Part shown: piece by piece, positions 1 to 64,000 of the stretch
How positions within the stretch are numbered: the first letter of the stretch is position 1
How the letters are laid out: each line of letters opens with the position of its first letter
Source of the DNA: Arthrobacter rhombi
GTDB taxonomy: Bacteria; Actinomycetota; Actinomycetes; Actinomycetales; Micrococcaceae
DNA length: 64,000 nt
Direction of reading: 5' to 3'
Assembly: GCF_900163545.1 (NCBI RefSeq)
Contig: NZ_FUHW01000027.1
Coordinates: 1 to 64,000, forward strand
The notes under the pieces: model-generated
Seen by the model: only the letters and a program-made list of their open reading frames with translations
Database searches by the model: none
What the model was told of the DNA's origin: nothing
Translations under genes and position numbers: made by a program

Positions 1-101
1 TCACTACGAGGACTTCCACCCGCTGCCCGCGTACCCAACCTCAGTGGTCAATACATCTAGGCGGGCCGTCGCGCCGGTGACAGCGTCGTCGGCCGGTGCG
101 G
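1..101. other. left-edge sequence, no gene called
   Basis: These bases lie downstream of the stop codon of the interrupted LysE-family gene. Short open frames cross them on both strands, but none has a start, family resemblance or good codon pattern. A plus-strand frame could be the 3' end of a gene that begins outside the window, but there is too little sequence to decide. Confidence 0.4.
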
Positions 102-341
102 CTACTGGTGCATCAAGACCAGCAGCGCGGCCACGAAGATGAACAACGTCCCGAAGGAGAGGTTGAGGATGCGTTGGCCGCGCGCATTGCGGGTGAAACG
201 ACGGAATCCCTTGGCCGTGGCGGCGAAGAAGAACCACATGACCAGGACGTCCACCGCAACGATGGTCCCAATGAGTATGAGGTATTGGGGTGCCAGGGGG
301 GCTGCGGGACGGATGAACTGCGGGGTGAACGCCAGGAAGAA
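102..341 (-). pseudogene. LysE/RhtB-family transporter, C-terminal fragment (cut by the integrated element)
   Basis: Read on the minus strand, these 79 codons encode the C-terminal half of a LysE/RhtB-type amino-acid exporter. The fragment starts FFLAFTPQFIRP, contains the hydrophobic helix around YLILIGTIVAVDVLVMWFFF and ends LFIFVAALLVLMHQ before a TAG stop. It has no start codon of its own. The N-terminal 129 codons lie 9.7 kb away at 10042-10430, on the same strand. Joining the two halves through the shared TT core restores a continuous frame of 208 codons, the usual length of the family, with the junction motif NPKAIVFFLAF intact. The gene is therefore interrupted by integration rather than decayed, and precise excision would repair it. 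Confidence 0.9.
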
Positions 342-350
342 ACCCGCTGT
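331..350 (-). other. attL, left attachment junction
   Basis: On the minus strand the element-derived half ACAGCGGGT is followed by core TT (340-341) and then the host half CTTCCTGGC inside the lysE-like frame. The same TT core occurs at 10042-10043. Only the dinucleotide is demonstrably shared, which is typical of serine integrases, so the junction was located from gene reconstruction rather than from a long direct repeat. Confidence 0.75.
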
Positions 351-436
351 GCATGATTGGGGTCATTCATACAAGGAAATGCCTCGGCACCGTTAGCGCG
401 GTCCGAGGCGTGGCAACCACTGAAGAGAGTGATCAC

Positions 437-796
437 ATGGCTGATACTAGCAACAACCCGTACGCGTTCCCACTGCCCCCTTGCACCGCCCACACGTTCC
501 AGTGGGAAGACGGCGAACGCGACGAGTGCTACCGCTGCGGCGCCACGCTGCACGCCAAGCACCTAGACACCTTCCCCAACGTCGAGCCGGGGCACGACAC
601 CGTGACCGTAGCCGAGTGCCACCGTCGCGGGCTCCCCGGCACCGTTACCGAGCTCGCCACTGAGGCTCTGCTTTTGAATATCGCCCCGTCCGAGCTGCTC
701 CGACGTCTGGAAGGCGTCTATGCCTCCCTAGCTGCTGAGGCTAGAGCGGCCAATCTTGCTCGCATTTCAAATGCGACCACAGCGGATGCCCTGTGA
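437..796 (+). CDS. hypothetical element protein with one CxxC motif
   Basis: This 119-residue protein is not recognised. I start it at the ATG at 437 because a GAAGAGAG ribosome-binding site lies eight bases upstream; the open frame extends further but without support. A single CYRCG motif near residues 35-39 is followed by a His (AKHL), a possible half zinc site. The C-terminal half is predicted helical and rich in Ala and Leu. It is the first plus-strand gene after attL, apart from the operon that runs toward it from the other end, so it may be expressed in the integrated state. No function is assigned. Confidence 0.6.
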   Translation: MADTSNNPYAFPLPPCTAHTFQWEDGERDECYRCGATLHAKHLDTFPNVEPGHDTVTVAECHRRGLPGTVTELATEALLLNIAPSELLRRLEGVYASLAAEARAANLARISNATTADAL

Positions 797-1318
797 ACCG
801 GCTCAGCGCCGCCCTGGACGCTGCCCTGCTGTTCACCTTGGCATTCTCCCCCAGCCTCATTACCGGGCCGTTCTAGACGGTCCTCCCACCCTGCCCTGTG
901 CGGGTGCTGGGATGCCGTCACGGTGCCCTTCCCGTGGCGGTTTCCGAGCTACCCGCTCGCGTCGCTCCTGCCTCCCCAGACGTAAACCGGTAGAGGCGCG
1001 GTTGAGTTTACCCACGTTAGGCCCCGTACCGCCGGGGCACTGTTCGCAAAGGCCACGCGATCAGGTCCGCTACAGCTCGTCCTCATTTCGAGGGCGGGCT
1101 ACTAGTGCTGATTCCGAATGAAGGTGGGCGGCGTTTGGGGTGCTGTTGTGGTGTGGGGGACCAAGCAAGGCCAGCCCCATAGGGTCCGCTTCATCTTTGA
1201 ACCTAACCCCGTGAGCACTCAAGCAAACCGACACCCTAGCCACGTACCTTGAAGGGAACCGGGCTAAAGCAAGTAGCCCGGTTCCCAGCATCGAACCCTA
1301 GCAAGATCGGCAGACGTC
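797..1318. other. 522-bp non-coding region with two strong inverted repeats
   Basis: No convincing gene lies here; the one long plus-strand frame is Arg/Pro/Ser-rich and lacks a ribosome-binding site. Two perfect hairpins are visible: GCCCCG/CGGGGC at 1021-1038 and a 12-bp stem at 1254-1286. Neither is followed by a T run. Within a replicating element such a gap could hold an origin or a regulatory RNA, but nothing in the sequence decides this. Confidence 0.5.
1254..1286. repeat. perfect 12-bp inverted repeat (hairpin), not terminator-like
   Basis: GGGAACCGGGCT at 1254-1265 pairs perfectly with AGCCCGGTTCCC at 1275-1286 across a 9-base loop. No T tract follows on either strand, so an intrinsic terminator is unlikely. 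It ends 32 bases upstream of a small membrane-protein frame. It could be an origin structure, an RNA element or a protein-binding dyad. Confidence 0.6.
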
Positions 1319-1447
1319 ATGGAGGAAATTCTCAAGCATCGCCTGACCGCCAGCATGTCCGTTATCGGGCTCGTCGTCATCGGGGGCACCCTCACGGCGG
1401 GCCACACCTACCCCGTCGCGCTCGGGATCATCTGGCGCGGCCCGTAG
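1319..1447 (+). CDS. possible 42-residue single-pass membrane peptide
   Basis: The frame runs from ATG (1319) to TAG (1447). A charged N-terminus (MEEILKHR) is followed by one hydrophobic stretch of roughly residues 13-29 (MSVIGLVVIGGTLTAG). The ribosome-binding site is weak, so translation is uncertain. Support comes from its position directly before two genes for envelope proteins and from a hydrophobic profile that is unlikely by chance. It is not recognised. Confidence 0.35.
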   Translation: MEEILKHRLTASMSVIGLVVIGGTLTAGHTYPVALGIIWRGP

Positions 1448-1474
1448 GCTCAAACAAAACTAGATGGGGGAACC

Positions 1475-2074
1475 ATGACCGCAGCAACCAAAAAGCCCAT
1501 GACAAAGCCAATGAAAGTGGTCCTATGGATTGGCGGCTGCATCGTCGGCTTTGCGGCGCTCGTCATAGTAATTGGGACACTTTACGTGCCGGAAACACAG
1601 GATAGCCCGACTGTCGCGCAGCAGGAAAACAAGGCAGATAAATCAGGGGAATCAGCTAAGGCATCTGCCGAGAAGAAAGCGAAGGCCGCGGCGAAGGACC
1701 CGTTGAAGGCTGCCGAGTTGGCGGCGAACGTGGACGGGCTGACAGTCACGGAATCCACCGCGCCCGGCAAGCCGGTCATTGCTCAATTTCCGATTGCCGA
1801 CCACCTTTCAAAGCTTGCGATCAAGCTAGACGCGCAGGATGAAACGATCAAGATCCTTAAGGCTGTTCGGGAAAACGTGAAGAGCTACAAGACAGTTTAT
1901 GTTCAGGGATCATTTGCCTCGACGGACGACTACGGGAACGATACGGATTACACGGTCCTGAATGTCCATTACGAAAAGGCGACCGTGGATAAAATCAACT
2001 TTGACGGAATCGAATCCGGCAGCGCGTGGAGTATCCGCGATGGCGGCACGATCAATTCAAGCCTGCTGGGATAG
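1475..2074 (+). CDS. hypothetical membrane-anchored protein
   Basis: This 199-residue protein has a short Lys-rich cytoplasmic start, one transmembrane helix at about residues 15-37 (VVLWIGGCIVGFAALVIVIG), a Lys/Ala/Glu-rich linker to about residue 75, and an extracytoplasmic domain of about 120 residues. The ATG is preceded by GGGGGAA, the same signal that precedes the next gene, with which it is probably co-transcribed (8-bp gap). No family is recognised. Anchored surface proteins carried by temperate elements often act in superinfection exclusion, but that is only analogy here. Confidence 0.75.
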   Translation: MTAATKKPMTKPMKVVLWIGGCIVGFAALVIVIGTLYVPETQDSPTVAQQENKADKSGESAKASAEKKAKAAAKDPLKAAELAANVDGLTVTESTAPGKPVIAQFPIADHLSKLAIKLDAQDETIKILKAVRENVKSYKTVYVQGSFASTDDYGNDTDYTVLNVHYEKATVDKINFDGIESGSAWSIRDGGTINSSLLG

Positions 2075-2082
2075 GGGGAACC

Positions 2083-2667
2083 ATGAAGAAAACCGTATTC
2101 GCTGCCGTTGCTGCCATCGCCGCTCTAAGCCTCTCGGCGTGCACGGTCGGCACAAGTACGCCCGATGCCGCCGCGACGTCCGCAGCGAGCGCACCAGCCG
2201 CCAGCGGGGCAACCTCCGCGCCGCCCAGCGTCGCCCCTTCAGGCCTAAAGCTATCCGGCGCAACGCCAGAACTTCAGACATGGATCGAAAAGAAACATGA
2301 CGAATGGGTGAAGAACTACGCGGAGGATCAACCGTCTGCCCACGACTCGGTTTATATCGACATGGACGTGGACGCCGCCATGCGCACCGCCGAGGAAGAC
2401 GACATTGAGAAGGCGTGGGTGAAGAACCTCGAATGGAAGTCCCCCCGCTGCGGCGAGATTGTGATCACCGTCAAGGGGAACGACTGGAACAAAGAGAACC
2501 TGAATTCGGTTGGCGGCCTCATACTCGTGGGGCTGGCCGACAAGTCGCCGGAAGTCCAGGTTGTGACCACCGTGACCGAAGACGGCAAAACGAAGGACGT
2601 GGACACCCGAACCGATGATGACTACCTCACCGAAGGCGGGAACGTCGGGGGAACCTGCGACGCCTAA
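2083..2667 (+). CDS. putative lipoprotein encoded by the integrated element
   Basis: A 194-residue protein with a lipoprotein signal peptide: MKK, a hydrophobic core, and the lipobox LSAC with Cys at residue 19. A Ser/Ala/Thr/Pro-rich spacer to about residue 50 leads into an acidic, soluble domain of about 140 residues with two further Cys (SPRCGE and GGTCDA), possibly a disulfide. The start at 2083 is chosen because GGGGGAACC precedes it and the signal peptide begins there. A strong terminator follows. Encoding a surface lipoprotein from an integrated element suggests lysogenic conversion or exclusion of related phages; no family match is claimed. Confidence 0.8.
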   Translation: MKKTVFAAVAAIAALSLSACTVGTSTPDAAATSAASAPAASGATSAPPSVAPSGLKLSGATPELQTWIEKKHDEWVKNYAEDQPSAHDSVYIDMDVDAAMRTAEEDDIEKAWVKNLEWKSPRCGEIVITVKGNDWNKENLNSVGGLILVGLADKSPEVQVVTTVTEDGKTKDVDTRTDDDYLTEGGNVGGTCDA

Positions 2668-2682
2668 CTCAAACGCCAAAAA

Positions 2683-2718
2683 CGCCCCGCCAGATCCGAA
2701 GATCGGCGGGGCGCTTTT
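2683..2718 (+). terminator. intrinsic terminator after the lipoprotein gene
   Basis: CGCCCCGCC (2683-2691) pairs with GGCGGGGCG (2705-2713), extended inward by GATC/GATC around a CGAA tetraloop with one bulged A. TTTT follows at 2715-2718. It closes the plus-strand unit and faces the minus-strand operon arriving from the right. Confidence 0.9.
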
Positions 2719-2898
2719 CCTGATGCAGCCGGGGCAGGTATGGAAGGCGGCAGATTTCCTAATCTGGTCACTACCTGCCCATTTGTCGGCTGCTGGCGCT
2801 GGCGGGATCACTGCAAGGAAACGCTTCCTACTCCCCCGCCATCGTTCCGGGCCCGCGGTGTTGCGGTCCCCCGGTGACGTTGACGCCAAATCTTGGGG

Positions 2899-3144
2899 TT
2901 AGATCGTGTGGGCGACCTCGGACCACGGCTGATCCGGCGCCGGGAAACGCTCGCGCATCTCAATCGGCAACGAGGCCACGCCGTTAGGCAAGTTCGCTTC
3001 AGCCCAGGCAGTCCGGGCAGCGTCCCACGCTGCCCACCGCTGATATTCCGAACCACCGGGCCAGTCGGCCATCACAAAATCAGAGACAGACGCCGGGATT
3101 GCCGAGCCGTCGAAGGCCACTTGCTCCTTCTTGCGGCGCCTCAC
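2899..3144 (-). CDS. hypothetical protein downstream of the small terminase
   Basis: An 81-residue protein, basic at the N-terminus (MRRRKKEQ) and Trp/Glu/Pro-rich afterwards (EYQRWAAWDAARTAWAEANL). Its start overlaps the end of the terminase gene by 4 bp, so the two are translationally coupled. It is the last gene of the long minus-strand operon. I do not recognise the family; its position suggests a role in DNA packaging or in controlling the terminase, which is inference. Confidence 0.6.
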   Translation of the reverse strand: MRRRKKEQVAFDGSAIPASVSDFVMADWPGGSEYQRWAAWDAARTAWAEANLPNGVASLPIEMRERFPAPDQPWSEVAHTI

Positions 3145-3491
3145 TGGACGGCCCGCAATCCGCGGACGCCGGAACGCTTCTGGGGCAGTCGGTCGGCCTC
3201 CTGGTCATCCTCGAGGGGAATCCGCAGCGAAGCAACGAGCTTGGCGAGCGTTACGCGCTGCTGTCGCAACTCCACCAAGGCCGGATGGGCGCGCACACCC
3301 TGCGGCGTAACCGCCGTGACGCCCTCCTTACGGACGATGGCCTCTAGATGCTCGAGCGCGTCCACAGTGCGGGCTGCTTCCAACAGAATTGTGAGCTCAT
3401 GTTGCCCTAGTTCGTAGTCGTCAGTAACGCTTTTCCATAGCTTTCGGCCCCCATTCTTCAAATTCGAGGGCGTTTTATGCTGCATTTTCAC
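3141..3491 (-). CDS. phage terminase small subunit, P27 family (terS)
   Basis: The 114-116-residue product has the P27-family layout: a short N-terminus with TPSNLKNGGRKLWKSV, then YELGQHELTILLEAARTVD, the DNA-recognition helical region, then a Leu/Ala helix (LRQQRVTLAKLVASLRI). Small terminases recognise the packaging site and deliver DNA to the large subunit. Here no large terminase, portal or capsid gene exists nearby, as in satellites that use their own TerS to redirect a helper phage's packaging. The start is either GTG at 3491 or, two codons on, ATG at 3485; the AAAGGA upstream is better spaced for the ATG. Confidence 0.8.
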   Translation of the reverse strand: MKMQHKTPSNLKNGGRKLWKSVTDDYELGQHELTILLEAARTVDALEHLEAIVRKEGVTAVTPQGVRAHPALVELRQQRVTLAKLVASLRIPLEDDQEADRLPQKRSGVRGLRAVQ

Positions 3492-3749
3492 TGTCCTTTC
3501 CGTGAGAACACGCGGGTAAAGCGGGGAATGGGCCGATTCATCCAGCGCCGCTGTGTATGTATCTCAATGCCGGGGGGCAGATTCGCCCGCGGGTGGGGAC
3601 CGGGTTCCCCCTGGCATTGCCCACGGTGCCCCTGAAATCGCCGCTGCGGGCCTCAAGGTTGCCCCTGCAAGGCCCGCAACGACGCCTCGTGCCTCACTGT
3701 GCCGCTTGGCTGATTCTGTCGATTCTGAGCAGCGTTTTCTTGCCGCTTT
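3492..3749. other. 258-bp non-coding gap beside terS with inverted repeats
   Basis: No credible gene is present. The gap contains GGGGA/TCCCC near 3595-3610 and a perfect 9-bp stem at 3645-3678. It interrupts an otherwise gap-free operon just upstream of the small terminase gene, which is where packaging sites often lie. A promoter for terS is an alternative. Neither is proven by the sequence. Confidence 0.4.
3645..3678. repeat. perfect 9-bp inverted repeat upstream of terS
   Basis: TGCGGGCCT (3645-3653) and AGGCCCGCA (3670-3678) flank a 16-base loop. No T run follows on either strand. It may be part of a packaging or regulatory site. Confidence 0.5.
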
Positions 3750-4478
3750 TTACCACCCCAAATAGCCGGGAACGCTGGCCTCCAAGGCGTCGCGCTGGCG
3801 TTGCCTTGTCTTCATGAGTTCGGTTCGTCGGTTGTTTGCTTCTCGGGGTGTGTCTGCGAGGTCAAGGGCGATTCCTTGTCGTGCTGCTTCCCATGCGCTG
3901 GGCTCTTCCCGCAGTGCTTCCCACTGTTCGGGCGTGGGGTTCGTGTACGCGAATAGCTTTGCCCTGCTGTCGATTGCGTGTCCGCTCTTGAAGTGGTGCA
4001 GGCTGCCCCATGCTGCGATCACTCCGTCTAGTGATGCCAGCGCGGGCATGAGGTCCATGGCGGCTCTGGCCGTGCTGGTGCTGGCCGTGCTGAGGTTGAG
4101 CCTTGCGGGGTCTTTCATCGTGCCGAGGGTCTGTGCTGCGGTTTCGATGGTGGCCGCATGCTCGGCAAATAGTTCGCGCAGCTTCGTGTTCAGGTTCGCG
4201 TGCTGGGTTCGGACTTCGGCGGCGTTTGCTTCTGCCTGCTTGATTTCATGGAGCATCTCGAAGTCGGCGAGGTCGCGTGCGTGGCACTCGGTGACGGTGG
4301 CGATCACGCGGGGGTCCGCGTAGGGGTTTGGTTCTTTGCTTTCGAGGACTGCGGTCAGGACGTCTTCAGCGGTGGCCTGGGGTTTCTTGATGGCGAGTAG
4401 GGCCTTGGCGGTGGGAAGCTGTAGGCCGACCTGGCGAAGGGCTGATGCAAGGTTGCTGAGTTGTGCACGGTCGTTCAT
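3750..4478 (-). CDS. hypothetical helical protein of the satellite operon
   Basis: This 242-residue protein is not recognised. Its central part, about residues 70-115, is Ala/Glu/Gln-rich and probably coiled coil (ADFEMLHEIKQAEANAAEVR). The C-terminus is basic and helical (RRTELMKTRQRQRDAL). It lies 14 bp after the repeat-containing 72-residue gene and is the last gene before the non-coding gap and terS. Being coiled-coil, lacking catalytic motifs and lying next to terS, it could be a scaffold-like or capsid-redirecting factor, but nothing specific supports that. Confidence 0.65.
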   Translation of the reverse strand: MNDRAQLSNLASALRQVGLQLPTAKALLAIKKPQATAEDVLTAVLESKEPNPYADPRVIATVTECHARDLADFEMLHEIKQAEANAAEVRTQHANLNTKLRELFAEHAATIETAAQTLGTMKDPARLNLSTASTSTARAAMDLMPALASLDGVIAAWGSLHHFKSGHAIDSRAKLFAYTNPTPEQWEALREEPSAWEAARQGIALDLADTPREANNRRTELMKTRQRQRDALEASVPGYLGW

Positions 4479-4492
4479 GTTCTTGCTCGTTT

Positions 4493-4711
4493 CTACTGGT
4501 TGTCTGTGTAGGGCTTCGGGGTGCCGTCTGCGATGTTCAGGCGGGTGTCGCCTTCATCGTCTTGGAACAGGCTTTTCATTGCTTCGCGCATCTGTTGGTC
4601 TTCGGCTCGGTCCTGGGGCGCGGTGCGGGCTTCGGTGATGTTGAGTCGGGTTTCTCCGTTGTTTTGGAAAAGTCCCTTCACCCATTCGCGGGTTTCTTTG
4701 TCGTTGTTCAT
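4493..4711 (-). CDS. small acidic protein with an internal duplication
   Basis: A 72-residue protein made of two copies of one motif. Copy 1 (residues 8-25) and copy 2 (residues 42-60) both follow RE-x-x-K-x-LFQ-(D/N)(D/N), then G(E/D)TRLNI; copy 2 has one extra Glu. The linker is polar. The ATG overlaps the stop of the preceding 55-residue gene (ATGA). A duplicated short helix-plus-strand motif suggests that each copy binds the same partner, for example a symmetric phage structure. The family is not recognised. Confidence 0.65.
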   Translation of the reverse strand: MNNDKETREWVKGLFQNNGETRLNITEARTAPQDRAEDQQMREAMKSLFQDDEGDTRLNIADGTPKPYTDNQ

Positions 4712-4875
4712 TTGGTGTTGCCTTCCTGATTGGTGATTTCGAGCCAGTGAATCCAGCGTCGGAATTCGGCGATAGTGTGCCCGTCGTGTCGGATTTTGAG
4801 GTTTCCGGCGGTGTCGAGGTCTTTTGCGGTGCCGGGGACGTCGAATGTCCCTTCGGTGGTGATGATTCGGATCAT
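4708..4875 (-). CDS. 55-residue hypothetical protein
   Basis: The ATG at 4875 lies three bases after the stop of the 233-residue gene, and the TGA overlaps the ATG of the next gene (ATGA), so it fits tightly in the coupled operon. The sequence is soluble: MIRIITTEGTFDVPG, then KIRHDGHTIAEFRRWIHWL. The two Trp and strand-like start suggest a small folded domain. No function is assigned. Confidence 0.65.
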   Translation of the reverse strand: MIRIITTEGTFDVPGTAKDLDTAGNLKIRHDGHTIAEFRRWIHWLEITNQEGNTK

Positions 4876-4878
4876 GGT

Positions 4879-5580
4879 TTATTCGCTTTCTGCGGTGGTG
4901 GTCGGTAGTGCTGGTTCGGCGGTGCCGTCGGCGGCTGTCAGCGGGGCGCTGTAGCTGGTGTGGACGGGCTGTGCAGTTCTCGGTGATGCGGGCCGTTGCT
5001 GGGCGCTCTTGTTGGTTCTGGCGGTTTCCACGGCGTCTACGATTCGGTCTGAGAGTCGAAGGGCGGTTTCTTCGGTGACGACGGCGACTCTTTGCCCCAT
5101 GCGGATCTGGATCGTCCGTCCCGTGCCGTCGTCGTTCGTTGCTTTGGCCTTGAATCGGGAGGGCTTCGACTTGAACCGGGGATCACGCCGGGTGGTGGGG
5201 GTGTCGGGCGTTGGGTGGGTGGTCATTTGGTGCCTTTCTGGGGGTGTTGTGGTCCATTCGTTTTCGGCGCGGTCGAGGGCGTCGATAACGGGCTGGTAGG
5301 TGGTGAGCTGGTGGAGGATCTGGCGCAGCTCGTCGGGCCGTTCGTAGTGGTCGGCGTGGGTGCCGTCCTGGGCCGCTTGGATGAAGTCCCGCGCCAGCTC
5401 GCCTATGGGGTCGTGCCGGTATTTCTGCCGCTGTAGCCAGTCGGTGAATGTTCCGGTGGGGCACTTGGGGCACTTGTTCCCAGTCGTTTCTATAATCGTT
5501 TCCTCGTGAGAATGACCGGGAGAAAGTGACCCTATGTGCCCCTTTTTCGCATTTCGCCTAGTCAGATCGTTATAAGTCAT
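4879..5580 (-). CDS. hypothetical phage-type protein with YozE/SAM-like segment
   Basis: A 233-residue protein. The segment TFTDWLQRQKYRHDPIGELARDF (around residues 44-66) resembles the short SAM-like or YozE-like helical segments in many phage proteins. A CPKC pair lies just before it (residues 37-40). The middle is Pro/Thr/Arg-rich and disordered. A basic segment followed by IQIRMGQRVAVVTEETALRL (about 157-176) may be a second small domain. The start overlaps the end of the helicase gene by 11 bp. The combination of possible zinc pair and basic linker suggests nucleic-acid contact; this is inference. Confidence 0.6.
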   Translation of the reverse strand: MTYNDLTRRNAKKGHIGSLSPGHSHEETIIETTGNKCPKCPTGTFTDWLQRQKYRHDPIGELARDFIQAAQDGTHADHYERPDELRQILHQLTTYQPVIDALDRAENEWTTTPPERHQMTTHPTPDTPTTRRDPRFKSKPSRFKAKATNDDGTGRTIQIRMGQRVAVVTEETALRLSDRIVDAVETARTNKSAQQRPASPRTAQPVHTSYSAPLTAADGTAEPALPTTTAESE

Positions 5581-6952
5581 TTTGCGTACCTAGTCCCTTC
5601 CAGATGCGATAACCGCCGGTTTTGCCTTCAGAGACACCGGGAAGTGCCCCAATGCGTTGTGTGAATGCCCGCGCCGGGAGCTGTTCGGCGTTGTTTTCCC
5701 GTGCCCATTCGAGGTAGACGTGATGCAGCTCTGAGCGCGTCACGCGGGCGCTGGGGGCCACGGTGCAGCATTCAGTGAGGAACTGTTGCAGCTCGTCGTT
5801 TTCGGTCCTGTAGGAGTCGGTACGGGCCATGACGGCGGCGGGCGCTGCCAGCCCCTCGTCTTGGTATCCGGCCAGCCCTAGAACGGCCCATGCCAGGACG
5901 GCGGCGCGGTTCAGCTCTAGGCGTTCCTCAAGCTTCGGATCTTCCCGACCGATGAACGACACATCGAACGGCACTACCCGCATTCGAGCCCATACGGCGG
6001 TCGCGTCCGCGTCCACCTTCGGCAGATCGTTGGTCAGCATGAAAAACGTATGCGACGGGTCGAACTCCACGGGGTTTTGTCCCATAAACTTTGCTTCGAT
6101 GGTGTCCCCGCCGGTCAGGCTTTTCATGGTCGATTCGGCGAGCTTGTCGCCCTTCTCAAGCTCCGACATGACCGCCCATCTTGCCCCGCGTAGCCGCATT
6201 CGTGAGGCGAGCTCACCGGCTGAGCGCTGCCCGTACCGGCTGGCTATGAGCATGTCGTTTGATGCGGTGATGGCGTAGTCTCCGAGTGCCCCGGCCAGCG
6301 CACGGGCTAGGACGCCTTTGCCATTGCGCCCGGTGCCGGTAGCGATGACTAGGATGTGTTCGATAACGCGCCCGATCAGTGCCAGCCCTGCGTACCGTTG
6401 CAGGAATGCCCTCACTTCCTCGTCTGGGAGGCTGGAGGCCAGAAAGTGGTCCCAGTCCTCACTGGTGGCCGAGGGGTCGTAGTCGCAGCCCGTGACTTTT
6501 GTGATGTGGTCGGCGGGATCGTGGGCGCGGAGCTGGAGCGTGTGAAGATCCAGCGTCCCGTTCCGGCAGTTGAGCAGGTACGGGTTCACGTCGACCTGGG
6601 CGGTGAAGAGTTTCCGTGATGCAAGGTCGAGTACTCCGGCGCTGCCGTTGGCCGTCATGCTTGCCTTCACGTCAGCGGCCAGGGCCTTATCCGTCATCCC
6701 TTGCTGCCAGCTCAGGGCCAACAATTCGGTCAGTAGCGCGTGGGCGCGTGCGGCCCGGTCATCCGGTGCCCACCGGGTGCCGTCCCAGAAATGCCAGCCG
6801 GAGCCGTTGACGTAGAGGATGCGTCCGCGCCCGTAGGTTGCCAGCCTGGAGGCGATGCGCTGATGGGATTGCAGGCCCTCGTCTTGCCACTCGGGTAGGG
6901 CGGCGTAGTCCTGCCCGGTCGCGACGGCGAAGGCTTCGGCTAGTTCGCTCAT
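5570..6952 (-). CDS. D5-type superfamily 3 helicase (phage/plasmid replication protein)
   Basis: A 460-residue replication helicase of the phage/plasmid primase P4 C-terminal, D5-like family. The D5_N region (about residues 100-195) includes LLNCRNGTLDL and TKVTGCDYDP. The helicase core has Walker A GTGRNGKG (206-213), a Walker B-like segment ending MSELEKGDK (about 258-270) and a sensor-1 Asn in MLTNDLP (about 308). The C-terminus looks like a winged-helix tail. No archaeo-eukaryotic primase domain is visible ahead of it, so it probably loads at an origin and relies on another primase. The ATG overlaps the preceding stop (ATGA). It drives element replication after excision. Confidence 0.9.
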   Translation of the reverse strand: MSELAEAFAVATGQDYAALPEWQDEGLQSHQRIASRLATYGRGRILYVNGSGWHFWDGTRWAPDDRAARAHALLTELLALSWQQGMTDKALAADVKASMTANGSAGVLDLASRKLFTAQVDVNPYLLNCRNGTLDLHTLQLRAHDPADHITKVTGCDYDPSATSEDWDHFLASSLPDEEVRAFLQRYAGLALIGRVIEHILVIATGTGRNGKGVLARALAGALGDYAITASNDMLIASRYGQRSAGELASRMRLRGARWAVMSELEKGDKLAESTMKSLTGGDTIEAKFMGQNPVEFDPSHTFFMLTNDLPKVDADATAVWARMRVVPFDVSFIGREDPKLEERLELNRAAVLAWAVLGLAGYQDEGLAAPAAVMARTDSYRTENDELQQFLTECCTVAPSARVTRSELHHVYLEWARENNAEQLPARAFTQRIGALPGVSEGKTGGYRIWKGLGTQNDL

Positions 6953-7281
6953 GCTGACACCCCCTGGCGGTCGGTCAAGATCCCGCCACGGCGCAGCCCG
7001 TCGAGGAACTGGGCAAGGCTGGGCTTCGGTTTGATGGTCGAGACGGGCATGGGCCGGTCACGGAACCTGGGCACGTCGAGGGACCGGGCCGTGTCGGCGA
7101 CCTGCGCCCTGTTGTGGGCGTCGGTGGCCTCCAGCGTGTAGAAGCGCACGGCGGCGAGTTCGGCGGCGTTCCCGGCGTCCCTGAGGCCGTCCCGGTGCCC
7201 TTGTGCGTGGCCGTCCTCCCAGCCCTGCGTGTAAAGCGCGTGGGCGCGGGCGTTGGTGGCGATGAACGCGGTGTTATCCAT
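6949..7281 (-). CDS. hypothetical element protein
   Basis: A 110-residue protein starting MDNTAFIATNARAHALY. It has a Gly/His/Asp-rich helical motif (YTQGWEDGHAQGHRDGLRDA) of the kind found in many small actinophage proteins, a central helix, and a basic C-terminus (KPKPSLAQFLDGLRRGG). The ATG at 7281 is preferred; an upstream GTG at 7287 is also possible. It overlaps both neighbours and is part of the coupled replication operon. Function unknown. Confidence 0.6.
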   Translation of the reverse strand: MDNTAFIATNARAHALYTQGWEDGHAQGHRDGLRDAGNAAELAAVRFYTLEATDAHNRAQVADTARSLDVPRFRDRPMPVSTIKPKPSLAQFLDGLRRGGILTDRQGVSA

Positions 7282-7585
7282 GGTCACCGCCTCCCACTGG
7301 GGCGAGCTGGCATAGGACCACTGAGGCGTCTAGGCCGTCCATGGTGGCCCGGTCCACGGCACGCTGGGCGCTGGGCAGGTTGAACATGACGCGGCGGCGG
7401 TAGCGGGGCGGTACGTGATCCCCGCGCACCTGCACGACGGCGACGTACACGCCGGTAATCAGTGCGTGGTGGTCAACGGCACTAGTAGATTTGTCGGCTA
7501 TGCTGGAGGTATCCGGTTTGGGTGTGCTGTGCGTGTTGAGAAGGTCCAGGTTTGCCGCCTGGGCCTTTTCCATTTCCTGGGTCAT
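7274..7585 (-). CDS. hypothetical element protein
   Basis: A 103-residue protein with a polar N-terminus, a central hydrophobic strand region (ALITGVYVAVVQVRG), then PPRYRRRVMFNLPSAQRAVDRA, which is basic and predicted helical. Similar short proteins occur beside replication genes of actinobacterial prophages, but I cannot name a family. Its ATG overlaps the stop of the upstream gene (TAATG). It is part of the operon from 8111 leftward. Confidence 0.6.
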   Translation of the reverse strand: MTQEMEKAQAANLDLLNTHSTPKPDTSSIADKSTSAVDHHALITGVYVAVVQVRGDHVPPRYRRRVMFNLPSAQRAVDRATMDGLDASVVLCQLAPVGGGDHG

Positions 7586-7905
7586 TAGGCGCGGTCACCG
7601 CCAGCCTTGAGCCATGCGGCGTGCTGTTCCGGGGTGAACGGTTCGGCCAGGACGCGGGCGGTGCGTACGTAACCGACGGCGGGCGGGTAGATCGCTTCGT
7701 GCCAGCCTGAGGGGAGGATTCGCCGGGACAGCGATTCGTCCCGGTAAACCTCGCGAGCGGTGAATTGGGCTTTCCGGCGTGACATGCCGCGCTCGCGCCG
7801 GAAGTAGGTGCCGAGGTCAGGCAGTTCTACCGCGTTATCTACCTTGGCTGGGGTTCCCTTGGCTGAGCATTCGCTCACGGGCTGAGGCTGGGTGGCGGCT
7901 CTCAA
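7585..7905 (-). CDS. hypothetical element protein
   Basis: This 106-residue protein starts with TTG at 7905, overlapping the TGA of the previous gene. A basic segment (TYFRRERGMSRRKAQFTAREVYRDESLSRR, residues 34-63) gives it a probable nucleic-acid-binding character. The C-terminus (LAEPFTPEQHAAWLKAGG) is a typical short phage helix. The true start could lie further in. No family assigned. Confidence 0.55.
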   Translation of the reverse strand: MRAATQPQPVSECSAKGTPAKVDNAVELPDLGTYFRRERGMSRRKAQFTAREVYRDESLSRRILPSGWHEAIYPPAVGYVRTARVLAEPFTPEQHAAWLKAGGDRA

Positions 7906-8111
7906 GCTGCACCACAGCCAACGGGGCGAAGGAGACCGGCGATACGGTCGAGCTGGCCCGGGGTCAGGGGCGGCGCTTCGGCGACCACGCGAGCAACGTA
8001 GTCTTCGAGATGTTCGGCCTTGAGCTGGCGGCGCAGCTCGGTTACGTCCGCGTTCGGGTCGCGGCGCTTAGCGTGGGCAATCTGTGATCGGGTTTTTGTC
8101 CAAGACGACAA
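7902..8111 (-). CDS. small integrative-element protein, possible directionality factor
   Basis: A 69-residue helical protein: WTKTRSQIAHAKRR, then ELRRQLKAEHLEDYVARVV, AEAPPLTPGQLDRIAGLLRP. Related short proteins are common in actinobacterial integrative elements near the integrase. The start is TTG at 8111, fixed by a good GGAGG site seven bases upstream. It is the first gene of the replication operon, next to the recombinase unit. The phiRv1 directionality factor is also a small protein near its serine integrase, so this is a candidate, but homology is not shown. Confidence 0.65.
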   Translation of the reverse strand: MSSWTKTRSQIAHAKRRDPNADVTELRRQLKAEHLEDYVARVVAEAPPLTPGQLDRIAGLLRPVGCGAA

Positions 8112-8227
8112 TTCTCAACCTCCGGGCATGAATGTTCCATGCTCCGGCGGGAGGCAATTTCCTACAGGCTTCGTAAGCGGCATCCTGACGACCGGCGTAT
8201 CCGGGGCTTACCCCGGCGCTATTGCTT
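8112..8227. promoter_or_regulatory. gap upstream of the replication operon, with hairpin
   Basis: This 116-bp gap separates the integrase unit from the replication operon. It must hold the operon promoter. A perfect stem CCGGGG/CCCCGG (8201-8216) lies 12 bases after the stop of the 8228-8635 gene without a T run, and may act as a weak terminator or operator. The GGAGG site for the TTG start at 8111 lies at its left edge. No repressor gene was found in the element. Confidence 0.45.
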
Positions 8228-8635
8228 CTAGCCTATAGCATCAAGTGACGAAAGGTCCAAAAAGTGCAAGCCTGCGGCCTTGAGCTGGCGCAACGACCGC
8301 CATAATCTGATTTGCCCCATTGGCACGTCACGGCCACACTTCGGGCATTTGAACGGGTAAGTCTTGTGAATGCCCTTCGACGGGTCAAAGTGCCCCTCTG
8401 GTGCCCGTAGCGGCTTCACGAACGCGTAATCTTCGCCGTCCGTGAAGTTGTGGAGATCCTTGTTAGAGGGCATTTTCGTCTCGCCCTCGCCCTCCTCCAA
8501 GTCGCCCAGCACGTAGAACGAACCGAGAATTGCACGCTTGTGCGTGTCTCGGCCTGTGCAACCAATCTTGATGACGAAGCGCTCGCGGAGGGCTTCCATC
8601 ATGCGGGGGTCGGGTTTGGGCCTGCGTCGGCTCAT
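8228..8635 (-). CDS. hypothetical protein coupled to the integrase gene
   Basis: A 135-residue protein, chosen to start at the ATG at 8635 because it overlaps the integrase stop (ATGA), implying coupled translation. It contains one CPKCG pair near the C-terminus (FKCPKCGRDVPMG), a basic N-terminus (MSRRRPKPDPRMM) and a C-terminal helical tail. An additional Cys (KIGCTGRD) may complete a site. Co-expression with the recombinase suggests a role in integration or its control; no known family is recognised. Confidence 0.6.
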   Translation of the reverse strand: MSRRRPKPDPRMMEALRERFVIKIGCTGRDTHKRAILGSFYVLGDLEEGEGETKMPSNKDLHNFTDGEDYAFVKPLRAPEGHFDPSKGIHKTYPFKCPKCGRDVPMGQIRLWRSLRQLKAAGLHFLDLSSLDAIG

Positions 8636-10008
8636 GCTTGCTTCCAATCAATCTTGATGTGTTCCGGGTGGAATCCCCGGCCCCGGGTAGTGGGCAACAC
8701 CGTAATATCGGTGAGGGCGCGGACGATCTGGCGGCGATTCTTCAGCGGCAGATCTTCCCACGCGGCGGCAACGTCGGCGACTCCCAGTACCTCAGTGACC
8801 GGGCTAACCTGCTGGGCGCTGTTGATAATGCCCTCAAGTCGGGATAGTTCCAGGCTGAGTTTCCCGGCCTGCTCACGCACAGCGGCGGGGGATAGGAGGC
8901 CGTCCGCAAGCAACCCGGCCAGCGCGTCACGACGGCGGCGTACTTGGGCCGCTTCAGCGCGTTCGGCGCTCACGTCGTTGTCCTCGGTGAGCAATTGGGC
9001 GGCGTCGGGGCGGCTCAGGCGGGCCACGATTACCGCATTCACGTACTCGTCTACAAGGGGCAGTTGCCGGGTCAGGCAGTAGCCCCCGTGGCACTTGTAG
9101 ACCATGCGTTTCTCGCCTCGAGTCACATGGGCACCTGCGTACATCTTCTTTCCGCACTTCCCGCAGACCATGAGGCCGGACAGGAAATGTACGGCGTCGA
9201 GGTCGTCCGGCGCTTTTTTCCGGCCCGGGTTGGCTAAATGCTGCTCAAGCTGAGCCTGAGTGTCGGCGTCGAGAATCGCGGGCCAAGCATCTTTGGCGAT
9301 TACTTCCCCGTTGTACGCCCGATGGCCGATAGCGGTCGGATTTAGAAGGGTTCGCGTCAGCGTGCGCGATGTTAGGGGACTGCCCGTGGTGGCGGTGAAT
9401 CCCCGGCCCGTGAGGTCGCGGACGACGCCCCGGACGGGCTCGCCGCTCAGTATGCGGCGTGCGGACTCGCGCAATGCTTTGGCTTCCGGTTGCACTACCG
9501 TGACGGTGTCCCCGTCCCTGTCGTAACCGAACGGGCGGGCGCTCCAGTGGGGCTTGCCTTGGCTCGCCCGTTGACGGTTGGATGCCTTCTGACGCTCGCC
9601 TTTGTGGGCTACTTCCATCTGCGCGATGGCCGTGAGGATCGTTGCCACGGCCACGCCGGTAGGGTCCGACATGTCGAGGGAAACGCCGTGTACACAAGCG
9701 ATGTTTAGGCCTCGAGGCTTGCCAACGTCGATGACGCGGTGAAGGTCGCGCACAGAGCGCGTGAGGCGGTCCAAGTGCCAGACCACCACGGCTTCTACGG
9801 TCCCCGATTCGATCCCCTTGAGCAATTCCTCAAACTGCGGCCTAGTCTTGCCGCTGGACGCCGAGCGGTCGTTGTCGCGGTATAGGTGCAAGTCTTTCCA
9901 GTCTTTGGCGGCTGCAAGCTGGCGGCAGGCCTGTTCCTGGCGGTCTACTGCTGCGGCGTTGCCGGTCCTATCCAGCGATTGCCTGACGTAAATAGCGATG
10001 TGCGACAT
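8632..10008 (-). CDS. large serine recombinase (integrase)
   Basis: A 458-residue integrase that recombines attP with attB inside the lysE-like gene. The N-terminal resolvase domain has IYVRQSLDRTG with catalytic Ser11, and the conserved VVVWHLDRLTRS. A recombinase domain follows (about 165-275: RPFGYDRDGD, LLNPTAIGHRAYNGE). A zinc ribbon CGKCGKKMYAG...YKCHGGYC and a coiled coil follow before the C-terminus. Length is close to the phiRv1 integrase. The start at 10008 is set by the family N-terminus (MSHIAIYVRQS); the frame runs on into the lysE fragment but those codons are not part of it. The gene begins 33 bp from attR, as usual for these elements. Confidence 0.93.
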   Translation of the reverse strand: MSHIAIYVRQSLDRTGNAAAVDRQEQACRQLAAAKDWKDLHLYRDNDRSASSGKTRPQFEELLKGIESGTVEAVVVWHLDRLTRSVRDLHRVIDVGKPRGLNIACVHGVSLDMSDPTGVAVATILTAIAQMEVAHKGERQKASNRQRASQGKPHWSARPFGYDRDGDTVTVVQPEAKALRESARRILSGEPVRGVVRDLTGRGFTATTGSPLTSRTLTRTLLNPTAIGHRAYNGEVIAKDAWPAILDADTQAQLEQHLANPGRKKAPDDLDAVHFLSGLMVCGKCGKKMYAGAHVTRGEKRMVYKCHGGYCLTRQLPLVDEYVNAVIVARLSRPDAAQLLTEDNDVSAERAEAAQVRRRRDALAGLLADGLLSPAAVREQAGKLSLELSRLEGIINSAQQVSPVTEVLGVADVAAAWEDLPLKNRRQIVRALTDITVLPTTRGRGFHPEHIKIDWKQA

Positions 10009-10032
10009 GGGCCGATAATAGCCCACGACTTG

Positions 10033-10052
10033 ACAGCGGCGAAGACGATCGC
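10033..10052 (-). other. attR, right attachment junction
   Basis: On the minus strand the host half GATCGTC (with the preceding bases of the lysE frame) meets core TT (10043-10042) and then the element half CGCCGCTGT. Together with the left end this rebuilds attP as ACAGCGG-GTTTCG-CCGCTGT, a perfect 7-bp dyad around a six-base centre whose middle is TT. Confidence 0.75.
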
Positions 10053-10430
10053 CTTCGGGTTCAGGAGGTTCACCCAGAGCCCGCGACGGAACATGGACAG
10101 GGCGGATTCGTGGGCCCTGACGTCTACCGCGGACGTGTCGGGGTCCGGTTTGGCCCGCAGCAGACCCACGCCGAGATACACCAGATAGGCGGCACCCAGG
10201 TAGCGGATGGCGGCGAAGGCCACCGGTGAGTTGGCCACCAGCACCCCGATGCCGGCGGCGACAATCATCACGTGCACCAGCAACGCGGCCTGTTGTCCCA
10301 GGATGCCCCAAAAAGAGCGCCTGAACCCGGCATTGAGCGCATTATTCATGGTGTTGATGGCCCCGGCGCCGGGGGTGAAGCTGATCAGGATGCAGGCACC
10401 CAGCAGTGAAAGCCAAAGGGAGAGGGTCAC
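10042..10430 (-). pseudogene. LysE/RhtB-family transporter, N-terminal fragment (cut by the integrated element)
   Basis: Residues 1-129 of a LysE-family exporter. GTG start at 10430, helix 1 LWLSLLGACILISFTPGAGA with the family's TPG motif, helices 2-3 (LVHVMIVAAGIGVLVA, AIRYLGAAYLVYLGVGLLRA), and NLLNPKAIVF at the break. Beyond 10042 the frame continues into element DNA and ends after about 30 unrelated residues, so the hybrid product would lack the last helices. The remainder is at 102-341. Amino-acid or homoserine-lactone-type efflux is the usual role of the family; the present copy should be non-functional while the element is integrated. Confidence 0.92.
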
Positions 10431-10457
10431 CCCAAGATTCTAGGGGGCAGGAGCCCG

Positions 10458-10928
10458 CTAACTGGTTTCGTGGCGGTGGGATCCCGTGGCCCGGTCCACG
10501 GCGGAGACAGCGTCGGCCATGAACCGGGTCATGACCAGACGCTCCTCGGGGCTGTAGCCGGCGATGACGTCGCCGAGCTCTGCGGCCAGCGCGGTGAACA
10601 TGGCCCTCCCGTCCGCCACGGCAGTGGCGGTGCTCTGGATCCTGACCACCCGGCGATCGGCATCGTTGCGGTCGCGGGTGATATGCCCGGAGGCGGCCAG
10701 CCGGTTGAGGAGGGCGGAAGTCGCCGGCGAGCTCAGGTTCAGTTCGGCGGAGATGTTGCTGGCCGTCGGGGCTTGGCCCGCCTGCTCTGAGCGCATGACG
10801 TAGGACAGTGCGTTGAGGTCAGTCCGATGCATCCCATGCCCAGAGCCGGCGGTCTCCACGTAGCGGTCCGTGGCCATGACGAACTGCTGGAGCAGTTCGA
10901 CGAGACGAAGATCCGGGTGGCTTTCCAT
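10458..10928 (-). CDS. MarR-family transcriptional regulator
   Basis: A 156-residue winged-helix regulator. The DNA-binding core reads ISAELNLSSPATSALLNRLAASGHI and the wing is TRDRNDADRRVVRI (the DxRR motif is intact). Flanking helices would form the dimer interface. It is divergent from an MMPL transporter gene, 123 bp away, with a 23-bp inverted repeat between them, so it most likely represses both and is released by a lipophilic or drug-like ligand. The interrupted lysE-like gene lies 27 bp downstream on the same strand and may belong to its regulon. Confidence 0.9.
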   Translation of the reverse strand: MESHPDLRLVELLQQFVMATDRYVETAGSGHGMHRTDLNALSYVMRSEQAGQAPTASNISAELNLSSPATSALLNRLAASGHITRDRNDADRRVVRIQSTATAVADGRAMFTALAAELGDVIAGYSPEERLVMTRFMADAVSAVDRATGSHRHETS

Positions 10929-10969
10929 GGTGATAGCTTAGGCCGATCATCTTTACTAGAAAATCATAT

Positions 10970-10992
10970 TACTTTATGGTGGAACTAAAGTA
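10970..10992. promoter_or_regulatory. inverted repeat, likely MarR operator
   Basis: TACTTTA (10970-10976) and TAAAGTA (10986-10992) form a perfect 7-bp dyad with a 9-base spacer, in an AT-rich patch of an otherwise GC-rich chromosome. It lies between the divergent marR-like and MMPL genes, 42 bp from the regulator's start and 59 bp from the transporter's. Size and symmetry suit a MarR dimer. Confidence 0.65.
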
Positions 10993-11051
10993 GGATCCTT
11001 TGAGATCATGAACACCGGGTACGGCCGTGCCGCCCATGCCGAGGAGCAGAG

Positions 11052-13214
11052 ATGACCCAGCAGACCAAGGACCCCCATGCCGGTTCCCCGACGAAGTCGA
11101 GCGCTGGCCACCGGAGCCGAGGGCCGGTGCTTCGTGCCCTGTTGGCGGTCCTGATCGTCGCAGTCTGGCTCGGGGTGGCCGGGATCGGTGGCCCGACCTT
11201 CGGGAAGCTGGACCAGGTCCAGACCAACGACCAGGCGGGGTTCCTCCCGGCGACGGCCGAGGCCACGAAGGCCTTGGATGCCCAAGCCGCGTTCAGCGAC
11301 AGTGAAGCGATCCCCGCCGTCGTGGTGCTCGAAGGAAAAACCGCAGCCGGTATCGAATCCTTCGACGCCGACGCGCTCAAGAAGAGGATCGCGGCGGGGA
11401 ATCTGGTCTCCGGGGACATTGCCGGCCCCTTTCCCTCCGAGGACGGCACGGCGCTGGAAATGGTGGTCCCGCTGACCGAGGACATGGAAGCCGATGCCGC
11501 CGTGGCCTCGCTACGTGCCGCCCTTGCCGACCAGGTCCCCGACGGGGTCAACGCCTATGTCACCGGTCCTGCGGGGTTCACCGCGGACCTGGTGAAGGCC
11601 TTCGCCGGAATCGACGGCATCTTGCTGTTGGTGGCGTTGAGCGCGGTGCTGGTGATCCTGCTGTTGGTCTACCGTTCTCTGCTGCTGCCCTTCACGGTGT
11701 TGTTCACCGCGGTGGCGGCCCTGTGCCTGGCGATCCTTGCCGTCTTCTGGATGGCCAAATGGGACTGGATCAAGCTCGATGGACAAAGCCAGGGCATCTT
11801 GTCGATCCTGGTGATCGGCGCGGCCACGGATTATTCGCTGTTGCTGGTGGCCCGTCATCGTGAGGCCATCGCCGCGGGCGACCGGGGATTCGAGGCTGCC
11901 ACCCGGGCGCTCAAGGGTGCGGTGGAACCGATTATCGCCTCGGCCGGAACGGTGACCGTTGGACTCCTGTGCCTGACGTTCTCGGATTTGAACTCCAATA
12001 AGGCGCTCGGGCCGATCGGGGCCTCGGGGATCATCTGTTCGGTGATTGCTGTCCTGACGTTTCTCCCGGCGGCCCTGACCCTGCTCGGCAGGGTCGCCTA
12101 CTGGCCGTTCGTCCCACGCCATGCCGATCACCTCGACCCCTCTCCCGTGGCAGCGATCGGGCTCTGGGGCTCGGTGTCCCGTCTGGTCGGCAGGCATCCA
12201 CGCCGGATCTGGATCGCCACGGCGCTGGTGCTCATCGTCGGTTCCCTGGGCATCACGCAGCTCAAGGCCACCGGTGTCCCCCAAAGCGATCTGGTCTTGG
12301 GTGAGACCGAATCGGCGACCGGACAAGACGTTTTGGCCCGCCATTTCGACGCCGGCGCCGGCAGCCCGGTAGTGCTGATCACCGCCAGCGATAGCGCAGA
12401 GAAAATGCTCGAGACGGTGAAGAAGGATGACGGCGTGGCCTCGGCCTACCTGCAGGCGGAGGGTGGCGGTCCGGCAGACGCCGGAGCGCCGGGTCGGGAA
12501 CGCCCCGCCCAGGAGGTGGACGGACGGAATCTGATCTCCATCACCCTCGAAGCGGCTGCCGATTCGGCGGCGGCCGAGCAATCGGTGGTTTCGCTGCGTC
12601 AGGAAGCGCAGCGGGTGGACCCCGACGCACTCATCGGCGGCCCCACGGCCATCTCCCTGGATACCAATGTCACTGCCGAAGAGGACCTGGCGAAGATCAT
12701 CCCGTTGATCCTGCTGGCGATCCTGGTGATTCTCATGATGCTCCTACGTTCGGTTCTGGCCCCGGTGCTACTGGTCATCACCACGGTGCTCTCCTATGGG
12801 ACGGCCATGGGCGTCTCGGCCTGGGTCTTCAACGGGATCTTCCAGTTCCCCGGAGCCGACCCCTCCGTTCCCCTCTTCGGGTTCGTCTTCCTGGTGGCAC
12901 TCGGCGTGGACTACAACATCTTCCTGATGACCCGAGTCAGGGAGGAGTCGCTCAAGCACGGAACCCGTGAGGGGGTGTTGCGTGGTTTGGCCGTCACCGG
13001 AGGGGTGATCACTTCGGCCGGAGTCGTCCTGGCCGCGACCTTCGCCGCCTTGGGTGTGATCCCCATTATGTTCTTGGCCCAATTGGCCTTCATCGTTTCC
13101 TTCGGTGTGCTGTTGGACACCCTGGTGGTGCGCTCCTTATTGGTGCCAGCACTGGCCCATGACCTCGGAAAGGTCATTTGGTGGCCCTCGAAACTGTCCC
13201 AAGCCGGGGACTAA
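11052..13214 (+). CDS. MMPL-family (RND-type) membrane transporter
   Basis: A 720-residue transporter with the MMPL pattern: one N-terminal helix, an extracytoplasmic domain (about 55-175), a bundle of helices carrying the GAATDYSLLLVARHRE signature, then a second helix, a second external domain and a second bundle with the matching LGVDYNIFLMTRVREES signature. The two GxxxDY motifs carry the proton-relay residues. Such proteins export lipids, siderophores or drugs. RBS GAGGAG precedes the ATG. It is divergent from the MarR regulator, which points to inducible efflux rather than constitutive lipid export. Confidence 0.9.
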   Translation: MTQQTKDPHAGSPTKSSAGHRSRGPVLRALLAVLIVAVWLGVAGIGGPTFGKLDQVQTNDQAGFLPATAEATKALDAQAAFSDSEAIPAVVVLEGKTAAGIESFDADALKKRIAAGNLVSGDIAGPFPSEDGTALEMVVPLTEDMEADAAVASLRAALADQVPDGVNAYVTGPAGFTADLVKAFAGIDGILLLVALSAVLVILLLVYRSLLLPFTVLFTAVAALCLAILAVFWMAKWDWIKLDGQSQGILSILVIGAATDYSLLLVARHREAIAAGDRGFEAATRALKGAVEPIIASAGTVTVGLLCLTFSDLNSNKALGPIGASGIICSVIAVLTFLPAALTLLGRVAYWPFVPRHADHLDPSPVAAIGLWGSVSRLVGRHPRRIWIATALVLIVGSLGITQLKATGVPQSDLVLGETESATGQDVLARHFDAGAGSPVVLITASDSAEKMLETVKKDDGVASAYLQAEGGGPADAGAPGRERPAQEVDGRNLISITLEAAADSAAAEQSVVSLRQEAQRVDPDALIGGPTAISLDTNVTAEEDLAKIIPLILLAILVILMMLLRSVLAPVLLVITTVLSYGTAMGVSAWVFNGIFQFPGADPSVPLFGFVFLVALGVDYNIFLMTRVREESLKHGTREGVLRGLAVTGGVITSAGVVLAATFAALGVIPIMFLAQLAFIVSFGVLLDTLVVRSLLVPALAHDLGKVIWWPSKLSQAGD

Positions 13215-13483
13215 GGCGAAGAGCTACGAAGCCTGCTGGTAAGATGGGTCCTTGTGGCTCGTGCCGCCGGCAGGATTGCCGGTAGACCGGCCATGCGTCG
13301 ACAGATTTGATCCTTTTCCCGCCGCCGCCCCACTTTGGGTGAGGCACGACGTTGCGGCGGAAGGCTGGCCACCCTCGTGGAGGTCCGGCGGAGCCCAGAA
13401 TCACCGGGCCCAGGCATTCTTTTTCTTCGGCGAGATAGCGCGCCGAACCCGGTTGCGCACAGCAACGACCGAAAGCAGCCCCC
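13215..13483 (+). promoter_or_regulatory. leader/promoter region of the DEAD-box helicase gene
   Basis: A 269-bp gap without a gene. A TAAGAT sequence at 13240-13245 could be a -10 box, giving an RNA leader of over 200 bases. A GCCGG/CCGGC hairpin lies at 13278-13291. Long structured leaders are usual for bacterial DEAD-box helicases that are cold-regulated, but no specific element is recognised. Confidence 0.4.
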
Positions 13484-15205
13484 GTGAGCGTTTCTTTTAC
13501 TTCCCTCGGCGTGCCCGCACGCCTGGCGACCATCCTGTCCGAGCAGGGCATCGATAGCGCCTTCCCCATCCAGGAAGCCACGCTTCCATCGACCTTGGCC
13601 GGCAAGGACGTCCTGGGGCGTGGGCGGACCGGCTCCGGCAAGACGCTGGCCTTCTCGCTGCCGCTGGTGGCACGTCTGGCCGCGGATCCCAAGCCGCGTA
13701 AGGCACGCTTCCCCCGGGCCTTGATCATGGCTCCCACCCGTGAGCTGGCCACCCAGATCAGCCGCGTCGTCATCCCGCTGGCCGAGGGCGCAGGACTGCG
13801 CACCTCGGTCATCTTCGGCGGGGTCTCCCAGGTCCGCCAGGAGAAGGAACTGAACTCCGGCGTCGATATCCTCATCGCCTGCCCCGGCCGTCTCGAGGAC
13901 CTGTTGCGGCAGAAGGTCGTCGACCTTTCTCGCGTCGAGGTTTCGGTGCTGGACGAGGCGGACCACATGGCCGATCTCGGCTTCCTGCCCGTGGTCAAGC
14001 GGATCCTGGACCAGACTCCGCGAGGCATCCAGCACATGCTCTTCTCGGCCACCCTGGACAATGGAGTGGATAAGCTCGTCCAGCGCTACCTGGACCAGCC
14101 GGTCATCCATTCGGTGGATTCCTCGCAGGCCGCCGTGGACACCATGGAGCACCATGTGTTCGTGGTGGACGCGGACTCCAAGAAGGAACTGATTCTCGAG
14201 CTGGCCTCCGGAACCGGACGGCGCATCATGTTCATGCGCACCAAGCACCACGCCAAGAAGATGGCCGTATGGCTCTCCAAGGCAGGCGTTCCTGCGGTTG
14301 ACCTGCACGGGAACCTGAGCCAGAACGCCCGCGACCGCAACTTGGCGGCCTTCTCCGGCGGGGATGCCAGGGTTTTGGTCGCCACGGATGTGGCCGCTCG
14401 CGGTGTCCACGTCGATGGCGTGGAACTCGTGGTCCACGTCGATCCGCCCGCAGAGCACAAGGCGTACCTGCACCGCTCGGGCCGTACGGCCCGCGCCGGG
14501 TCCGCAGGGATGGTGGCGACCATCGCCACTCCGGATCAGCAAGGTGACGTGAAGTCCCTGATGCGTGCTGCCGGAATCAAGGTCCCCTTCGAGAAGGTCG
14601 GCCCGCAGTCGGCGGCAGTCGTTGCCGTCCGCGGCGACAAGGCCGAATCGGTCACCTATGTGGCGCCCCGGCCGCAGTCGAACCCGCGTGCCAAGACCTT
14701 GGCCGATTCCGATGCCGCCGGTGGGCGTGGACGCCGCCGCGGCGGTCGGGGCAACTCCCGTCCGGGCCGGCCGGCAGGACGGGGCGAAGCCCCGGCCTCC
14801 GGTGCCGAAAACCGCGGTGGACGCGACGGAGGCGAGCGGTCACGCGATGACCGGCCCCGTAGTGATCGCGGCGGCCGACCGGCTGCCGAGCGTGGAGGCC
14901 GCCCTGCGGCTGCCCGCAATGAGCGCACCGGCGAGCGCGCCGGCGGACGCAATGGCGGCCAGCGCTCCGGAGGCGGCCGCAGTCGTTCATCACAGCGTCA
15001 GGGATCGGGGCGTCCGGAGGGTCGCGAGGCCAACGCCGGCCGCGCTTCCTCCTCTTCGCGTCCCACGGCATCCGGTAGCCGACAGAGCAACACGATTGGC
15101 GAGGCCATTGGGCAGAAGACCCAGGAAGCCCTCGCGGCCGGCCGTTCGGGGCGTGGGCGCGGTAGTCGTCGCGCCGGGGCTCCGCAGTCCAACTACAAGG
15201 GCTGA
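13484..15205 (+). CDS. DEAD-box ATP-dependent RNA helicase with long Arg/Gly-rich tail
   Basis: A 573-residue RNA helicase that unwinds structured RNA in ribosome assembly, mRNA decay or cold adaptation. The core has the Q motif (FTSLGVPARL...FPIQEA), Walker A GRTGSGKT, PTRELA, DEAD within VLDEADHMADLGF, SATL, then VATDVAARGVHVDGV and HRSGRTARAG. From about residue 400 the protein is a basic, low-complexity tail rich in RGG, RGR and Ala (RGRRRGGRGNSRPGRPAGRG), typical of RNA-binding, condensate-forming tails. The GTG start is preceded by a weak site. A strong terminator follows. Confidence 0.92.
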   Translation: MSVSFTSLGVPARLATILSEQGIDSAFPIQEATLPSTLAGKDVLGRGRTGSGKTLAFSLPLVARLAADPKPRKARFPRALIMAPTRELATQISRVVIPLAEGAGLRTSVIFGGVSQVRQEKELNSGVDILIACPGRLEDLLRQKVVDLSRVEVSVLDEADHMADLGFLPVVKRILDQTPRGIQHMLFSATLDNGVDKLVQRYLDQPVIHSVDSSQAAVDTMEHHVFVVDADSKKELILELASGTGRRIMFMRTKHHAKKMAVWLSKAGVPAVDLHGNLSQNARDRNLAAFSGGDARVLVATDVAARGVHVDGVELVVHVDPPAEHKAYLHRSGRTARAGSAGMVATIATPDQQGDVKSLMRAAGIKVPFEKVGPQSAAVVAVRGDKAESVTYVAPRPQSNPRAKTLADSDAAGGRGRRRGGRGNSRPGRPAGRGEAPASGAENRGGRDGGERSRDDRPRSDRGGRPAAERGGRPAAARNERTGERAGGRNGGQRSGGGRSRSSQRQGSGRPEGREANAGRASSSSRPTASGSRQSNTIGEAIGQKTQEALAAGRSGRGRGSRRAGAPQSNYKG

Positions 15206-15248
15206 CCACCCGCGCAGGAGATGAACCGGGCTATCGAGTCCGGCACCG

Positions 15249-15289
15249 AGGCGCCGTTCCCCGTCAGCAGCGGGGGAACGGCGCCTTTT
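15249..15289 (+). terminator. intrinsic terminator after the DEAD-box gene
   Basis: GGCGCCGTTCCCC pairs with GGGGAACGGCGCC around a short loop and is followed by TTTT at 15286-15289. It isolates the helicase gene from the chaperone operon. Confidence 0.92.
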
Positions 15290-15318
15290 GTGTGGGCCAA
15301 ATTCCGCGAAAAAACAAA

Positions 15319-15339
15319 CTTGAGCCAACTGCACTCAAG
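15319..15339. promoter_or_regulatory. HAIR box (HspR operator) of the dnaK operon
   Basis: CTTGAGC-N7-ACTCAAG matches the HAIR consensus CTTGAGT-N7-ACTCAAG with one mismatch. A further CTTGAGT half-site overlaps the -10 region (15372-15378). HspR, encoded last in this operon, binds HAIR with DnaK as co-repressor, giving feedback control of the heat-shock genes. Confidence 0.9.
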
Positions 15340-15345
15340 TTCGAA

Positions 15346-15373
15346 TTGACAATGAAATGAGCGTGAGTAGACT
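15346..15373 (+). promoter_or_regulatory. dnaK promoter
   Basis: TTGACA (15346-15351) and TAGACT (15368-15373) are separated by 16 bases, seven bases after the HAIR box. The -35 is a perfect consensus, consistent with a strong promoter held down by HspR. Confidence 0.75.
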
Positions 15374-15445
15374 TGAGTGCAGAACGCTCAACCTCCCCGG
15401 TTGGGCGGAGAAACCAGCATTTCCCACCGGAAAGAAGGATGCATT

Positions 15446-17305
<1,860 letters not shown>

Positions 17306-17320
17306 GGCGGTTCGAAGCTG

Positions 17321-17956
17321 ATGCCAGAACACGGCAACGAAGAAGGGCACGACGGCGACGAACCGGTGCGCTTCACCGATAAGCGCAAGGTCGATCCCGA
17401 GACGGGCGAAGTGCGCGGCGCCGAAGGGCATGAGGAAGCGACCGCTGCAGCGGAAGGCGCCGAGTCCGAGGACGCGCTGGCCCAGGCCGAGCAGATCCTC
17501 AACGAGGCAGGCGAAGCGCAGGAGCAGCCCGAGGCGACGTCCGACGTCGAAGCGGAACTGCGTAACGACCTGCTGCGGCTGCAGGCCGAGTATGTGAACT
17601 ACCGCAAGCGCGTGGAGCGCGACCGGGAGTCGGTTCGCGAACTCGCCGTCCAGTCGGTGCTGGTCAGCTTGCTCCCGGTGCTCGATGACCTCGACGCCGC
17701 TCGCAAGCACGGCGATCTCGAGGAAGGGCCGTTCGCGGCGGTGGCAAAGAAGATCGACGCCATCCTCGCGGGCCACGGCCTGACCCGGATCGAGGAAGTA
17801 GGAGTCGTCTTCGACCCCAACTTCCACGAAGCCCTGATGCAGCAGCCCAGCTCCGAGGTCCCCGAGGACCACGTGGCCCAGGTCCTGCGGATCGGCTACC
17901 AGAAGGGCGAGCGCGTCATCCGCGCAGCCCAGGTGGTTGTCTCCACCGGAGAATAA
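17321..17956 (+). CDS. grpE: nucleotide exchange factor GrpE
   Basis: A 211-residue GrpE. An acidic, low-complexity N-terminus (to about residue 80) precedes the long coiled-coil helix (LQAEYVNYRKRVERDRESV) and the C-terminal beta domain with the conserved VGVVFDPNFHEALMQQPS segment. It releases ADP from DnaK. It follows dnaK by 15 bp, and a strong hairpin lies directly after its stop codon. Confidence 0.97.
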   Translation: MPEHGNEEGHDGDEPVRFTDKRKVDPETGEVRGAEGHEEATAAAEGAESEDALAQAEQILNEAGEAQEQPEATSDVEAELRNDLLRLQAEYVNYRKRVERDRESVRELAVQSVLVSLLPVLDDLDAARKHGDLEEGPFAAVAKKIDAILAGHGLTRIEEVGVVFDPNFHEALMQQPSSEVPEDHVAQVLRIGYQKGERVIRAAQVVVSTGE

Positions 17957-17964
17957 GCCACACC

Positions 17965-17995
17965 CCGGCCGTCCCACCCCAGGTGGGGCGGCCGG
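17965..17995 (+). terminator. strong hairpin between grpE and dnaJ, partial terminator or RNA-stability element
   Basis: CCGGCCG-T-CCCACC pairs with GGTGGG-G-CGGCCGG over a 3-base loop, a 14-bp stem with one wobble pair. No T run follows, so it is probably not a full terminator. It may reduce read-through or protect the dnaK-grpE transcript from decay, lowering DnaJ and HspR relative to DnaK. Confidence 0.55.
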
Positions 17996-18039
17996 CACCC
18001 CATTAGCTTGAGAAACAACCAGGAAACAGGAGGCGCCCG

Positions 18040-19017
18040 ATGGCCAGTCAGGATTGGGTCAATAAGGATTTCTACGCCACCCTCGGCGTCTCCAAGGACG
18101 CCAGCGAAGCCGATATCAAGAAGTCCTATCGCAAGATGGCACGCAAATACCACCCTGATACCAATCCCGGCGACGACGCCGCGGAAAAGAAGTTCAAGGA
18201 CATCACCGAGGCAAATGCTGTGCTGTCCGACCCCGAGGAACGCGAACAGTACGACGCCATCCGGGCCATGGGCTCCGGCGCCCGCTTCACCTCGGGAGGC
18301 GCCGGCGGGCCGGCCGGCGGAGGTGCCGGCTTCGACGACGTCTTCGGCAACCTCTTCAATTCCGGAGGTGGGGGACGCCGCAGTGGCGGGTTCCCCGGCG
18401 GTGGGCAAGTTCCCCCGGAGTTTGCCGACCTTTTCGGTGGCGGAGGCTTCGGTGGATTCCAGCAGGCACCGCAGAAGGGCGCCGACCGGACCGCCTCCAC
18501 CACCATTTCCTTCGCCGGTTCCATCCGCGGCACCAGCATCGGGCTGCGTGAACCTGATGGCGAAGTGATCGACGTGCGCATCCCCGCGGGCATCCGCGAC
18601 GGCCAGAGCGTCAGGGTCCGCGGAAAGGGCCAGCGCAGTCCGGCAGGAAACGGCGATCTGTTGGTGAAGGTCTCGGTCAAACCACATGCCTTCTTCGCCC
18701 GCGAGGGCAATAACATCCGGATCCACCTCCCGGTGGGCTTCGCCGAGGCAGCCCTGGGGACCACGTTGGAGGTTCCCACGCTGACGGGGGAGACCGTGAA
18801 GATGAAGGTTCCCGCAGGAACCTCATCCGGGCGGACCCTGCGCCTGAAGGGGCGTGGCGTGAAGACGTCCAAGGCCACCGGCGACCTGCTGGTCACCCTC
18901 GAGGTCGTCGTTCCGCAGAAGCTCAACGCCGAGGCGCAGGAGGCCGTGAAGGCTTTCGCAGCAGCCACCAGCGACGCGAATCCGCGCGCAGAAATCGCCG
19001 CCAAGGCAGTACTCTAA
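18040..19017 (+). CDS. dnaJ: DnaJ-family co-chaperone without zinc-finger domain
   Basis: A 325-residue Hsp40. The J domain (residues 1-75) keeps the catalytic HPD in KYHPDTNPGDD. A Gly/Phe-rich region (about 80-155) follows, then the two C-terminal beta domains (IPAGIRDGQSVRVRGKG, VPAGTSSGRTLRLKGRG). There is no cysteine anywhere, so the four CxxCxGxG zinc repeats of type I DnaJ are missing; it is a type II (CbpA-like) J protein even though it occupies the dnaJ1 slot of the HspR operon. A full-size DnaJ probably exists elsewhere in the genome. Confidence 0.95.
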   Translation: MASQDWVNKDFYATLGVSKDASEADIKKSYRKMARKYHPDTNPGDDAAEKKFKDITEANAVLSDPEEREQYDAIRAMGSGARFTSGGAGGPAGGGAGFDDVFGNLFNSGGGGRRSGGFPGGGQVPPEFADLFGGGGFGGFQQAPQKGADRTASTTISFAGSIRGTSIGLREPDGEVIDVRIPAGIRDGQSVRVRGKGQRSPAGNGDLLVKVSVKPHAFFAREGNNIRIHLPVGFAEAALGTTLEVPTLTGETVKMKVPAGTSSGRTLRLKGRGVKTSKATGDLLVTLEVVVPQKLNAEAQEAVKAFAAATSDANPRAEIAAKAVL

Positions 19018-19077
19018 CGGCGGGAACCGAACGCGAAACACCCCGCGGAACCGAACACACCAGGAGGAGGCAAGCAC

Positions 19078-19524
19078 ATGGCAGTAGGCAAGGCACTGGC
19101 CATCAATGATCGTTTCATCCCGGTTTTCGTGATTTCCGTCGCGGCCGAACTGGCCGATATGCACCCGCAGACACTGCGCCAGTATGACCGGATGGGTCTG
19201 GTATCGCCCTCGCGGCAGCGCGGTAAGCAGCGTCGCTATTCAAAGCACGACGTCGAACTCCTGCGGGAGGTTCAGAGCCTCTCCAAGGCAGGGGTCTCCT
19301 TGGAAGGGATCCGGCGCGTCCTCGAACTTGAGAACCAAGTCGCGGCGTTGCGTTCCCGTGTAGCCGAGCTGAGCCAGGAACTGGCCGAAGCCGACCGTCG
19401 CTCCTCTGAACTGCAGCGCGTCTTTGCTGCAGGATCCGGTGGCGGTGACATCGTCACCCTCGCCCGGGGAGAACGCCCCCGGGCCCGCAGTCAGGCCGTC
19501 GTCATCTGGCGAGCCCAGGACTAG
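19078..19524 (+). CDS. hspR: HspR, MerR-family heat-shock repressor
   Basis: A 148-residue repressor of the HAIR regulon. The MerR-type winged helix reads MHPQTLRQYDRMGLVSPSRQRGKQRRYS, followed by the effector helices and a coiled coil (LENQVAALRSRVAELSQELAEADRR). It binds HAIR sites ahead of dnaK and clpB together with DnaK. As the last gene of its own operon it is autoregulated. RBS GGAGGAGG lies just before the ATG. Confidence 0.96.
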   Translation: MAVGKALAINDRFIPVFVISVAAELADMHPQTLRQYDRMGLVSPSRQRGKQRRYSKHDVELLREVQSLSKAGVSLEGIRRVLELENQVAALRSRVAELSQELAEADRRSSELQRVFAAGSGGGDIVTLARGERPRARSQAVVIWRAQD

Positions 19525-19535
19525 GCGGATCACCG

Positions 19536-20474
19536 ATGGTCTCCGGAGGCCCGGCGACCGTTGCCGAGCTCATCACCCGGGCGGAGCGCGAGTTCGAGAA
19601 CGCCAAGAGGCGACGTGACGGTTTCAACCAGGACCGTCGGGCAGCAGTGGATGGGGTCGCCCATGCCCTGCGAGCGACGTCCATGACCTCGCGTCTTCCC
19701 GCCAGACGTCTCCTCTTCCTCGACCTGGCAGGGCCCCATCCGCTGGCGGCCGTGGTGCTCGGGGACCCGGACCACGCCACCCACCTGACCTGGCAGATCT
19801 CCGGAGCCGGGATCCGCCCTGGAACGGCCATGTGGGGCACCGCCCGCGAAGCCGGCGAACTCTTGCTCCAACAGCGTGCCGCCGGTGCCGAACGCCCGGC
19901 AGTCATCGCGTGGCTTGGTTACCCGGCGCCGGGCCTGCTGAAGGCCCTCTCGGACCATGCGGCCCGGACGTGTGCGGCGCGTTTGGCCTACGATATCCGT
20001 CGCGTGGGGGAACTGCTTCCTCGCACCACCCATACGGCGATTGAAGCCCATTCCTACGGTGCAACGCTGGCCGCATATGCGCTCGCCCGGTTGGGCACCG
20101 GTGGGCACCGGCCCGCAACGGCGGGAACCCGGATCGACACGTTGGCGACCATCGGTTCCGCGGGCATTCCCGAGCGCCTGCTGCGGGACCCCTCATGTTT
20201 GGGCGTCCCACCGCACCGGAGGTATGAGGCGGTGGCCAGGAAAGATCTGCTGGCACGCTACGGCCGGATCCTGAGCGCTCGAACCACGGTTGCGGGGCTC
20301 CCGTTCGCGGTGGAGGGCCACCCGGAATCGGGGCTACAAGCCGTCACCGGGCATAACACCTCCCGCTTCGTGCCCGGAACGGACGATCCCGAATATGGTT
20401 ATCGGGACCCCGGCACGCTCTCCCTGCACAATCTGGCGCGCATCCTCATCGGGGGGACCCCCGAGTTCGGCTAG
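19536..20474 (+). CDS. alpha/beta hydrolase, DUF1023 family
   Basis: A 312-residue predicted serine hydrolase of the DUF1023 group found in Actinobacteria. The nucleophile elbow is HSYGA (in IEAHSYGATLAAYAL, about residue 179), with a likely His near HNTSRFVPG. No signal peptide is visible, although many relatives are secreted. It begins 11 bp after hspR and may be read through from that operon. The substrate is unknown. The residue before the elbow His is Ala where Gly is common, which need not abolish activity. Confidence 0.8.
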   Translation: MVSGGPATVAELITRAEREFENAKRRRDGFNQDRRAAVDGVAHALRATSMTSRLPARRLLFLDLAGPHPLAAVVLGDPDHATHLTWQISGAGIRPGTAMWGTAREAGELLLQQRAAGAERPAVIAWLGYPAPGLLKALSDHAARTCAARLAYDIRRVGELLPRTTHTAIEAHSYGATLAAYALARLGTGGHRPATAGTRIDTLATIGSAGIPERLLRDPSCLGVPPHRRYEAVARKDLLARYGRILSARTTVAGLPFAVEGHPESGLQAVTGHNTSRFVPGTDDPEYGYRDPGTLSLHNLARILIGGTPEFG

Positions 20475-20490
20475 CAGCCCCGGTAGCCCC

Positions 20491-21357
20491 TCAGCCGGCG
20501 TCGGGCTCCATGCGGTAGGCCAGATCGAAGACGAGGCGGCCGGCGGCGATGGCCTTGGCCTCGAAGCTGGTGCGGATTCGCCCCTCATAGCGCGGAGCCC
20601 AACCGCCGATGTCGTCCGTGAAATCCGGTTCGGGGTCGTGGCCTTCCAGCCCGTCGCGGCGGACCCGGGTGAGTGGGGAGTGCTCCCCGGCTTCTTCTCC
20701 GGGGTGGAGGGAGGAGAAATCCTGTGAGGCGTCGAGGATCGAACGCATCTGTTCGGCATACTGGGACCAGTCGGTGGCCAGCCGCCAGATACCGCCGGGG
20801 GCCAGCACACGGGAGGCCTTGGGCAGGAACGATTCCTTGATCAACCGACGTTTATGGTGCCGGGTCTTATGCCACGGGTCGGAAAAGAAGATCCAGAGTT
20901 CGTCCACGGAACCCGGCTCCAGCATGACGTCGAGGACCTCGGGGGCGTTCGCCTGCACGGCCCGCACATTGGTCAGGCCCTTCGCGTCGATCCGAGCCAT
21001 GAGCTGGGCCAGACCCGGCAGGTAGACCTCCACGGCGAGAAAGTCCCGTTCGGGGTGTGCCTCCGCGGCTTCGGCGATGGCCTCGCCCAGGCCGGTGCCG
21101 ATCTCCACGGTCAACGGGGCCTTGCGGCCGAAGGCCTCCTCGGCGTCGAAGCGAAAATCTTCGTGGACCGAGGTATCTGCATGATGGCGCGGAACCTGGA
21201 TGACGTAATCTCCGGAAAGCCGGTCCCACGAGTCCTTGCGCTTGCCATGCAAACGGGAGCCGCGGCGGACGAAAGACACCGGATCGGTCCGGTAGAAGCG
21301 CAAATCGTCGGCGGCACGGCCGTTGACCGGGGGCTTGGGGGCTGCGGGATCATTCAT
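20491..21357 (-). CDS. trmB: tRNA (guanine-N7-)-methyltransferase TrmB
   Basis: Forms m7G46 in tRNA variable loops using SAM. The 288-residue product has the SAM site LTVEIGTGLGEAIAE, the segment LDVMLEPGSVDELWIFFSDPWHKTRHHKRRLIK typical of TrmB, and LATDWSQYAEQM. The ATG at 21357 was chosen because upstream codons show no conservation and the N-terminal extension (MNDPAAPKPP) is already longer than in the E. coli enzyme, as in other Actinobacteria. It is convergent with the DUF1023 gene and divergent from the YccF gene. Confidence 0.93.
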   Translation of the reverse strand: MNDPAAPKPPVNGRAADDLRFYRTDPVSFVRRGSRLHGKRKDSWDRLSGDYVIQVPRHHADTSVHEDFRFDAEEAFGRKAPLTVEIGTGLGEAIAEAAEAHPERDFLAVEVYLPGLAQLMARIDAKGLTNVRAVQANAPEVLDVMLEPGSVDELWIFFSDPWHKTRHHKRRLIKESFLPKASRVLAPGGIWRLATDWSQYAEQMRSILDASQDFSSLHPGEEAGEHSPLTRVRRDGLEGHDPEPDFTDDIGGWAPRYEGRIRTSFEAKAIAAGRLVFDLAYRMEPDAG

Positions 21358-21445
21358 TAGGTCAACGTTAGTCGTCGTCGCCCCCGGCGTCATGTCAGGG
21401 TCTTCCCGGATGGCGGCGTTGGCTGGTGACAGGCACACTGGAGAC

Positions 21446-21862
21446 ATGAACGGACCTCTTAACCTGATCCTGAACATCATCTGGCTCGTTTTCGGCGGCC
21501 TCTGGCTCGCTCTGGGCTACCTGATAGCCGGCGTCGTGTGCTGCCTGCTGATCGTGACCATCCCCTTCGGCCTGGCGTCCTTCAGAATTGCCAACTATGC
21601 GCTGTGGCCCTTCGGGCGCACCATCGTCGACCGGGGAGGACGAACCGGGTTCTTCTCCACCGTGGGTAACGTCGTCTGGATCCTGGTGGCAGGGATCTGG
21701 ATTGCTCTGGGTCACGTGGTGACCGCGATCCCGATGTTCGTGAGCATCATCGGCATTCCGTTGGGCATCGCCAACCTCAAATTGATCCCCGTGTCCCTGG
21801 TCCCGTTGGGAAAGGTCATCGTCCCCTCGGGTTCACGTTTGCCGATGGGGCCGGCAGCCTGA
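21446..21862 (+). CDS. YccF-family inner-membrane protein
   Basis: A 138-residue protein made of two tandem YccF domains: NIIWLVFGGLWLALGYLIAG ... IPFGLASFRIANYALWPFGR and NVVWILVAGIWIALGHVVTA ... IPLGIANLKLIPVSLVPLGK. Four transmembrane segments are predicted. The function of YccF proteins is not established. The ATG at 21446 begins the first domain directly. Confidence 0.9.
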   Translation: MNGPLNLILNIIWLVFGGLWLALGYLIAGVVCCLLIVTIPFGLASFRIANYALWPFGRTIVDRGGRTGFFSTVGNVVWILVAGIWIALGHVVTAIPMFVSIIGIPLGIANLKLIPVSLVPLGKVIVPSGSRLPMGPAA

Positions 21863-22118
21863 CCCACCACCGGTCAGGTGCCCATTAACTCGACGAAGCC
21901 CTCGAGGTCCAAAGAGCTTCCGTCTCGTCGGGCACGTCGAGTCCTTTTGGAATCCACCCTTACGGTATTGACTTTTGTGGCATAGTTATCGACCGACAGT
22001 GATGGCCCCCACAACGAGAGTTGATAGCAATACATGGACCGAATAGGTCAGATGGCAGTTGTATCGAGTCGGAGGACGGCGTGTAACGCGACCGCATTCC
22101 ACGACTGTGGGAGCTGCC
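21863..22118 (+). promoter_or_regulatory. 256-bp promoter region of the globin-reductase gene
   Basis: No gene is seen. The central part is visibly AT-richer than its surroundings. A possible promoter is TTGATA (22021-22026) with TAGGTC (22044-22049), 17 bases apart; this is a weak match. No clear NsrR or other nitric-oxide operator was recognised. Confidence 0.35.
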
Positions 22119-23285
22119 ATGAACATTGAAATGCTCAAGAGCACCTGGGCGGATATGTCGCAGGCCGGCGATGAAGCCCCCTTGTACTTCTATTCCCACT
22201 TATTCATCACCCACCCGGAACTGCGCGAAATGTTCCCGGTTTCCATGGCCAGCCAGCGCGATAAGCTGTTCGGCGCCCTGGGCCATATCGTCAGCAATGT
22301 CGAAAAACTGGACTCGGACACGGGTTTCATCGAGGAACTGGGGCGCGATCACCGACGCTTCGCGGTGGAACCGGAGCACTACTCTGCGGTCGGCTCATCG
22401 TTGCTAGCAACTCTCAAACAGTTCCTGGGCAGCCAATGGACCGAAAGCGTCGCAGCGGATTGGTCGGCAGCCTACGGCCAGATCGCAAAGATCATGGTCA
22501 TTGCCGCCGAGGACGCTGCTGACGATGCACCGCCGTGGTGGGATGCCGAGGTGGTCTCCGTTGATCGACGGAGCATCGACGTCACAGTCCTCCAAATGCG
22601 GACCTCGGTTGCCATGGACTACCGGCCCGGGCAATCCATGGCGATGGAACTGGGACGACTGCCACGTCTGTGGCGCTACGTGACACCTGCCAACCAGCCG
22701 CGCTCGGATGGCTTGGTGGAGCTCCATATCCAGCTGGTGCCCGGCGGACAGTTCAGCAGCACCGCGGTACGCAAAGTCCGCCCCGGTGACACCGCCCGAC
22801 TGGGCGCTCCGATGGGTGACCAACTCACCCGTCCATTCAATGACAACGACCTGCTCATGGTTGCCGGGGGAACGGGGCTGGCCCCACTGGCTGCGGTCTT
22901 GGATGAAATCAACACACAGTGGAGGGCCGAAGGGGCCGGGCCGCGAGTCGACCTGTTCCACGGCGCCCGACTTCCGTGGAACCTCTACGATCATGACAAG
23001 CTCACCACGCTGACGGAAGAACCCTGGTTCACCTACCGGCCGGTCGTCTCGGACGACCCGACCTTCCATGGACTACGCGGTTTGGTGGGATCTGCCGTTG
23101 CCGCCGAAGGGTCATGGGCCGGGCGAACAGCCCTGATTTGTGGTTCGCCGCCCATGGTGGGGCATGCCGTGGCCCAATTGGGGGCTGCTGGGCTCGCCCC
23201 GGAGGACCTCCGCTACGAAACGTTCGCAACTCTTGATAAGAGTTCCTCGGCCATCGGCCAGACCGACGAAGAAGGATCCCGATAA
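22119..23285 (+). CDS. flavohemoglobin-like globin-reductase
   Basis: A 388-residue fusion of a globin (about 1-135) and an FAD/NAD(P)-binding ferredoxin-reductase module. Globin features include FYSHLFITHPELREMFP (B helix to CD region) and LGRDHRRFAVEPEHY with the likely proximal His. The FAD site reads DYRPGQSMAMELG and LWRYVTPAN, replacing the usual RxYS; the NAD site is VAGGTGLAPLAAVLDE. Flavohemoglobins oxidise nitric oxide to nitrate; the altered FAD motif places this in the divergent actinobacterial group, so the activity is uncertain. Its stop overlaps the start of a DivIVA-like gene (TAATG). Confidence 0.88.
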   Translation: MNIEMLKSTWADMSQAGDEAPLYFYSHLFITHPELREMFPVSMASQRDKLFGALGHIVSNVEKLDSDTGFIEELGRDHRRFAVEPEHYSAVGSSLLATLKQFLGSQWTESVAADWSAAYGQIAKIMVIAAEDAADDAPPWWDAEVVSVDRRSIDVTVLQMRTSVAMDYRPGQSMAMELGRLPRLWRYVTPANQPRSDGLVELHIQLVPGGQFSSTAVRKVRPGDTARLGAPMGDQLTRPFNDNDLLMVAGGTGLAPLAAVLDEINTQWRAEGAGPRVDLFHGARLPWNLYDHDKLTTLTEEPWFTYRPVVSDDPTFHGLRGLVGSAVAAEGSWAGRTALICGSPPMVGHAVAQLGAAGLAPEDLRYETFATLDKSSSAIGQTDEEGSR

Positions 23286-23848
23286 TGCCCTCTGCCCATG
23301 ACACACAGCCAGTTCGCCCCCTGACGCCAGAAGCCGTTCGCGATGCCATGTTTCCGGCCGTGGAAGCCGGTGGACTCGACCCGGCGGCCATCAATTCCTT
23401 CCTCTCCGATGCCGCCCGGCAGATGGCGTCGGACCGTGAGGAAATTCTGACGCTTCGACGACGCGTCGAAGAAGACCACGGCCCAGCGATGGATGTGAGT
23501 GCCGAAACCGTGAACCTGCTGAGCCGGGCCCAGATCATCGCCGATCAGCACGTGAGCGAGGCCGAGCAGTATGCCCATGACCTCATCGACGGTGCTCGAA
23601 AGCAATATACGGAAATCCTGCAGAAAGCTGAAGAGAATGCGGGCGGTGCCGCTGCTCCGGCGGCCCCTGGTGTCCCGGGCTACAACGAGCCCGTTCCGGA
23701 AATCGAGTACGTCCGCACCTACACGCGGGTGGCCCAGGTCCAGCTGCGCTCCGTGATTGACGCCTTGGCCGAGCAGGTGGATCAGTTGGGCCATTTGCCG
23801 CAGTTCGGTGCTAGTGCCGCGAATTCACCGGCGAACGGGGGTCACTGA
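23285..23848 (+). CDS. DivIVA-like coiled-coil protein coupled to the globin gene
   Basis: A 187-residue soluble protein. Its N-terminal segment (RPLTPEAVRDAMFPAVEAGGLDPAAINSFLSDAARQM) resembles the membrane-targeting start of DivIVA proteins, and a long coiled coil follows (about 50-125: ILTLRRRVEEDH ... ADQHVSEAEQYAHDLIDGAR). A Pro/Ala linker and a final helix (TRVAQVQLRSVIDALAEQVDQLG) end the protein. It overlaps the globin stop by one base, so the two are made together, suggesting that the globin-reductase is placed at a pole or membrane site. Confidence 0.8.
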   Translation: MPSAHDTQPVRPLTPEAVRDAMFPAVEAGGLDPAAINSFLSDAARQMASDREEILTLRRRVEEDHGPAMDVSAETVNLLSRAQIIADQHVSEAEQYAHDLIDGARKQYTEILQKAEENAGGAAAPAAPGVPGYNEPVPEIEYVRTYTRVAQVQLRSVIDALAEQVDQLGHLPQFGASAANSPANGGH

Positions 23849-23910
23849 GCCAGCCGAAGTGGCCCTCGGCTCCGGGACTTCGCCCCAGGAATAATCCATC
23901 CCAAAACATA

Positions 23911-23931
23911 GTTGAGTCAGGTAGACTCAAG
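23911..23931. promoter_or_regulatory. HAIR box (HspR operator) upstream of clpB
   Basis: GTTGAGT-N7-ACTCAAG matches the HAIR consensus with one mismatch, 37 bp before the clpB start. It places clpB under the same HspR repressor as the dnaK operon. Confidence 0.9.
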
Positions 23932-23968
23932 TTTGAAACGAGGATGGACCTCCCAGGAAAGGATCCAC

Positions 23969-26581
23969 ATGGACGCGAAATTCACCACCAAGAGCCAGGA
24001 AGCCCTCTCAGCTGCCGGCATGAACGCCTCCACCGCAGGTAACGCCCAGGTCGAACCGGCTCACCTGCTCAAGGCACTCATGGACGACCGCGGATCATTG
24101 GCTGTTGAGTTACTGAAGAAGGCAGGGGTCGACCCGGATTCGGTTTCCGTGGCTGCCAGCGGGGCGATCCGTGATCTGCCCGCTTCCTCCGGCAGCACCG
24201 TCGCCCAAGCCCAATACTCGAGGTCCTTCCTGCAGGTCATCAACGCCGCCACCACGGCTGCCTCCGACTTGGGCTTCAGCCGCGTTTCTGCAGAGCACCT
24301 GCTACTGGGGTTGGCAGCCGACGCAGGGAAAACGGGGGAGATCCTGCGTTCGGCAGGGGCCTCCGAGCAGTCACTGAAGGCAGCGGTAGAGGGACTGCGC
24401 GGGGATCACCCTCGCGATACGGAAGACCCCGAAAGCACCTTTGAGGCCCTCGAGAAGTTCGGCACCGACCTGACGGCCATCGCCCGCTCGGGCAAACTCG
24501 ACCCGGTGATCGGCCGTGACGCCGAAATCCGCCGCCTCGTTCAGGTGCTCTCCCGCCGGACGAAGAACAACCCGGTGCTCATTGGCGACCCGGGAGTCGG
24601 CAAAACGGCTGTCGTCGAAGGACTGGCCCAGCGGATGATCGCCGGTGACGTCCCCGAATCGTTGCGCGGAAAGACCCTCATTGCCCTGGACCTGGGGTCC
24701 ATGGTCGCCGGGGCCAAATACCGTGGCGAGTTCGAGGAACGGCTCAAGGCGGTACTGGAGGAGATCCGTGATTCCGATGGGCAGATCGTCACGTTCATCG
24801 ATGAGATCCACACCGTGGTCGGTGCCGGCGCCTCCGAGGGCGCCATGGATGCCGGCAACATGCTCAAACCGATGTTGGCCCGCGGGGAACTGCGGCTGAT
24901 CGGTGCCACCACCTTGGATGAGTACCGGCAGAACATCGAGAAGGATCCTGCCCTGGAACGCCGCTTCGCCCAGGTGTATGTCGGCGAGCCCAGCGTCGAC
25001 GACACCATCGGTATCCTGCGCGGCCTCAAGGAACGCTACGAGGCGCACCATAAGGTCGAGATCGCCGATTCGGCCCTGGTGGCCGCGGCCACCCTGTCCA
25101 ACCGGTACATTTCAGGACGGCAGCTGCCGGATAAGGCCATCGACCTGGTCGACGAGGCCGCTTCCCGTCTGCGGATGGAGATTGATTCGGCTCCCGAAGA
25201 AATCGATGAACTGCGTCGGGTGGTGGACCGGATGACCATGGAGGAGCTCGCCCTCAAGGGCGAAAGTGATCCCGCCTCACGGGAGCGACTCGAGGCCCTC
25301 AGGGCGGATATGGCCGACCGGCGGGAACGACTCGATGCCCTGAACGCACGGTGGGAAGCCGAAAAGGCGGGCCTCAACCGTGTCGGTGACCTCAAGGTCC
25401 AGCTCGATGAGCTGCGTTCACGGGCTGAACGCATCCAACGTGAAGGTGACCTGGAGAAGGCATCGCGCCTGTTGTACGGAGAGATTCCCGAGCTGCAGCG
25501 TCAACTCGATGCCGCCCAGGCCGAAGAAGCCGAGGGGGCTCACGAAGAGACGATGGTCTCCGACGAGGTCACCGCCGATGACATCGCCGACGTGATCTCC
25601 GCCTGGACCGGGATCCCCGCGGGGCGCATGCTCCAGGGGGAAAGCCAGAAACTGTTGGATATGGAGTCCCTGCTTGGGCAACGACTGATCGGCCAGGGCA
25701 GCGCGGTCACCGCGGTCTCCGACGCAGTGCGCCGTTCCCGGGCCGGGATCGCCGACCCCGACCGGCCGACCGGATCGTTCCTGTTCCTGGGGCCCACCGG
25801 TGTGGGCAAGACAGAACTGGCCAAGGCGCTTGCGGACTTCCTCTTCGACGACGAACACGCCATGGTGCGTATCGACATGTCCGAATATTCGGAAAAGCAT
25901 TCGGTCTCCCGGCTCGTTGGAGCCCCTCCGGGATATGTCGGCTACGAGGAAGGCGGACAACTCACCGAAGCGGTCCGTCGTCGGCCGTACTCGGTGATCC
26001 TGCTGGATGAGGTCGAGAAGGCCCACCCTGAGGTCTTTGACATCCTCCTGCAGGTCCTCGACGATGGGCGCTTGACCGATGGGCAGGGGCGCACGGTGGA
26101 CTTCCGGAATACCATTCTGGTGCTCACCTCCAACCTAGGTTCCCAGTTCTTGGTCGATCCCCACCTGGCGGACGACGCCAAGAGGGAAGCGGTCATGAAC
26201 ATTGTGAACACCTCTTTCAAGCCTGAATTCCTGAACCGCCTCGATGACGTCATCCTCTTCGACCCGCTCTCGCTCGAGCAGCTGGGCCGGATCGTGGAAA
26301 TCCAGGTGGCAACCCTGAGCCGTCGACTTGCTGAGCGTCGACTGACACTGCGGGTCAACGACGAAGCGAGGCAATGGCTGGCCAAAACCGGTTACGACCC
26401 CGCCTACGGGGCGCGGCCCCTGCGCCGGCTGGTCCAACGCGAAATCGGGGACCGGTTGGCCAAATCGGTGCTCTCGGGAGAAATCGTCGACGGGGACACC
26501 GTCGACGTCCAGCTGGATGCCGATCAGGGCGCGCTAACGATCCATCGGTCCGCAGGGCCTGAAGGACCCACCGCCAGTTAG
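23969..26581 (+). CDS. clpB: disaggregase ClpB (Hsp100)
   Basis: An 870-residue AAA+ disaggregase that works with DnaK. N-domain repeats (about 1-150: [25 protein letters not shown]); NBD1 with Walker A GDPGVGKT and [12 protein letters not shown]; the middle coiled coil (about 400-525, [19 protein letters not shown]); NBD2 with [23 protein letters not shown] and the C-terminal [15 protein letters not shown]. The ATG at 23969 follows AGGAAAGGA. The last codons overlap the convergent gene by 4 bp. Expression is under HspR through the HAIR box. Confidence 0.97.
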
Positions 26582-27174
26582 GTTGTGGTCGTTTCGGGGG
26601 CCGGGAGGAGCGAAACCGTCGTCGTTCCGTCCTCCAAGGCGAGGAAGCAGGCGACGCTGCGATCCCCGGCCTCCCACGTTCCTGCCGAGGGCCGGCTGAA
26701 GGCATAATTCCAGGTGCCTTCCAGCGCCGCGGCAGGATCGAGCTTGATGGCCCGGCAGGCCTCTTCGGCTTTTGAGGTCACGCGTGGATCGCCGGGGAAG
26801 GGGACGTCATCAAGGGTCTCAAGGCCAATGAGCTGGGCCGCATGCGGCGTCGAGCAGGTGACGATCGTCGCCGGTTCCAGGGGGGAACTGAACTCGGTCA
26901 GGCAATCGCCGACCTCGAATTGGGTGGCGGGGGCCATCTCCGCAATGATCCCGTCGATACCCGGGGAGCTGTTCCGCGGCACGCTCGTCGCCGGTTCCGG
27001 GGTCGGCTGCATGACATGAACCAAGCGGGTGATGCCGAAGATCAGGATCAGGATGATGCCGATGGAACCGATCACTAACCACACGGGAGCGACCCCGAAC
27101 CGGTGGGAGGCCTGAGTCTGAGCCGACCGTGCGGGTTGGTAACCCTGCGGATGCTGATCAGGGGGCTGCTCCAC
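26578..27174 (-). CDS. membrane protein with septum-formation-related domain
   Basis: A 198-residue protein: a Gln/Pro-rich cytoplasmic start, one transmembrane helix at about residues 30-51 (VWLVIGSIGIILILIFGITRL), and an extracytoplasmic Septum_form-like domain with VGDCL, VTCSTPHAAQLIG, EEACRAI and VACFLALEDG. The four Cys probably form two disulfides. Proteins with this domain are common in Actinobacteria, some linked to septation; the exact role is unclear. It is tail-to-tail with clpB. Confidence 0.8.
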   Translation of the reverse strand: MEQPPDQHPQGYQPARSAQTQASHRFGVAPVWLVIGSIGIILILIFGITRLVHVMQPTPEPATSVPRNSSPGIDGIIAEMAPATQFEVGDCLTEFSSPLEPATIVTCSTPHAAQLIGLETLDDVPFPGDPRVTSKAEEACRAIKLDPAAALEGTWNYAFSRPSAGTWEAGDRSVACFLALEDGTTTVSLLPAPETTTT

Positions 27175-27370
27175 GGGCGCTCCCTTCAGGACGAGTGCGG
27201 CGATGAGAGTATTACCACCTACTCTAACCGGCGCTTATGACCCGCTGAGACGGCACCCGACTGGGAAACATGTTAACCTTGGAATACGAAAGAAACAGCC
27301 ACATTCTCCGGGGCCTTCCTCCTTGAAGCGAGGGACCACCTCCGGATCTAGCGATAAAGGGGGTCACGCC

Positions 27371-27598
27371 ATGGGGCGCGGCCGTCAGAAGGCAAAAGCG
27401 ACACGACAGGCCAGGGATATTAAGTACTATTCCCCGGCCACTGATTTGTCTGCCCTGCAACGCGAGCTGGGACAAGGCCGCGGTCATGGAGCAGGCTCCT
27501 CTTCGCATGCCGACGATTCCTACGACGCGGATTACGCGGAGTATGCGGACAGGTATTCCAGCGATGACGACGAGGGCGAATCCCGTCGGATCGGCTGA
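27371..27598 (+). CDS. DUF3073 family protein
   Basis: A 75-residue actinobacterial signature protein. It begins MGRGRQKAKATRQARDIKYY, a basic conserved segment of the DUF3073 family, and ends with a Ser/Asp/Tyr/Glu-rich acidic tail (about 45-75). No enzyme motif is present. It is transcribed alone, upstream of the sirtuin gene and divergent from the septum-formation gene. Function unknown. Confidence 0.9.
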   Translation: MGRGRQKAKATRQARDIKYYSPATDLSALQRELGQGRGHGAGSSSHADDSYDADYAEYADRYSSDDDEGESRRIG

Positions 27599-27716
27599 CC
27601 ACGGCATCTTTTCGGTGCGGTGGCGATAAGTTCCACCCGATACGGTGCACTGACGCCGGACGACACAGCAATGTCGTCCGCGTATTCTTTTGTGCCCAAA
27701 CGTCAGGATGATGCCC

Positions 27717-28691
27717 ATGGAACTACCCATCGCCAACGCCCACCAGGCGGCCATTCGTTCCATTGAACGGGTCGTTGCCGAGTCGATGCCACCGCATGAC
27801 CCCGACGTGGCACGCCGCGGTATCACCGAGATGCTCGATGGCGGATCCGTCCTGGCCCTGACCGGGGCCGGGATCTCCACCGACTCGGGGATTCCCGACT
27901 ACCGTGGTCCGAACGGCTCCCTGCGATCACATCGGCCGATGACCTTCCAGGAGTTCAAACACGACCCCGGTGCCCGCCAACGCTATTGGGCCCGCAGCTT
28001 CGTGGGATGGCGCAGGATGTCCGTCTCGGAGCCCAACGAGGGGCACCGGCTGGTGGCAGCACTGCAGCACGCAGGATTCCTCAACGGGGTCGTGACCCAG
28101 AACGTTGACGGCCTGCACCGTCGCGCCGGATCCACCGACGTTCTGCCGTTGCACGGAGACCTCGACGAAGTGAAGTGCCTGAACTGCGGCGTCGTGGAAA
28201 ACCGAGTCAATTTAGACCGACGTCTGGTCGAAGCCAACCCCGGATACCTCGAACGCATCGTCGTGGACCCCGGGTCCGTGAACCCCGATGGCGATATCAC
28301 CCTCTCCGAGGAACAGATTTCCGACTTCACCATGGTCGGTTGCCTGGCCTGCGGAAGCATCGAGCTCAAACCCGACGTCGTCTACTTCGGGGAGAACGTC
28401 CCGGCCCAGCGCAAGGCCACCCTGAAAGGCCTCGAGGAGAGCTCCGGTGGACTTCTGGTCATCGGGTCGAGCCTGGCGGTCATGAGTGGCTATAAATTAG
28501 TGCTCAACGCCGTTGCCGCAGGCCGCCCGGTAGGCATCATCAATGGGGGCCCCAGCCGTGGGGATTCCAAGGCCGATTGGAGATGGCGGACCAGGGTCAC
28601 CCCTGCCTTGCAGGAACTGACACAGGCACTGGGGATCGAAGGACCGCATACGGCCACTGGCGCCTCTCGGCTGGCTGATCCGCTGGACTGA
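27717..28691 (+). CDS. Sir2-family NAD-dependent protein deacylase
   Basis: A 324-residue sirtuin. Rossmann motif GAGISTDSGIPDYRG, catalytic His in LHGDLDE following TQNVDGLHRRAG, two Cys pairs for zinc (VKCLNCGV and VGCLACGS), and the NAD-binding IGSSLAVMSGYKL. Sirtuins remove acyl groups from lysines; in bacteria acetyl-CoA synthetase is a classic substrate, and acs is in this window, though not adjacent. The ATG at 27717 is preferred; in-frame ATGs lie at 27708 and 27711. A bidirectional terminator separates it from purM. Confidence 0.92.
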   Translation: MELPIANAHQAAIRSIERVVAESMPPHDPDVARRGITEMLDGGSVLALTGAGISTDSGIPDYRGPNGSLRSHRPMTFQEFKHDPGARQRYWARSFVGWRRMSVSEPNEGHRLVAALQHAGFLNGVVTQNVDGLHRRAGSTDVLPLHGDLDEVKCLNCGVVENRVNLDRRLVEANPGYLERIVVDPGSVNPDGDITLSEEQISDFTMVGCLACGSIELKPDVVYFGENVPAQRKATLKGLEESSGGLLVIGSSLAVMSGYKLVLNAVAAGRPVGIINGGPSRGDSKADWRWRTRVTPALQELTQALGIEGPHTATGASRLADPLD

Positions 28692-28699
28692 AGACCAAC

Positions 28700-28740
28700 G
28701 CCAACCGCCGCGCCCCCTGGCCGGGAACGCGGCGGTTGGC
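28700..28740. terminator. bidirectional terminator between the sirtuin gene and purM
   Basis: GCCAACCGCCGCG (28700-28712) pairs perfectly with CGCGGCGGTTGGC (28728-28740). The genes on both sides converge on it. T runs are weak, but the 13-bp GC-rich stem at a convergent junction supports termination. Confidence 0.75.
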
Positions 28741-28752
28741 CTCAGGGGCGAA

Positions 28753-29895
28753 TCAGCTCGCGTAGTTGCCGTGCATCAGTACGGCCCCGCCGTCCACGCC
28801 CTTGGCGCCCTGAACGAAGTCCACGCCGGCGCCCGCGGCTTCATCGGTGACGGTCCCGACAGTTCCGGCAACCCAGGACGGGACGCCACGTTCGTTCAAA
28901 CGGGTCACGGCGGCATCCGCCGAGGCGCCATCGACGATGGCGATCATGCCCACGCCGAGGTTCAGCGTGCGCTCGATATCGGACTGCGGGACACCCCCCA
29001 GCTCGCTGATCAGGGTGAACACCGCAGGCAGTGACCAGGTCGAGCGGTCCACGGAAGCCATGAGCCCCTGCGGCAGGACCCGGGCCAGGTTCGCCGCCAG
29101 ACCGCCACCGGTGACATGGCTGAAACCGTGCAGGGCCATGGTGCTGCCGGTATTGAGCTGGTCCATCAGGTCAAGGCAGTCCGCCGTGTAGATGCGGGTC
29201 GGGACCAGAAGTTCCTCGCCAAGCGTGCGCCCGAATTCGGGGACATCGCGTTCCAGCGCCCAGCCGGCATGATTGATGACGCTACGGACCAAGGAATAAC
29301 CATTGGAATGGATGCCGGAAGAGGCCATCGCGATGACCGCGTCACCCTCGCGCACCCGTTCCGGGCCGAGCAGGGCGTCGGCCTCCACCGCACCGGTTGC
29401 AGCACCGGCGATATCGTAGTCGTGCTCACCGAGCAGGCCAGGGTGTTCGGCGGTCTCCCCGCCGACGAGGGCGGTATCGGCCAGCGAGCAGCCCTCGGCG
29501 ATGCCACGGACGATGTCGGCAATGCGTTCGGGAACAACCTTGCCGCAAGCGATGTAGTCGGTCATGAACAGCGGCTTGGCCCCGACCACGACGATGTCAT
29601 CGACGACCATGCCCACGAGGTCCTGGCCGATGGTGTGGTGGATGTCCATGGCCTGGGCGATCGCGACCTTGGTTCCGACGCCGTCCGTGGAAGTAGCCAG
29701 CAGCGGCCTCTGATAGGAGCGCAGGGCGCTGGCATCGAAAAGGCCGGCGAAACCGCCCACCCCACCGATGACCGAATCATTATGGGTGGCCTTGATGGCG
29801 TCCTTCATGAGTTCGACGGCGCGGTCGCCGGCCTCGACGTCGACGCCGGCTGCTGCGTAGGTGATGCCTGCGGATCCGGGGTGGGAGGAAGTCAT
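28753..29895 (-). CDS. purM: phosphoribosylformylglycinamidine cyclo-ligase PurM
   Basis: Fifth step of IMP synthesis: ATP-dependent ring closure of FGAM to AIR. The 380-residue protein begins TYAAAGVDVEAGDRAVELM and contains GGVGGFAGLFD, TDGVGTKVAIAQAM, GETAEHPGLL and the C-terminal SHVTGGGLAANLARVLP. It lies 14 bp after purF and is surely co-transcribed with it. Confidence 0.97.
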   Translation of the reverse strand: MTSSHPGSAGITYAAAGVDVEAGDRAVELMKDAIKATHNDSVIGGVGGFAGLFDASALRSYQRPLLATSTDGVGTKVAIAQAMDIHHTIGQDLVGMVVDDIVVVGAKPLFMTDYIACGKVVPERIADIVRGIAEGCSLADTALVGGETAEHPGLLGEHDYDIAGAATGAVEADALLGPERVREGDAVIAMASSGIHSNGYSLVRSVINHAGWALERDVPEFGRTLGEELLVPTRIYTADCLDLMDQLNTGSTMALHGFSHVTGGGLAANLARVLPQGLMASVDRSTWSLPAVFTLISELGGVPQSDIERTLNLGVGMIAIVDGASADAAVTRLNERGVPSWVAGTVGTVTDEAAGAGVDFVQGAKGVDGGAVLMHGNYAS

Positions 29896-29909
29896 TCTGT
29901 GGGCGTCCT

Positions 29910-31442
29910 TTACTGGGAGCTCGGGGTCTTGTCTGCGGGGGTGAGGGTGTTCTCGAACTCTGCGTCAGGGCCTGGATCGCAGCCGTTGCTGCCGGCGTTG
30001 GGGCTTTCGAGCAGGTTCTTGCCCAGGTGTTGCGGATCGGGCAGCGGGATCGGGTAGTCCCCCGAGAAGCAGGCGGTACACAGGCGTTCGCGCGGCTGCT
30101 TGGTGGAGGCGATCATCCCGTCCTGCGAAATGTAGGAGAGGGAATCGGCGCCGACCGACGTGGTGATCTCCTCGATGGTGGCTCCGTTGGCGATCAGTTC
30201 GGCCCGGGAAGCAAAGTCGATGCCGTAGAAGCAGGGCCATTTGATGGGTGGGGAGGAGATCCTGACATGGATTTCCGCGGCGCCAGCCTCCCGAAGCATC
30301 CGCACCACCGCCCGCTGGGTATTGCCGCGCACGATCGAATCGTCGATCACGATGACGCGTTTGCCCCGGATGACCGGTTCGAGGGCATTGAGTTTGAGCT
30401 TGATACCCAGTTGCCGCAACGTCTGTGAGGGTTGGATGAAAGTCCTGCCGACATAGGCGTTTTTCACGAAGCCGTGGGCGAAGGGGATGCCCGATTCCTC
30501 GGCGTAGCCGATGGCCGCCGGGGTGCCCGATTCCGGGACGGGAATGACGATATCTGCTTCGGTGATGTTCTCACGGGCCAGTTGGCGTCCCATATCCACC
30601 CGGGACTCGTAGACCGAGCGGCCGTTGATCGCGGCGTCGGGGCGGGCCAGATAGACGTATTCGAAAACGCAGCCGGCGGGGGTCGCGGGGGCGAAACGTT
30701 GGGAGCGGATGCCCTCTTCGTCGATGGCAATGAATTCGCCGGGTTCGATCTCTCGGATGAAGCTGGCGCCGACGGTGGCCAGACCTGCTTGTTCGGAGGC
30801 GATCACCCAGCCGCGAGAGAGCCGACCGAGAACCAGCGGACGGACCCCGTGAGGATCACGGGCCGCATACAACGTGCCTTCGGTCATGAAGACCAGGCTG
30901 AAGGCGCCCTGGAGTTTGGGCAGCAGGTCCAAGGCAGTCTGCTCGAAACTGGTTCCTTCCTCGCCCCGCAGTAACGCGGTGACCAGGGCCGTGTCGGTGG
31001 TATTGCCCTGGGCGAGTTCGCCACGGAACTTCGAGCCCTGTTCGGCCACGACCAATTCCATTAATTCTGCGGAGTTGATCAGGTTTCCGTTATGGCCGAG
31101 GGCTACCGTGCCATCGGCGGTGGCACCCAAGGTGGGCTGGGCGTTGGCCCAATGGTTGGAGCCGGTCGTCGAATAGCGGCAGTGCCCGATGGCGATGTGC
31201 CCGCTCATCGAATTCAGGGTGTTCTCATCGAAGACCTGAGACACCAACCCCATGTCCTTGTACACGTTGATCCGTTGGCCATCCGAGGTAGCGATGCCTG
31301 CGGATTCCTGACCGCGATGTTGCAGGGCATAGAGGCCGTAGTAGGCGAGCTTCGCCACGTCCTCGCCGGGGGCCCAGACACCAAAGACCCCGCATTCGTC
31401 CTGCGGGCCCTTCTCGTCGGCCAAAAGATCATGTGAAAGCAT
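29910..31442 (-). CDS. purF: amidophosphoribosyltransferase PurF
   Basis: First committed step of purine synthesis: PRPP plus glutamine to phosphoribosylamine. Starting at the ATG at 31442, a 16-residue propeptide precedes the catalytic Cys17 in QDECGVFGVWAPGED, as in the Bacillus-type enzyme that is self-processed. The phosphoribosyltransferase site is VIVIDDSIVRGNT. Cysteines near the C-terminus (LCTACFSG) and Cys in KWPCFYGID fit the iron-sulfur type. An upstream in-frame ATG (31469) exists, but the propeptide length and GGTGACGGA site favour 31442. Confidence 0.96.
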   Translation of the reverse strand: MLSHDLLADEKGPQDECGVFGVWAPGEDVAKLAYYGLYALQHRGQESAGIATSDGQRINVYKDMGLVSQVFDENTLNSMSGHIAIGHCRYSTTGSNHWANAQPTLGATADGTVALGHNGNLINSAELMELVVAEQGSKFRGELAQGNTTDTALVTALLRGEEGTSFEQTALDLLPKLQGAFSLVFMTEGTLYAARDPHGVRPLVLGRLSRGWVIASEQAGLATVGASFIREIEPGEFIAIDEEGIRSQRFAPATPAGCVFEYVYLARPDAAINGRSVYESRVDMGRQLARENITEADIVIPVPESGTPAAIGYAEESGIPFAHGFVKNAYVGRTFIQPSQTLRQLGIKLKLNALEPVIRGKRVIVIDDSIVRGNTQRAVVRMLREAGAAEIHVRISSPPIKWPCFYGIDFASRAELIANGATIEEITTSVGADSLSYISQDGMIASTKQPRERLCTACFSGDYPIPLPDPQHLGKNLLESPNAGSNGCDPGPDAEFENTLTPADKTPSSQ

Positions 31443-31507
31443 TCCGTCACCACGCACCATGGTCATCATTCTTGCACGTTGTGGGTGACCTGCAGGTCTT
31501 GGAGCTG

Positions 31508-31843
31508 CTACTTTGACGCGCTCCCGTCATCCATGGGGACCGCACGTGCCCGGGTGGTACGCCGACGCAGAATGGCGTCGACGGCCAGGTAGCCGATGCA
31601 GCCGAGCATGACCCCCGCCAGTCCAAAGACGACGGCGAAGAAACCGAACACCGAGCCACGGGTGAATTCGGCCCCCGGATCCCCGGCCAATGCGGTGAAT
31701 AAAGCAGCAAGGATGCCGACGGCCGCCCCGACGCCGACGAAGGGCCAGAACTTGGGCGAACTGGACACCACGACCTCCACGGATTCGGAGGCTGAACTGC
31801 TGTCGCGGTCGGGTGGAAGGGGCGCGGAACGGGGTGAATCCAT
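31508..31843 (-). CDS. small membrane protein upstream of purF
   Basis: A 111-residue protein with an acidic/Ser-rich start, two transmembrane helices (about 33-52 WPFVGVGAAVGILAALFTAL and 62-88 RGSVFGFFAVVFGLAGVMLGCIGYLAV) and a short basic cytoplasmic tail (RRRTTRARAV). Similar two-helix proteins lie beside purF in other Actinobacteria. Function unknown. The ATG starts three bases after the sterol-carrier-like gene, so they share an operon. Confidence 0.75.
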   Translation of the reverse strand: MDSPRSAPLPPDRDSSSASESVEVVVSSSPKFWPFVGVGAAVGILAALFTALAGDPGAEFTRGSVFGFFAVVFGLAGVMLGCIGYLAVDAILRRRTTRARAVPMDDGSASK

Positions 31844-31846
31844 GCC

Positions 31847-32230
31847 TTAAAGGATACCGAAGAGTGGGAGATGTTCGGACAGGTCGGCCCGGAGCCCCGA
31901 AGCCGAAAGCGAACCGGCGGCCACCGCTTCGGACCAACCGAGTTCACCGGTGGCCAACGGCAGCCAGATCGTGGCATCGAGTTCGATCACATTCGGTGGG
32001 GTGCCTCGGGTGTGGCGGGGGCCTGCCACACACTGGGCGACCCCGAAGGGTGGAACCCTGACTTCCACCGAGTTGCCTTCGGCCCGTTCGGAAAGTTCCT
32101 CCAGGGCATAACGTACGGCCATGGCAATCGTCGGACGGGGAAGGGCTGCCCGTGCCTCATGGTCGGCCTGCCGCCACGCGGCCACCGCAGCGAGCCCCTG
32201 TTCGGCGGGAATCCGTCGTCGTACAGCCAT
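31847..32230 (-). CDS. sterol-carrier-like family protein
   Basis: A 127-residue protein with MAVRRRIPAEQGLAAVAAW, ALEELSERAEGNSVEVRVPPFGVAQC and IWLPLATGELGWSEAV. This is the pattern of the short actinobacterial proteins annotated as sterol carrier family (SCP2-like). Whether it binds lipid is not known. The ATG at 32230 follows the asparaginase stop by four bases, so it is co-transcribed with that gene. Confidence 0.75.
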   Translation of the reverse strand: MAVRRRIPAEQGLAAVAAWRQADHEARAALPRPTIAMAVRYALEELSERAEGNSVEVRVPPFGVAQCVAGPRHTRGTPPNVIELDATIWLPLATGELGWSEAVAAGSLSASGLRADLSEHLPLFGIL

Positions 32231-32234
32231 GCCC

Positions 32235-33233
32235 TTAATCCAACAGATCCAACACCGGTTTGGCGACACGGATGCGGCCCACCGGCCGGCCACCGCCCAA
32301 GACCGGCTTGTTGATTTTCTCGAGGACCGCGGTCAGCGCATCGATCTCGAGGGCGTCAACGGAGGCCAGCAGGGTCAGACCGACCAGCGTGGCGGCTCGG
32401 GAGTTGCCGTCGCGGATCTTCAAGGCGCAGGAGACCCCTTCAGGGGTACCCAGGATCAGCACGCCCTCGGCCCCGAGCTTGGAGATGATGCCCAGATCCT
32501 CCATGACCACCGTGTTCTCCTCACCGTGTCCGTGCACGGCCCAGGGGTAGTCGAGCATGGCGGTGGCGATCGTCGTCGCCCGGGCGTCGGAGGACTTATG
32601 TCCGGGGGAGCGGGACAACCTCCCGGTGGCAGAGGCCAGACCCCTGAGGGAAATTGCCGGAACCGGGGCCCCGCAACCGTCGACCGCCAGATGGGTGATC
32701 TTCTCCCCGGCGTAGTCCTCCACGACTTCGACGACCCGCCGTTGCAGTGGATGTTCCGGGTCCAGATAGGTGGTGGTGTCCCAGCCGTTCTCGGTACAAG
32801 CCCAGAGGAAGGCAGCATGTTTGCCGGAACAGTTGAAGGCTAGTCGGGAGGGGGACCCACCGGAACGGATGGAGTCCATGCGGGTGGCTTCATGTCGGGG
32901 CCATGCAGTGGGGCATTGCAGATCTGCTTCGGAGAGTCCTGCCTTGGCCAGCATCGACGCCGCCAGTTCCTGGTGCTCGGTGCTGCCCACGTGGCTGGCG
33001 CAGGCCAAGGCGACCTCCGCGCCGCGTAAGGGGACGCCCGATTGCATGGAGGCCAGCGCCTGAAAGGGCTTAAGCGAAGAGCGTGGATACATCGGGGCGT
33101 CGATATCGCCCAGCGCATGCAGGACCGCCCCGTCGGCTCCGAGGACGACGGCCGTACCTGCGTGGCGCGACTCGACGAGGCCGCTGCGGTCGATGACGGC
33201 CAGATCGGCGAAGTCGGGGTGGGTCTGTGGCAT
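32235..33233 (-). CDS. L-asparaginase, AnsA/Rhizobium-etli type
   Basis: A 332-residue member of the asparaginase II-like family (the R. etli ReAV type), unrelated to E. coli AnsB. It hydrolyses asparagine to aspartate and ammonia. The SSLK motif at residues 52-55 matches the Ser-Lys pair of ReAV, and FNCSGKHAAFLWAC supplies the second conserved Ser-Lys region; Cys and Lys residues in VDGCGAPVPA are typical zinc-site neighbours. No signal peptide, so it acts in the cytoplasm. Aspartate is used by PurC, which may explain its place in the purine region. Confidence 0.88.
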   Translation of the reverse strand: MPQTHPDFADLAVIDRSGLVESRHAGTAVVLGADGAVLHALGDIDAPMYPRSSLKPFQALASMQSGVPLRGAEVALACASHVGSTEHQELAASMLAKAGLSEADLQCPTAWPRHEATRMDSIRSGGSPSRLAFNCSGKHAAFLWACTENGWDTTTYLDPEHPLQRRVVEVVEDYAGEKITHLAVDGCGAPVPAISLRGLASATGRLSRSPGHKSSDARATTIATAMLDYPWAVHGHGEENTVVMEDLGIISKLGAEGVLILGTPEGVSCALKIRDGNSRAATLVGLTLLASVDALEIDALTAVLEKINKPVLGGGRPVGRIRVAKPVLDLLD

Positions 33234-33267
33234 GCCCCTAGTGTATTCGCCGTTCCGCTGATCCGGC

Positions 33268-33897
33268 TCAGGCGGCGGAGGCCGCGCGGCCCAGAACAGC
33301 GACCACGAAATTGGTGTCACCGGGGTACGGGCGTAGATCCCAGCTGGAGAACAAACCGTCCACGGTGAATCCAGCGGCCAGCGCATCGGATTGGAAGACC
33401 TCCGGGTCGTACCCTCGATCCGTGCCACAGCCGATGACGGCGCGGCCTCCGTCCACCAGCAGTGAATGGAAGCCCTGCAACACCGCTGGTGCCGTCCCCG
33501 GCGCGAGGAACGCCATGACGTTGCCGGCGCAGACCACCAGATCGAAGGTGGCTTCCTCCGCCGACAGTGTGGATTCGGAGAGGTCGCCGACCCTCCAGTC
33601 CTGTTCCGGGAAGGCGGCCTTCGCCGCCGCGAGCAGCACCGGGTCGGCATCCACACCGACGACCTGGTGACCGCGCCGTCCCAGTTCCCCGCCCACACGT
33701 CCCGGGCCGCACCCGGCGTCCAGGATCTTGCTTCCCCGCGGGAGCATGGCGTCAATCAGACGCGCTTCACCGTCGAGGTCGGCCCCTTCGGCGCGTAGGG
33801 ACTCGAAACGTTCGATATAGGACCGTGAATGTCCAGGATTTTCCTTGCACTGGGCTTCCCAGAGGGTTTCTTTACGCACACCGACCACCCTACTCAA
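33268..33897 (-). CDS. class I SAM-dependent methyltransferase
   Basis: A 209-residue methyltransferase with motif I LDAGCGPGRVGGELGRRGHQVVGVDADP, then WRVGDLSE and FDLVVCAGNVMAFLAPG. The substrate is not evident. The first possible start is TTG at 33897, with GTG codons at 33888 and 33879 as alternatives. It is divergent from purD (35-bp gap) and upstream of the asparaginase gene (34-bp gap). Confidence 0.88.
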   Translation of the reverse strand: MSRVVGVRKETLWEAQCKENPGHSRSYIERFESLRAEGADLDGEARLIDAMLPRGSKILDAGCGPGRVGGELGRRGHQVVGVDADPVLLAAAKAAFPEQDWRVGDLSESTLSAEEATFDLVVCAGNVMAFLAPGTAPAVLQGFHSLLVDGGRAVIGCGTDRGYDPEVFQSDALAAGFTVDGLFSSWDLRPYPGDTNFVVAVLGRAASAA

Positions 33898-33932
33898 GCC
33901 GAGTGCCTCCCGCCCCGGTAGGCTAGGGGATC

Positions 33933-35219
33933 GTGAAGGTACTCGTCATTGGCCCGGGCGGCCGCGAACACGCCATTATTCGTTCCCTCCTCAACGATCC
34001 ATTCGTCACCGAGGTCCATGCGGCCCCGGGAAACGCCGGCATAGCCGCCGACGTTCAGGCCCACGCCGTCGATGCGCAGAACCCGGAGGCAGTCCTTGCG
34101 CTGGCCCGGGAACTGCAATCCTCCCTGGTGATCGTCGGACCGGAAGCCCCGTTGGCAGCCGGTGTCGCCGATGCCCTGACGGCGGCCAATATCCCGGTCT
34201 TCGGCCCCTCCCAGGCAGCAGCCCAGTTGGAGGCATCCAAGGCGTTCGCCAAGGAAATCATGGCCATCGCCGGTGTCCCGACCGCGATGGCCCGGGTCGC
34301 CACCGATGCCGTCAGCGCGGCCGACGCCCTGGACGCCTTCGGGGCACCCTACGTGGTGAAGGACGATGGTCTGGCCGCGGGCAAGGGGGTCGTGGTCACC
34401 GGGGATCGCGAGGAAGCCTTGGCCCATGCGGCCGAATGCTTCGCCGCCGGCGGCAGTGTCGTCATCGAAGAATTCCTGGACGGCCCCGAGGTCTCCCTCT
34501 TCGTCCTTTCCGATGGGCGTCACGCCGTTCCGCTGGCACCTGCCCAGGACTTCAAACGCATCTTCGACGACGACCAAGGCCCGAACACCGGGGGCATGGG
34601 CGCCTATAGTCCGCTGGAATGGCTCCCCGAGGGGTTCGTCGACGACGTCATGGAACGGGTGGCCGGACCGACCATCAACGCCATGGCAGACCGCGGCACC
34701 CCGTTCACCGGTGTCCTGTACTGCGGGCTGGCACTGACCCGTCGTGGCATCAGGGTCATTGAATTCAACGCACGGTTCGGGGATCCCGAAACGCAGGCCG
34801 TCCTGGCCCGGCTCAAGACCCCGCTGGGCTCACTTCTACTGGCGGCGGCCCAGGGCACCCTGGACGACGTCGAACCGCTCACCTGGCGCCCGGAAACAGC
34901 GGTTGGCGTCGTGGTGGCGTCGGCCCATTACCCGGATGCCCCGGTGACTGGGGACGTCATTACCGGGCTCGACGAAGCAGCAGCCCTTGAGGGGGTCAGC
35001 GTCCTGCACGCAGGAACTGCCGTGAACGACGCCGGCGCCACCATTTCCGCTGGGGGCAGGGTCCTCGCGGTCGTTGGTTTGGGGAAGAGCCTGTCCTCGG
35101 CACGGGAGCGGGCCTACGCGGGAATCGCCAAGATCGGCCTCGCGGGAAGCCAGCATCGAACCGATATTGCCCTGCGGGCAGAACAAGGAAAAATCATCGT
35201 CGAACCGGAAGGCCACTGA
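33933..35219 (+). CDS. purD: phosphoribosylamine-glycine ligase PurD (GAR synthetase)
   Basis: Second step of purine synthesis. The 428-residue ATP-grasp enzyme starts VKVLVIGPGGREHAIIRSL (GTG start) and has the ATP-binding YVVKDDGLAAGKGVVV, the signature GPNTGGMGAYSP and EFNARFGDPETQAVL. Its stop overlaps the ATG of purC. Confidence 0.97.
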   Translation: MKVLVIGPGGREHAIIRSLLNDPFVTEVHAAPGNAGIAADVQAHAVDAQNPEAVLALARELQSSLVIVGPEAPLAAGVADALTAANIPVFGPSQAAAQLEASKAFAKEIMAIAGVPTAMARVATDAVSAADALDAFGAPYVVKDDGLAAGKGVVVTGDREEALAHAAECFAAGGSVVIEEFLDGPEVSLFVLSDGRHAVPLAPAQDFKRIFDDDQGPNTGGMGAYSPLEWLPEGFVDDVMERVAGPTINAMADRGTPFTGVLYCGLALTRRGIRVIEFNARFGDPETQAVLARLKTPLGSLLLAAAQGTLDDVEPLTWRPETAVGVVVASAHYPDAPVTGDVITGLDEAAALEGVSVLHAGTAVNDAGATISAGGRVLAVVGLGKSLSSARERAYAGIAKIGLAGSQHRTDIALRAEQGKIIVEPEGH

Positions 35220-36124
35220 TGACCGGCTTCACCACCGAGATCCTGGAACTACCGGGATGGGATCACCTGTATTCGGGCAAGGTCCGCGACCTGTACACCC
35301 CCGCAGGAATCTCTCCCGAGGAGGCCGATCGGGTGCTGGTGGTCGCCAGTGACCGTATCAGCGCCTATGACTTCGTTTTGGACACCCCGATCCCCGATAA
35401 GGGAAAGGTCCTCACCCAGCTGAGCCTGTGGTGGTTCGACCAACTCGACGGGTTCGCCAACCATGTCATCTCCACCGCGGTGCCCGAAGCCGTTGCCGGC
35501 CGGGCCATGGTGTGCCGGAAACTGCAGATGTACCCGATCGAATGTATTGCCCGCGGCTACCTGACCGGCTCGGGGCTGACGGAGTACCGGGGGAACCGGA
35601 CCGTGTGTTCACTTCCATTACCCGAAGGGCTGGTCGATGGTTCGGCGCTGGAGCCGGCGATCTTCACCCCCTCGGCGAAGGCGGAGGTGGGCGAACACGA
35701 CGAGAACATCACCTTCGACGAGGTCGTCGAACGGGTCGGAGCCGAAGTGGCCGGGCAGCTGCGTGATCTGACCCTGGGTATTTATACCCGGGCCGAAACG
35801 ATTGCTCGTGAACGCGGCATCATTCTGGCCGACACCAAGGTCGAATTCGGCCTGGATCCGGCCACCGGGGCCATTACCCTCGGCGATGAGGTGCTGACCC
35901 CCGATTCCTCACGCTTCTGGGATGCCCAGACCTATGTTCCGGGGCAGGCCCAGCCATCCTTCGATAAACAGTTCGTCCGCGACTGGCTCGTCTCCGATGC
36001 CTCGGGCTGGGACCGCACCAGCGCCGTCCCCCCACCGCCACTACCCCAGCAGGTCGTCGAGCGCACCAGGGCCCGTTATATCGAAGCCTACGAACGACTC
36101 ACCGGGAACACCTTCACGGCCTGA
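35219..36124 (+). CDS. purC: phosphoribosylaminoimidazole-succinocarboxamide synthase PurC
   Basis: Joins CAIR and aspartate to form SAICAR. The 301-residue protein has LYSGKVRDLY at the nucleotide loop, VVASDRISAYDFVLDTPIPDKG, ECIARGYLTGSGLTEY, LADTKVEFGLD and the C-terminal SSRFWDAQTYVPGQAQPSFDKQ. It is of the longer, eukaryote-like size class usual in Actinobacteria. The ATG overlaps the purD stop (TGATG), so the two are coupled. Confidence 0.97.
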   Translation: MTGFTTEILELPGWDHLYSGKVRDLYTPAGISPEEADRVLVVASDRISAYDFVLDTPIPDKGKVLTQLSLWWFDQLDGFANHVISTAVPEAVAGRAMVCRKLQMYPIECIARGYLTGSGLTEYRGNRTVCSLPLPEGLVDGSALEPAIFTPSAKAEVGEHDENITFDEVVERVGAEVAGQLRDLTLGIYTRAETIARERGIILADTKVEFGLDPATGAITLGDEVLTPDSSRFWDAQTYVPGQAQPSFDKQFVRDWLVSDASGWDRTSAVPPPPLPQQVVERTRARYIEAYERLTGNTFTA

Positions 36125-36155
36125 CCGGCGGAGGTTTCTGCCACCGCGGCCGAAC

Positions 36156-36191
36156 GTGGGGCGCGAAGAACCTCCCGCCCCACGCGTGGGG
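36156..36191. terminator. overlapping hairpins between purC and the XRE-TPR regulator gene
   Basis: GTGGGGCG/CGCCCCAC (36156-36183) overlaps a perfect palindrome CCCCACGCGTGGGG (36178-36191). Alternative pairings cover both directions at this convergent junction. T runs are short. Confidence 0.6.
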
Positions 36192-36194
36192 TTC

Positions 36195-37433
36195 CTAGCG
36201 TCGTGAAGCGCGGATCTCTGTCGCCAATTCGATCGCCAGCGAGGCGCGGTCCGGGGAACCGGCCAAGGCAAAGGCCTGCTGGGCGCGGGCGAGGTGGTCG
36301 ATGGCCTCGGTTCCGTTGCCCATGCCCACCATGCAGCGGGCCGTGAGCAGGTCGATTTCTCCCTGGAGGTGCTGGGAGAGGATCTCCCGGTCCTTTTCGA
36401 CGGGCGCGAGTTCCTCGAGCGCCTGCTCGGGTTGGCCGTTCAGGTGCAGCCAGCGGGCGCGGATCAGACCCAATTCCAGGGCTTCGGCAGGATTGCCGCC
36501 GATGACACTGATCGCCAGCTCGGCCTTTTCGATGCACTCCAACGTCTCGGGTTCAACCACACCGGCAGTCAACCGCATCGACGCCGAGGCCTTATTGAAG
36601 CGGGCCCACTGTTCGATATCGCTGGCAGGCAGCAGTCGCTGGGCAGCTAATTGGTGGTTGCTCAGGCCCGAGACGATGTCCTGGCGTTTGAAGGCCACAT
36701 TGCCGATCGCCCAGTAGGCGTTGCCTGCCGTCTGGCTGGGGGCACCTTCGGCCACCGCCTCGGCCAATGCTTCACAACTGGTCCAGGCGGCGTCGAGCTG
36801 CCCGGATTCGGCCAGGGAAGCGATCAGCGAGAACAGTGCGCCGATGTAGATCAGCGAGTCCCCGGGCAGATTCTTCCCCAGGTCGACGGCGGTGATCGCA
36901 TGCTCGACGGCGATATGCAGTTTCCCCAGTCCCAGGTAGGCATTGGCGACCAGGGTTTCAGCCCGCACCTTCAACGCGAGCGACTCGTCCGTCAGCGGGT
37001 GGTTCAGGACCTCTTCGGCGGTCGTGCGGTATTCATCATGGCGGCCCTGGTCCCGTAGCGCCTCGGCGCGCAGGAACATCATGTTCCACCAGGCACTCGA
37101 ATTCTTGAGCCGCAGCGCCACCAACGCCGCTTCGGCGGCCGTCTCTCCGGCGTCGGAATATTCGCGAGCTGTGAACGACTGGCGGGCCCGGTGCTCTAAC
37201 AGGACGAATTCCGCCTCATCGGCCGAGACCGGGGTGTTCCACGAATCCATGAGTTCGCGGTCCAAATTCAGTCGGGCGGATAGCTCGGTGATGATATCTG
37301 CGGTCGGTTCACGACTTCCTGTCTCCAAAAGAGAAATATAACTCGTGGAGTATTTACCGTGTCCGAGCTGGGCCTGGGTCAACTTCATCTGCTGGCGAGC
37401 ATGGCGGAGCTTTTCGCCGAATTTGATTCCCAT
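36195..37433 (-). CDS. XRE-type HTH regulator with TPR domain, RRNPP-like; likely sensor of the repeat peptide
   Basis: A 412-residue cytoplasmic regulator. Residues 1-60 form an XRE/Cro helix-turn-helix (FGEKLRHARQQMKLTQAQLG, TSYISLLETGSREPTADII). The remaining 350 residues are helical repeats of TPR type, e.g. AEAALVALRLKN, ETLVANAYLGLGKLHIAVEHAITAVDLG, AGNAYWAIGNVAF, and EALELGLIRARWLHLNGQPEQALEEL. This is the architecture of the RRNPP regulators (Rgg, NprR, PlcR, PrgX), which bind imported peptide pheromones; the length is close to NprR. It is divergent, 171 bp away, from the repeat-peptide gene. RBS AAGGGG precedes its ATG. Peptide binding is inferred from context only. Confidence 0.85.
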   Translation of the reverse strand: MGIKFGEKLRHARQQMKLTQAQLGHGKYSTSYISLLETGSREPTADIITELSARLNLDRELMDSWNTPVSADEAEFVLLEHRARQSFTAREYSDAGETAAEAALVALRLKNSSAWWNMMFLRAEALRDQGRHDEYRTTAEEVLNHPLTDESLALKVRAETLVANAYLGLGKLHIAVEHAITAVDLGKNLPGDSLIYIGALFSLIASLAESGQLDAAWTSCEALAEAVAEGAPSQTAGNAYWAIGNVAFKRQDIVSGLSNHQLAAQRLLPASDIEQWARFNKASASMRLTAGVVEPETLECIEKAELAISVIGGNPAEALELGLIRARWLHLNGQPEQALEELAPVEKDREILSQHLQGEIDLLTARCMVGMGNGTEAIDHLARAQQAFALAGSPDRASLAIELATEIRASRR

Positions 37434-37604
37434 GGAAACCCCTTAGAACGAACTGGAAGTGAATATTTCTCTGTTATTCGAAAAGGTCTAGTAGCAAACC
37501 TTGACGAAACATGTTCCTTCCAATTTACAATGAATGTTAAGTGATGCGCCACTCACTGAGGTATATATCGAAGAATTCGTGGCGACCCACACAAGGAGAA
37601 GACA
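37434..37604. promoter_or_regulatory. AT-rich divergent control region of the regulator/repeat-peptide pair
   Basis: This 171-bp gap is AT-rich against a GC-rich genome. Candidate promoter for the peptide: TTGACG (37501-37506) with TACAAT (37526-37531), spacing 19, or 18 to TTACAA. A perfect palindrome AACATGTT (37508-37515) lies between these boxes. Other dyads are GAATA/TATTC (37461-37479) and AGTGA/TCACT around 37540. The peptide's ribosome-binding site AAGGAG is at 37593-37598. The placement of the palindrome suits repression or activation by the divergent regulator. Confidence 0.6.
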
Positions 37605-37910
37605 TTGAAGAAGCTTGTTGCAGCGCTCGCGGCCACGGCCGCCCTGGCGGCCGGTTCGGTCCTGGCTGTCGGAGACTGGCCCCACGCCACCCCGAACGTC
37701 GGCGACTGGCCGCATTCCTCTGTAGCAGTTGGTGATTGGCCACATGCCACGATCAACGTCGGCGATTGGCCGCACGCAACGATCAATGTGGGTGACTGGC
37801 CGCACTCGGCAGTTGCCGTGGGCAATTGGCCGCATTCAAAGATCAATGTGGGTGACTGGCCGCACTCAACGATCAATGTTGGTAACTGGCCGCACGCAGC
37901 CGTCTCCTGA
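37605..37910 (+). CDS. secreted tandem-repeat peptide precursor, eight VG(D/N)WPH decapeptides
   Basis: A 101-residue precursor. The TTG start is fixed by AAGGAG six bases upstream and by MKKLVAALAATAALAAGSVLA, a 21-residue Sec signal peptide ending in a signal-peptidase site (VLA). The rest is exactly eight 10-residue units: VG(D/N)WPH, then four variable residues of pattern (A/S)-x-(I/V/P)-(N/A/S). Nothing else is encoded. Codons for the invariant V, G and H differ freely between units, so selection acts on the peptide. Design resembles a multi-copy pheromone precursor that is exported and cut. Alternatives: an antimicrobial peptide, or a His/Trp metal- or heme-binding repeat protein. Not a known family to me. 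Confidence 0.85.
   Translation: MKKLVAALAATAALAAGSVLAVGDWPHATPNVGDWPHSSVAVGDWPHATINVGDWPHATINVGDWPHSAVAVGNWPHSKINVGDWPHSTINVGNWPHAAVS
37668..37907 (+). repeat. eight in-frame 30-bp tandem repeats of the peptide precursor
   Basis: The array is 8 x 30 bp without interruption. Units 2, 5 and 8 end in VA or VS, the others in N, giving a three-unit (90-bp) superperiod. A 27-bp stretch is identical at 37781-37807 and 37841-37867, 60 bp apart, indicating a recent two-unit duplication. Other units have diverged mostly at synonymous positions. Confidence 0.95.
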
Positions 37911-37957
37911 TCCCGGCGTTCCGCTGGGAACACCGCAGGAGCATTGATGTCAGAAGG

Positions 37958-37991
37958 AAATGGTCCGGCCCCTTGGGGGGCCGGACCATTT
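37958..37991. terminator. bidirectional terminator between the peptide gene and the ABC exporter operon
   Basis: AAATGGTCCGGCCCC (37958-37972) pairs over 15 bp with GGGGCCGGACCATTT (37977-37991) around a TTGG loop. T residues flank the stem on both strands. It ends the peptide transcript and the convergent ABC operon. Confidence 0.9.
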
Positions 37992-38007
37992 GCGTGCCTG
38001 CCGGAGG

Positions 38008-39816
38008 CTAGTTCAGGCTTTGCTGCCAGGCGTGATGCAAGGCAGCGAAGCGTCCACCGGCTTGCACCAACTCGGTGGGGCTGCCGTCCTCGACGATTCG
38101 CCCGTCATGGACCACCAGAACCCGGTCGGCAATCTCCACGGTGGACAGCCGGTGGGCGATGATCAGGGCCGTCCGTTGGCCCAACAGGGTCTGCAGCCCG
38201 CGCTGGACCAGCCGTTCGCTGGGGATGTCCAGGGACGAGGTGGCCTCGTCCAGGATGAGGACTGCCGGGTCGGCCAGGAAGGCCCGGGCGAAGGAGATGA
38301 GCTGACGTTGGCCCGCCGAGACCCGGCCCCCGCGTTTATTCACGTCGGTGTCGTAGCCGTCGGGGAGGGATTTGATGAATTCATCGGCCCCCACGGCCCG
38401 TGCCGCCAGAATGATCTCGTCGACGGATGCCCCCGGCTTACCTAAGGCGATGTTTTCGGCGACGGTGCCCGAGAACAGGAACGCCTCCTGGGTCACCATG
38501 ACCACTGCCCGGCGCAGGTCCTCGTTGGCCAGGTGACTCAGTTCGACGCCGTCCAGGGTCAAGGAGCCGTGGGATAGATCGTAGAACCGGGCAATGAGCT
38601 TGGCCAGGGTCGACTTTCCGGCACCGGTCTGGCCCACCACGGCAACGGTCTGGCCGGCGGGGATGTCGAGGTCGAAGCGTTCCATGACCACCGGCCCGTC
38701 CCCGTAGCCGAAGACCGCCTGACGGAACTCGATATGCCCGGTGGGATCCTCCAACGGCAGCGGATCCTCGGGGTCGACGACGGTGGGCTCTTCCTCGAGC
38801 AGGCCGGAAACCTTTTCCAGGGCAGCCGTGGCGGCTTGCAGCGAGTTGTAGAACATGGCGATCTGGTCCACGGGCTGGAAGACCCGCTTCCCGGCCAGCA
38901 GCAGGCCGATGAGTGTCCCGACGTCCAGGGTCCCCTCGAGGACGCGGAAGCCGCCAAAGAGCAGCAGTGCGGCCACCGTCAGGTTGCCGATCAGGACCAG
39001 GGACGGTTGCAGGACACCGAAGAGGTTGATGGAGCGGATGGAGTTGTCGCGGTAGTCGTGGGCGACTGCGCGGTAGCTTTCGTTGTTATCACGTTCCCTC
39101 CGGAAGGCCTTGACCGCACGAATTCCGGTCATCGTCTCCACGAAGGAGGTGATCAGCCGGGCTGAGAAGACGCGGGACTCGCGGTAGACCAGCTCGGAAC
39201 GCTTCTGGTACCACCTGAAGATGACCGAAATGGGGATCAGTGCGCAGAGAATGATCAGCCCCGAACGCCAATCCAACAAGAAAATGCTGACGGCGGTGAA
39301 GGTGATGAACACGATGCCGGAGGCCAATTCCGAAATGCCCTGGTCCAGCAGCTCCCGTAGGGTCTCCAGATCGGAGGTCTGCCGGGAAATGATCCGTCCC
39401 GAGGTGTACTTCTCGTGGAATTCCAGGCTCAGTAGCTGGGTGTGCCGGAAGACGCGCATCCGCAGGGTGAGCAGCATGGCCTGGCTGACCTTGGCCGTGC
39501 AGAGGTTGTACCAACCCAACAGCAGCCCTGCGAGGAGTCCGGACACGATGTAGAGCCCTCCCGTCAGCGCGAAGGGGGTGGTGTTGCCGTCCATCAGTTG
39601 AGGCAGCGCCCAGGAGATGGACCACGCGACAATAAGCGGGAAGGAGGCGCGGGCCAGGTTGGAGACGACGACCAGGACCACGGTGAGGGCCAGCAGGGGT
39701 TTTTGGGTGGCCGCCAACTGTTTGAGCAGGGCCCAGGAACGGGACCTGACCCGGGCCCGGTCCTCGCGCCCGAGCAGAATCTGGTCTTCGTTCTCGACGC
39801 CGCGTGTGCCGCTCAT
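38008..39816 (-). CDS. ABC exporter subunit (fused membrane and ATPase domains)
   Basis: A 602-residue half-transporter: six transmembrane helices (about 35-320), then an ATPase with Walker A GQTGAGKST, Q-loop region MVTQEAFLFSGTV, signature VSAGQRQ (a variant of LSGGQ), Walker B with intact catalytic Glu (AVLILDEATSSLD) and switch His (IIAHRLSTV). It overlaps the next subunit gene by 4 bp. With its partner it should form a heterodimeric exporter of drugs, lipids or peptides. It lies tail-to-tail with the repeat-peptide gene, so a role in moving that peptide can be imagined, but the peptide has its own Sec signal. Confidence 0.93.
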   Translation of the reverse strand: MSGTRGVENEDQILLGREDRARVRSRSWALLKQLAATQKPLLALTVVLVVVSNLARASFPLIVAWSISWALPQLMDGNTTPFALTGGLYIVSGLLAGLLLGWYNLCTAKVSQAMLLTLRMRVFRHTQLLSLEFHEKYTSGRIISRQTSDLETLRELLDQGISELASGIVFITFTAVSIFLLDWRSGLIILCALIPISVIFRWYQKRSELVYRESRVFSARLITSFVETMTGIRAVKAFRRERDNNESYRAVAHDYRDNSIRSINLFGVLQPSLVLIGNLTVAALLLFGGFRVLEGTLDVGTLIGLLLAGKRVFQPVDQIAMFYNSLQAATAALEKVSGLLEEEPTVVDPEDPLPLEDPTGHIEFRQAVFGYGDGPVVMERFDLDIPAGQTVAVVGQTGAGKSTLAKLIARFYDLSHGSLTLDGVELSHLANEDLRRAVVMVTQEAFLFSGTVAENIALGKPGASVDEIILAARAVGADEFIKSLPDGYDTDVNKRGGRVSAGQRQLISFARAFLADPAVLILDEATSSLDIPSERLVQRGLQTLLGQRTALIIAHRLSTVEIADRVLVVHDGRIVEDGSPTELVQAGGRFAALHHAWQQSLN

Positions 39817-41660
39817 GCTTCGGATCCCTTTCCGGTTTTGGTCTGCAGGACGTCCTCCACCGTGGGTGGGTCATCGAGGCTGGCGATCACGTAGCGGTAG
39901 TGGTCGCTGCGGCTCAGGAGTTCGGTGTGGGTGCCGACGTCGTCGATCCGTCCATCGCGGAGCAGCGCGACCCGGTCGGCGAGCATCACCGTCGAGGGGC
40001 GGTGGGCCACGATGAGGGTCGTCATATCGGCGACCACCGCGCGCAGGCGCTCGGTCACTGCCTCCTCGGTGCGCACGTCCAGGGCCGACAACGGGTCATC
40101 CAGGACCAGGACGCGGGGTTTGGCGGCAATGGCCCGGGCCAGGGCGATCCGTTGCCGTTGGCCCCCCGAGAGGGAGAGGCCTTCCTCGCCGATGACCGTG
40201 TCGACGCCGTCCTCGAGATCGTGTGCAAAATGGGCTTGGGCGACATCCAGCGCCTCCTCCAGGGCGGTTCGCGGGGCCGTCCCGGCGGGAATTGAGGCAC
40301 CCAGGAGAATGTTTTCCGAGATCGACGAGGAAAATAGGGTGGTGTCTTCGAAGGCGACCGATACGGCAGTGCGCAACTCCTCGAGATCGTAGTGACGCAC
40401 ATCCACATCGTCGATGGCCACGCTGCCGCCTGAGGTTTCGTACAGCCGGGGAATCAGTTGCAGCAAGGTCGACTTGCCACTGCCGGTGGTCCCGACCAGG
40501 GCCATGGTTTCTCCCGGTTCGACCTCCAAGTCGACCCCGGCCAGGACCGGTGCGGTCCCGGGGCGGGCGTCGGGGTAGCTGAAGGAGACGTTGCGCAGGC
40601 TCAACCGCCCCTCGGGGCTGGCCGGGCGGGCCGGTGTGGTGGGGGAGTCGATGCTGTTGAGGGTATCCATGACGTCGAAGTGGCGGTCCAGGGCGGTCTT
40701 CGTCGTCAGGGTCATGCCCAACAGCATGCCGATGCCTTCCACGGGGGCGGCCAGGACGGCAGCGGTGGCGAAGAAGGTCGTCAGATCGCCGACGTCGAGT
40801 TCGCCTTGGGCTGTCAGCCAGATGCCGACCAGCAGGCCCACGCCGAGGGTCACTTCGGGGATGGAGACCACGAACATCAGGAAACCGGAAAGCGTACGCG
40901 CCTTGTTAATTTCGGTGTCCCGTAGTCGTCTGGCCCGGACGCCGAATCCTTCCAGGGCCTCGCTGCCACGGCCGAAGGCCTTGATGACCCGGATGCCATG
41001 GACTGATTCCTCCACGTTGGTGGCCAGGTCACCTGCCTGGTCCTGGCTGAGCCGGCTGGCGATGCGGAAAACGTTGCGGAAGTAGAAGGCGCGGATGGTG
41101 ATCGGGATGGCCCCGATCAGATAAATCGTCCCCAACAGCCAGCTACTGGTGAACATCAGCGTCAGGCCCACCAGGACGGTCACGGTGGAGACGATGAGCA
41201 TGATCGAGCCGAAGGCCAGCCAGCGGCGCAGCAGCCCGAGGTCGGCCATGGAGCGCGAGAGCAGCTGGCCGGAGCCCCATTTGTCATGGAAGGCCACGGG
41301 GAGTCGTTGCAGGTGCTGGTACATCCCCACGCGCAGGTTCGTTTCGATGCGTGCCGCCGGGGTGATCACGAAGATCCGCCGGAAGAAGACCAGTACCGCC
41401 TCGGCCAGCCCCAGCAAGGCGACGATGCCGACACTGAACCAGACGTCGGCTGTTGAGCCGCCGGCGTGCAGCACGGACTTGACCATCTGGCCCAGAACCT
41501 GCGGGATCGTTAGGGCCACGACGCCTGCTCCGAGCGCGCAGAGGAATCCCGCGAAAAGGCGGGGAGCGAAGGGGCGGATTTGTGGGCCGAGTCGGCTCAC
41601 GGTTTGCCAGAACGACGCCGGGGCGTCGGGCTGTTGCTGACTATTCTGGTGTTGCACCAC
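39813..41660 (-). CDS. ABC exporter subunit with degenerate catalytic site
   Basis: Partner half-transporter of about 615 residues. Six transmembrane helices precede an ATPase with Walker A GTTGSGKST, canonical LSGGQRQRIALARAI and Walker B VLVLDDPLSALD, in which the catalytic Glu is replaced by Asp. Such asymmetry (one consensus and one degenerate site) is typical of heterodimeric exporters such as LmrCD or TM287/288. A GTG at 41660 behind AGGA is preferred; a TTG start at 41702 would add 14 residues. Confidence 0.9.
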   Translation of the reverse strand: MVQHQNSQQQPDAPASFWQTVSRLGPQIRPFAPRLFAGFLCALGAGVVALTIPQVLGQMVKSVLHAGGSTADVWFSVGIVALLGLAEAVLVFFRRIFVITPAARIETNLRVGMYQHLQRLPVAFHDKWGSGQLLSRSMADLGLLRRWLAFGSIMLIVSTVTVLVGLTLMFTSSWLLGTIYLIGAIPITIRAFYFRNVFRIASRLSQDQAGDLATNVEESVHGIRVIKAFGRGSEALEGFGVRARRLRDTEINKARTLSGFLMFVVSIPEVTLGVGLLVGIWLTAQGELDVGDLTTFFATAAVLAAPVEGIGMLLGMTLTTKTALDRHFDVMDTLNSIDSPTTPARPASPEGRLSLRNVSFSYPDARPGTAPVLAGVDLEVEPGETMALVGTTGSGKSTLLQLIPRLYETSGGSVAIDDVDVRHYDLEELRTAVSVAFEDTTLFSSSISENILLGASIPAGTAPRTALEEALDVAQAHFAHDLEDGVDTVIGEEGLSLSGGQRQRIALARAIAAKPRVLVLDDPLSALDVRTEEAVTERLRAVVADMTTLIVAHRPSTVMLADRVALLRDGRIDDVGTHTELLSRSDHYRYVIASLDDPPTVEDVLQTKTGKGSEA

Positions 41661-41836
41661 GGAGGGCGTCCTCGATCTGTTGTGTTTGCCTACAGCAATC
41701 AAAGACAGCGTACAACCACCGGTTGGGTTTCATCAATCAGCGAGGTGGTGTGCTCCCACGAGGCGGCGGTTTATTGACCGGGCAGGACCCGGCAGAGGAA
41801 TTTCGATGGCGTTTCGGCGACCGTTGGGGGCGCGGG

Positions 41837-42790
41837 TCAGTCGCGTGCGGTCAGCGTCAACAAGACGGCTTCCGGCGGGCAAGCAATCCGAATCGGAGCG
41901 AACCTCGAGGTGCCGATGCCCGCCGAGACCTCCAAGGGGACGGTCTTGCCCCGGTGCTCCCATTCGGTGAGACCGCGGGCGCGCCACGTCGGCAAATCGC
42001 AGTTGCTCACCAGTGCTCCATAACCGGGAAGACAGATCTGTCCACCATGGGTGTGCCCGGCGAAAATAATATCCGCTCCGGAGTCCGTGAACTGGTCCAA
42101 AACCCGCTGGTAGGGGGCATGGGTTACGGCAATGCGTACGTGGGGCGCTTCGCCAGCGGTGGAGGAGCCGCGGGGCCACCCAGCGAATTTCTCGAGTTTC
42201 AGGTGGGGGTCGTCCACCCCCGAGAAGTCCAGTCGGACCCCGTTCACGGGCTTGGAAATGGCCCGGTTGGTCAAATTGGTCCAACCGGCTGCGCCGAAGC
42301 CGGCATGCATCTGCTGCCAAGGCAACGCGTATTTGGCCAGGTTGCGTGACTTGTCGCGGGCACCGGTGAGGTAGCGCAGCGGGTTCTTTGGACGCGGCCC
42401 GTAATAGCAGTTGGATCCCGGGACGAACACCCCGTGGAAGGCCATCAGCGGTCGGAGGGCTTCCAGAAGTTCGGGGACGGCCTGGCGGTGGCTGAGGTTG
42501 TCCCCGGTGTTGACCACCAGGTCGGGGTTCAGCCCGGCCAAGGATTCGAGCCAGCGTTTCTTGGCGTCCTGGCCCGGCACCATGTGGATATCTGAGAGGT
42601 GGAGGACCCGCAGGTCAGGCATCCCCGGGGGAAGGAGGGCCACCGTCTCATGGCGGATGCTGAACGCGTTGCGCTCCAGTAGCCCGTAGCCGATGGCCAG
42701 CCCGCCCAGCGAGACGCCGATGCCGGCCGCGGCCCCCACGAAGGGCGCCGCTCGTTTGACGGCCTGCGTGATGTCCTGTGTTGCGCCCAT
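41837..42790 (-). CDS. membrane-associated metallophosphoesterase
   Basis: A 317-residue calcineurin-like phosphoesterase with an N-terminal hydrophobic segment (about 15-36). Metal-ligand motifs are LHLSDIHM, NTGDNLSH, VTHAP and AGHTHGGQ. The usual GNHD/E motif reads GSNCYYG, a change common in this actinobacterial group. The M. tuberculosis counterpart by position is Rv3683, also beside ponA2. The substrate is unknown. It is 29 bp downstream of the PBP gene and likely co-transcribed. Confidence 0.9.
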   Translation of the reverse strand: MGATQDITQAVKRAAPFVGAAAGIGVSLGGLAIGYGLLERNAFSIRHETVALLPPGMPDLRVLHLSDIHMVPGQDAKKRWLESLAGLNPDLVVNTGDNLSHRQAVPELLEALRPLMAFHGVFVPGSNCYYGPRPKNPLRYLTGARDKSRNLAKYALPWQQMHAGFGAAGWTNLTNRAISKPVNGVRLDFSGVDDPHLKLEKFAGWPRGSSTAGEAPHVRIAVTHAPYQRVLDQFTDSGADIIFAGHTHGGQICLPGYGALVSNCDLPTWRARGLTEWEHRGKTVPLEVSAGIGTSRFAPIRIACPPEAVLLTLTARD

Positions 42791-42819
42791 GGCGTGGGAG
42801 CCCTCCCTCGTCCTAGCTG

Positions 42820-45000
42820 TTATTCGCCGTCGTTGTTGTTGCTATTGTCCCCGTTGTCACCCGCGGGATCGTTATTGGACGAATCGTCGCCGGAGTCCGA
42901 GGACTTGCCAGGTTTTGAATCCTTGCTGCCGAAACTCTCCGCCGGATAGTAGTCGATGACGTCCTTGGTGTAATCCAGCCACAACGGTGCGGCCAGGGTC
43001 GAGGAGTCGGGGTTGGCATAGCGTTTGCCGTTGATCAGCTCTCCGGCAATTTCCGCGTTCCCGTCGAAGCGGCCCGTCCAGGCAGCGGTGGCCATCCCGG
43101 TGGTGTAACCGACGAACCAGGTGGAGGAGGCACTGTTATTGGTGCCCGTCTTACCGGCGATCGGTTGGCTGATCGTGTCCTTGGCCACGCGGGTGCCGGC
43201 GATTCTCTTGAGGGTGCCGTTCAGGTTGGCGATCACCTGCTCGTCGATGACCTGTTCACAGGATTCTCCGGGGACCTTATAGGAATTTCCGGAGGAGTCG
43301 GTGACGGCGGTGAGGACCCGGTTCTTGCAGTACTCACCCTTATTGGCGAAGGTCGCAAAGGCGGTGGCTTGGGCCAAGGGGGTGATCGGATCCGAACCGA
43401 TCACGAACGCCGGGTTGGCTCCGGTCATCGGTTTGCCCGTCGAAGCATTCAAGAGGCCGACCCGCTTGGTGACGTCGGCGATCTTGCACAAATCAAGCTG
43501 GGAGGCCTCATTGACCGTTGCGGTGTTGATGGACCAGTAGAGGCCGTAGTCCACGGTCATGCGCTTCTTATAGCCCTTGGAGAAGTTTCCCACCGGGTAG
43601 CCCGGAGGGTCCAGGCTCACATAGCCCTTGGGCATGCAGGAGGCCTTCCAATGGAATTCCGGTCCGTAGCTATCGCGGGCAGCATTGACCTGATCCCACA
43701 TATGCCGACCGTCTTCCAACCAGGCGATGGCCGTGTAGGGCTTCATGGTCGAGCCGCCCTGGAAGCCGTTTGTACCACCCATCGACCGGCCCGCGGCGAG
43801 GTTATAGGTCGTATATGCCGAGTTGTCCGGCTCGGAGCCGAACTTCTTGTTCTGCGCCATGGCCAGAACGTTGCCGGTGCCCGGTTCCACGGTGACGATG
43901 ACCGACCCCATGTTGGAGCTGTCACCGGCAGGAATAACCTTCCGGGTTTCTTTTTCCGCTTCCTTCTGCAGCCGCGGGTCCAAGGTGGTCTTGATGGTGA
44001 GACCGCCACGGTAGAGCAACGATTCGCGGTCCTTCTCCGTCTTCCCGAAGGCAGGATCCTTCAGGAACTCGTGCGCGACGTAATCGCAGAAGTTATTCGC
44101 CGTCTTGGCGGCGACACAACCGGATTTCACGGCCTTGGGCTTCAGACCCAATTTCGTCTTCAAAGCCTTGTCATATTCGGCCTTGGTGATCGACTTTGTT
44201 TTGAGCATGGCCCCGAGCACCGTGTTGCGTCGTTTGAGTGTCAGCTCGGGGTTCTTCAGCGGATCGAAGGTGTTCGGGCGCTGGACCATACCGGCGAGCA
44301 TGGCGGATTGCTGGATGTTCAAGTCCTTGGCGTGGACCGAGAAATAGCGTTCCGCGGCGGCCTCGACACCGTAGTTGGTCCCGGAGAAGAGGACGAGGTT
44401 GAGATAGCCCTGCAGAATCTCCTTCTTGGTGAATTCCTTCTCCACGGAGATGGCCAGCTTGGCCTCACGGAGCTTATCGGCGAGGTCCTTGGTACCCGAA
44501 AGGGTCAGTTCTGAACGGTCGACGCCCTTGAGCGAGTCGGCGTTGATGAGCACGTTGTTGACGTACTGCTGCGTCAGCGTCGAGGCACCCTGCTGCGAGG
44601 AACTGGTGAAGTTGTGGGCCGCGGCGCGGGCAATACCGCGCAGGTCGACGCCGTTGTGCTTATAAAACCGTTCGTCCTCGATGGAGACAATCGCGTTCTG
44701 CATGTCCTTGGAAATGTCATCGAGGTCCACCGGTGTGCGGTTCTCCGCGTAGAACGTGGCGAGGGTCGTCCCGTCCTTGGCCACGACCTTGGAGGGTTGG
44801 GAGAGTGGTTCCTGCTTCAGCTCGGCCGGTAGAGCATCGAAGAAGTCCATCCCGATCGCTGCGGTGGAGCCGGCCACTGAGGCTGCAGGCACCAGCATTC
44901 CGGCAGCCAGGACCCCGCAGAGTGCGCTGACCCCGAAGAAGGCCACGATCTTGCCGAGGGTGGTTGCAGTGTTGAAGAAGGGGGACTTTCTAGACGCCAT
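42820..45000 (-). CDS. class A penicillin-binding protein (PonA2-like)
   Basis: A 726-residue bifunctional cell-wall enzyme. Transmembrane anchor at about 13-40; glycosyltransferase domain with EDERFYKHNGVD, GASTLTQQYVNN and KLREAKLAISVEKEFTKKEIL; transpeptidase with catalytic Ser in GGSTMKPYTAI, SIN motif and KTGTNN. The C-terminal tail is Ser/Asp/Asn/Gly-rich (SSDSGDDSSNNDPAGDNG). No PASTA domain is visible, unlike M. tuberculosis PonA2. It polymerises and crosslinks peptidoglycan outside the membrane. Confidence 0.95.
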   Translation of the reverse strand: MASRKSPFFNTATTLGKIVAFFGVSALCGVLAAGMLVPAASVAGSTAAIGMDFFDALPAELKQEPLSQPSKVVAKDGTTLATFYAENRTPVDLDDISKDMQNAIVSIEDERFYKHNGVDLRGIARAAAHNFTSSSQQGASTLTQQYVNNVLINADSLKGVDRSELTLSGTKDLADKLREAKLAISVEKEFTKKEILQGYLNLVLFSGTNYGVEAAAERYFSVHAKDLNIQQSAMLAGMVQRPNTFDPLKNPELTLKRRNTVLGAMLKTKSITKAEYDKALKTKLGLKPKAVKSGCVAAKTANNFCDYVAHEFLKDPAFGKTEKDRESLLYRGGLTIKTTLDPRLQKEAEKETRKVIPAGDSSNMGSVIVTVEPGTGNVLAMAQNKKFGSEPDNSAYTTYNLAAGRSMGGTNGFQGGSTMKPYTAIAWLEDGRHMWDQVNAARDSYGPEFHWKASCMPKGYVSLDPPGYPVGNFSKGYKKRMTVDYGLYWSINTATVNEASQLDLCKIADVTKRVGLLNASTGKPMTGANPAFVIGSDPITPLAQATAFATFANKGEYCKNRVLTAVTDSSGNSYKVPGESCEQVIDEQVIANLNGTLKRIAGTRVAKDTISQPIAGKTGTNNSASSTWFVGYTTGMATAAWTGRFDGNAEIAGELINGKRYANPDSSTLAAPLWLDYTKDVIDYYPAESFGSKDSKPGKSSDSGDDSSNNDPAGDNGDNSNNNDGE

Positions 45001-45037
45001 GCGGACCAGTTTAGCCGGAGCGGCTAACGTATTCGGT

Positions 45038-45193
45038 ATGACGAAATGGGAGTATGCGACTTTACCGCTGATAATTCACGCCACGAAGCAGATCCTGGAC
45101 CAATGGGGAGACGACGGTTGGGAGCTTGTTACCGTCATCGCCGGGCCCGATGGGAATGCTCCGGTGGCTTACCTCAAACGCCCGAAGCAGTAG
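45038..45193 (+). CDS. DUF4177 domain protein
   Basis: A 51-residue protein, MTKWEYATLPLIIHATKQIL, then WGDDGWELVTVIAGPDG, the compact DUF4177 fold found next to ridA in Actinobacteria. The start at 45038 matches the family N-terminus (KWEYATLPL). It is divergent from the PBP gene and 21 bp upstream of ridA. Function unknown. Confidence 0.85.
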   Translation: MTKWEYATLPLIIHATKQILDQWGDDGWELVTVIAGPDGNAPVAYLKRPKQ

Positions 45194-45214
45194 TCCGAAA
45201 GGAAACCGGAAATC

Positions 45215-45691
45215 GTGGAAAACCAGCCTTCATCCGCTGTCGAACAGCGTCTTGCCGAACTCGGGATGACGTTGCCGCAGGTGGCAGCACCCGTTGCTGC
45301 CTATGTGCCGGCAGTCATCACCGGCAACCTCGTGCACACCTCGGGACAACTGCCGTTTATTAACGGCGAACTCACAGTAACCGGAAAGGTCGGCGCGCAG
45401 GTCGACGCCGACACCGCCAAGGGACAGGCTGCCACGGCAGTTCTCAATGCCATGGCAGTCGTGAAATCGATGATCGGAGACCTCGACCGGGTCACCCGAA
45501 TTGTGAAGGTCGTCGGATTCGTTTCCTCCGATCCGTCCTTTACCGGACAGCCGGGCGTGGTGAACGGTGCCTCCGAGCTGTTGGGCACCGTGTTTGGCGA
45601 TGCGGGCATCCATGCCCGTTCGGCCGTCGGCGTGGCGGCACTGCCGCTGGACGCCTGCGTCGAAGTTGAATTGATTGCCGAATTCAGCTGA
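45215..45691 (+). CDS. RidA-family enamine/imine deaminase
   Basis: A 158-residue member of the RidA (YjgF/UK114) family, of the longer type seen in Actinobacteria and YjgH-like groups. Conserved parts are GNLVHTSGQLPFINGEL, KGQAATAVLNAMAVVKSMIGDLDRVTRIVKVVGFV and ARSAVGVAALPLDACVEVELIAEF. The Arg in HARSAVGV is the usual carboxylate-binding residue. It removes reactive enamine by-products of PLP enzymes. GTG start behind GGAAACC. Confidence 0.92.
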   Translation: MENQPSSAVEQRLAELGMTLPQVAAPVAAYVPAVITGNLVHTSGQLPFINGELTVTGKVGAQVDADTAKGQAATAVLNAMAVVKSMIGDLDRVTRIVKVVGFVSSDPSFTGQPGVVNGASELLGTVFGDAGIHARSAVGVAALPLDACVEVELIAEFS

Positions 45692-46679
45692 TTCGACACG
45701 ACCCGTCGTCGGCGGCGTGTCAGGTCGGGGCGGGGGACCGCGTCCAGCGGAATCCGCAACGCCCCGCACCGGCATGCTCCGACGGCTGTTCCCGCTCCCG
45801 CCGTCCCAATACGGGGCGGCGGAGAGTTGGATCACCTATGGCAGCCGCACCCCACGTGCGGCCAGGAGGGCATCTTCAGTTGTCTTATTGAGGGACTCGC
45901 CCCAGGGTGTGGAGACCTATCTCAGCTACCGCCCCGGGGGTTCCCCGCTGGGCTCGGTGGCCTTTCCCGGCGGGAGCTTCGAAGCCGGAGATGACGAAAA
46001 CACTGACTGGTTCGGCCCCTCCCTGGGCTGGTGGTCCAGCCAGCTGGGCGTGCTCGATCACCGCATCGCCCGGAGCCACATCATGTGCGCGGTCCGTGAG
46101 CTCTTCGAGGAGACCGGGATCCTGCTGGCCGGTTCGGACGCCCTGTCCATCGTGGAGAACTGCAATACCGCCGAATGGATGCAGATCCGCGAGGCCGTCG
46201 CCGGGCAGGACATCAGCTTCACCGCGATGCTGGCCAAACGTGGGCTGGGTCTGCGGACCGACCTGCTGCGTCCGCTCTCGCATTGGATCAGCCCCGACTT
46301 CGCCCACCGGCGTTTCGATACCCGCTATTTCGCCGCAGCTTTGCCGCCGCAGCAACAGGCCAGCCTCCTCCAAGGCAAAGGGGTTTGGAGCGCCTGGAAG
46401 TCGGCTGCCGACGTCTTGAAGGACCGTGCCACCGCCTCATTGGGTGATGAAGTCGACCAGCAGGACACCCGCGGACAGCAACTGAGCGCGATCACCACAC
46501 CCGCAGTTGAGTTCATCCTGGAGAAGGTTGCCACCACCCGTGGAACGGTCGCCTACCTCTCGCACCGCCGCCGGGTGAAGTCCTACCACCCCAAACTGAT
46601 CGAGGTAGAAGGTTCCTTCTACCTGGATGTGAGCATCAGCGCCGCCTCCGAAGGCGGGGCCGCGGCCCGCGGACGCTGA
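45675..46679 (+). CDS. Nudix hydrolase
   Basis: A Nudix hydrolase of up to 334 residues. The box is GGSFEAGDDENTD ... AVRELFEETGILL, with about 34 inserted residues between the Gly-rich start and the REx2EE core. The C-terminal part holds further conserved blocks (HWISPDFAHRRFDTRYF). The earliest start is a TTG at 45675 inside the end of ridA; an ATG at 45774 (MLRRLFPLPPSQ) is at least as likely, since the first 33 residues are low-complexity. The substrate is not evident. It is transcribed with ridA. Confidence 0.85.
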   Translation: MPNSADSTRPVVGGVSGRGGGPRPAESATPRTGMLRRLFPLPPSQYGAAESWITYGSRTPRAARRASSVVLLRDSPQGVETYLSYRPGGSPLGSVAFPGGSFEAGDDENTDWFGPSLGWWSSQLGVLDHRIARSHIMCAVRELFEETGILLAGSDALSIVENCNTAEWMQIREAVAGQDISFTAMLAKRGLGLRTDLLRPLSHWISPDFAHRRFDTRYFAAALPPQQQASLLQGKGVWSAWKSAADVLKDRATASLGDEVDQQDTRGQQLSAITTPAVEFILEKVATTRGTVAYLSHRRRVKSYHPKLIEVEGSFYLDVSISAASEGGAAARGR

Positions 46680-46738
46680 GTCTGCTCCGTCGGATAGGCC
46701 CGGCAGGACGCTCTCGCCGCACGGCCGCTTAAACCGAG

Positions 46739-46785
46739 CACCCCCGCCCCGGACACCCCATCGTGGGGCCCCGGTGGCGGGGGTG
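46739..46785. terminator. bidirectional terminator between the Nudix gene and crp
   Basis: CACCCCCGCC (46739-46748) pairs with GGCGGGGGTG (46776-46785), with an inner CCCCA/TGGGG hairpin. The flanking genes converge on it. Confidence 0.8.
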
Positions 46786-46822
46786 ATTCGTCGGGCCTAC
46801 GGCTCGCCCGGATGCTTCGACG

Positions 46823-47500
46823 TTAGCGCGAACGCTGACGCAGACGCTGAATGTCGAGGATCACCACGGCGCGGGCCTCCAGACGGAGCCAGCCGCGCTG
46901 GACGAATTCCGCCAAAGCCTTATTCACGGTTTCGCGGGAAGCGCCGACCAGCTGGGCCAATTCTTCCTGGGTGAGCTCGTGGGCGACCAGAACACCGTCG
47001 GTGGCCGGGCGGCCGAAACGGTCAGCCAGGTCCAGCAGGGCCTTGGCAACACGGCCGGGAACATCCGAGAACACCAAGTCGGCCAGCGACTCGTTGGTCC
47101 GGCGCAGGCGACGAGCCAACGCTTGCAGGAGCTGCACGGAGACCTCAGGGGAGCTCTGTAGAACCTTGCGCAGGTTCTCGTGACGCAGGCCAGCCAGACG
47201 GGTTTCCGATACGGCGGTCGCCGTGGCATTGCGCGGGCTCGGATCGAACAGGGCCATTTCGCCGAAGAGCTCTCCCGGACCGAGGACGGCCAGCAGGTTC
47301 TCACGACCGTCGGGTGCGGTGCGCCCCAGCTTGATCTTGCCCGAAACGATGAAGTAGAGCTGATCTCCCTGATCTCCCTCGCGGAACACTGATGCCCCGC
47401 GCGACAAATCGACCTCGATCAATTCCTCGGTCAGGGCGGCGAATACCTCGTCGCTGAGCGTCGTGAATAGTGGTGCCCGGCGCAGTACCTCGATGTCCAT
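46823..47500 (-). CDS. CRP/FNR-family regulator, GlxR type
   Basis: A 225-residue cAMP-receptor-type regulator. Cyclic-nucleotide domain (about 1-120) with the phosphate-binding FGEMALFDPSPRNATA; C-terminal winged helix with LTQEELAQLVGASRETVNKALAEFVQRGWLRLE, nearly the sequence of GlxR/Rv3676. The ATG at 47500 follows AGGAGAATTC. It is divergent from the marP-like gene, and a CRP-like box lies 57 bp before its start, suggesting autoregulation. Another box lies before acs. Confidence 0.95.
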   Translation of the reverse strand: MDIEVLRRAPLFTTLSDEVFAALTEELIEVDLSRGASVFREGDQGDQLYFIVSGKIKLGRTAPDGRENLLAVLGPGELFGEMALFDPSPRNATATAVSETRLAGLRHENLRKVLQSSPEVSVQLLQALARRLRRTNESLADLVFSDVPGRVAKALLDLADRFGRPATDGVLVAHELTQEELAQLVGASRETVNKALAEFVQRGWLRLEARAVVILDIQRLRQRSR

Positions 47501-47556
47501 GAATTCTCCTCGCAAATGTGATGGCGCTTGTCTTATTGTGCCGTAGTCAGAACCGA

Positions 47557-47572
47557 TGTGACACCTTCCACA
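47557..47572. promoter_or_regulatory. CRP/GlxR-like box between crp and marP
   Basis: TGTGA-CACCTT-CCACA matches TGTGA-N6-TCACA at nine of ten positions, in the divergent region of crp and the marP-like gene. Confidence 0.65.
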
Positions 47573-47704
47573 ACGATAGTTGCATGATTTCAGCCCTCAG
47601 CACCAATGTTTGACCCGGGCGTGCCCGTAGACTGATTGAGCCGTACGGGCACCGGAACCTGCCGGAAACCCGCCGCGGTCTCATGTGACGGGTTGGAGAT
47701 TTTG

Positions 47705-48892
47705 GTGATTTTCGGGTTCAGCTGGCTCGACATCTTGCTGTTGCTGTCGTTTGTCGCCTTCCTTGTATCGGGCCTGCGTAAGGGCCTTTTCGTGACCCTC
47801 GGCGGCGTGGTTGGGCTCGTTGCCGGCGGCATCGGTGCCTTCTACGCGATCCCGTTCGTCTCCAGCTGGGTGTCCACCGCGGGCTGGCGGGTCTTCTGGG
47901 TCATCGCCACCGCCGTCGTTCTGGTGCTTCTGGGCCACTCCATCGGCGTGGCCGTGGGCAACCGGGTCCGGCTGATGCTGAACTTCCCCGTCGTCAAGAC
48001 CTTCGACCGGCTCCTGGGCGGAATCACCAACGTCGTCGTCGCGGCCCTGGTCATCTCGGCGATCGCGTTCTCGGCAGCGAGCATGGGCCTCCCGTTCCTA
48101 TCCCAGCAGATCGCCTCCTCACAGGTCATCAGCACCATCCGCAACGTCACCCCCGATCCGGTGTCCTCGGCGATGGCCAAGGCACGCTCCGTGGTGATGG
48201 GCCAGTCCATCCCCGATCTGATCGAGCCCTTTGCCCCGGTCCCCGACGGTGCGGCAGCCGATGCTGAACCCGATGCCGCGGCCACGAACGCCGTGGAGGA
48301 TTCGGTGGCGAAAATCACCGGTACGGCCTTCGCTTGCGGAGTGAACCAGACCGGGAGCGGTTTCGTCATCGCCCCGGACCGGATCCTGACCAACGCCCAT
48401 GTCGTGGCAGGTATCGCCGAACCGGTCGTGAACACTGCTGATGGTCGGGCGTTGGCCGCCCGGGTCGTCCACTTCGACGCTTCCCAAGACCTTGCCGTGC
48501 TGGCCGTGGACTCGCTCGATCTGAAACCGGTGCAGGAAGGCCGTGATCTGTCCACCGGGGATTCGGCCACCTTCATGGGATACCCCGAAGGCGGACCCTT
48601 CCAGGCCCAGGGGGCGGTGGTCCAGTCCCTGCGCAGCATTTCGGTCCAGAACATCTACGGGGCGGACGCCTCGAACCTGGAGATCTACCAACTCGGTGCC
48701 GACGTCAAACAGGGCAACTCGGGGGGCCCGCTGCTGGATGATTCGGGGAAATTGGTGGGGGTCATCTTCGCCAAGGCCAAGGGCGATACCGATGTGGGCT
48801 ACGCGCTCTCCCTGCAGGAAGTCGGCCCGGTCCTGAAGCAGGCTTCGCAGTATTCAGAAACCGTGTCCACGGGGGCCTGCTCGGCGCACTGA
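47705..48892 (+). CDS. MarP-like membrane serine protease (CvpA domain plus trypsin domain)
   Basis: A 395-residue protein: a CvpA/colicin-V-type membrane domain with four helices (about 1-150: FGFSWLDILLLLSFVAFLVSGLRKGLF) and an extracytoplasmic trypsin-like domain with catalytic His in TNAHVVAG, Asp in ASQDLAVLAV and Ser in VKQGNSGGPLLDD. Two Cys (FACG and GACS) may form the disulfide seen in MarP (Rv3671c), which supports acid and oxidative-stress resistance in M. tuberculosis. GTG at 47705 behind GGAG is the likely start; a longer frame exists upstream. Confidence 0.93.
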   Translation: MIFGFSWLDILLLLSFVAFLVSGLRKGLFVTLGGVVGLVAGGIGAFYAIPFVSSWVSTAGWRVFWVIATAVVLVLLGHSIGVAVGNRVRLMLNFPVVKTFDRLLGGITNVVVAALVISAIAFSAASMGLPFLSQQIASSQVISTIRNVTPDPVSSAMAKARSVVMGQSIPDLIEPFAPVPDGAAADAEPDAAATNAVEDSVAKITGTAFACGVNQTGSGFVIAPDRILTNAHVVAGIAEPVVNTADGRALAARVVHFDASQDLAVLAVDSLDLKPVQEGRDLSTGDSATFMGYPEGGPFQAQGAVVQSLRSISVQNIYGADASNLEIYQLGADVKQGNSGGPLLDDSGKLVGVIFAKAKGDTDVGYALSLQEVGPVLKQASQYSETVSTGACSAH

Positions 48893-48897
48893 CCTGT

Positions 48898-49881
48898 TCA
48901 GCCGATCCAATCCAAGGTGGCCCCATGCTGTCCCGTATAGGCCAAGGGCACCGAGTCCAGGGCGAGCGTGAACCGGTCACCCTGAAGAGAATTGACGGTC
49001 AGCCCGGCCTCATCCAGGAAGAAATTCTCGTTGGAGAGCCACCGGCAGTCCAAGGATCTGATGGTTGCGGCGAAGCGGCTGCGATCGGCGGGGCTCAGAT
49101 AGGCGAGCACTGCGGAATGGAAGACGACGGCGTGATGGGAGTCGGGCACAGCGGCCACCAGCTCGGCGACCCGGTCGTTGAGGTCCCCGGTCAGCAGCGA
49201 CGGGCCTTCCGCCCCCAGGGAAGCCAACCGTCCCAGGGCGGCTCGCAGGGTCTGTAGCCGGTCCTCCTGCCCGGGCCAGACCAAACACTCGAGCCAGCGC
49301 ACCGTATCGGGATCGGTAGCGTCCAACGGGTTCAGATCCACCCCGGTCCGCGAAGCGACCCGGGGCAGCGTTGAGGGCAGTGGCGGATTGCCCGTGGTGG
49401 TACAGCGCAGCAGGGGAGACGCAGTACCCAGCCGGGGGCCGCCGTCGTACTCATAGGAGTAGAGGTCAGGGAGTAGGCACAGCCCCGCGGAGGGGCCGAC
49501 CTCGATCAGCGCCAAGGGGCGTTCGTCGGCTGCGGCGATCAGTCCCAGGGCCGGCAGGAGGGTGGCGCAACGGCGCGGTTCGTTGGTTTGGGTGCGCCGC
49601 TCCAACACCACGCGGAAGACCTCCGGCCAGGCATCGTGCAGGAAGTGGGCCAGGGCATCGGCGTCCTGATCCGGGCAGCCCAGGAAACGGCTGGCAGCGA
49701 ACACCAGATTGGGTTGGCGTTTGGCCGGTGGCAGGGAGGCGATGAGTGAGGCCATGTCCCGGTCGGCGGCGACCCGGGAGGCCCATGCCGTGTAGATCGC
49801 AGAATGCCCGTCGAACCAGTGCCGGGCGTACTGGTCGTAGGTGGCTGCCGTCGCCGCCACTTCGTCGGTGGTTTCCTCCAT
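48898..49881 (-). CDS. DUF2332 family protein
   Basis: A 327-residue protein of the actinobacterial DUF2332 family, with a methyltransferase-like core: LALIEVGPSAGLCLLPDLYSYEYDG, RTGVDLNPLDATDP and HHAVVFHSAVLAYLSP. The activity is unknown. The ATG at 49881 begins MEETTDEVAATAATYDQYAR, the conserved start; upstream codons overlap aroQ and are not used. It follows aroQ by 34 bp and is convergent with marP. Confidence 0.85.
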   Translation of the reverse strand: MEETTDEVAATAATYDQYARHWFDGHSAIYTAWASRVAADRDMASLIASLPPAKRQPNLVFAASRFLGCPDQDADALAHFLHDAWPEVFRVVLERRTQTNEPRRCATLLPALGLIAAADERPLALIEVGPSAGLCLLPDLYSYEYDGGPRLGTASPLLRCTTTGNPPLPSTLPRVASRTGVDLNPLDATDPDTVRWLECLVWPGQEDRLQTLRAALGRLASLGAEGPSLLTGDLNDRVAELVAAVPDSHHAVVFHSAVLAYLSPADRSRFAATIRSLDCRWLSNENFFLDEAGLTVNSLQGDRFTLALDSVPLAYTGQHGATLDWIG

Positions 49882-49915
49882 GATCCGTTCCTGCCTCCGT
49901 GGTGGGTCCTCTGGC

Positions 49916-50368
49916 TTAGTGGAGGCCAGCCAGCTGGTCGATGGCATACCCGTAACCGTTGATCCCGGCACCAATGATGATTGCTGCGGCGACGGGGGAG
50001 ATGAACGAATGATGCCGGAAGGCCTCGCGGGCGTGGACATTGGACAGGTGGACCTCGATGACGGGAAGCCCCACGGCGGAGATGGCGTCGGCGATGGCCA
50101 CCGAGGTATGGGTGTAGGCCCCGGCGTTCAGGACGATGCCCGACGACGTACCGCGGGCTGCCTGGATCGCGTCCACGAGGGCGCCTTCATGGTTGGACTG
50201 CAAAAAATCGGCTTCCCAACCACGTGCCGTGGCCCGGTCACGGCATAACGCCTCGACGTCGGCAAGGGTTGCTGTCCCGTAGATCCCCGGTTCGCGGGTA
50301 CCGAGCAGATTCAGATTCGGTCCGTTCAGGACCAGGACGCGGCGGGGCTCCGAAGCGGTGTCAGTCAT
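49916..50368 (-). CDS. aroQ: type II 3-dehydroquinate dehydratase
   Basis: Third step of the shikimate pathway. The 150-residue enzyme has [21 protein letters not shown] (catalytic Arg and Tyr), [28 protein letters not shown] (with Asn and neighbouring His) and [18 protein letters not shown]. The ATG at 50368 is chosen from the family N-terminus. No other aro gene is adjacent. Confidence 0.96.
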
Positions 50369-50383
50369 GCCCTCATTAAACCC

Positions 50384-50421
50384 CCACGCCCCGCCGATAC
50401 GTGATGTATGACGGGGCGTGG
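50384..50421 (-). terminator. hairpin between acs and aroQ
   Basis: CCACGCCCCG pairs with CGGGGCGTGG (10 bp). On the minus strand it follows acs and is trailed by TTTAA, so it probably ends the acs transcript before aroQ. Confidence 0.7.
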
Positions 50422-50471
50422 CACGAACGGCATCCACCGTGTGGTGGTTCGTTCCCGGTAGGTCGGCCGGA

Positions 50472-52454
50472 TCAGTGGCGCACCGAATCGGCGATCTGCG
50501 CCATGACCGACGCGTCGGCCAGGGTGCTGGAATCGCCGACCTCGCGGCCCTCTGCGACGTCCTTGAGCAGGCGGCGCATGATCTTGCCCGAACGGGTCTT
50601 GGGCAGCTCGGGGACCACGAAAATATCGCGGGGTTTGGCGATGGGGCCGATCTGCTTGCCCACGTGGCTGCGCAGCAGCTGCACCACGTCCTCCCCGTTC
50701 TTCGGTTCGCGCTGGAGGATCACGAAGGCGTACACGGCCTCCCCGGTGGTTTCGTCCTTCGCACCCACGACGGCAGCCTCGGCCACGAGTTCGCTGGCCA
50801 CCAGCGAGGATTCGATTTCGGTGGTGGAGAGCCGGTGGCCCGAAACGTTCATGACGTCGTCGACGCGGCCCAGCAGCCAGAGGTCGCCGTCCTCATCGCG
50901 TTTGGCCCCGTCGCCCGCAAAATACATCTTGTCGAAGCGTGACCAGTAGGTGTCCTTATAACGCTGCATATCGCCCCAGATCCCGCGCAGCATGGCAGGC
51001 CACGGATCGCGGATGACCAGGTAGCCGCCCTCACCGTTGGCCACCGCCTCGCCATTCTCGTCCACGACGTCGATGTTGATGCCCGGGACCGGGACCTGCG
51101 CCGAACCCGGTTTGGCCGCGGTGACCCCCGGAAGCGGGGCAATCATATGGGCGCCGGTTTCCGTCTGCCACCACGTATCGACGATCGGCGTCGGATGCTC
51201 CTTGCGCTCCCCGTTGGCCCCGGCATTGGAACCGATGACGTCCCGGTACCACATCCAGGCTTCGGGGTTGATCGGTTCGCCCACCGAACCCAACACGCGC
51301 AGCGAGGACAGGTCGTAGCCATCAGGGATCTCGCGGCCCCACTTCATCATGGTGCGGATGGCTGTAGGGGCGGTGTACAGGATGGAGACCCCGTACTTCT
51401 GGACGATCTCCCACCACCGGCCCTGGTGCGGGCTGTCGGGGGTGCCTTCGTAGATGATCTGGGTGGCGCCATTGAGCAGTGGGCCGTAGGTGACGTAGCT
51501 GTGCCCGGTCACCCAACCGATATCGGCGGTGCACCAGAAAACGTCGGATTCGGGGTGTAGGTCGAAGGTATCGCGGTGCGTGACCGCGTTCTGCACCAGG
51601 TAGCCGCCGGTGGTGTGGATGATGCCCTTGGGCTTACCGGTGGTGCCCGAGGTGTAGAGCACGAAGAGCGGGTGCTCGGAGTCGTGGCCTGCGGCGACGT
51701 GCTCGGTGTCGGCGGTGGCAACAACGTCGTCCCACCACAGGTCCAGACCCTCGGTCCAGGCGACGTCTTCGCCGTTGCGCTTGACCACCAGCACGTTCTG
51801 CACCGAACCGGCACAACCAGCTACTGCTTCGTCGACGGCAGGCTTCAGCGCGCTGGGCTTGCCCCGACGCCAGGTCCCGTCGGCGGTGACGACCAGCTTC
51901 GCTTCGGCGTCGTCGATGCGGCTGCGCAGGGCGTCGGCGGAGTAGCCACCGAAGACCACCGAATGGATCGCACCGATCCGGGCGCAGGCCAGCATGGTGA
52001 TGACGGCCTCGGGGATCATCGGGAGGTAGACGGCAACCCGGTCGCCCTTGCCGACACCCAAGGAACCAAAGGCGTTGGCGGCACGTTTCACTTCCTCGGT
52101 GAGTTCGGCGTAGGTGTAGCTGCGGGTATCGCCGGGCTCACCTTCGAAATAGATGGCGACCCGGTCGCCGTTTCCGGCCTCGACGTGCCGGTCCAGGGCG
52201 TTATAGGCGGCATTGACCTTGCCTCCGACGAACCACTTCGCCACCGGGGCCTCGGACCAGTCGAGGGTTTCGGTGAAGTCCGTCTCCCAGGTCAACGCCT
52301 CCCGGGCGCGATCGGCCCAATATCCCAGCCGGTCGTCGGCTGCCCGCTGGTACAACTCCTCGCGGGCCACGGCCTGGGCCGCGAATTCGGCGCTCGGCGC
52401 GAAGCTGCGGTCCTCATGGGAGAGGTTATCGAGGGTGGAGTGCTTGTCCGACAC
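50472..52454 (-). CDS. acs: acetyl-CoA synthetase (AMP-forming)
   Basis: A 660-residue adenylate-forming enzyme making acetyl-CoA from acetate. P-loop [48 protein letters not shown] and the acylatable Lys in [15 protein letters not shown] start behind AAAGGA. The Lys in the C-terminal motif is the usual site of acetyl control reversed by sirtuins, one of which is encoded at 27.7 kb. A CRP-like box lies 33 bp upstream of the start. Confidence 0.97.
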
Positions 52455-52486
52455 GGTGCGGATCCTTTCGGCGCGGAATTAAGTGC

Positions 52487-52502
52487 TGTGAGTCAGGTTA
52501 CA
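52487..52502. promoter_or_regulatory. CRP/GlxR-like box upstream of acs
   Basis: TGTGA-GTCAGG-TTACA matches TGTGA-N6-TCACA at nine of ten positions, 33 bp before the acs start. Control of acs by CRP/GlxR is known in corynebacteria and enterobacteria. Confidence 0.65.
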
Positions 52503-52697
52503 ACCGATCGTCTCTGGTGGTGGCCTCGATCACGCAGTGAGACGCTCACCGTGCGGATTCTGCGGTGAACGGTACCCTCGGGGCCCCCTGGAGAGTGAAA
52601 TGGCCTCGGAATCCGTGCGGCATTGGTCGTACCGCGCCGATAGGCTGGGGACCGAAGCCGATTGCAGACCGTCACGAAGTGGGCGGCGAAAGGAGTC

Positions 52698-54014
52698 ATG
52701 ATGGCTAGTTCCTCCGCCGATTCGTCGGGGACCGCCCCGGCACTGGCCGGCCCCTTCACCCTGCGCGAAGTCGCGGTGATGGCTGGCGCCCTGCTGCTGC
52801 TCGTTGGATCCGTGTTGCCGTTCCAGGTCGCCGGAGGCTCCTATGCCAACGTGTGGAACCACCAGACGAGCGCCTTCAACCAATTCATCTCGCTGGCCCT
52901 GCCGCTGATCATTGGCGGGGCCTTCGCCTGGCGCCGACTCGCCGGCAGGACCCGGGTGACCGCCGGTTCCCTCACCTTGGACCAGCTCGGTTCGGTGGTC
53001 TCCCTGTTGGGCATCCTGTACTTCTTCATCTACTCGGTGATGTCGATGAACCCCGCCTTCCTGTTGGGACTGGTCGGCGCCCTGGTGATGACCGCAGGCA
53101 CTACGGCGGCCCCTTATATCCCGGGGTTCGTGCTGGATTTCGCGCCCGGCGAGGCGGCCCTGCTGACCCGGCCGATCCGCCCCAGCGCACCGCGTGCCCA
53201 GGCCCGGCCCGCTGCCTCGAACACCTCTGCCGTCCCACCGGAACCGGCCACCGGAGCCGCAGCCGCCACCGGGACGACCGTCCCCGCCGGAGCCCAAACG
53301 CCCGGCCAGACTCCCGAAGAGAAACACCAGGCCGCGGTGGCGACCGGGCTGGCCGCCGGCCACAGCACGACGCCCGAACCCGTTCCGGGAGCCTGGCCGG
53401 TGTCCGCTGACGCCGATGAAGCGGCAGAACCTGGCGAGATCGCCGACACCACGAACGGCCCGACCGGTCAACCAGCGGAACCGGAGGCCACCACACCTGA
53501 GCCGGCGGGGCCCCCCACCGATGCGGGAACCCTGCCGGTCGTTGCCGATTCCCCGTCCCCGAGCGCCGGCCCAGAACTTCTCGGTACACCGGCAGCCCAG
53601 GAGCCAGCGGCCGAAACACCGGCAGCGAAGCCAGACACCGCCGAGGACGTCCCGGGGCCCGAAGCATCACCAGCTTCCGCAGCTCAGGCACCGGCACCGG
53701 CACCGGCACCGGCACCGGCACCGGAAACGACGGTGCATTCGGTGGCCGCCAGCAGCGATACAGCTTCCCAACAGGAAGCCGAACAGTCCTTCACCGCCAC
53801 CAGTGGTGGGAACGCCTCGACGTCAACGGCCTTCTGGTTCGCGGTGCCCGATAGCCGCACAGCGGTTAACGAGGCCACGGGCCGCAACTCCTTCGTCCTG
53901 GAGCCCGGGGAGTGGATCTTGGCCTTGGAGGATCGCGGATACGAGTTCCTCGTCCAGACCTCCGACGGCGCGGTGGGGGTACTGCGCGATCTGAGCCGGA
54001 TCGAACGCGCCTGA
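52698..54014 (+). CDS. hypothetical membrane protein with long Pro/Ala-rich linker
   Basis: A 438-residue protein. Four transmembrane helices occupy about residues 25-155 (VAVMAGALLLLVGSVLPF, FISLALPLIIGGAFAW, LGSVVSLLGILYFFIYSVM, FLLGLVGALVMTAGTTAA). A linker of about 190 residues rich in Pro, Ala, Glu and Thr follows, including an (AP)6 run. The last 60 residues form a small conserved-looking domain (TAFWFAVPDSRTAVNEATG, LEPGEWILALEDRGYEFLV). Start at 52698 behind GAAAGGAG. Function unknown; it precedes nth by 2 bp. Confidence 0.8.
   Translation: MMASSSADSSGTAPALAGPFTLREVAVMAGALLLLVGSVLPFQVAGGSYANVWNHQTSAFNQFISLALPLIIGGAFAWRRLAGRTRVTAGSLTLDQLGSVVSLLGILYFFIYSVMSMNPAFLLGLVGALVMTAGTTAAPYIPGFVLDFAPGEAALLTRPIRPSAPRAQARPAASNTSAVPPEPATGAAAATGTTVPAGAQTPGQTPEEKHQAAVATGLAAGHSTTPEPVPGAWPVSADADEAAEPGEIADTTNGPTGQPAEPEATTPEPAGPPTDAGTLPVVADSPSPSAGPELLGTPAAQEPAAETPAAKPDTAEDVPGPEASPASAAQAPAPAPAPAPAPETTVHSVAASSDTASQQEAEQSFTATSGGNASTSTAFWFAVPDSRTAVNEATGRNSFVLEPGEWILALEDRGYEFLVQTSDGAVGVLRDLSRIERA
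53688..53723 (+). repeat. (GCACCG)6 hexanucleotide repeat in the Pro/Ala linker
   Basis: Six exact copies of GCACCG encode (Ala-Pro)6. Because the unit is a multiple of three, slippage would change linker length without breaking the frame. Confidence 0.9.
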
Positions 54015-54016
54015 CG

Positions 54017-54832
54017 ATGCCGGTGGAACAACCCCGCAAGGCGACGCCGCGTGATCGTGAAACAACGATTGGCCTCAAACGCCGGGCCCGGAAGATCAAT
54101 AGGGTTCTGGCCGAAACCTACCCCTATGCGGTCCCCGAACTGGACTTCGAGAACGCTTTCGAACTCATCATCGCCACCGTCCTGTCGGCCCAAACCACCG
54201 ATGTGCGGGTGAACGCCGCGACCCCGGCACTCTTCGCCGCCTACCCGGATCCGATCGCCCTTTCGGAAGCGGAACTGGAGGACGTCCAGGAGTTGGTCCG
54301 TACCACCGGCTTCTACCGGACCAAGGCCAGCAATATCATCGCCCTCGCGCGTGCTGTGGTCGACGAGTACGACGGCGTGGTCCCCTCTCGGGTCGAGGAC
54401 CTGGTCACCCTGCCCGGAGTCGGGCGCAAGACGGCCAACGTGGTGCTCGGCAATGCGTTCGGCATCCCGGGGATCACCGTGGATACCCATTTCCTGCGGT
54501 TGGCCCGCCGGCTGGGGTGGACGCTGGAAACCGACCCGGTCAAGGTGGAGCACGCCGTCGGTGAACTCTTCGAAAAACGTGATTGGACGATGCTCTCGCA
54601 TCGGATCGTCTTCCATGGTCGGCGGATCTGCCACGCCAGGAAACCGGCCTGCGGGGTCTGTCCGATCGCCACGTTGTGCCCGTCCTACGGGGAAGGGGAG
54701 GTTGACCCGGAAAAGGCGGCGAAACTGCTGAAGTACGAGCTCGCCCCGGGCCGCGAAGACCTGCTGGAGCTGATGCGTTCCGGAAAATCGCGGCGAGAAC
54801 TGCGGGCGCTGGGCTTCGGGTTGGGAACATGA
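54017..54832 (+). CDS. nth: endonuclease III (DNA glycosylase/AP lyase)
   Basis: A 271-residue base-excision repair enzyme acting on oxidised pyrimidines. LIIATVLSAQTTDVRVN, the helix-hairpin-helix LPGVGRKTANVVL with the catalytic Lys, VDTHFLRLARRLG with the catalytic Asp, and the iron-sulfur cluster C-x6-C-x2-C-x5-C in CHARKPACGVCPIATLC. It begins two bases after the preceding stop; Nudix follows with an ATGA overlap. Confidence 0.96.
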   Translation: MPVEQPRKATPRDRETTIGLKRRARKINRVLAETYPYAVPELDFENAFELIIATVLSAQTTDVRVNAATPALFAAYPDPIALSEAELEDVQELVRTTGFYRTKASNIIALARAVVDEYDGVVPSRVEDLVTLPGVGRKTANVVLGNAFGIPGITVDTHFLRLARRLGWTLETDPVKVEHAVGELFEKRDWTMLSHRIVFHGRRICHARKPACGVCPIATLCPSYGEGEVDPEKAAKLLKYELAPGREDLLELMRSGKSRRELRALGFGLGT

Positions 54833-55584
54833 GTGGACCGGAGCTCGAAGGCGACGTGGCCGCCTGGCGCCCCATGACCTCGGGCCCGGCCCGCGAGGAC
54901 CTCCTGGCCATGATCGAACGTCACCGACCGCTGGTCGAGGCCGGTGACCTGGGGGCCAGCAAAATGCCCTCATCCTGGATGTTTGAGGGGCTGGACCATT
55001 CGCTGGCCCGCCGTGCCGCGGTGCTCATCCTGTTCGGGCGTCTGGACGATATCGATGCGATGGCAGCACCGCTCACAGCTCCGGCGGATCTTGATGTGCT
55101 GTTCGTTGAGCGGGCAGCAAACCTGCGCGATCATCCCGGGCAGGTGGCTTTCCCCGGTGGGGCCATCGATGACACCGACTCTTCCAGCCGGGCGGCGGCC
55201 CTCCGTGAAGCCCAAGAAGAGACCGGACTGGACCCCGCCGGCGTGGAGATTCTCGGCCAATTGCCGCAGGCCGAACTTCCGGTCACCAACTTCGTCGTGA
55301 CCCCCGTGCTGGGTTGGTGGAAGCTGCCCTGCGAGGTCTTCGCCGTCGATCAACGGGAATCGGCCTCCGTATTCCGTGCCCCGGTGGCTGACCTGGTGGA
55401 CCCGCGGAACCGGCTGAGTGTTGAAGTCAGCCGGGGAGGCCAGAAACACAGGTCTCCGGCATTCGATCTCCACGGCAGGTTGATTTGGGGGTTCACGGGG
55501 ATCGTCTTATCGAGGCTGCTCGACGATCTGGGCTGGGCCCTTCCTTGGGACCCCTCGAGGATCAGGCCCCACCCGTTCTCCTGA
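54829..55584 (+). CDS. Nudix hydrolase, CoA pyrophosphatase-like
   Basis: A 251-residue protein with the CoA-pyrophosphatase signature NLRDHPGQVAFPGGAID followed by the Nudix core AALREAQEETGLDPAGVEI. It likely hydrolyses CoA or related nucleotides. The same nth/Nudix adjacency is seen in M. tuberculosis (Rv3672c near Rv3674c). The ATG overlaps the nth stop. Confidence 0.9.
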   Translation: MSGPELEGDVAAWRPMTSGPAREDLLAMIERHRPLVEAGDLGASKMPSSWMFEGLDHSLARRAAVLILFGRLDDIDAMAAPLTAPADLDVLFVERAANLRDHPGQVAFPGGAIDDTDSSSRAAALREAQEETGLDPAGVEILGQLPQAELPVTNFVVTPVLGWWKLPCEVFAVDQRESASVFRAPVADLVDPRNRLSVEVSRGGQKHRSPAFDLHGRLIWGFTGIVLSRLLDDLGWALPWDPSRIRPHPFS

Positions 55585-55593
55585 ACCTGACGA

Positions 55594-57309
55594 CTATGTG
55601 GCGTCGGCGTAGGATTCCACGACGGTGACCCCGACGGGGAACTGCACCGGGACGCTGCCGAAGAGCAGTGTTGCCGCCCGCTCCGCGGCTTCCTGGACCA
55701 TCGCTGACACCCGTTCGGCGGCCTCCCGGGGAACATGGAGCATCACCTCGTCGTGGAGGAAGAAGACCAGTTCGCCGTCGTCACGGCCGGCGGACCGGGC
55801 GGCCCGCAGTTGCAGCCTGATCTCTGCCAGCCAACACAGCGCCCACTCCGCAGCGGTTCCCTGGACCACGAAGTTCCGGGTGAACCGTCCCCGGGTACGG
55901 GCGGCAGCATCGGCCCGACGCTGCTCTTCCGCCGAGGCGGCTCGTTGACCGTCCACCCAGTCCTGTGTTGCCGCGGGGGAGCCACGCCCCAAGAAGGTCT
56001 GCACCGCCCCTCCGGCTTCCCCGGTCCGGGCGGCCCGTTCCAGCACCGCGATCGCCTGCGGGAACGTCCGGGTCAGCTGGGGCATGAGTCTCCCGGCTTC
56101 ACCGGTGGTGGAACCGTACATGGCCCCGAGCATCGCGATCTTGGCGTGGGCGCGGTCTCCGCCGAAACCTTTGTCGGCGATGCCCCGGTAGAGGTCCTGC
56201 CCCCGGGCGGCCTCGGCCAGAGGGGTGTCGCGGCCCAGCACGGCCAAAATACGAGGTTCAAGCTGGGCGGCATCGGCGACGACCAGCAGGTGCCCGGCGT
56301 CGGCCCGTGCGGCGTCGCGGATGGTATGCGGGATCTGCAATGCCCCACCGCCGCGGGAGGCCCACCTGCCGGTAACCACCCCACCGACCACATATTCGGG
56401 TCTGAACCGCCCGTCATGGATCCATTCGTCCAGCCAGACCCATCCGTTGGCAGAGTGTAGGCGGGAGAGCTTCTTATAGCGTTGCAGGACGTCCAAGGCC
56501 GGGTGCGAAAATTCGCGTAACTCCCACTGCCCGGTGCTTTTGGCGTCGATGCCCACGCGGTGCAGGGCCTTGAGGAGCTCCTGCGGGGAATCCGGGTTCA
56601 GTTGCGGGGCGCCCAAGGCGGTACGTAGCTCGGAGGCGACCTCTTCCATCCGGGCCGGGCGGACTCCCGAGGCCGGGCGTGGACCCAGCTGGTCCACCAG
56701 CAACTGTTCGTGAACGCCGCGGTTCCACGGGATGCCCTGATGCTGCATTTCGGCGGCGACCAGGGCGCCCGCGGATTCCGCGGCCAACAGCAATTGCAGC
56801 CGACGCCCCGCGGGCCCTGCGGGGATGGTGCGCTGCTGTTCACGAAACTCCGTGATGACGGCCTCAAGAGACGTCTGATCGTCTTTGGGCTCAGCAAAGA
56901 GCGCCCCCTGGTTTTCTGGTACCCGGGCCGGGGGCAGGGACCAAGCCGGCTCGCCGCCGTCGTCCCGGCCGGCCCCCGCCACCCGCAGCGACGCAAGATA
57001 GTCGGTGTTGGTGGCGGCTGGGGCATGGCGCAGGATGGTCCGGTTCAGGCTGAGATCGCTGACCCGTTCCACGGTGCAACCGGCGGCCAGCAGACCCGGA
57101 TACCAGTCGCCGGTCCGCCCCCAAACCCAGCGCAGCCGGCGTGGCGCCATATCCCGGACCAGCCCCGCCAACTGGTCGTGGAACAGGACGACGGGAGGGG
57201 CCTCGGCGATCCCTGAGTCATCCAATAACTGCACGACGGCGGTGGCAGCCCCCTGATCGGGAGCCGCCTGGACGGTGGAATGAGTGGCAAGAATTGCGTA
57301 ACCGGGCAC
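55594..57309 (-). CDS. stand-alone family-A DNA polymerase (bifunctional exonuclease/polymerase type)
   Basis: A 571-residue protein of the actinobacterial group related to PolA but without a 5' nuclease. Polymerase motif A is VVADAAQLEPRILA (the DYSQIE motif altered, the second-to-last acidic residue kept), motif B HAKIAMLGAMYGSTTG with RxxxK-type residues before it, and motif C FLHDEVMLHVP. The N-terminal 3'-5' exonuclease-like region lacks clear DEDD residues. GTG at 57309 (VPGYAILATHS) is the likely start, although AGGAAG is almost adjacent to it. Role is probably repair or lesion tolerance. Confidence 0.87.
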   Translation of the reverse strand: MPGYAILATHSTVQAAPDQGAATAVVQLLDDSGIAEAPPVVLFHDQLAGLVRDMAPRRLRWVWGRTGDWYPGLLAAGCTVERVSDLSLNRTILRHAPAATNTDYLASLRVAGAGRDDGGEPAWSLPPARVPENQGALFAEPKDDQTSLEAVITEFREQQRTIPAGPAGRRLQLLLAAESAGALVAAEMQHQGIPWNRGVHEQLLVDQLGPRPASGVRPARMEEVASELRTALGAPQLNPDSPQELLKALHRVGIDAKSTGQWELREFSHPALDVLQRYKKLSRLHSANGWVWLDEWIHDGRFRPEYVVGGVVTGRWASRGGGALQIPHTIRDAARADAGHLLVVADAAQLEPRILAVLGRDTPLAEAARGQDLYRGIADKGFGGDRAHAKIAMLGAMYGSTTGEAGRLMPQLTRTFPQAIAVLERAARTGEAGGAVQTFLGRGSPAATQDWVDGQRAASAEEQRRADAAARTRGRFTRNFVVQGTAAEWALCWLAEIRLQLRAARSAGRDDGELVFFLHDEVMLHVPREAAERVSAMVQEAAERAATLLFGSVPVQFPVGVTVVESYADAT

Positions 57310-57442
57310 CTTCCTATTCTGACAGGGACTTCCGACCCGACGCGCCCTGCACAACTGGTCCCGGGAAGGGGCCGCCGCCGGTGAGTCCACAACGCCCCGG
57401 ACACGGGCCCGACCAGAACGGGTGCTGGGGCACGGTAGGCCC

Positions 57443-58630
57443 ATGGATCAGTCGCCAGCATTCACCCCCTCGGCACCACCATCAGGCACAACTGCCGAGC
57501 AGAGGGGTGACCCCTTCAACCCCCCGGAGGCGACCGGATGGGAACAGACGGAAAACGGCGGACCGGCAGGCACCGGTTGCCTCCTGGTCACCCGTGATGA
57601 ACGACTGGCCGATCACGTCGCCCTCATTGCTGCCGCCTGCGGTGTTGTGCTGCAGCTCCAACGGACGCTTCCCGATACCGTTCCAGAGGGCTGTTCCATG
57701 ATTTTGCTGGGCCACGACGCCGCGTTGGAGTCCGTCGCCGGCAGGTTAGGGGCTCCGGTGGTGCTGGTCGGGTTCGGCCCCGACGGTGAGGACCTTTGGC
57801 GGGCGGCGGCCAGGGATCCCGGATCGCGGGTGGCGGTGCTGCCCGAAGCAGCTGCCTGGCTGGGGGAATACCTCGGGGAACGGGCCCTGCATTCCGGGCG
57901 GGGACGGGTGACGGTCTTTTCCGGGGCGACCGGCGGTGCCGGAACCACCACCTTGGCGGTGCTCTCGGCGGTGGGGGCCGGCCGCCGGGGTGTCCGGAGC
58001 CTGCTGGTCGATGCGGACCCGCAGAGCCGGGGGCTGTGGCCGCTCTTGGGACGGCCGACGGTTTCCGGGGTGGGATGGGAGGACTTCATGCGCTCCCGGG
58101 GGCGCATCGCTCCCGGGCATCTTGCCGACGTCTTGCCGGCAGCCGACGGCACAGCGGTGCTGACCTGGTCCGGCAGCACCCCCGAAACACTCCCGCCCGC
58201 GATGGTGAATGAGGTCATCGCCGCTTCACGCAGGACCTTCGACACGGTGGTTGTCGATGCCGGTAGAGCCGTCGGGGTGGACCAGACACTGGCCTCCCTG
58301 GCGGACTCGGTGATTATCGTGGCGCCGGGAACCATGACTGGTGTCGGTCCTGCCCGTCCCGGTGGTGGGCAGGCCCACCGGGGCCCCCGGCGCCTGGTAG
58401 TCACGGGACGGTTGCCCACCGGCATCGATCCCAGCCGGTTGGCCTCCGCTGTGGACCTGGAACTGCTGGGGTATGTTCCTGCCACTGCTGCCTTCGCTAC
58501 AGCGGCCGGGGAAGGACGACTGGGTGGGGTGTTCACCCGCCGTCGTCTGCGCCGCAGGCTCAGAACAATTGTGGGGTGGACGTTGCCGCCCGATGACGAC
58601 CCGGCCAGCCTGGGGCAGGGGACCTCATGA
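57443..58630 (+). CDS. TadZ/CpaE-like (Ssd) ATPase-family protein of the Tad system
   Basis: A 395-residue protein like M. tuberculosis Ssd (Rv3660c). An N-terminal receiver-like domain (about 45-150) precedes a MinD/ParA-type domain: TVFSGATGGAGTTTLAVLSAV, LLVDADPQSRGLWPLLG and FDTVVVDAGRAV. The deviant Walker A reads GGAGTTT, with Gly-Thr where the P-loop Lys normally sits, so ATP hydrolysis may be lost. It probably localises the pilus machinery. It overlaps tadA (ATGA). Confidence 0.88.
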   Translation: MDQSPAFTPSAPPSGTTAEQRGDPFNPPEATGWEQTENGGPAGTGCLLVTRDERLADHVALIAAACGVVLQLQRTLPDTVPEGCSMILLGHDAALESVAGRLGAPVVLVGFGPDGEDLWRAAARDPGSRVAVLPEAAAWLGEYLGERALHSGRGRVTVFSGATGGAGTTTLAVLSAVGAGRRGVRSLLVDADPQSRGLWPLLGRPTVSGVGWEDFMRSRGRIAPGHLADVLPAADGTAVLTWSGSTPETLPPAMVNEVIAASRRTFDTVVVDAGRAVGVDQTLASLADSVIIVAPGTMTGVGPARPGGGQAHRGPRRLVVTGRLPTGIDPSRLASAVDLELLGYVPATAAFATAAGEGRLGGVFTRRRLRRRLRTIVGWTLPPDDDPASLGQGTS

Positions 58631-59883
58631 GCAGCAATGGGCCATCAAACGCTCGTACTGAGGAACAGCCCAGCGGGCGCCGCCGCTGGGATCCACAGGA
58701 ATCCGCACACCCCGCTGGGCCAGGCCTCGACGAACGCCTGTTGGAGGAGGTGCGGCAACGGGCGTTGAGCGGGGCGGGACCGCTGACCGGGGCAGATTTG
58801 GCCGGTGCCGTGCGGTCCTCCGGGCTGGTGGTCGGCAGCGGTAGCGCAGCCCAGGTCATTCGTCTGCTCCAGGAGGACCTGCAGGGCCTGGGCCCGCTAC
58901 AAGCCATCGCGGATGAACCGGGAACCACCGACGTTCTCGTTGACGCAGCCGGACTGGTCTGGCGGGACAGCGACGTGGGACTGCGCCGCACCACATTGCA
59001 GTTCACCGAACCCGAACGGATCAGGGCACTGGCCGTGAGATTGGCGGCCTCTGGCGGACGCAGGCTCGATGGGGCCCAACCCTTCGCCGATGTCGTCGTG
59101 GGACGCTACCGCATCCATGCCGTCCTCCCGCCCATCTCTGCCGGTGGACCGTTGATCTCGGTGCGGGTCAGAGCCGGTAAATCCGTGGGGCTGGAAGCCA
59201 TCCTGCCCGGCGGCATCTCCAACCCCTGGCACCCGGTTCTCACGGCAGTGATCGGTGCGCGGCTGAACTTCCTGGTCAGCGGGGGAACCGGTAGCGGAAA
59301 AACCACACTGCTCGGAGCGATGCTGGGCGAATGTGAGCCCACCGAAAGAATCCTGATCGTCGAGGACGCGAGAGAACTTGAACCGGACCATCCCCATGTG
59401 GTCAGCCTGCAATGCCGGACCGGAAACATCGAGGGGGCCGGCGCGGTGGGAATGACGGAACTGGTCCGGCAAGCCCTGCGCATGCGCCCCGACCGGTTGG
59501 TCGTCGGGGAATGCCGCGGCGCCGAGGTCAGCGACTTTCTCACCGCCATGAACACCGGACACGACGGAGCCGGCGGCACGGTGCACGCCAGTTCCGCCGC
59601 CGCGGTCCCCGCCCGGCTGGCGGCCTTGGCTGCCCTGTCGGGAATGACCGGCGACGCGCTCACCGTCCAGACGGCCAGCGCCCTGGACCTGATCATTCAC
59701 ATGAGCCGAACGGCAGGACAGCGCAGCCCGCTCGAACTGGGGCGTTTGGTACGGGATGGGCGTGGGTTTCTCACGGTCTCCCCGGTCTTGCAAATGGGTA
59801 CGGACCAAACACTGCGGCCGGGGCCTTCGGCCGAATGGTTGGCCGGGCTGCTCGCCGAAAGGTCCCTTCCATGTCCCTGGTGA
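58627..59883 (+). CDS. TadA/CpaF-family secretion ATPase
   Basis: A 418-residue motor of the Tad pilus. Walker A GGTGSGKTTLLGAML, the Asp box LIVEDARELEPDHPHVV, Walker B RPDRLVVGECRGAE and the His box HDGAGGTVHASSA are all intact. The N-terminal region matches the CpaF all-alpha and beta-rich domains (YRIHAVLPPISAGGPLISVR). It powers pilin polymerisation in the cytoplasm. Its end overlaps tadB by 13 bp. Confidence 0.95.
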   Translation: MSSNGPSNARTEEQPSGRRRWDPQESAHPAGPGLDERLLEEVRQRALSGAGPLTGADLAGAVRSSGLVVGSGSAAQVIRLLQEDLQGLGPLQAIADEPGTTDVLVDAAGLVWRDSDVGLRRTTLQFTEPERIRALAVRLAASGGRRLDGAQPFADVVVGRYRIHAVLPPISAGGPLISVRVRAGKSVGLEAILPGGISNPWHPVLTAVIGARLNFLVSGGTGSGKTTLLGAMLGECEPTERILIVEDARELEPDHPHVVSLQCRTGNIEGAGAVGMTELVRQALRMRPDRLVVGECRGAEVSDFLTAMNTGHDGAGGTVHASSAAAVPARLAALAALSGMTGDALTVQTASALDLIIHMSRTAGQRSPLELGRLVRDGRGFLTVSPVLQMGTDQTLRPGPSAEWLAGLLAERSLPCPW

Positions 59884-60755
59884 TCATCACGGGCACCGTC
59901 CTGGCCGGGCTGACCTGTTGGTTTCTGCCGGCCTTCACCAAGCTTCCCCGAGTCCAGGGGCCTACTGCGAACCCAATAGGGGCAGGTTCCGGCTTTCCGG
60001 GGGACGCCGCGCCCGAAGCCGCCCGTCGCCGCGGCGCAGGCCAGCGATGGTTCCGTCCCCGTGGCCCGGCTGCCGGGATGGGCGTGGACGACCACGTCGA
60101 ATTGATGCGCCAACTGGCTGCCTTGCTGCGTTCGGGCCGGCATCCCGGTGAAGTCTGGATGCTCTTGGAAACCACCTGGGGTATGAGAATTCCGCAGGCC
60201 GAAGGTCAACGGAAAACCGCACGGGGTCCACGGCGTGGCTGGCGGAATCAACGGGCCGCCACCACTACTGCCGCCCGGGATATTGTGGCGGCTTGTCGTG
60301 CTGCTCGGATCTCCCACGAAACCGGTTCGGGCCCATCGTCAGGTATCGAACGCCATCAGCGCGAACAACCAGAATTTAGCCACGCCTGGCAGCGACTTCT
60401 GTGGTGCATCCGTCTCTCGGAGTCCACCGGTGCTCCCTTAGGAGAGCTACTCCAACGACTCGCCGACCAGCTCGAAGCCGAACAAGATCGACGTCGCGCC
60501 CTCGAAGCCGCCTTGGCCGGACCCCGGATGACACAGAAGTTACTGGCCTGGCTACCGGCCCTGGGATTGGGGTTGGCCCAGCTCATGGGTGCCGACCCGC
60601 TCGGGGTGCTCACCGGAACCGCTCTGGGAAGGATGTGTCTGATGGCCGGTGGCGCACTGTGGGGGGCCAACGCGCTGTGGAGCCGACATCTTCTGGCTGC
60701 GGCTCGACCGCCGACGACTCGGCGGCGTCTCCGGGGGAGTGGGCGGCGTCGATGA
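59871..60755 (+). CDS. TadB-like inner-membrane platform protein
   Basis: A 294-residue type II secretion F-family protein. One N-terminal transmembrane helix (about 3-20), a cytoplasmic helical domain (VDDHVELMRQLAALLRSGRHPGEVW; LLWCIRLSESTGAPLGELLQRLADQL) and two C-terminal helices (LLAWLPALGLGLAQLMG, LMAGGALWGANALW). Shorter in helices than classic TadB, like the mycobacterial forms. ATGA overlap with tadC. Confidence 0.88.
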   Translation: MSLVIITGTVLAGLTCWFLPAFTKLPRVQGPTANPIGAGSGFPGDAAPEAARRRGAGQRWFRPRGPAAGMGVDDHVELMRQLAALLRSGRHPGEVWMLLETTWGMRIPQAEGQRKTARGPRRGWRNQRAATTTAARDIVAACRAARISHETGSGPSSGIERHQREQPEFSHAWQRLLWCIRLSESTGAPLGELLQRLADQLEAEQDRRRALEAALAGPRMTQKLLAWLPALGLGLAQLMGADPLGVLTGTALGRMCLMAGGALWGANALWSRHLLAAARPPTTRRRLRGSGRRR

Positions 60756-61321
60756 CGGTCCTGGTCGCCGCGCTCCTCGCCGGGGTGACGGCATTTTGTT
60801 CCCTGGCCGTCCATCACCGCCCCTCTTCGCGGCGAGACACCGGTGCGGGGACAGGATCAGGCCCCCTTCGGCCGGCCACCGAACCAGCTCACCAGCGGCC
60901 GACGACGGCCGATGTTCCGCTTTTACTGGAACTGGCTGCCACTTTGCTTGACTCGGGGCTCCCTGTTGATGGTGTCCTGGCCACTCTGGGACGCGAGGTG
61001 GCCCCCTGCCGGGGATTGCAGCCGGTGGTCCGGTGCCTGGATTTGGGTGTCAGCTGGCAGCGGGCCTGGCAGACTGCCCCCGTCGAATTGCGAGGCATCG
61101 GTGAGGCACTGGCCTTTGCCCACCTCACCGGGGCCGCCACGGCGGGCCTACTCCGCTCTGCAGCGGACCAGGCACTCAGGGCTGAGGCCAGAAGAACCGA
61201 GAAGGAGGCCGCGGAACTGGGTGTGAAGATGGTTATTCCGCTGGGCGTCTGCGCTCTGCCGGCTTTTATTTGCCTGGGCATTGTCCCCATGGTGATGGCA
61301 CTGCTGCCCGCGCTCGGCTAA
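60752..61321 (+). CDS. TadC-like inner-membrane platform protein
   Basis: A 189-residue partner of TadB: an N-terminal transmembrane helix, the F-domain (LLLELAATLLDSGLPVDGVLATLG; GIGEALAFAHLTGAATAGLLRSAADQALRAEARR) and C-terminal hydrophobic helices (MVIPLGVCALPAFICLGIVPMVMALLP). Together they anchor TadA. Confidence 0.88.
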   Translation: MTVLVAALLAGVTAFCSLAVHHRPSSRRDTGAGTGSGPLRPATEPAHQRPTTADVPLLLELAATLLDSGLPVDGVLATLGREVAPCRGLQPVVRCLDLGVSWQRAWQTAPVELRGIGEALAFAHLTGAATAGLLRSAADQALRAEARRTEKEAAELGVKMVIPLGVCALPAFICLGIVPMVMALLPALG

Positions 61322-61491
61322 CCGTGCCTGCGGCACTGCGGGCTCCTGCCGGCCCACGAACCCCTCACAGGATGGGGTGGTGGCTGCGTTGTCCAGAGGG
61401 TGTTCTCCCGACCCCGTTCCGGCCTCGCCGGCACCGACAGTGGAGACAGGTCCCATGGTGGGGCCCGCAGCCAGAGAGACAGGAGAACATC

Positions 61492-61728
61492 ATGAACGAG
61501 CAGGACGAACAGGTCGACCCCGGTGGGCAGGACCGTGCGATCGGCCAGGACAGCGCCTCTGCGCTGCCTTCAGCAGCAGGAGGAGGCGAGGAGGGGATCG
61601 CTACCGCCGAATTTGCCATCGTGGCTCTGGCCGCCGTGGGGTTTGCCGGGCTGCTAGTGAGCATTCTGAGCAGCGGAGGCGTCCGTGAGCTGCTGATGGG
61701 GCTGGTCCGTCAGGCCCTGTCCTTCTAA
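61492..61728 (+). CDS. Flp-type pilin, DUF4244 family
   Basis: A 78-residue protein whose sequence fits a type IVb pilin: EEG then IATAEFAIVALAAVGFAGLL. Cleavage after Gly35 would leave Glu at position +5, the hallmark of prepilin-peptidase substrates, followed by a hydrophobic helix. AGGAGAAC precedes the ATG. It is the likely major pilin of this Tad system; the prepilin peptidase is not in the window. Confidence 0.88.
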   Translation: MNEQDEQVDPGGQDRAIGQDSASALPSAAGGGEEGIATAEFAIVALAAVGFAGLLVSILSSGGVRELLMGLVRQALSF

Positions 61729-61738
61729 GGGACCGGTC

Positions 61739-62134
61739 ATGTCACTACACCATCAGCGGGGCAGCAGCACGGCGGAATTCGCCGTGTTGCTGCCGGTCGT
61801 GGCCGCCTTCCTCGCCTTGGTTTTGGGTGCCGGCGTATGCGGTAGCACCCAAATCAGGTTGGAGCAGGCAGCCCGGGCAGCAGCCCGGGAACTGGCCCGC
61901 GGAGAACCTGCAGCCCATGCCGTGGAAACCGGGCACCGCCTGGCGGGGGAGAGTACCGCCGTCCGGGTCGGACCCGCTGGCCGGTATCGCAGTGTTGAAG
62001 TTACTCGAACGATCACCCTGCCCTGGTTCTCTGATCGCGAGCTCCTAGTGCTCAGCGCACAAGCCCAAGCGCGAACCGAAGAAGGCCCGCAACGTCCCGG
62101 TGGGCGCCAATGGTCCCTGACAGGAGCGCCGTGA
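61739..62134 (+). CDS. TadE-like pseudopilin
   Basis: A 131-residue minor pilin. QRG-SSTAEFAVLLPVVAAFLAL gives a prepilin site with Glu at +5 after Gly8, then one hydrophobic helix and an external domain (QIRLEQAARAAARELARG). It starts 10 bp after the pilin gene. Confidence 0.9.
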   Translation: MSLHHQRGSSTAEFAVLLPVVAAFLALVLGAGVCGSTQIRLEQAARAAARELARGEPAAHAVETGHRLAGESTAVRVGPAGRYRSVEVTRTITLPWFSDRELLVLSAQAQARTEEGPQRPGGRQWSLTGAP

Positions 62135-62544
62135 AGACGTCCGAGCTGCGTGGTTCGGGAGCCGAACACGGTTCCGGCACACTGCTGGTCGTGGGTCTCG
62201 TCGCCGGCCTGGCCTTCTGTCTCGTCGTGGTCCTCTCGGTGTCTGCGGTGGCCACGGCTGCCAGTCGGGCGGCAGGCTCTGCCGATCTGGCCGCGTTGGC
62301 TGCCGCCGACGCGGCTCGTGGGCTGACCACCGGTGAGCCGTGCGCCGTCGCAGCTCGGACGGCAGCACGTAACGGGGCTCAGGTGGACCAATGCCTCAGG
62401 TCGGGCAGTGGTGGTGTGCTCGTCGATATTTGGACCAGTGTCCCGCTCGGGCCGGGCCTGTCGTGGCTGGCCCCGTTGGGGGTGGAAGCCAGCGGTCGTT
62501 CCCGGGCCGGACCGCCGACGAGCCCCTGGGCGCCTCCGGCCTGA
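62131..62544 (+). CDS. TadG-like pilus-assembly protein
   Basis: A 137-residue protein with EHGSGTLLVVGLVAGLAFCL, a hydrophobic N-terminal helix but no Glu at +5, so it is probably not processed like the two pilins. It shows the Rv3654c-like helicase-adjacent pattern (AAGSADLAALAAADAARGL). GTG at 62131 overlaps the tadE stop (GTGA). It ends 8 bp from the convergent helicase gene. Confidence 0.82.
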   Translation: MKTSELRGSGAEHGSGTLLVVGLVAGLAFCLVVVLSVSAVATAASRAAGSADLAALAAADAARGLTTGEPCAVAARTAARNGAQVDQCLRSGSGGVLVDIWTSVPLGPGLSWLAPLGVEASGRSRAGPPTSPWAPPA

Positions 62545-62552
62545 TCCGCCGC

Positions 62553-64000
62553 TTATGAGGAGTGGCGCAGCAACAGGTCTAGCAAGGCGACGGCTCCTGC
62601 CTTGTCCAAAGGATTATTGCGGTTGCCGCATTTGGGGGACTGGACGCAAGAGGGGCATCCCGCATCGCACTCACAGGCGGTGATGGTTTCGCGTGTGGCG
62701 CGCAGCCAGGTGGTCACCTGGTCGTACGCCCGCTCGACGAAACCCGCTCCGCCGGGATGCCCGTCGTAGACGAAGATGGTGGGCATCCCGGTATCCATAT
62801 GCAAAGCCGTGGAGACCCCACCGATATCCCATCGGTCGCTGGTGGCCACCAGGGGGAGCATGCCGATGCCTGCGTGTTCTGCAGCATGCAAGGCTCCGGG
62901 GGCCGCGTCGGGCAAGATTCCGGCGGCCGCCATCTCACGTTCAGGCACCGTGAACCAGATGGCTTTGGTGAACAAGTCCCGAGCATCGAGTTCCAGAGGC
63001 TCTTCGCCGAGGATCTCGTTGGAGACCAACGCCTTGCGTTGGAAGGAAACCACCTGTGTGGTCACCTTTACCTCGCCGAAGTGCACCTGGACCGGGCCCC
63101 AATCCAGGGTGCGGAGAACTTCGAGAACACCAATGGTCGTGATGTCTCTGGCTTGGGTGTAGAAATCAGGGGTAGCTCGCTGCACCAGCACGCAATGGTC
63201 CTGCTCATTGAGTTCCTCCACCACATACGTGGTTCCTTGGTGCACATAGACCGCTCCGGTATGCGCCTGGTACTGCGTCTGGGGAGAGCCCATGGTTCCC
63301 AGGAGGGCCCCGGTGTCGGCGTCAATGATGTTCATCGGGCCGCCGCCGTCCGCCCTGAGGTTGACCATCGACGCAGCATTTTCAGGGTGGGTCCAGAACC
63401 AGCCCGAAGGGCGCCGACGCAGGTAGCCCCGCTCGACGAGTGAATCCAAGAGCCCGGCTGCGGTGGGGCCAAAGAGGTCGACGTCCTCGGCCCGCAAGGG
63501 CTGTTCAGCGGCTGCGGCACACAGGTGGGGCCCCAGGACGTAGGGGTTGGAAGGATCGAAGACGGTCGCCTCTACCGAGGTTTCAAAAATGGCTTCGGGG
63601 TGGTGGACCAGATAGGTATCCAAGGGATCGTCGCTGGCGACGAACGTGGCCAGTGCGTCCTGCCCAGCTCGCCCTGCGCGGCCGATCTGCTGGAAGAACG
63701 AGGCACGGGTTCCCGGCCAACCCGCCACCAGCACCGCGTCCAAACCGGCCACGTCGATGCCCAGTTCCAGGGCCGAAGTCGAGGCAATTCCCAGCAGTTC
63801 GCCGGTACGCAGTTGGATTTCCAGGTCCCGACGTTCCTCCGGCAGGTAGCCGGAACGGTAGGCGGCAATACGTCCGGGCAGCGAGGGGTGGACCTCGTCG
63901 ACCAGCCGCCGGGCGATGCTGGAAATGGTTTCGGCACCCCGCCGCGATTTGATGAACGCGATAGTGCGGACCTGGCCACTGACCAGATGGGCCAAGAGAT
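62553..64000 (-). CDS. DEAD/DEAH-box helicase with DUF1998-type C-terminus (partial)
   Basis: The C-terminal part (about 480 residues) of a superfamily 2 helicase; its start lies beyond the window. Visible are motif IV-VI elements: FIKSRRGAETISSIARRL, IASTSALELGIDVAGLDAVLVAGWPG and QQIGRAGRAGQ. The C-terminal domain ends with a four-Cys cluster CECDAGCPSCVQSPKCGN, typical of the YprA/DUF1998 group (M. tuberculosis Rv3649). Likely a DNA repair helicase of the MrfA type. In Mycobacterium it also borders the Tad genes. Confidence 0.92.
   Translation of the reverse strand, partial: LLAHLVSGQVRTIAFIKSRRGAETISSIARRLVDEVHPSLPGRIAAYRSGYLPEERRDLEIQLRTGELLGIASTSALELGIDVAGLDAVLVAGWPGTRASFFQQIGRAGRAGQDALATFVASDDPLDTYLVHHPEAIFETSVEATVFDPSNPYVLGPHLCAAAAEQPLRAEDVDLFGPTAAGLLDSLVERGYLRRRPSGWFWTHPENAASMVNLRADGGGPMNIIDADTGALLGTMGSPQTQYQAHTGAVYVHQGTTYVVEELNEQDHCVLVQRATPDFYTQARDITTIGVLEVLRTLDWGPVQVHFGEVKVTTQVVSFQRKALVSNEILGEEPLELDARDLFTKAIWFTVPEREMAAAGILPDAAPGALHAAEHAGIGMLPLVATSDRWDIGGVSTALHMDTGMPTIFVYDGHPGGAGFVERAYDQVTTWLRATRETITACECDAGCPSCVQSPKCGNRNNPLDKAGAVALLDLLLRHSS

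Follow-up and report, generated by a model that had tools for sequence, protein, structure and literature searches.

Does the XRE-TPR regulator gene of this locus form, with the repeat-encoding gene beside it, a pair of intracellular receptor and secreted peptide pheromone? The window, that is, the whole stretch of DNA analyzed (64,000 nucleotides), had been described in a sequence-only reading as holding a 412-residue regulator 171 bp from, and divergent to, a repeat gene, and both ORFs and the HTH and TPR assignments were found as described (Table 1). In the literature cited here, intracellular peptide-pheromone receptors are a matter of the Bacillota. The survey scope given for RRNPP_detector is Firmicutes and viruses, and Actinomycetota are said there to use, typically, enzyme-made small molecules as signals (PMC10075063); a review also mentions cyclic or modified peptides (PMC4748050). 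Searches of open-licence PMC papers returned no account of a W-P peptide family, nor of Actinomycetota having an RRNPP-type system. On the evidence below, the regulator and precursor are judged likely to be a peptide-pheromone pair working like the RRNPP systems of Bacillota.

Table 1. Features of the regulator-precursor locus, in window coordinates
Feature	Position	Strand	Basis
XRE-TPR regulator, candidate intracellular peptide receptor, 412 aa	36195..37433	-	ORF, HTH_31/HTH_3, weak TPR, AF2 model, family relatives
Putative promoter of the precursor and operator of the regulator: conserved intergenic element TTGACG-N19-TACAAT...TGTTAA	37501..37540	.	Comparative counts
Ribosome-binding site AAGGAG, 6 nt before TTG	37593..37598	+	Sequence
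Secreted multi-copy peptide precursor, 101 aa, TTG start	37605..37910	+	ORF; in all 3 genus genomes; related precursors face regulator orthologs
Sec signal peptide, 21 codons, putative SPase I site VLA/VGDWPH	37605..37667	+	Read from sequence
Eight 30-bp units, each hexapeptide VG(D/N)WPH + 4-residue linker	37668..37907	+	TRF, pN/pS
Probable terminator, a 15-bp hairpin separating the precursor from the convergent ABC gene	37958..37991	.	-33.4 kcal/mol, z -5.56

The precursor is composed, as had been proposed, of a signal peptide and eight 10-residue units: after MKKLVAALAATAALAAGSVLA (21 residues) come exactly 80 more (8 x 10), with the core VGDWPH in six units and VGNWPH in two. Since exactly eight 10-residue units follow the 21-residue leader, a cut at VLA/VGDWPH would leave nothing else. 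The tandem array was detected by TRF (score 178; copies match the consensus at 71%–72%), and its DNA copies have diverged with the peptide core unchanged. The precursor is a real gene and not a chance reading frame, having an AAGGAG site, mostly synonymous change, related counterparts at the corresponding place in other genera and a place in all 3 genus genomes, the source genome included. A contig scan for the precursor returned 2 loci, both from Micrococcaceae bacterium, which are its places in the other two genus genomes.

Comparison of the window precursor with that of L008 gave changes at 28.5 of 76.7 synonymous sites and at 10.5 of 226.3 replacement sites. In the VG(D/N)WPH core, the eight copies of the window differ by 0.808 per synonymous site and 0.030 per replacement site (pN/pS 0.037), versus a pN/pS of 0.555 for the four linker residues; with 21 full copies from the 3 genus genomes the ratios were 0.017 for the core and 0.601 for the linker. 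The core ratio lies far below the linker ratio, and selection therefore acts on the hexapeptide and not on all ten residues. The signal unit had been taken to be the decapeptide, but these ratios make the hexapeptide VG(D/N)WPH the probable conserved unit. The precursor of L009 terminates in ...VGDWPH, and the three genus precursors contain 8, 8 and 6 copies.

The N-terminus of the regulator matched HTH models in Pfam (HTH_31, 2.3e-7; HTH_3, 2.3e-6), and its TPR matches were weak and under the cut-off. RRNPP-specific domain models exist; the members scanned matched generic HTH and TPR-type models alone. The AF2 model (pLDDT 92.5, pTM 0.77) comprises the HTH and eight TPR-like helix pairs, and a TPR-only relative was also modeled confidently (pLDDT 92.9, pTM 0.85). 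In the Foldseek search with the regulator model, rank 2 was PlcR with PapR and DNA (E 7.8e-6, TM 0.43/0.60). With VIA-align, the regulator was superposed on Rap plus peptide (4gyo; Z 21.9, 4.2 Å, 306 aligned), apo NprR (5dbk; Z 21.8, 4.4 Å, 314 aligned) and the TPR protein LGN (6hc2; Z 27.2, 5.7 Å, 342 aligned). LGN, a functionally unrelated TPR protein, thus outranks PlcR, Rap and NprR, and other TPR proteins likewise equal or exceed the RRNPP structures in fold score; because of this the fold is a generic TPR fold that cannot decide function. The profile of 30 regulators matched PlcR across HTH and TPR as one stretch (E 2.9e-7), a match exceeded in score by an HTH protein and by designer repeat proteins. 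Residues W115, W116, W241, N245, F248 and W276 are invariant in the alignment and, in the model, each lies on the first helix of its helix pair; the invariant H260 sits on a second helix. In TPR proteins the first helix of each pair lines the groove, and the modeled position of the first-helix residues is as expected for a receptor of a conserved ligand. RRNPPA receptors are defined by a superhelix built from 5 to 9 tandem TPR motifs (PMC9765709), the transcriptional members having an N-terminal HTH as well. The architecture of tandem TPR-like pairs plus N-terminal HTH was found here, with the HTH in 30 of the 30 family members scanned by Pfam and eight helix pairs in the model. A small secreted propeptide adjoining the receptor gene, also a criterion for RRNPP/RRNPPA systems, is present too, its signal peptide being judged from sequence. 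As for other roles, PADLOC matches of the regulator were confined to the N-terminal HTH region and the precursor had no PADLOC match, so the regulator was rejected as a defense system. It was also rejected as a mobile element: phage records contained no match, viral contigs yielded no confirmed relative, and the sole plasmid matches were at 25%–28% on 6 Streptomyces plasmids.

Regulator relatives were found in 143 of 295 family genomes (E 1e-10), and Micrococcaceae bacterium RIT 802 has a counterpart that is 95% identical. The 110 regulators examined came from 30 loci returned by the search and 80 chosen stretches, a sample of the places found. Two of the 80 stretches (L131 and L132) are repeat places without a regulator, the repeat place L061 was read separately, and of 111 regulator matches the second one in L120, with an unclear start, was dropped. 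An ORF was scored as a peptide gene if it ended no more than 5 residues from W-P or contained at least two G-x-W-P, and related genomes were counted as separate in every count. A divergent ORF of this kind was found at 77 of 110 regulators, versus 7 on the opposite strand and 9.65 expected from dinucleotide shuffles under the same criterion (20 shuffles each), which is the fair control. The earlier proposal that an XRE-TPR receptor is paired with a secreted multi-copy precursor is thus strongly supported by comparative pairing, in the family and in the other classes described below.

Divergent family motifs include AIGNWPDPM (1–6 copies), VGNWPDAV, VGIWPNS, VGEWPH and VGNWPDRF (up to 8 copies), and across the system copy number ranges from 1 to 8. 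The residue following WP was D 166 times, H 29, N 15, A 5, Y 4 and F 3 in 74 precursors, after the doubtful precursors L018, L134, L146 and L151 had been excluded. Single-copy precursors in the family end in ...SIGWWPN, ...NNWPY, ...GLWPY or ...IGNWPL; this set was picked partly by C-terminal position, so that a count of 17 of 17 ending there is circular and was not used. Phr/PapR-type propeptides carry the signal at the C-terminus, and the single-copy forms with a C-terminal motif appear to resemble them.

A regulator-blind search, for two G-(N/D)-W-P codon groups 15–45 bases apart, matched 56 of 295 family genomes, versus 16 of 295 for the reversed-pattern control. The sequence-only reading had named, as an outcome that would refute it, repeat homologues occurring mostly without the regulator. 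The opposite was observed: among the 60 double-motif places listed, 45 adjoin a regulator and 15 lie elsewhere, as sorted by eye. Two of these 15 are arrays of IGNWPDPM without a leader: L131 (G011:C12:296000-299500) and L132 (G226:C1:3839000-3842500) have leaderless-looking IGNWPDPM-repeat ORFs and no regulator match in the stretch. Their genomes also carry the secreted IGNWPDPM system (L023 and L038), and the leaderless arrays are possibly a second source or a decoy of the IGNWPDPM peptide. At L018 the place of the longer precursors of relatives is taken by a 16-aa micro-ORF, MRNFVSFISGRVNWPF, which lies ~130 bp upstream from the regulator; it is reminiscent of leaderless short pheromones. 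In genus g32, short leaderless-looking ORFs ending VGDWPD or VGNWPD are divergent from receptors (L162, L178 and L134).

The remaining 33 of the 110 regulators had no ORF passing the peptide criterion. In the tree of the 110 receptors, 27 of the 33 sit in three clades (16 rows, 7 rows and 4 of a 5-row clade), and the other six are L017, L020, L086, L099, L123 (the first receptor there, at a contig edge) and L148. Among these are near misses, L086 with one copy and a longer tail and L099 with two W-P copies outside the criterion. For the clade of sixteen (L095, L101–L108, L110–L114, L116 and L144), no upstream W-P peptide gene was found; these could be listeners to the signals of others, or receptors with a new ligand. 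Receptors aligned from the HTH onward had a peptide in 57 of 88 cases. Where the alignment with the window regulator begins past residue 20, as in 22 receptors, most of them ~340–380 aa, 20 had one. Pfam listed no HTH model at E 0.01 for the 19 late-start receptors scanned, and the profile of the HTH-less receptors aligns with the TPR part of the HTH kind with probability 100. At L125, tandem receptors in one genome have different peptides, MIDNWPN and VGNWPD. In a receptor-peptide covariation analysis the top column corresponded to window residue 164, a result resting on few lineages.

An intergenic element was first spotted by eye, and two tolerant expressions were then composed from those sequences for counting. 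The form TTGAC-N19-TACAAT...TGTYAA was present at 46 of 56 HTH regulators with a peptide versus 2 of 32 without, that is, it is absent from 30 of 32 peptide-less HTH regulators. A sigma-70 scan found no promoter at 16–18 nt spacing; the conserved hexamers stand 19 nt apart. Of 9 genomes searched, 8 have the exact core, once each and always at this locus, and G083 lacks it; a regulon search with the element in the 9 genomes gave 4 extra two-mismatch matches versus 8 for the reversed-pattern control. The exact element being found only at its own locus, the peptide and regulator genes are the only targets with evidence.

Within the order, the regulator was matched (E 1e-20) in 19 of 297 genomes, and four of these lie beyond the family. 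Opposite L164 are two copies of TVGGSWPTSQDP plus a third that ends in TVGGSWPTVLDAS, L165 faces an ORF ending SDTWPA, and at L166, L167 and L177, 3 of the 5 loci from the four genomes, no W-P ORF was found. Across the phylum 7 of 396 genomes matched; at two loci of another class an XRE-TPR gene faces a 29-aa ORF with a signal peptide, ending GYPWPK, and nothing comparable was found at the g116 loci L191 and L192, the latter having a 159-aa ORF that ends EWP and starts at the regulator. The receptor was then found in 14 of 27 genomes of that other class (E 1e-25) and, with a second profile, in 36 of 392 phylum genomes (E 1e-35), among them family f25, which is absent from the class listing that gave 14 of 27. 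The 21 other-class loci scored comprise 13 of 15 (two partial receptors excluded) and 8 of family f25; eight g116 loci were counted apart. A divergent ORF of 28–40 aa with a hydrophobic leader and W-P among its last residues was found at 12 of the 21 (8 of 13 and 4 of 8), versus 0 on the opposite strand and 0.0 in 50 shuffles each; these are not 12 independent events, because several loci are closely related. The ORFs end in YPWPK (twice), FPWPK, ANWPHH, ANWPKH, AGWPKH, AGWPRH, ANWPHVP, AKWPWG, APWPPCC, TWPHC and APWPHCC, and amount to a signal peptide plus about six residues. At 9 of the 21 loci no W-P peptide was found. Between the two receptor groups, the profiles could be aligned across 399 columns (E 8.6e-28), a value to be read knowing that any two HTH-TPR profiles may align somewhat.

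In f21 g116 (L228–L235), 7 of 8 XRE-TPR homologues face a small leader-bearing ORF with an A-x-x-x-GP core, as seen by eye without a shuffle control, and no W-P peptide was found at any of the eight loci. These ORFs are possibly a sister signal in this large-genome genus. That the phylum has a Trp-Pro pheromone family so far unrecognized, with HTH-TPR and TPR-only receptors, precursors that may be as small as a leader with about six residues or as large as an eight-copy array, and, in the 6–10 Mb genus f21 g116, a homologous receptor with an A-x-x-x-GP core, is given a chance somewhat better than even.

In the proposed mechanism, the precursor would be exported by Sec and a signal peptidase cut would free the string of eight tandem units, which extracellular proteases may trim to VG(D/N)WPH-type hexapeptides. 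The hexapeptides would be re-imported by an oligopeptide permease and bind in the concave groove that the TPR domain forms, and the bound peptide would alter the action of the HTH on the shared divergent promoter; the conserved intergenic element suggests co-control of the peptide and receptor genes. Many copies per precursor would raise the output of one signal. With other W-P cores and 1–8 copies, the same design appears to recur across the Micrococcaceae, and other classes of the phylum appear to have it in a minimal form. The pheromone reading is preferred because pairing exceeds its controls in the family (77 of 110 versus 7 and 9.65) and in other classes (12 of 21 versus 0 and 0.0), because the core is under purifying selection with much looser linkers, and because C-terminal single-copy forms exist. 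It is also preferred because peptide-less receptors cluster in clades and mostly lack the promoter element, because of the HTH plus TPR architecture, the PlcR profile match and PlcR-PapR-DNA at Foldseek rank 2, because HTH-less Rap-like relatives have W-P peptides of their own and the tandem receptors of L125 differ in peptide, and because nine proteins of SBP_bac_5 type, the oligopeptide-binding family, are encoded in the genome. Against it weigh the unspecific fold match, the finding of no target besides its own promoter, the 33 of 110 regulators with no ORF passing the criterion, and the loci outside the family at which no W-P peptide was found.

An unlikely alternative makes the secreted peptides the output (antimicrobial, anti-phage or self-acting) and the XRE-TPR protein merely their transcriptional controller, sensing something else. 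Secreted multi-copy peptides can act as effectors, the neighboring ABC transporter pair is readable as export or immunity, and in 8 of 9 genomes the exact operator core occurs only at its own locus. Typical bacteriocins, however, are longer than about six residues, so that the motif, which persists at about this length behind a signal peptide, is too short for one, and HTH-less Rap-like receptors with their own peptides suggest ligand binding over plain control of transcription. The receptor might also gauge its own precursor, exported and re-imported, as a private self-timer and not a population sensor. We regard this as quite unlikely: precursors of the distant classes scarcely exceed signal peptides, as such a sensor would allow, but up to 8 copies suggest amplification for release, and paralogous pairs with different peptides (L125) suggest separate channels.

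The eight regular repeats of the window genus, with Asp/Asn and His in each unit, could also be read as a structural, wall or metal-binding protein, an alternative that the sequence-only reading had itself named. It is now very improbable, since W-P stays constant and single-copy forms exist: elsewhere His is mostly replaced (D 166, H 29 after WP), single-copy forms only a few residues long are common, and copy number varies within one genus. Precursors of modified peptide natural products (RiPPs) can consist of a small leader plus repeated cores, a layout shared by this gene; a Sec-type signal peptide in place of a RiPP leader, and no modifying enzyme recognized among the neighbors (four proteins by Pfam, the rest by eye), make this origin barely credible, although such enzymes may be encoded elsewhere in the genome.

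The yeast alpha-factor precursor consists of a signal peptide and tandem near-identical pheromones with short spacers. The window precursor has the same layout, with tandem near-identical units, but lacks Kex2-type Lys-Arg sites, and the receptor here is probably cytoplasmic. PlcR-PapR and NprR-NprX share with the present pair an HTH plus TPR receptor adjoining a small Sec-exported propeptide and a short mature unit (here predicted), and multi-copy propeptides are reported for NprR and PlcR (PMC9765709); the present pair differs in belonging to Actinomycetota, in its divergent peptide gene and in its conserved Trp-Pro core. In Bacillales the peptide gene is described as immediately downstream of the receptor gene (PMC9765709). 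Rap-Phr systems are approached by the HTH-less ~343-aa TPR receptors with their own peptide in Micrococcaceae, and by repeated pheromones as in the duplicated propeptides of Rap105/Rap3T (PMC11343458), whereas the window receptor has an HTH. The AloR-AloP systems of Paenibacillus have an HTH plus TPR receptor, a small secreted propeptide and several pairs per genome, but their AloP ORFs are 32–50 aa and immediately downstream, unlike the divergent genes with up to eight copies found here (PMC7425212). Bacterial precursors had been taken to be single-copy, which the published record contradicts: Bacillota RRNPPA propeptides are described with up to six copies, multi-copy forms occurring in AimR, NprR, Rap and PlcR systems and in 17 of 17 NprR propeptides of atypically large size (PMC9765709), and as many as eight copies are cited elsewhere (PMC11343458). 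Multi-copy propeptides being known in Bacillota, the present system is not categorically new.

As read from genomes, Micrococcaceae probably secrete short peptide strings that are sensed by the protein of the adjoining gene, and the look-alike pairs in distant relatives suggest an unrecognized family of bacterial messages. If the pair does signal, one of the major bacterial phyla has a peptide language of its own. The predicted signals (VGDWPH, IGNWPDPM, NNWPY and GYPWPK) would then be short and cheap to synthesize, with receptors ready for testing, and precursors with 1 to 8 copies offer a natural series in which to ask why a pheromone is repeated within a bacterial precursor.

Around the locus, an Rfam scan of 35000–42000 gave no RNA element at the gathering threshold, and an RNA element reading was rejected on this basis. 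The hairpin behind the precursor was not listed by a terminator pattern scan that requires a T-run. Two ABC transporter half-genes, convergent to the precursor, occupy 38008–41702, and a relative of the first was found in 30 of 110 family loci, where the flanks fetched were short. A purC match lies inside the fetched flank at all 30 loci L013–L042, and the main system is therefore an old chromosomal resident. Farther along the window, GGCACC is repeated 6.3 times at 53687–53724, encoding Ala-Pro repeats in a 450-aa ORF (52662–54014) with hydrophobic stretches.
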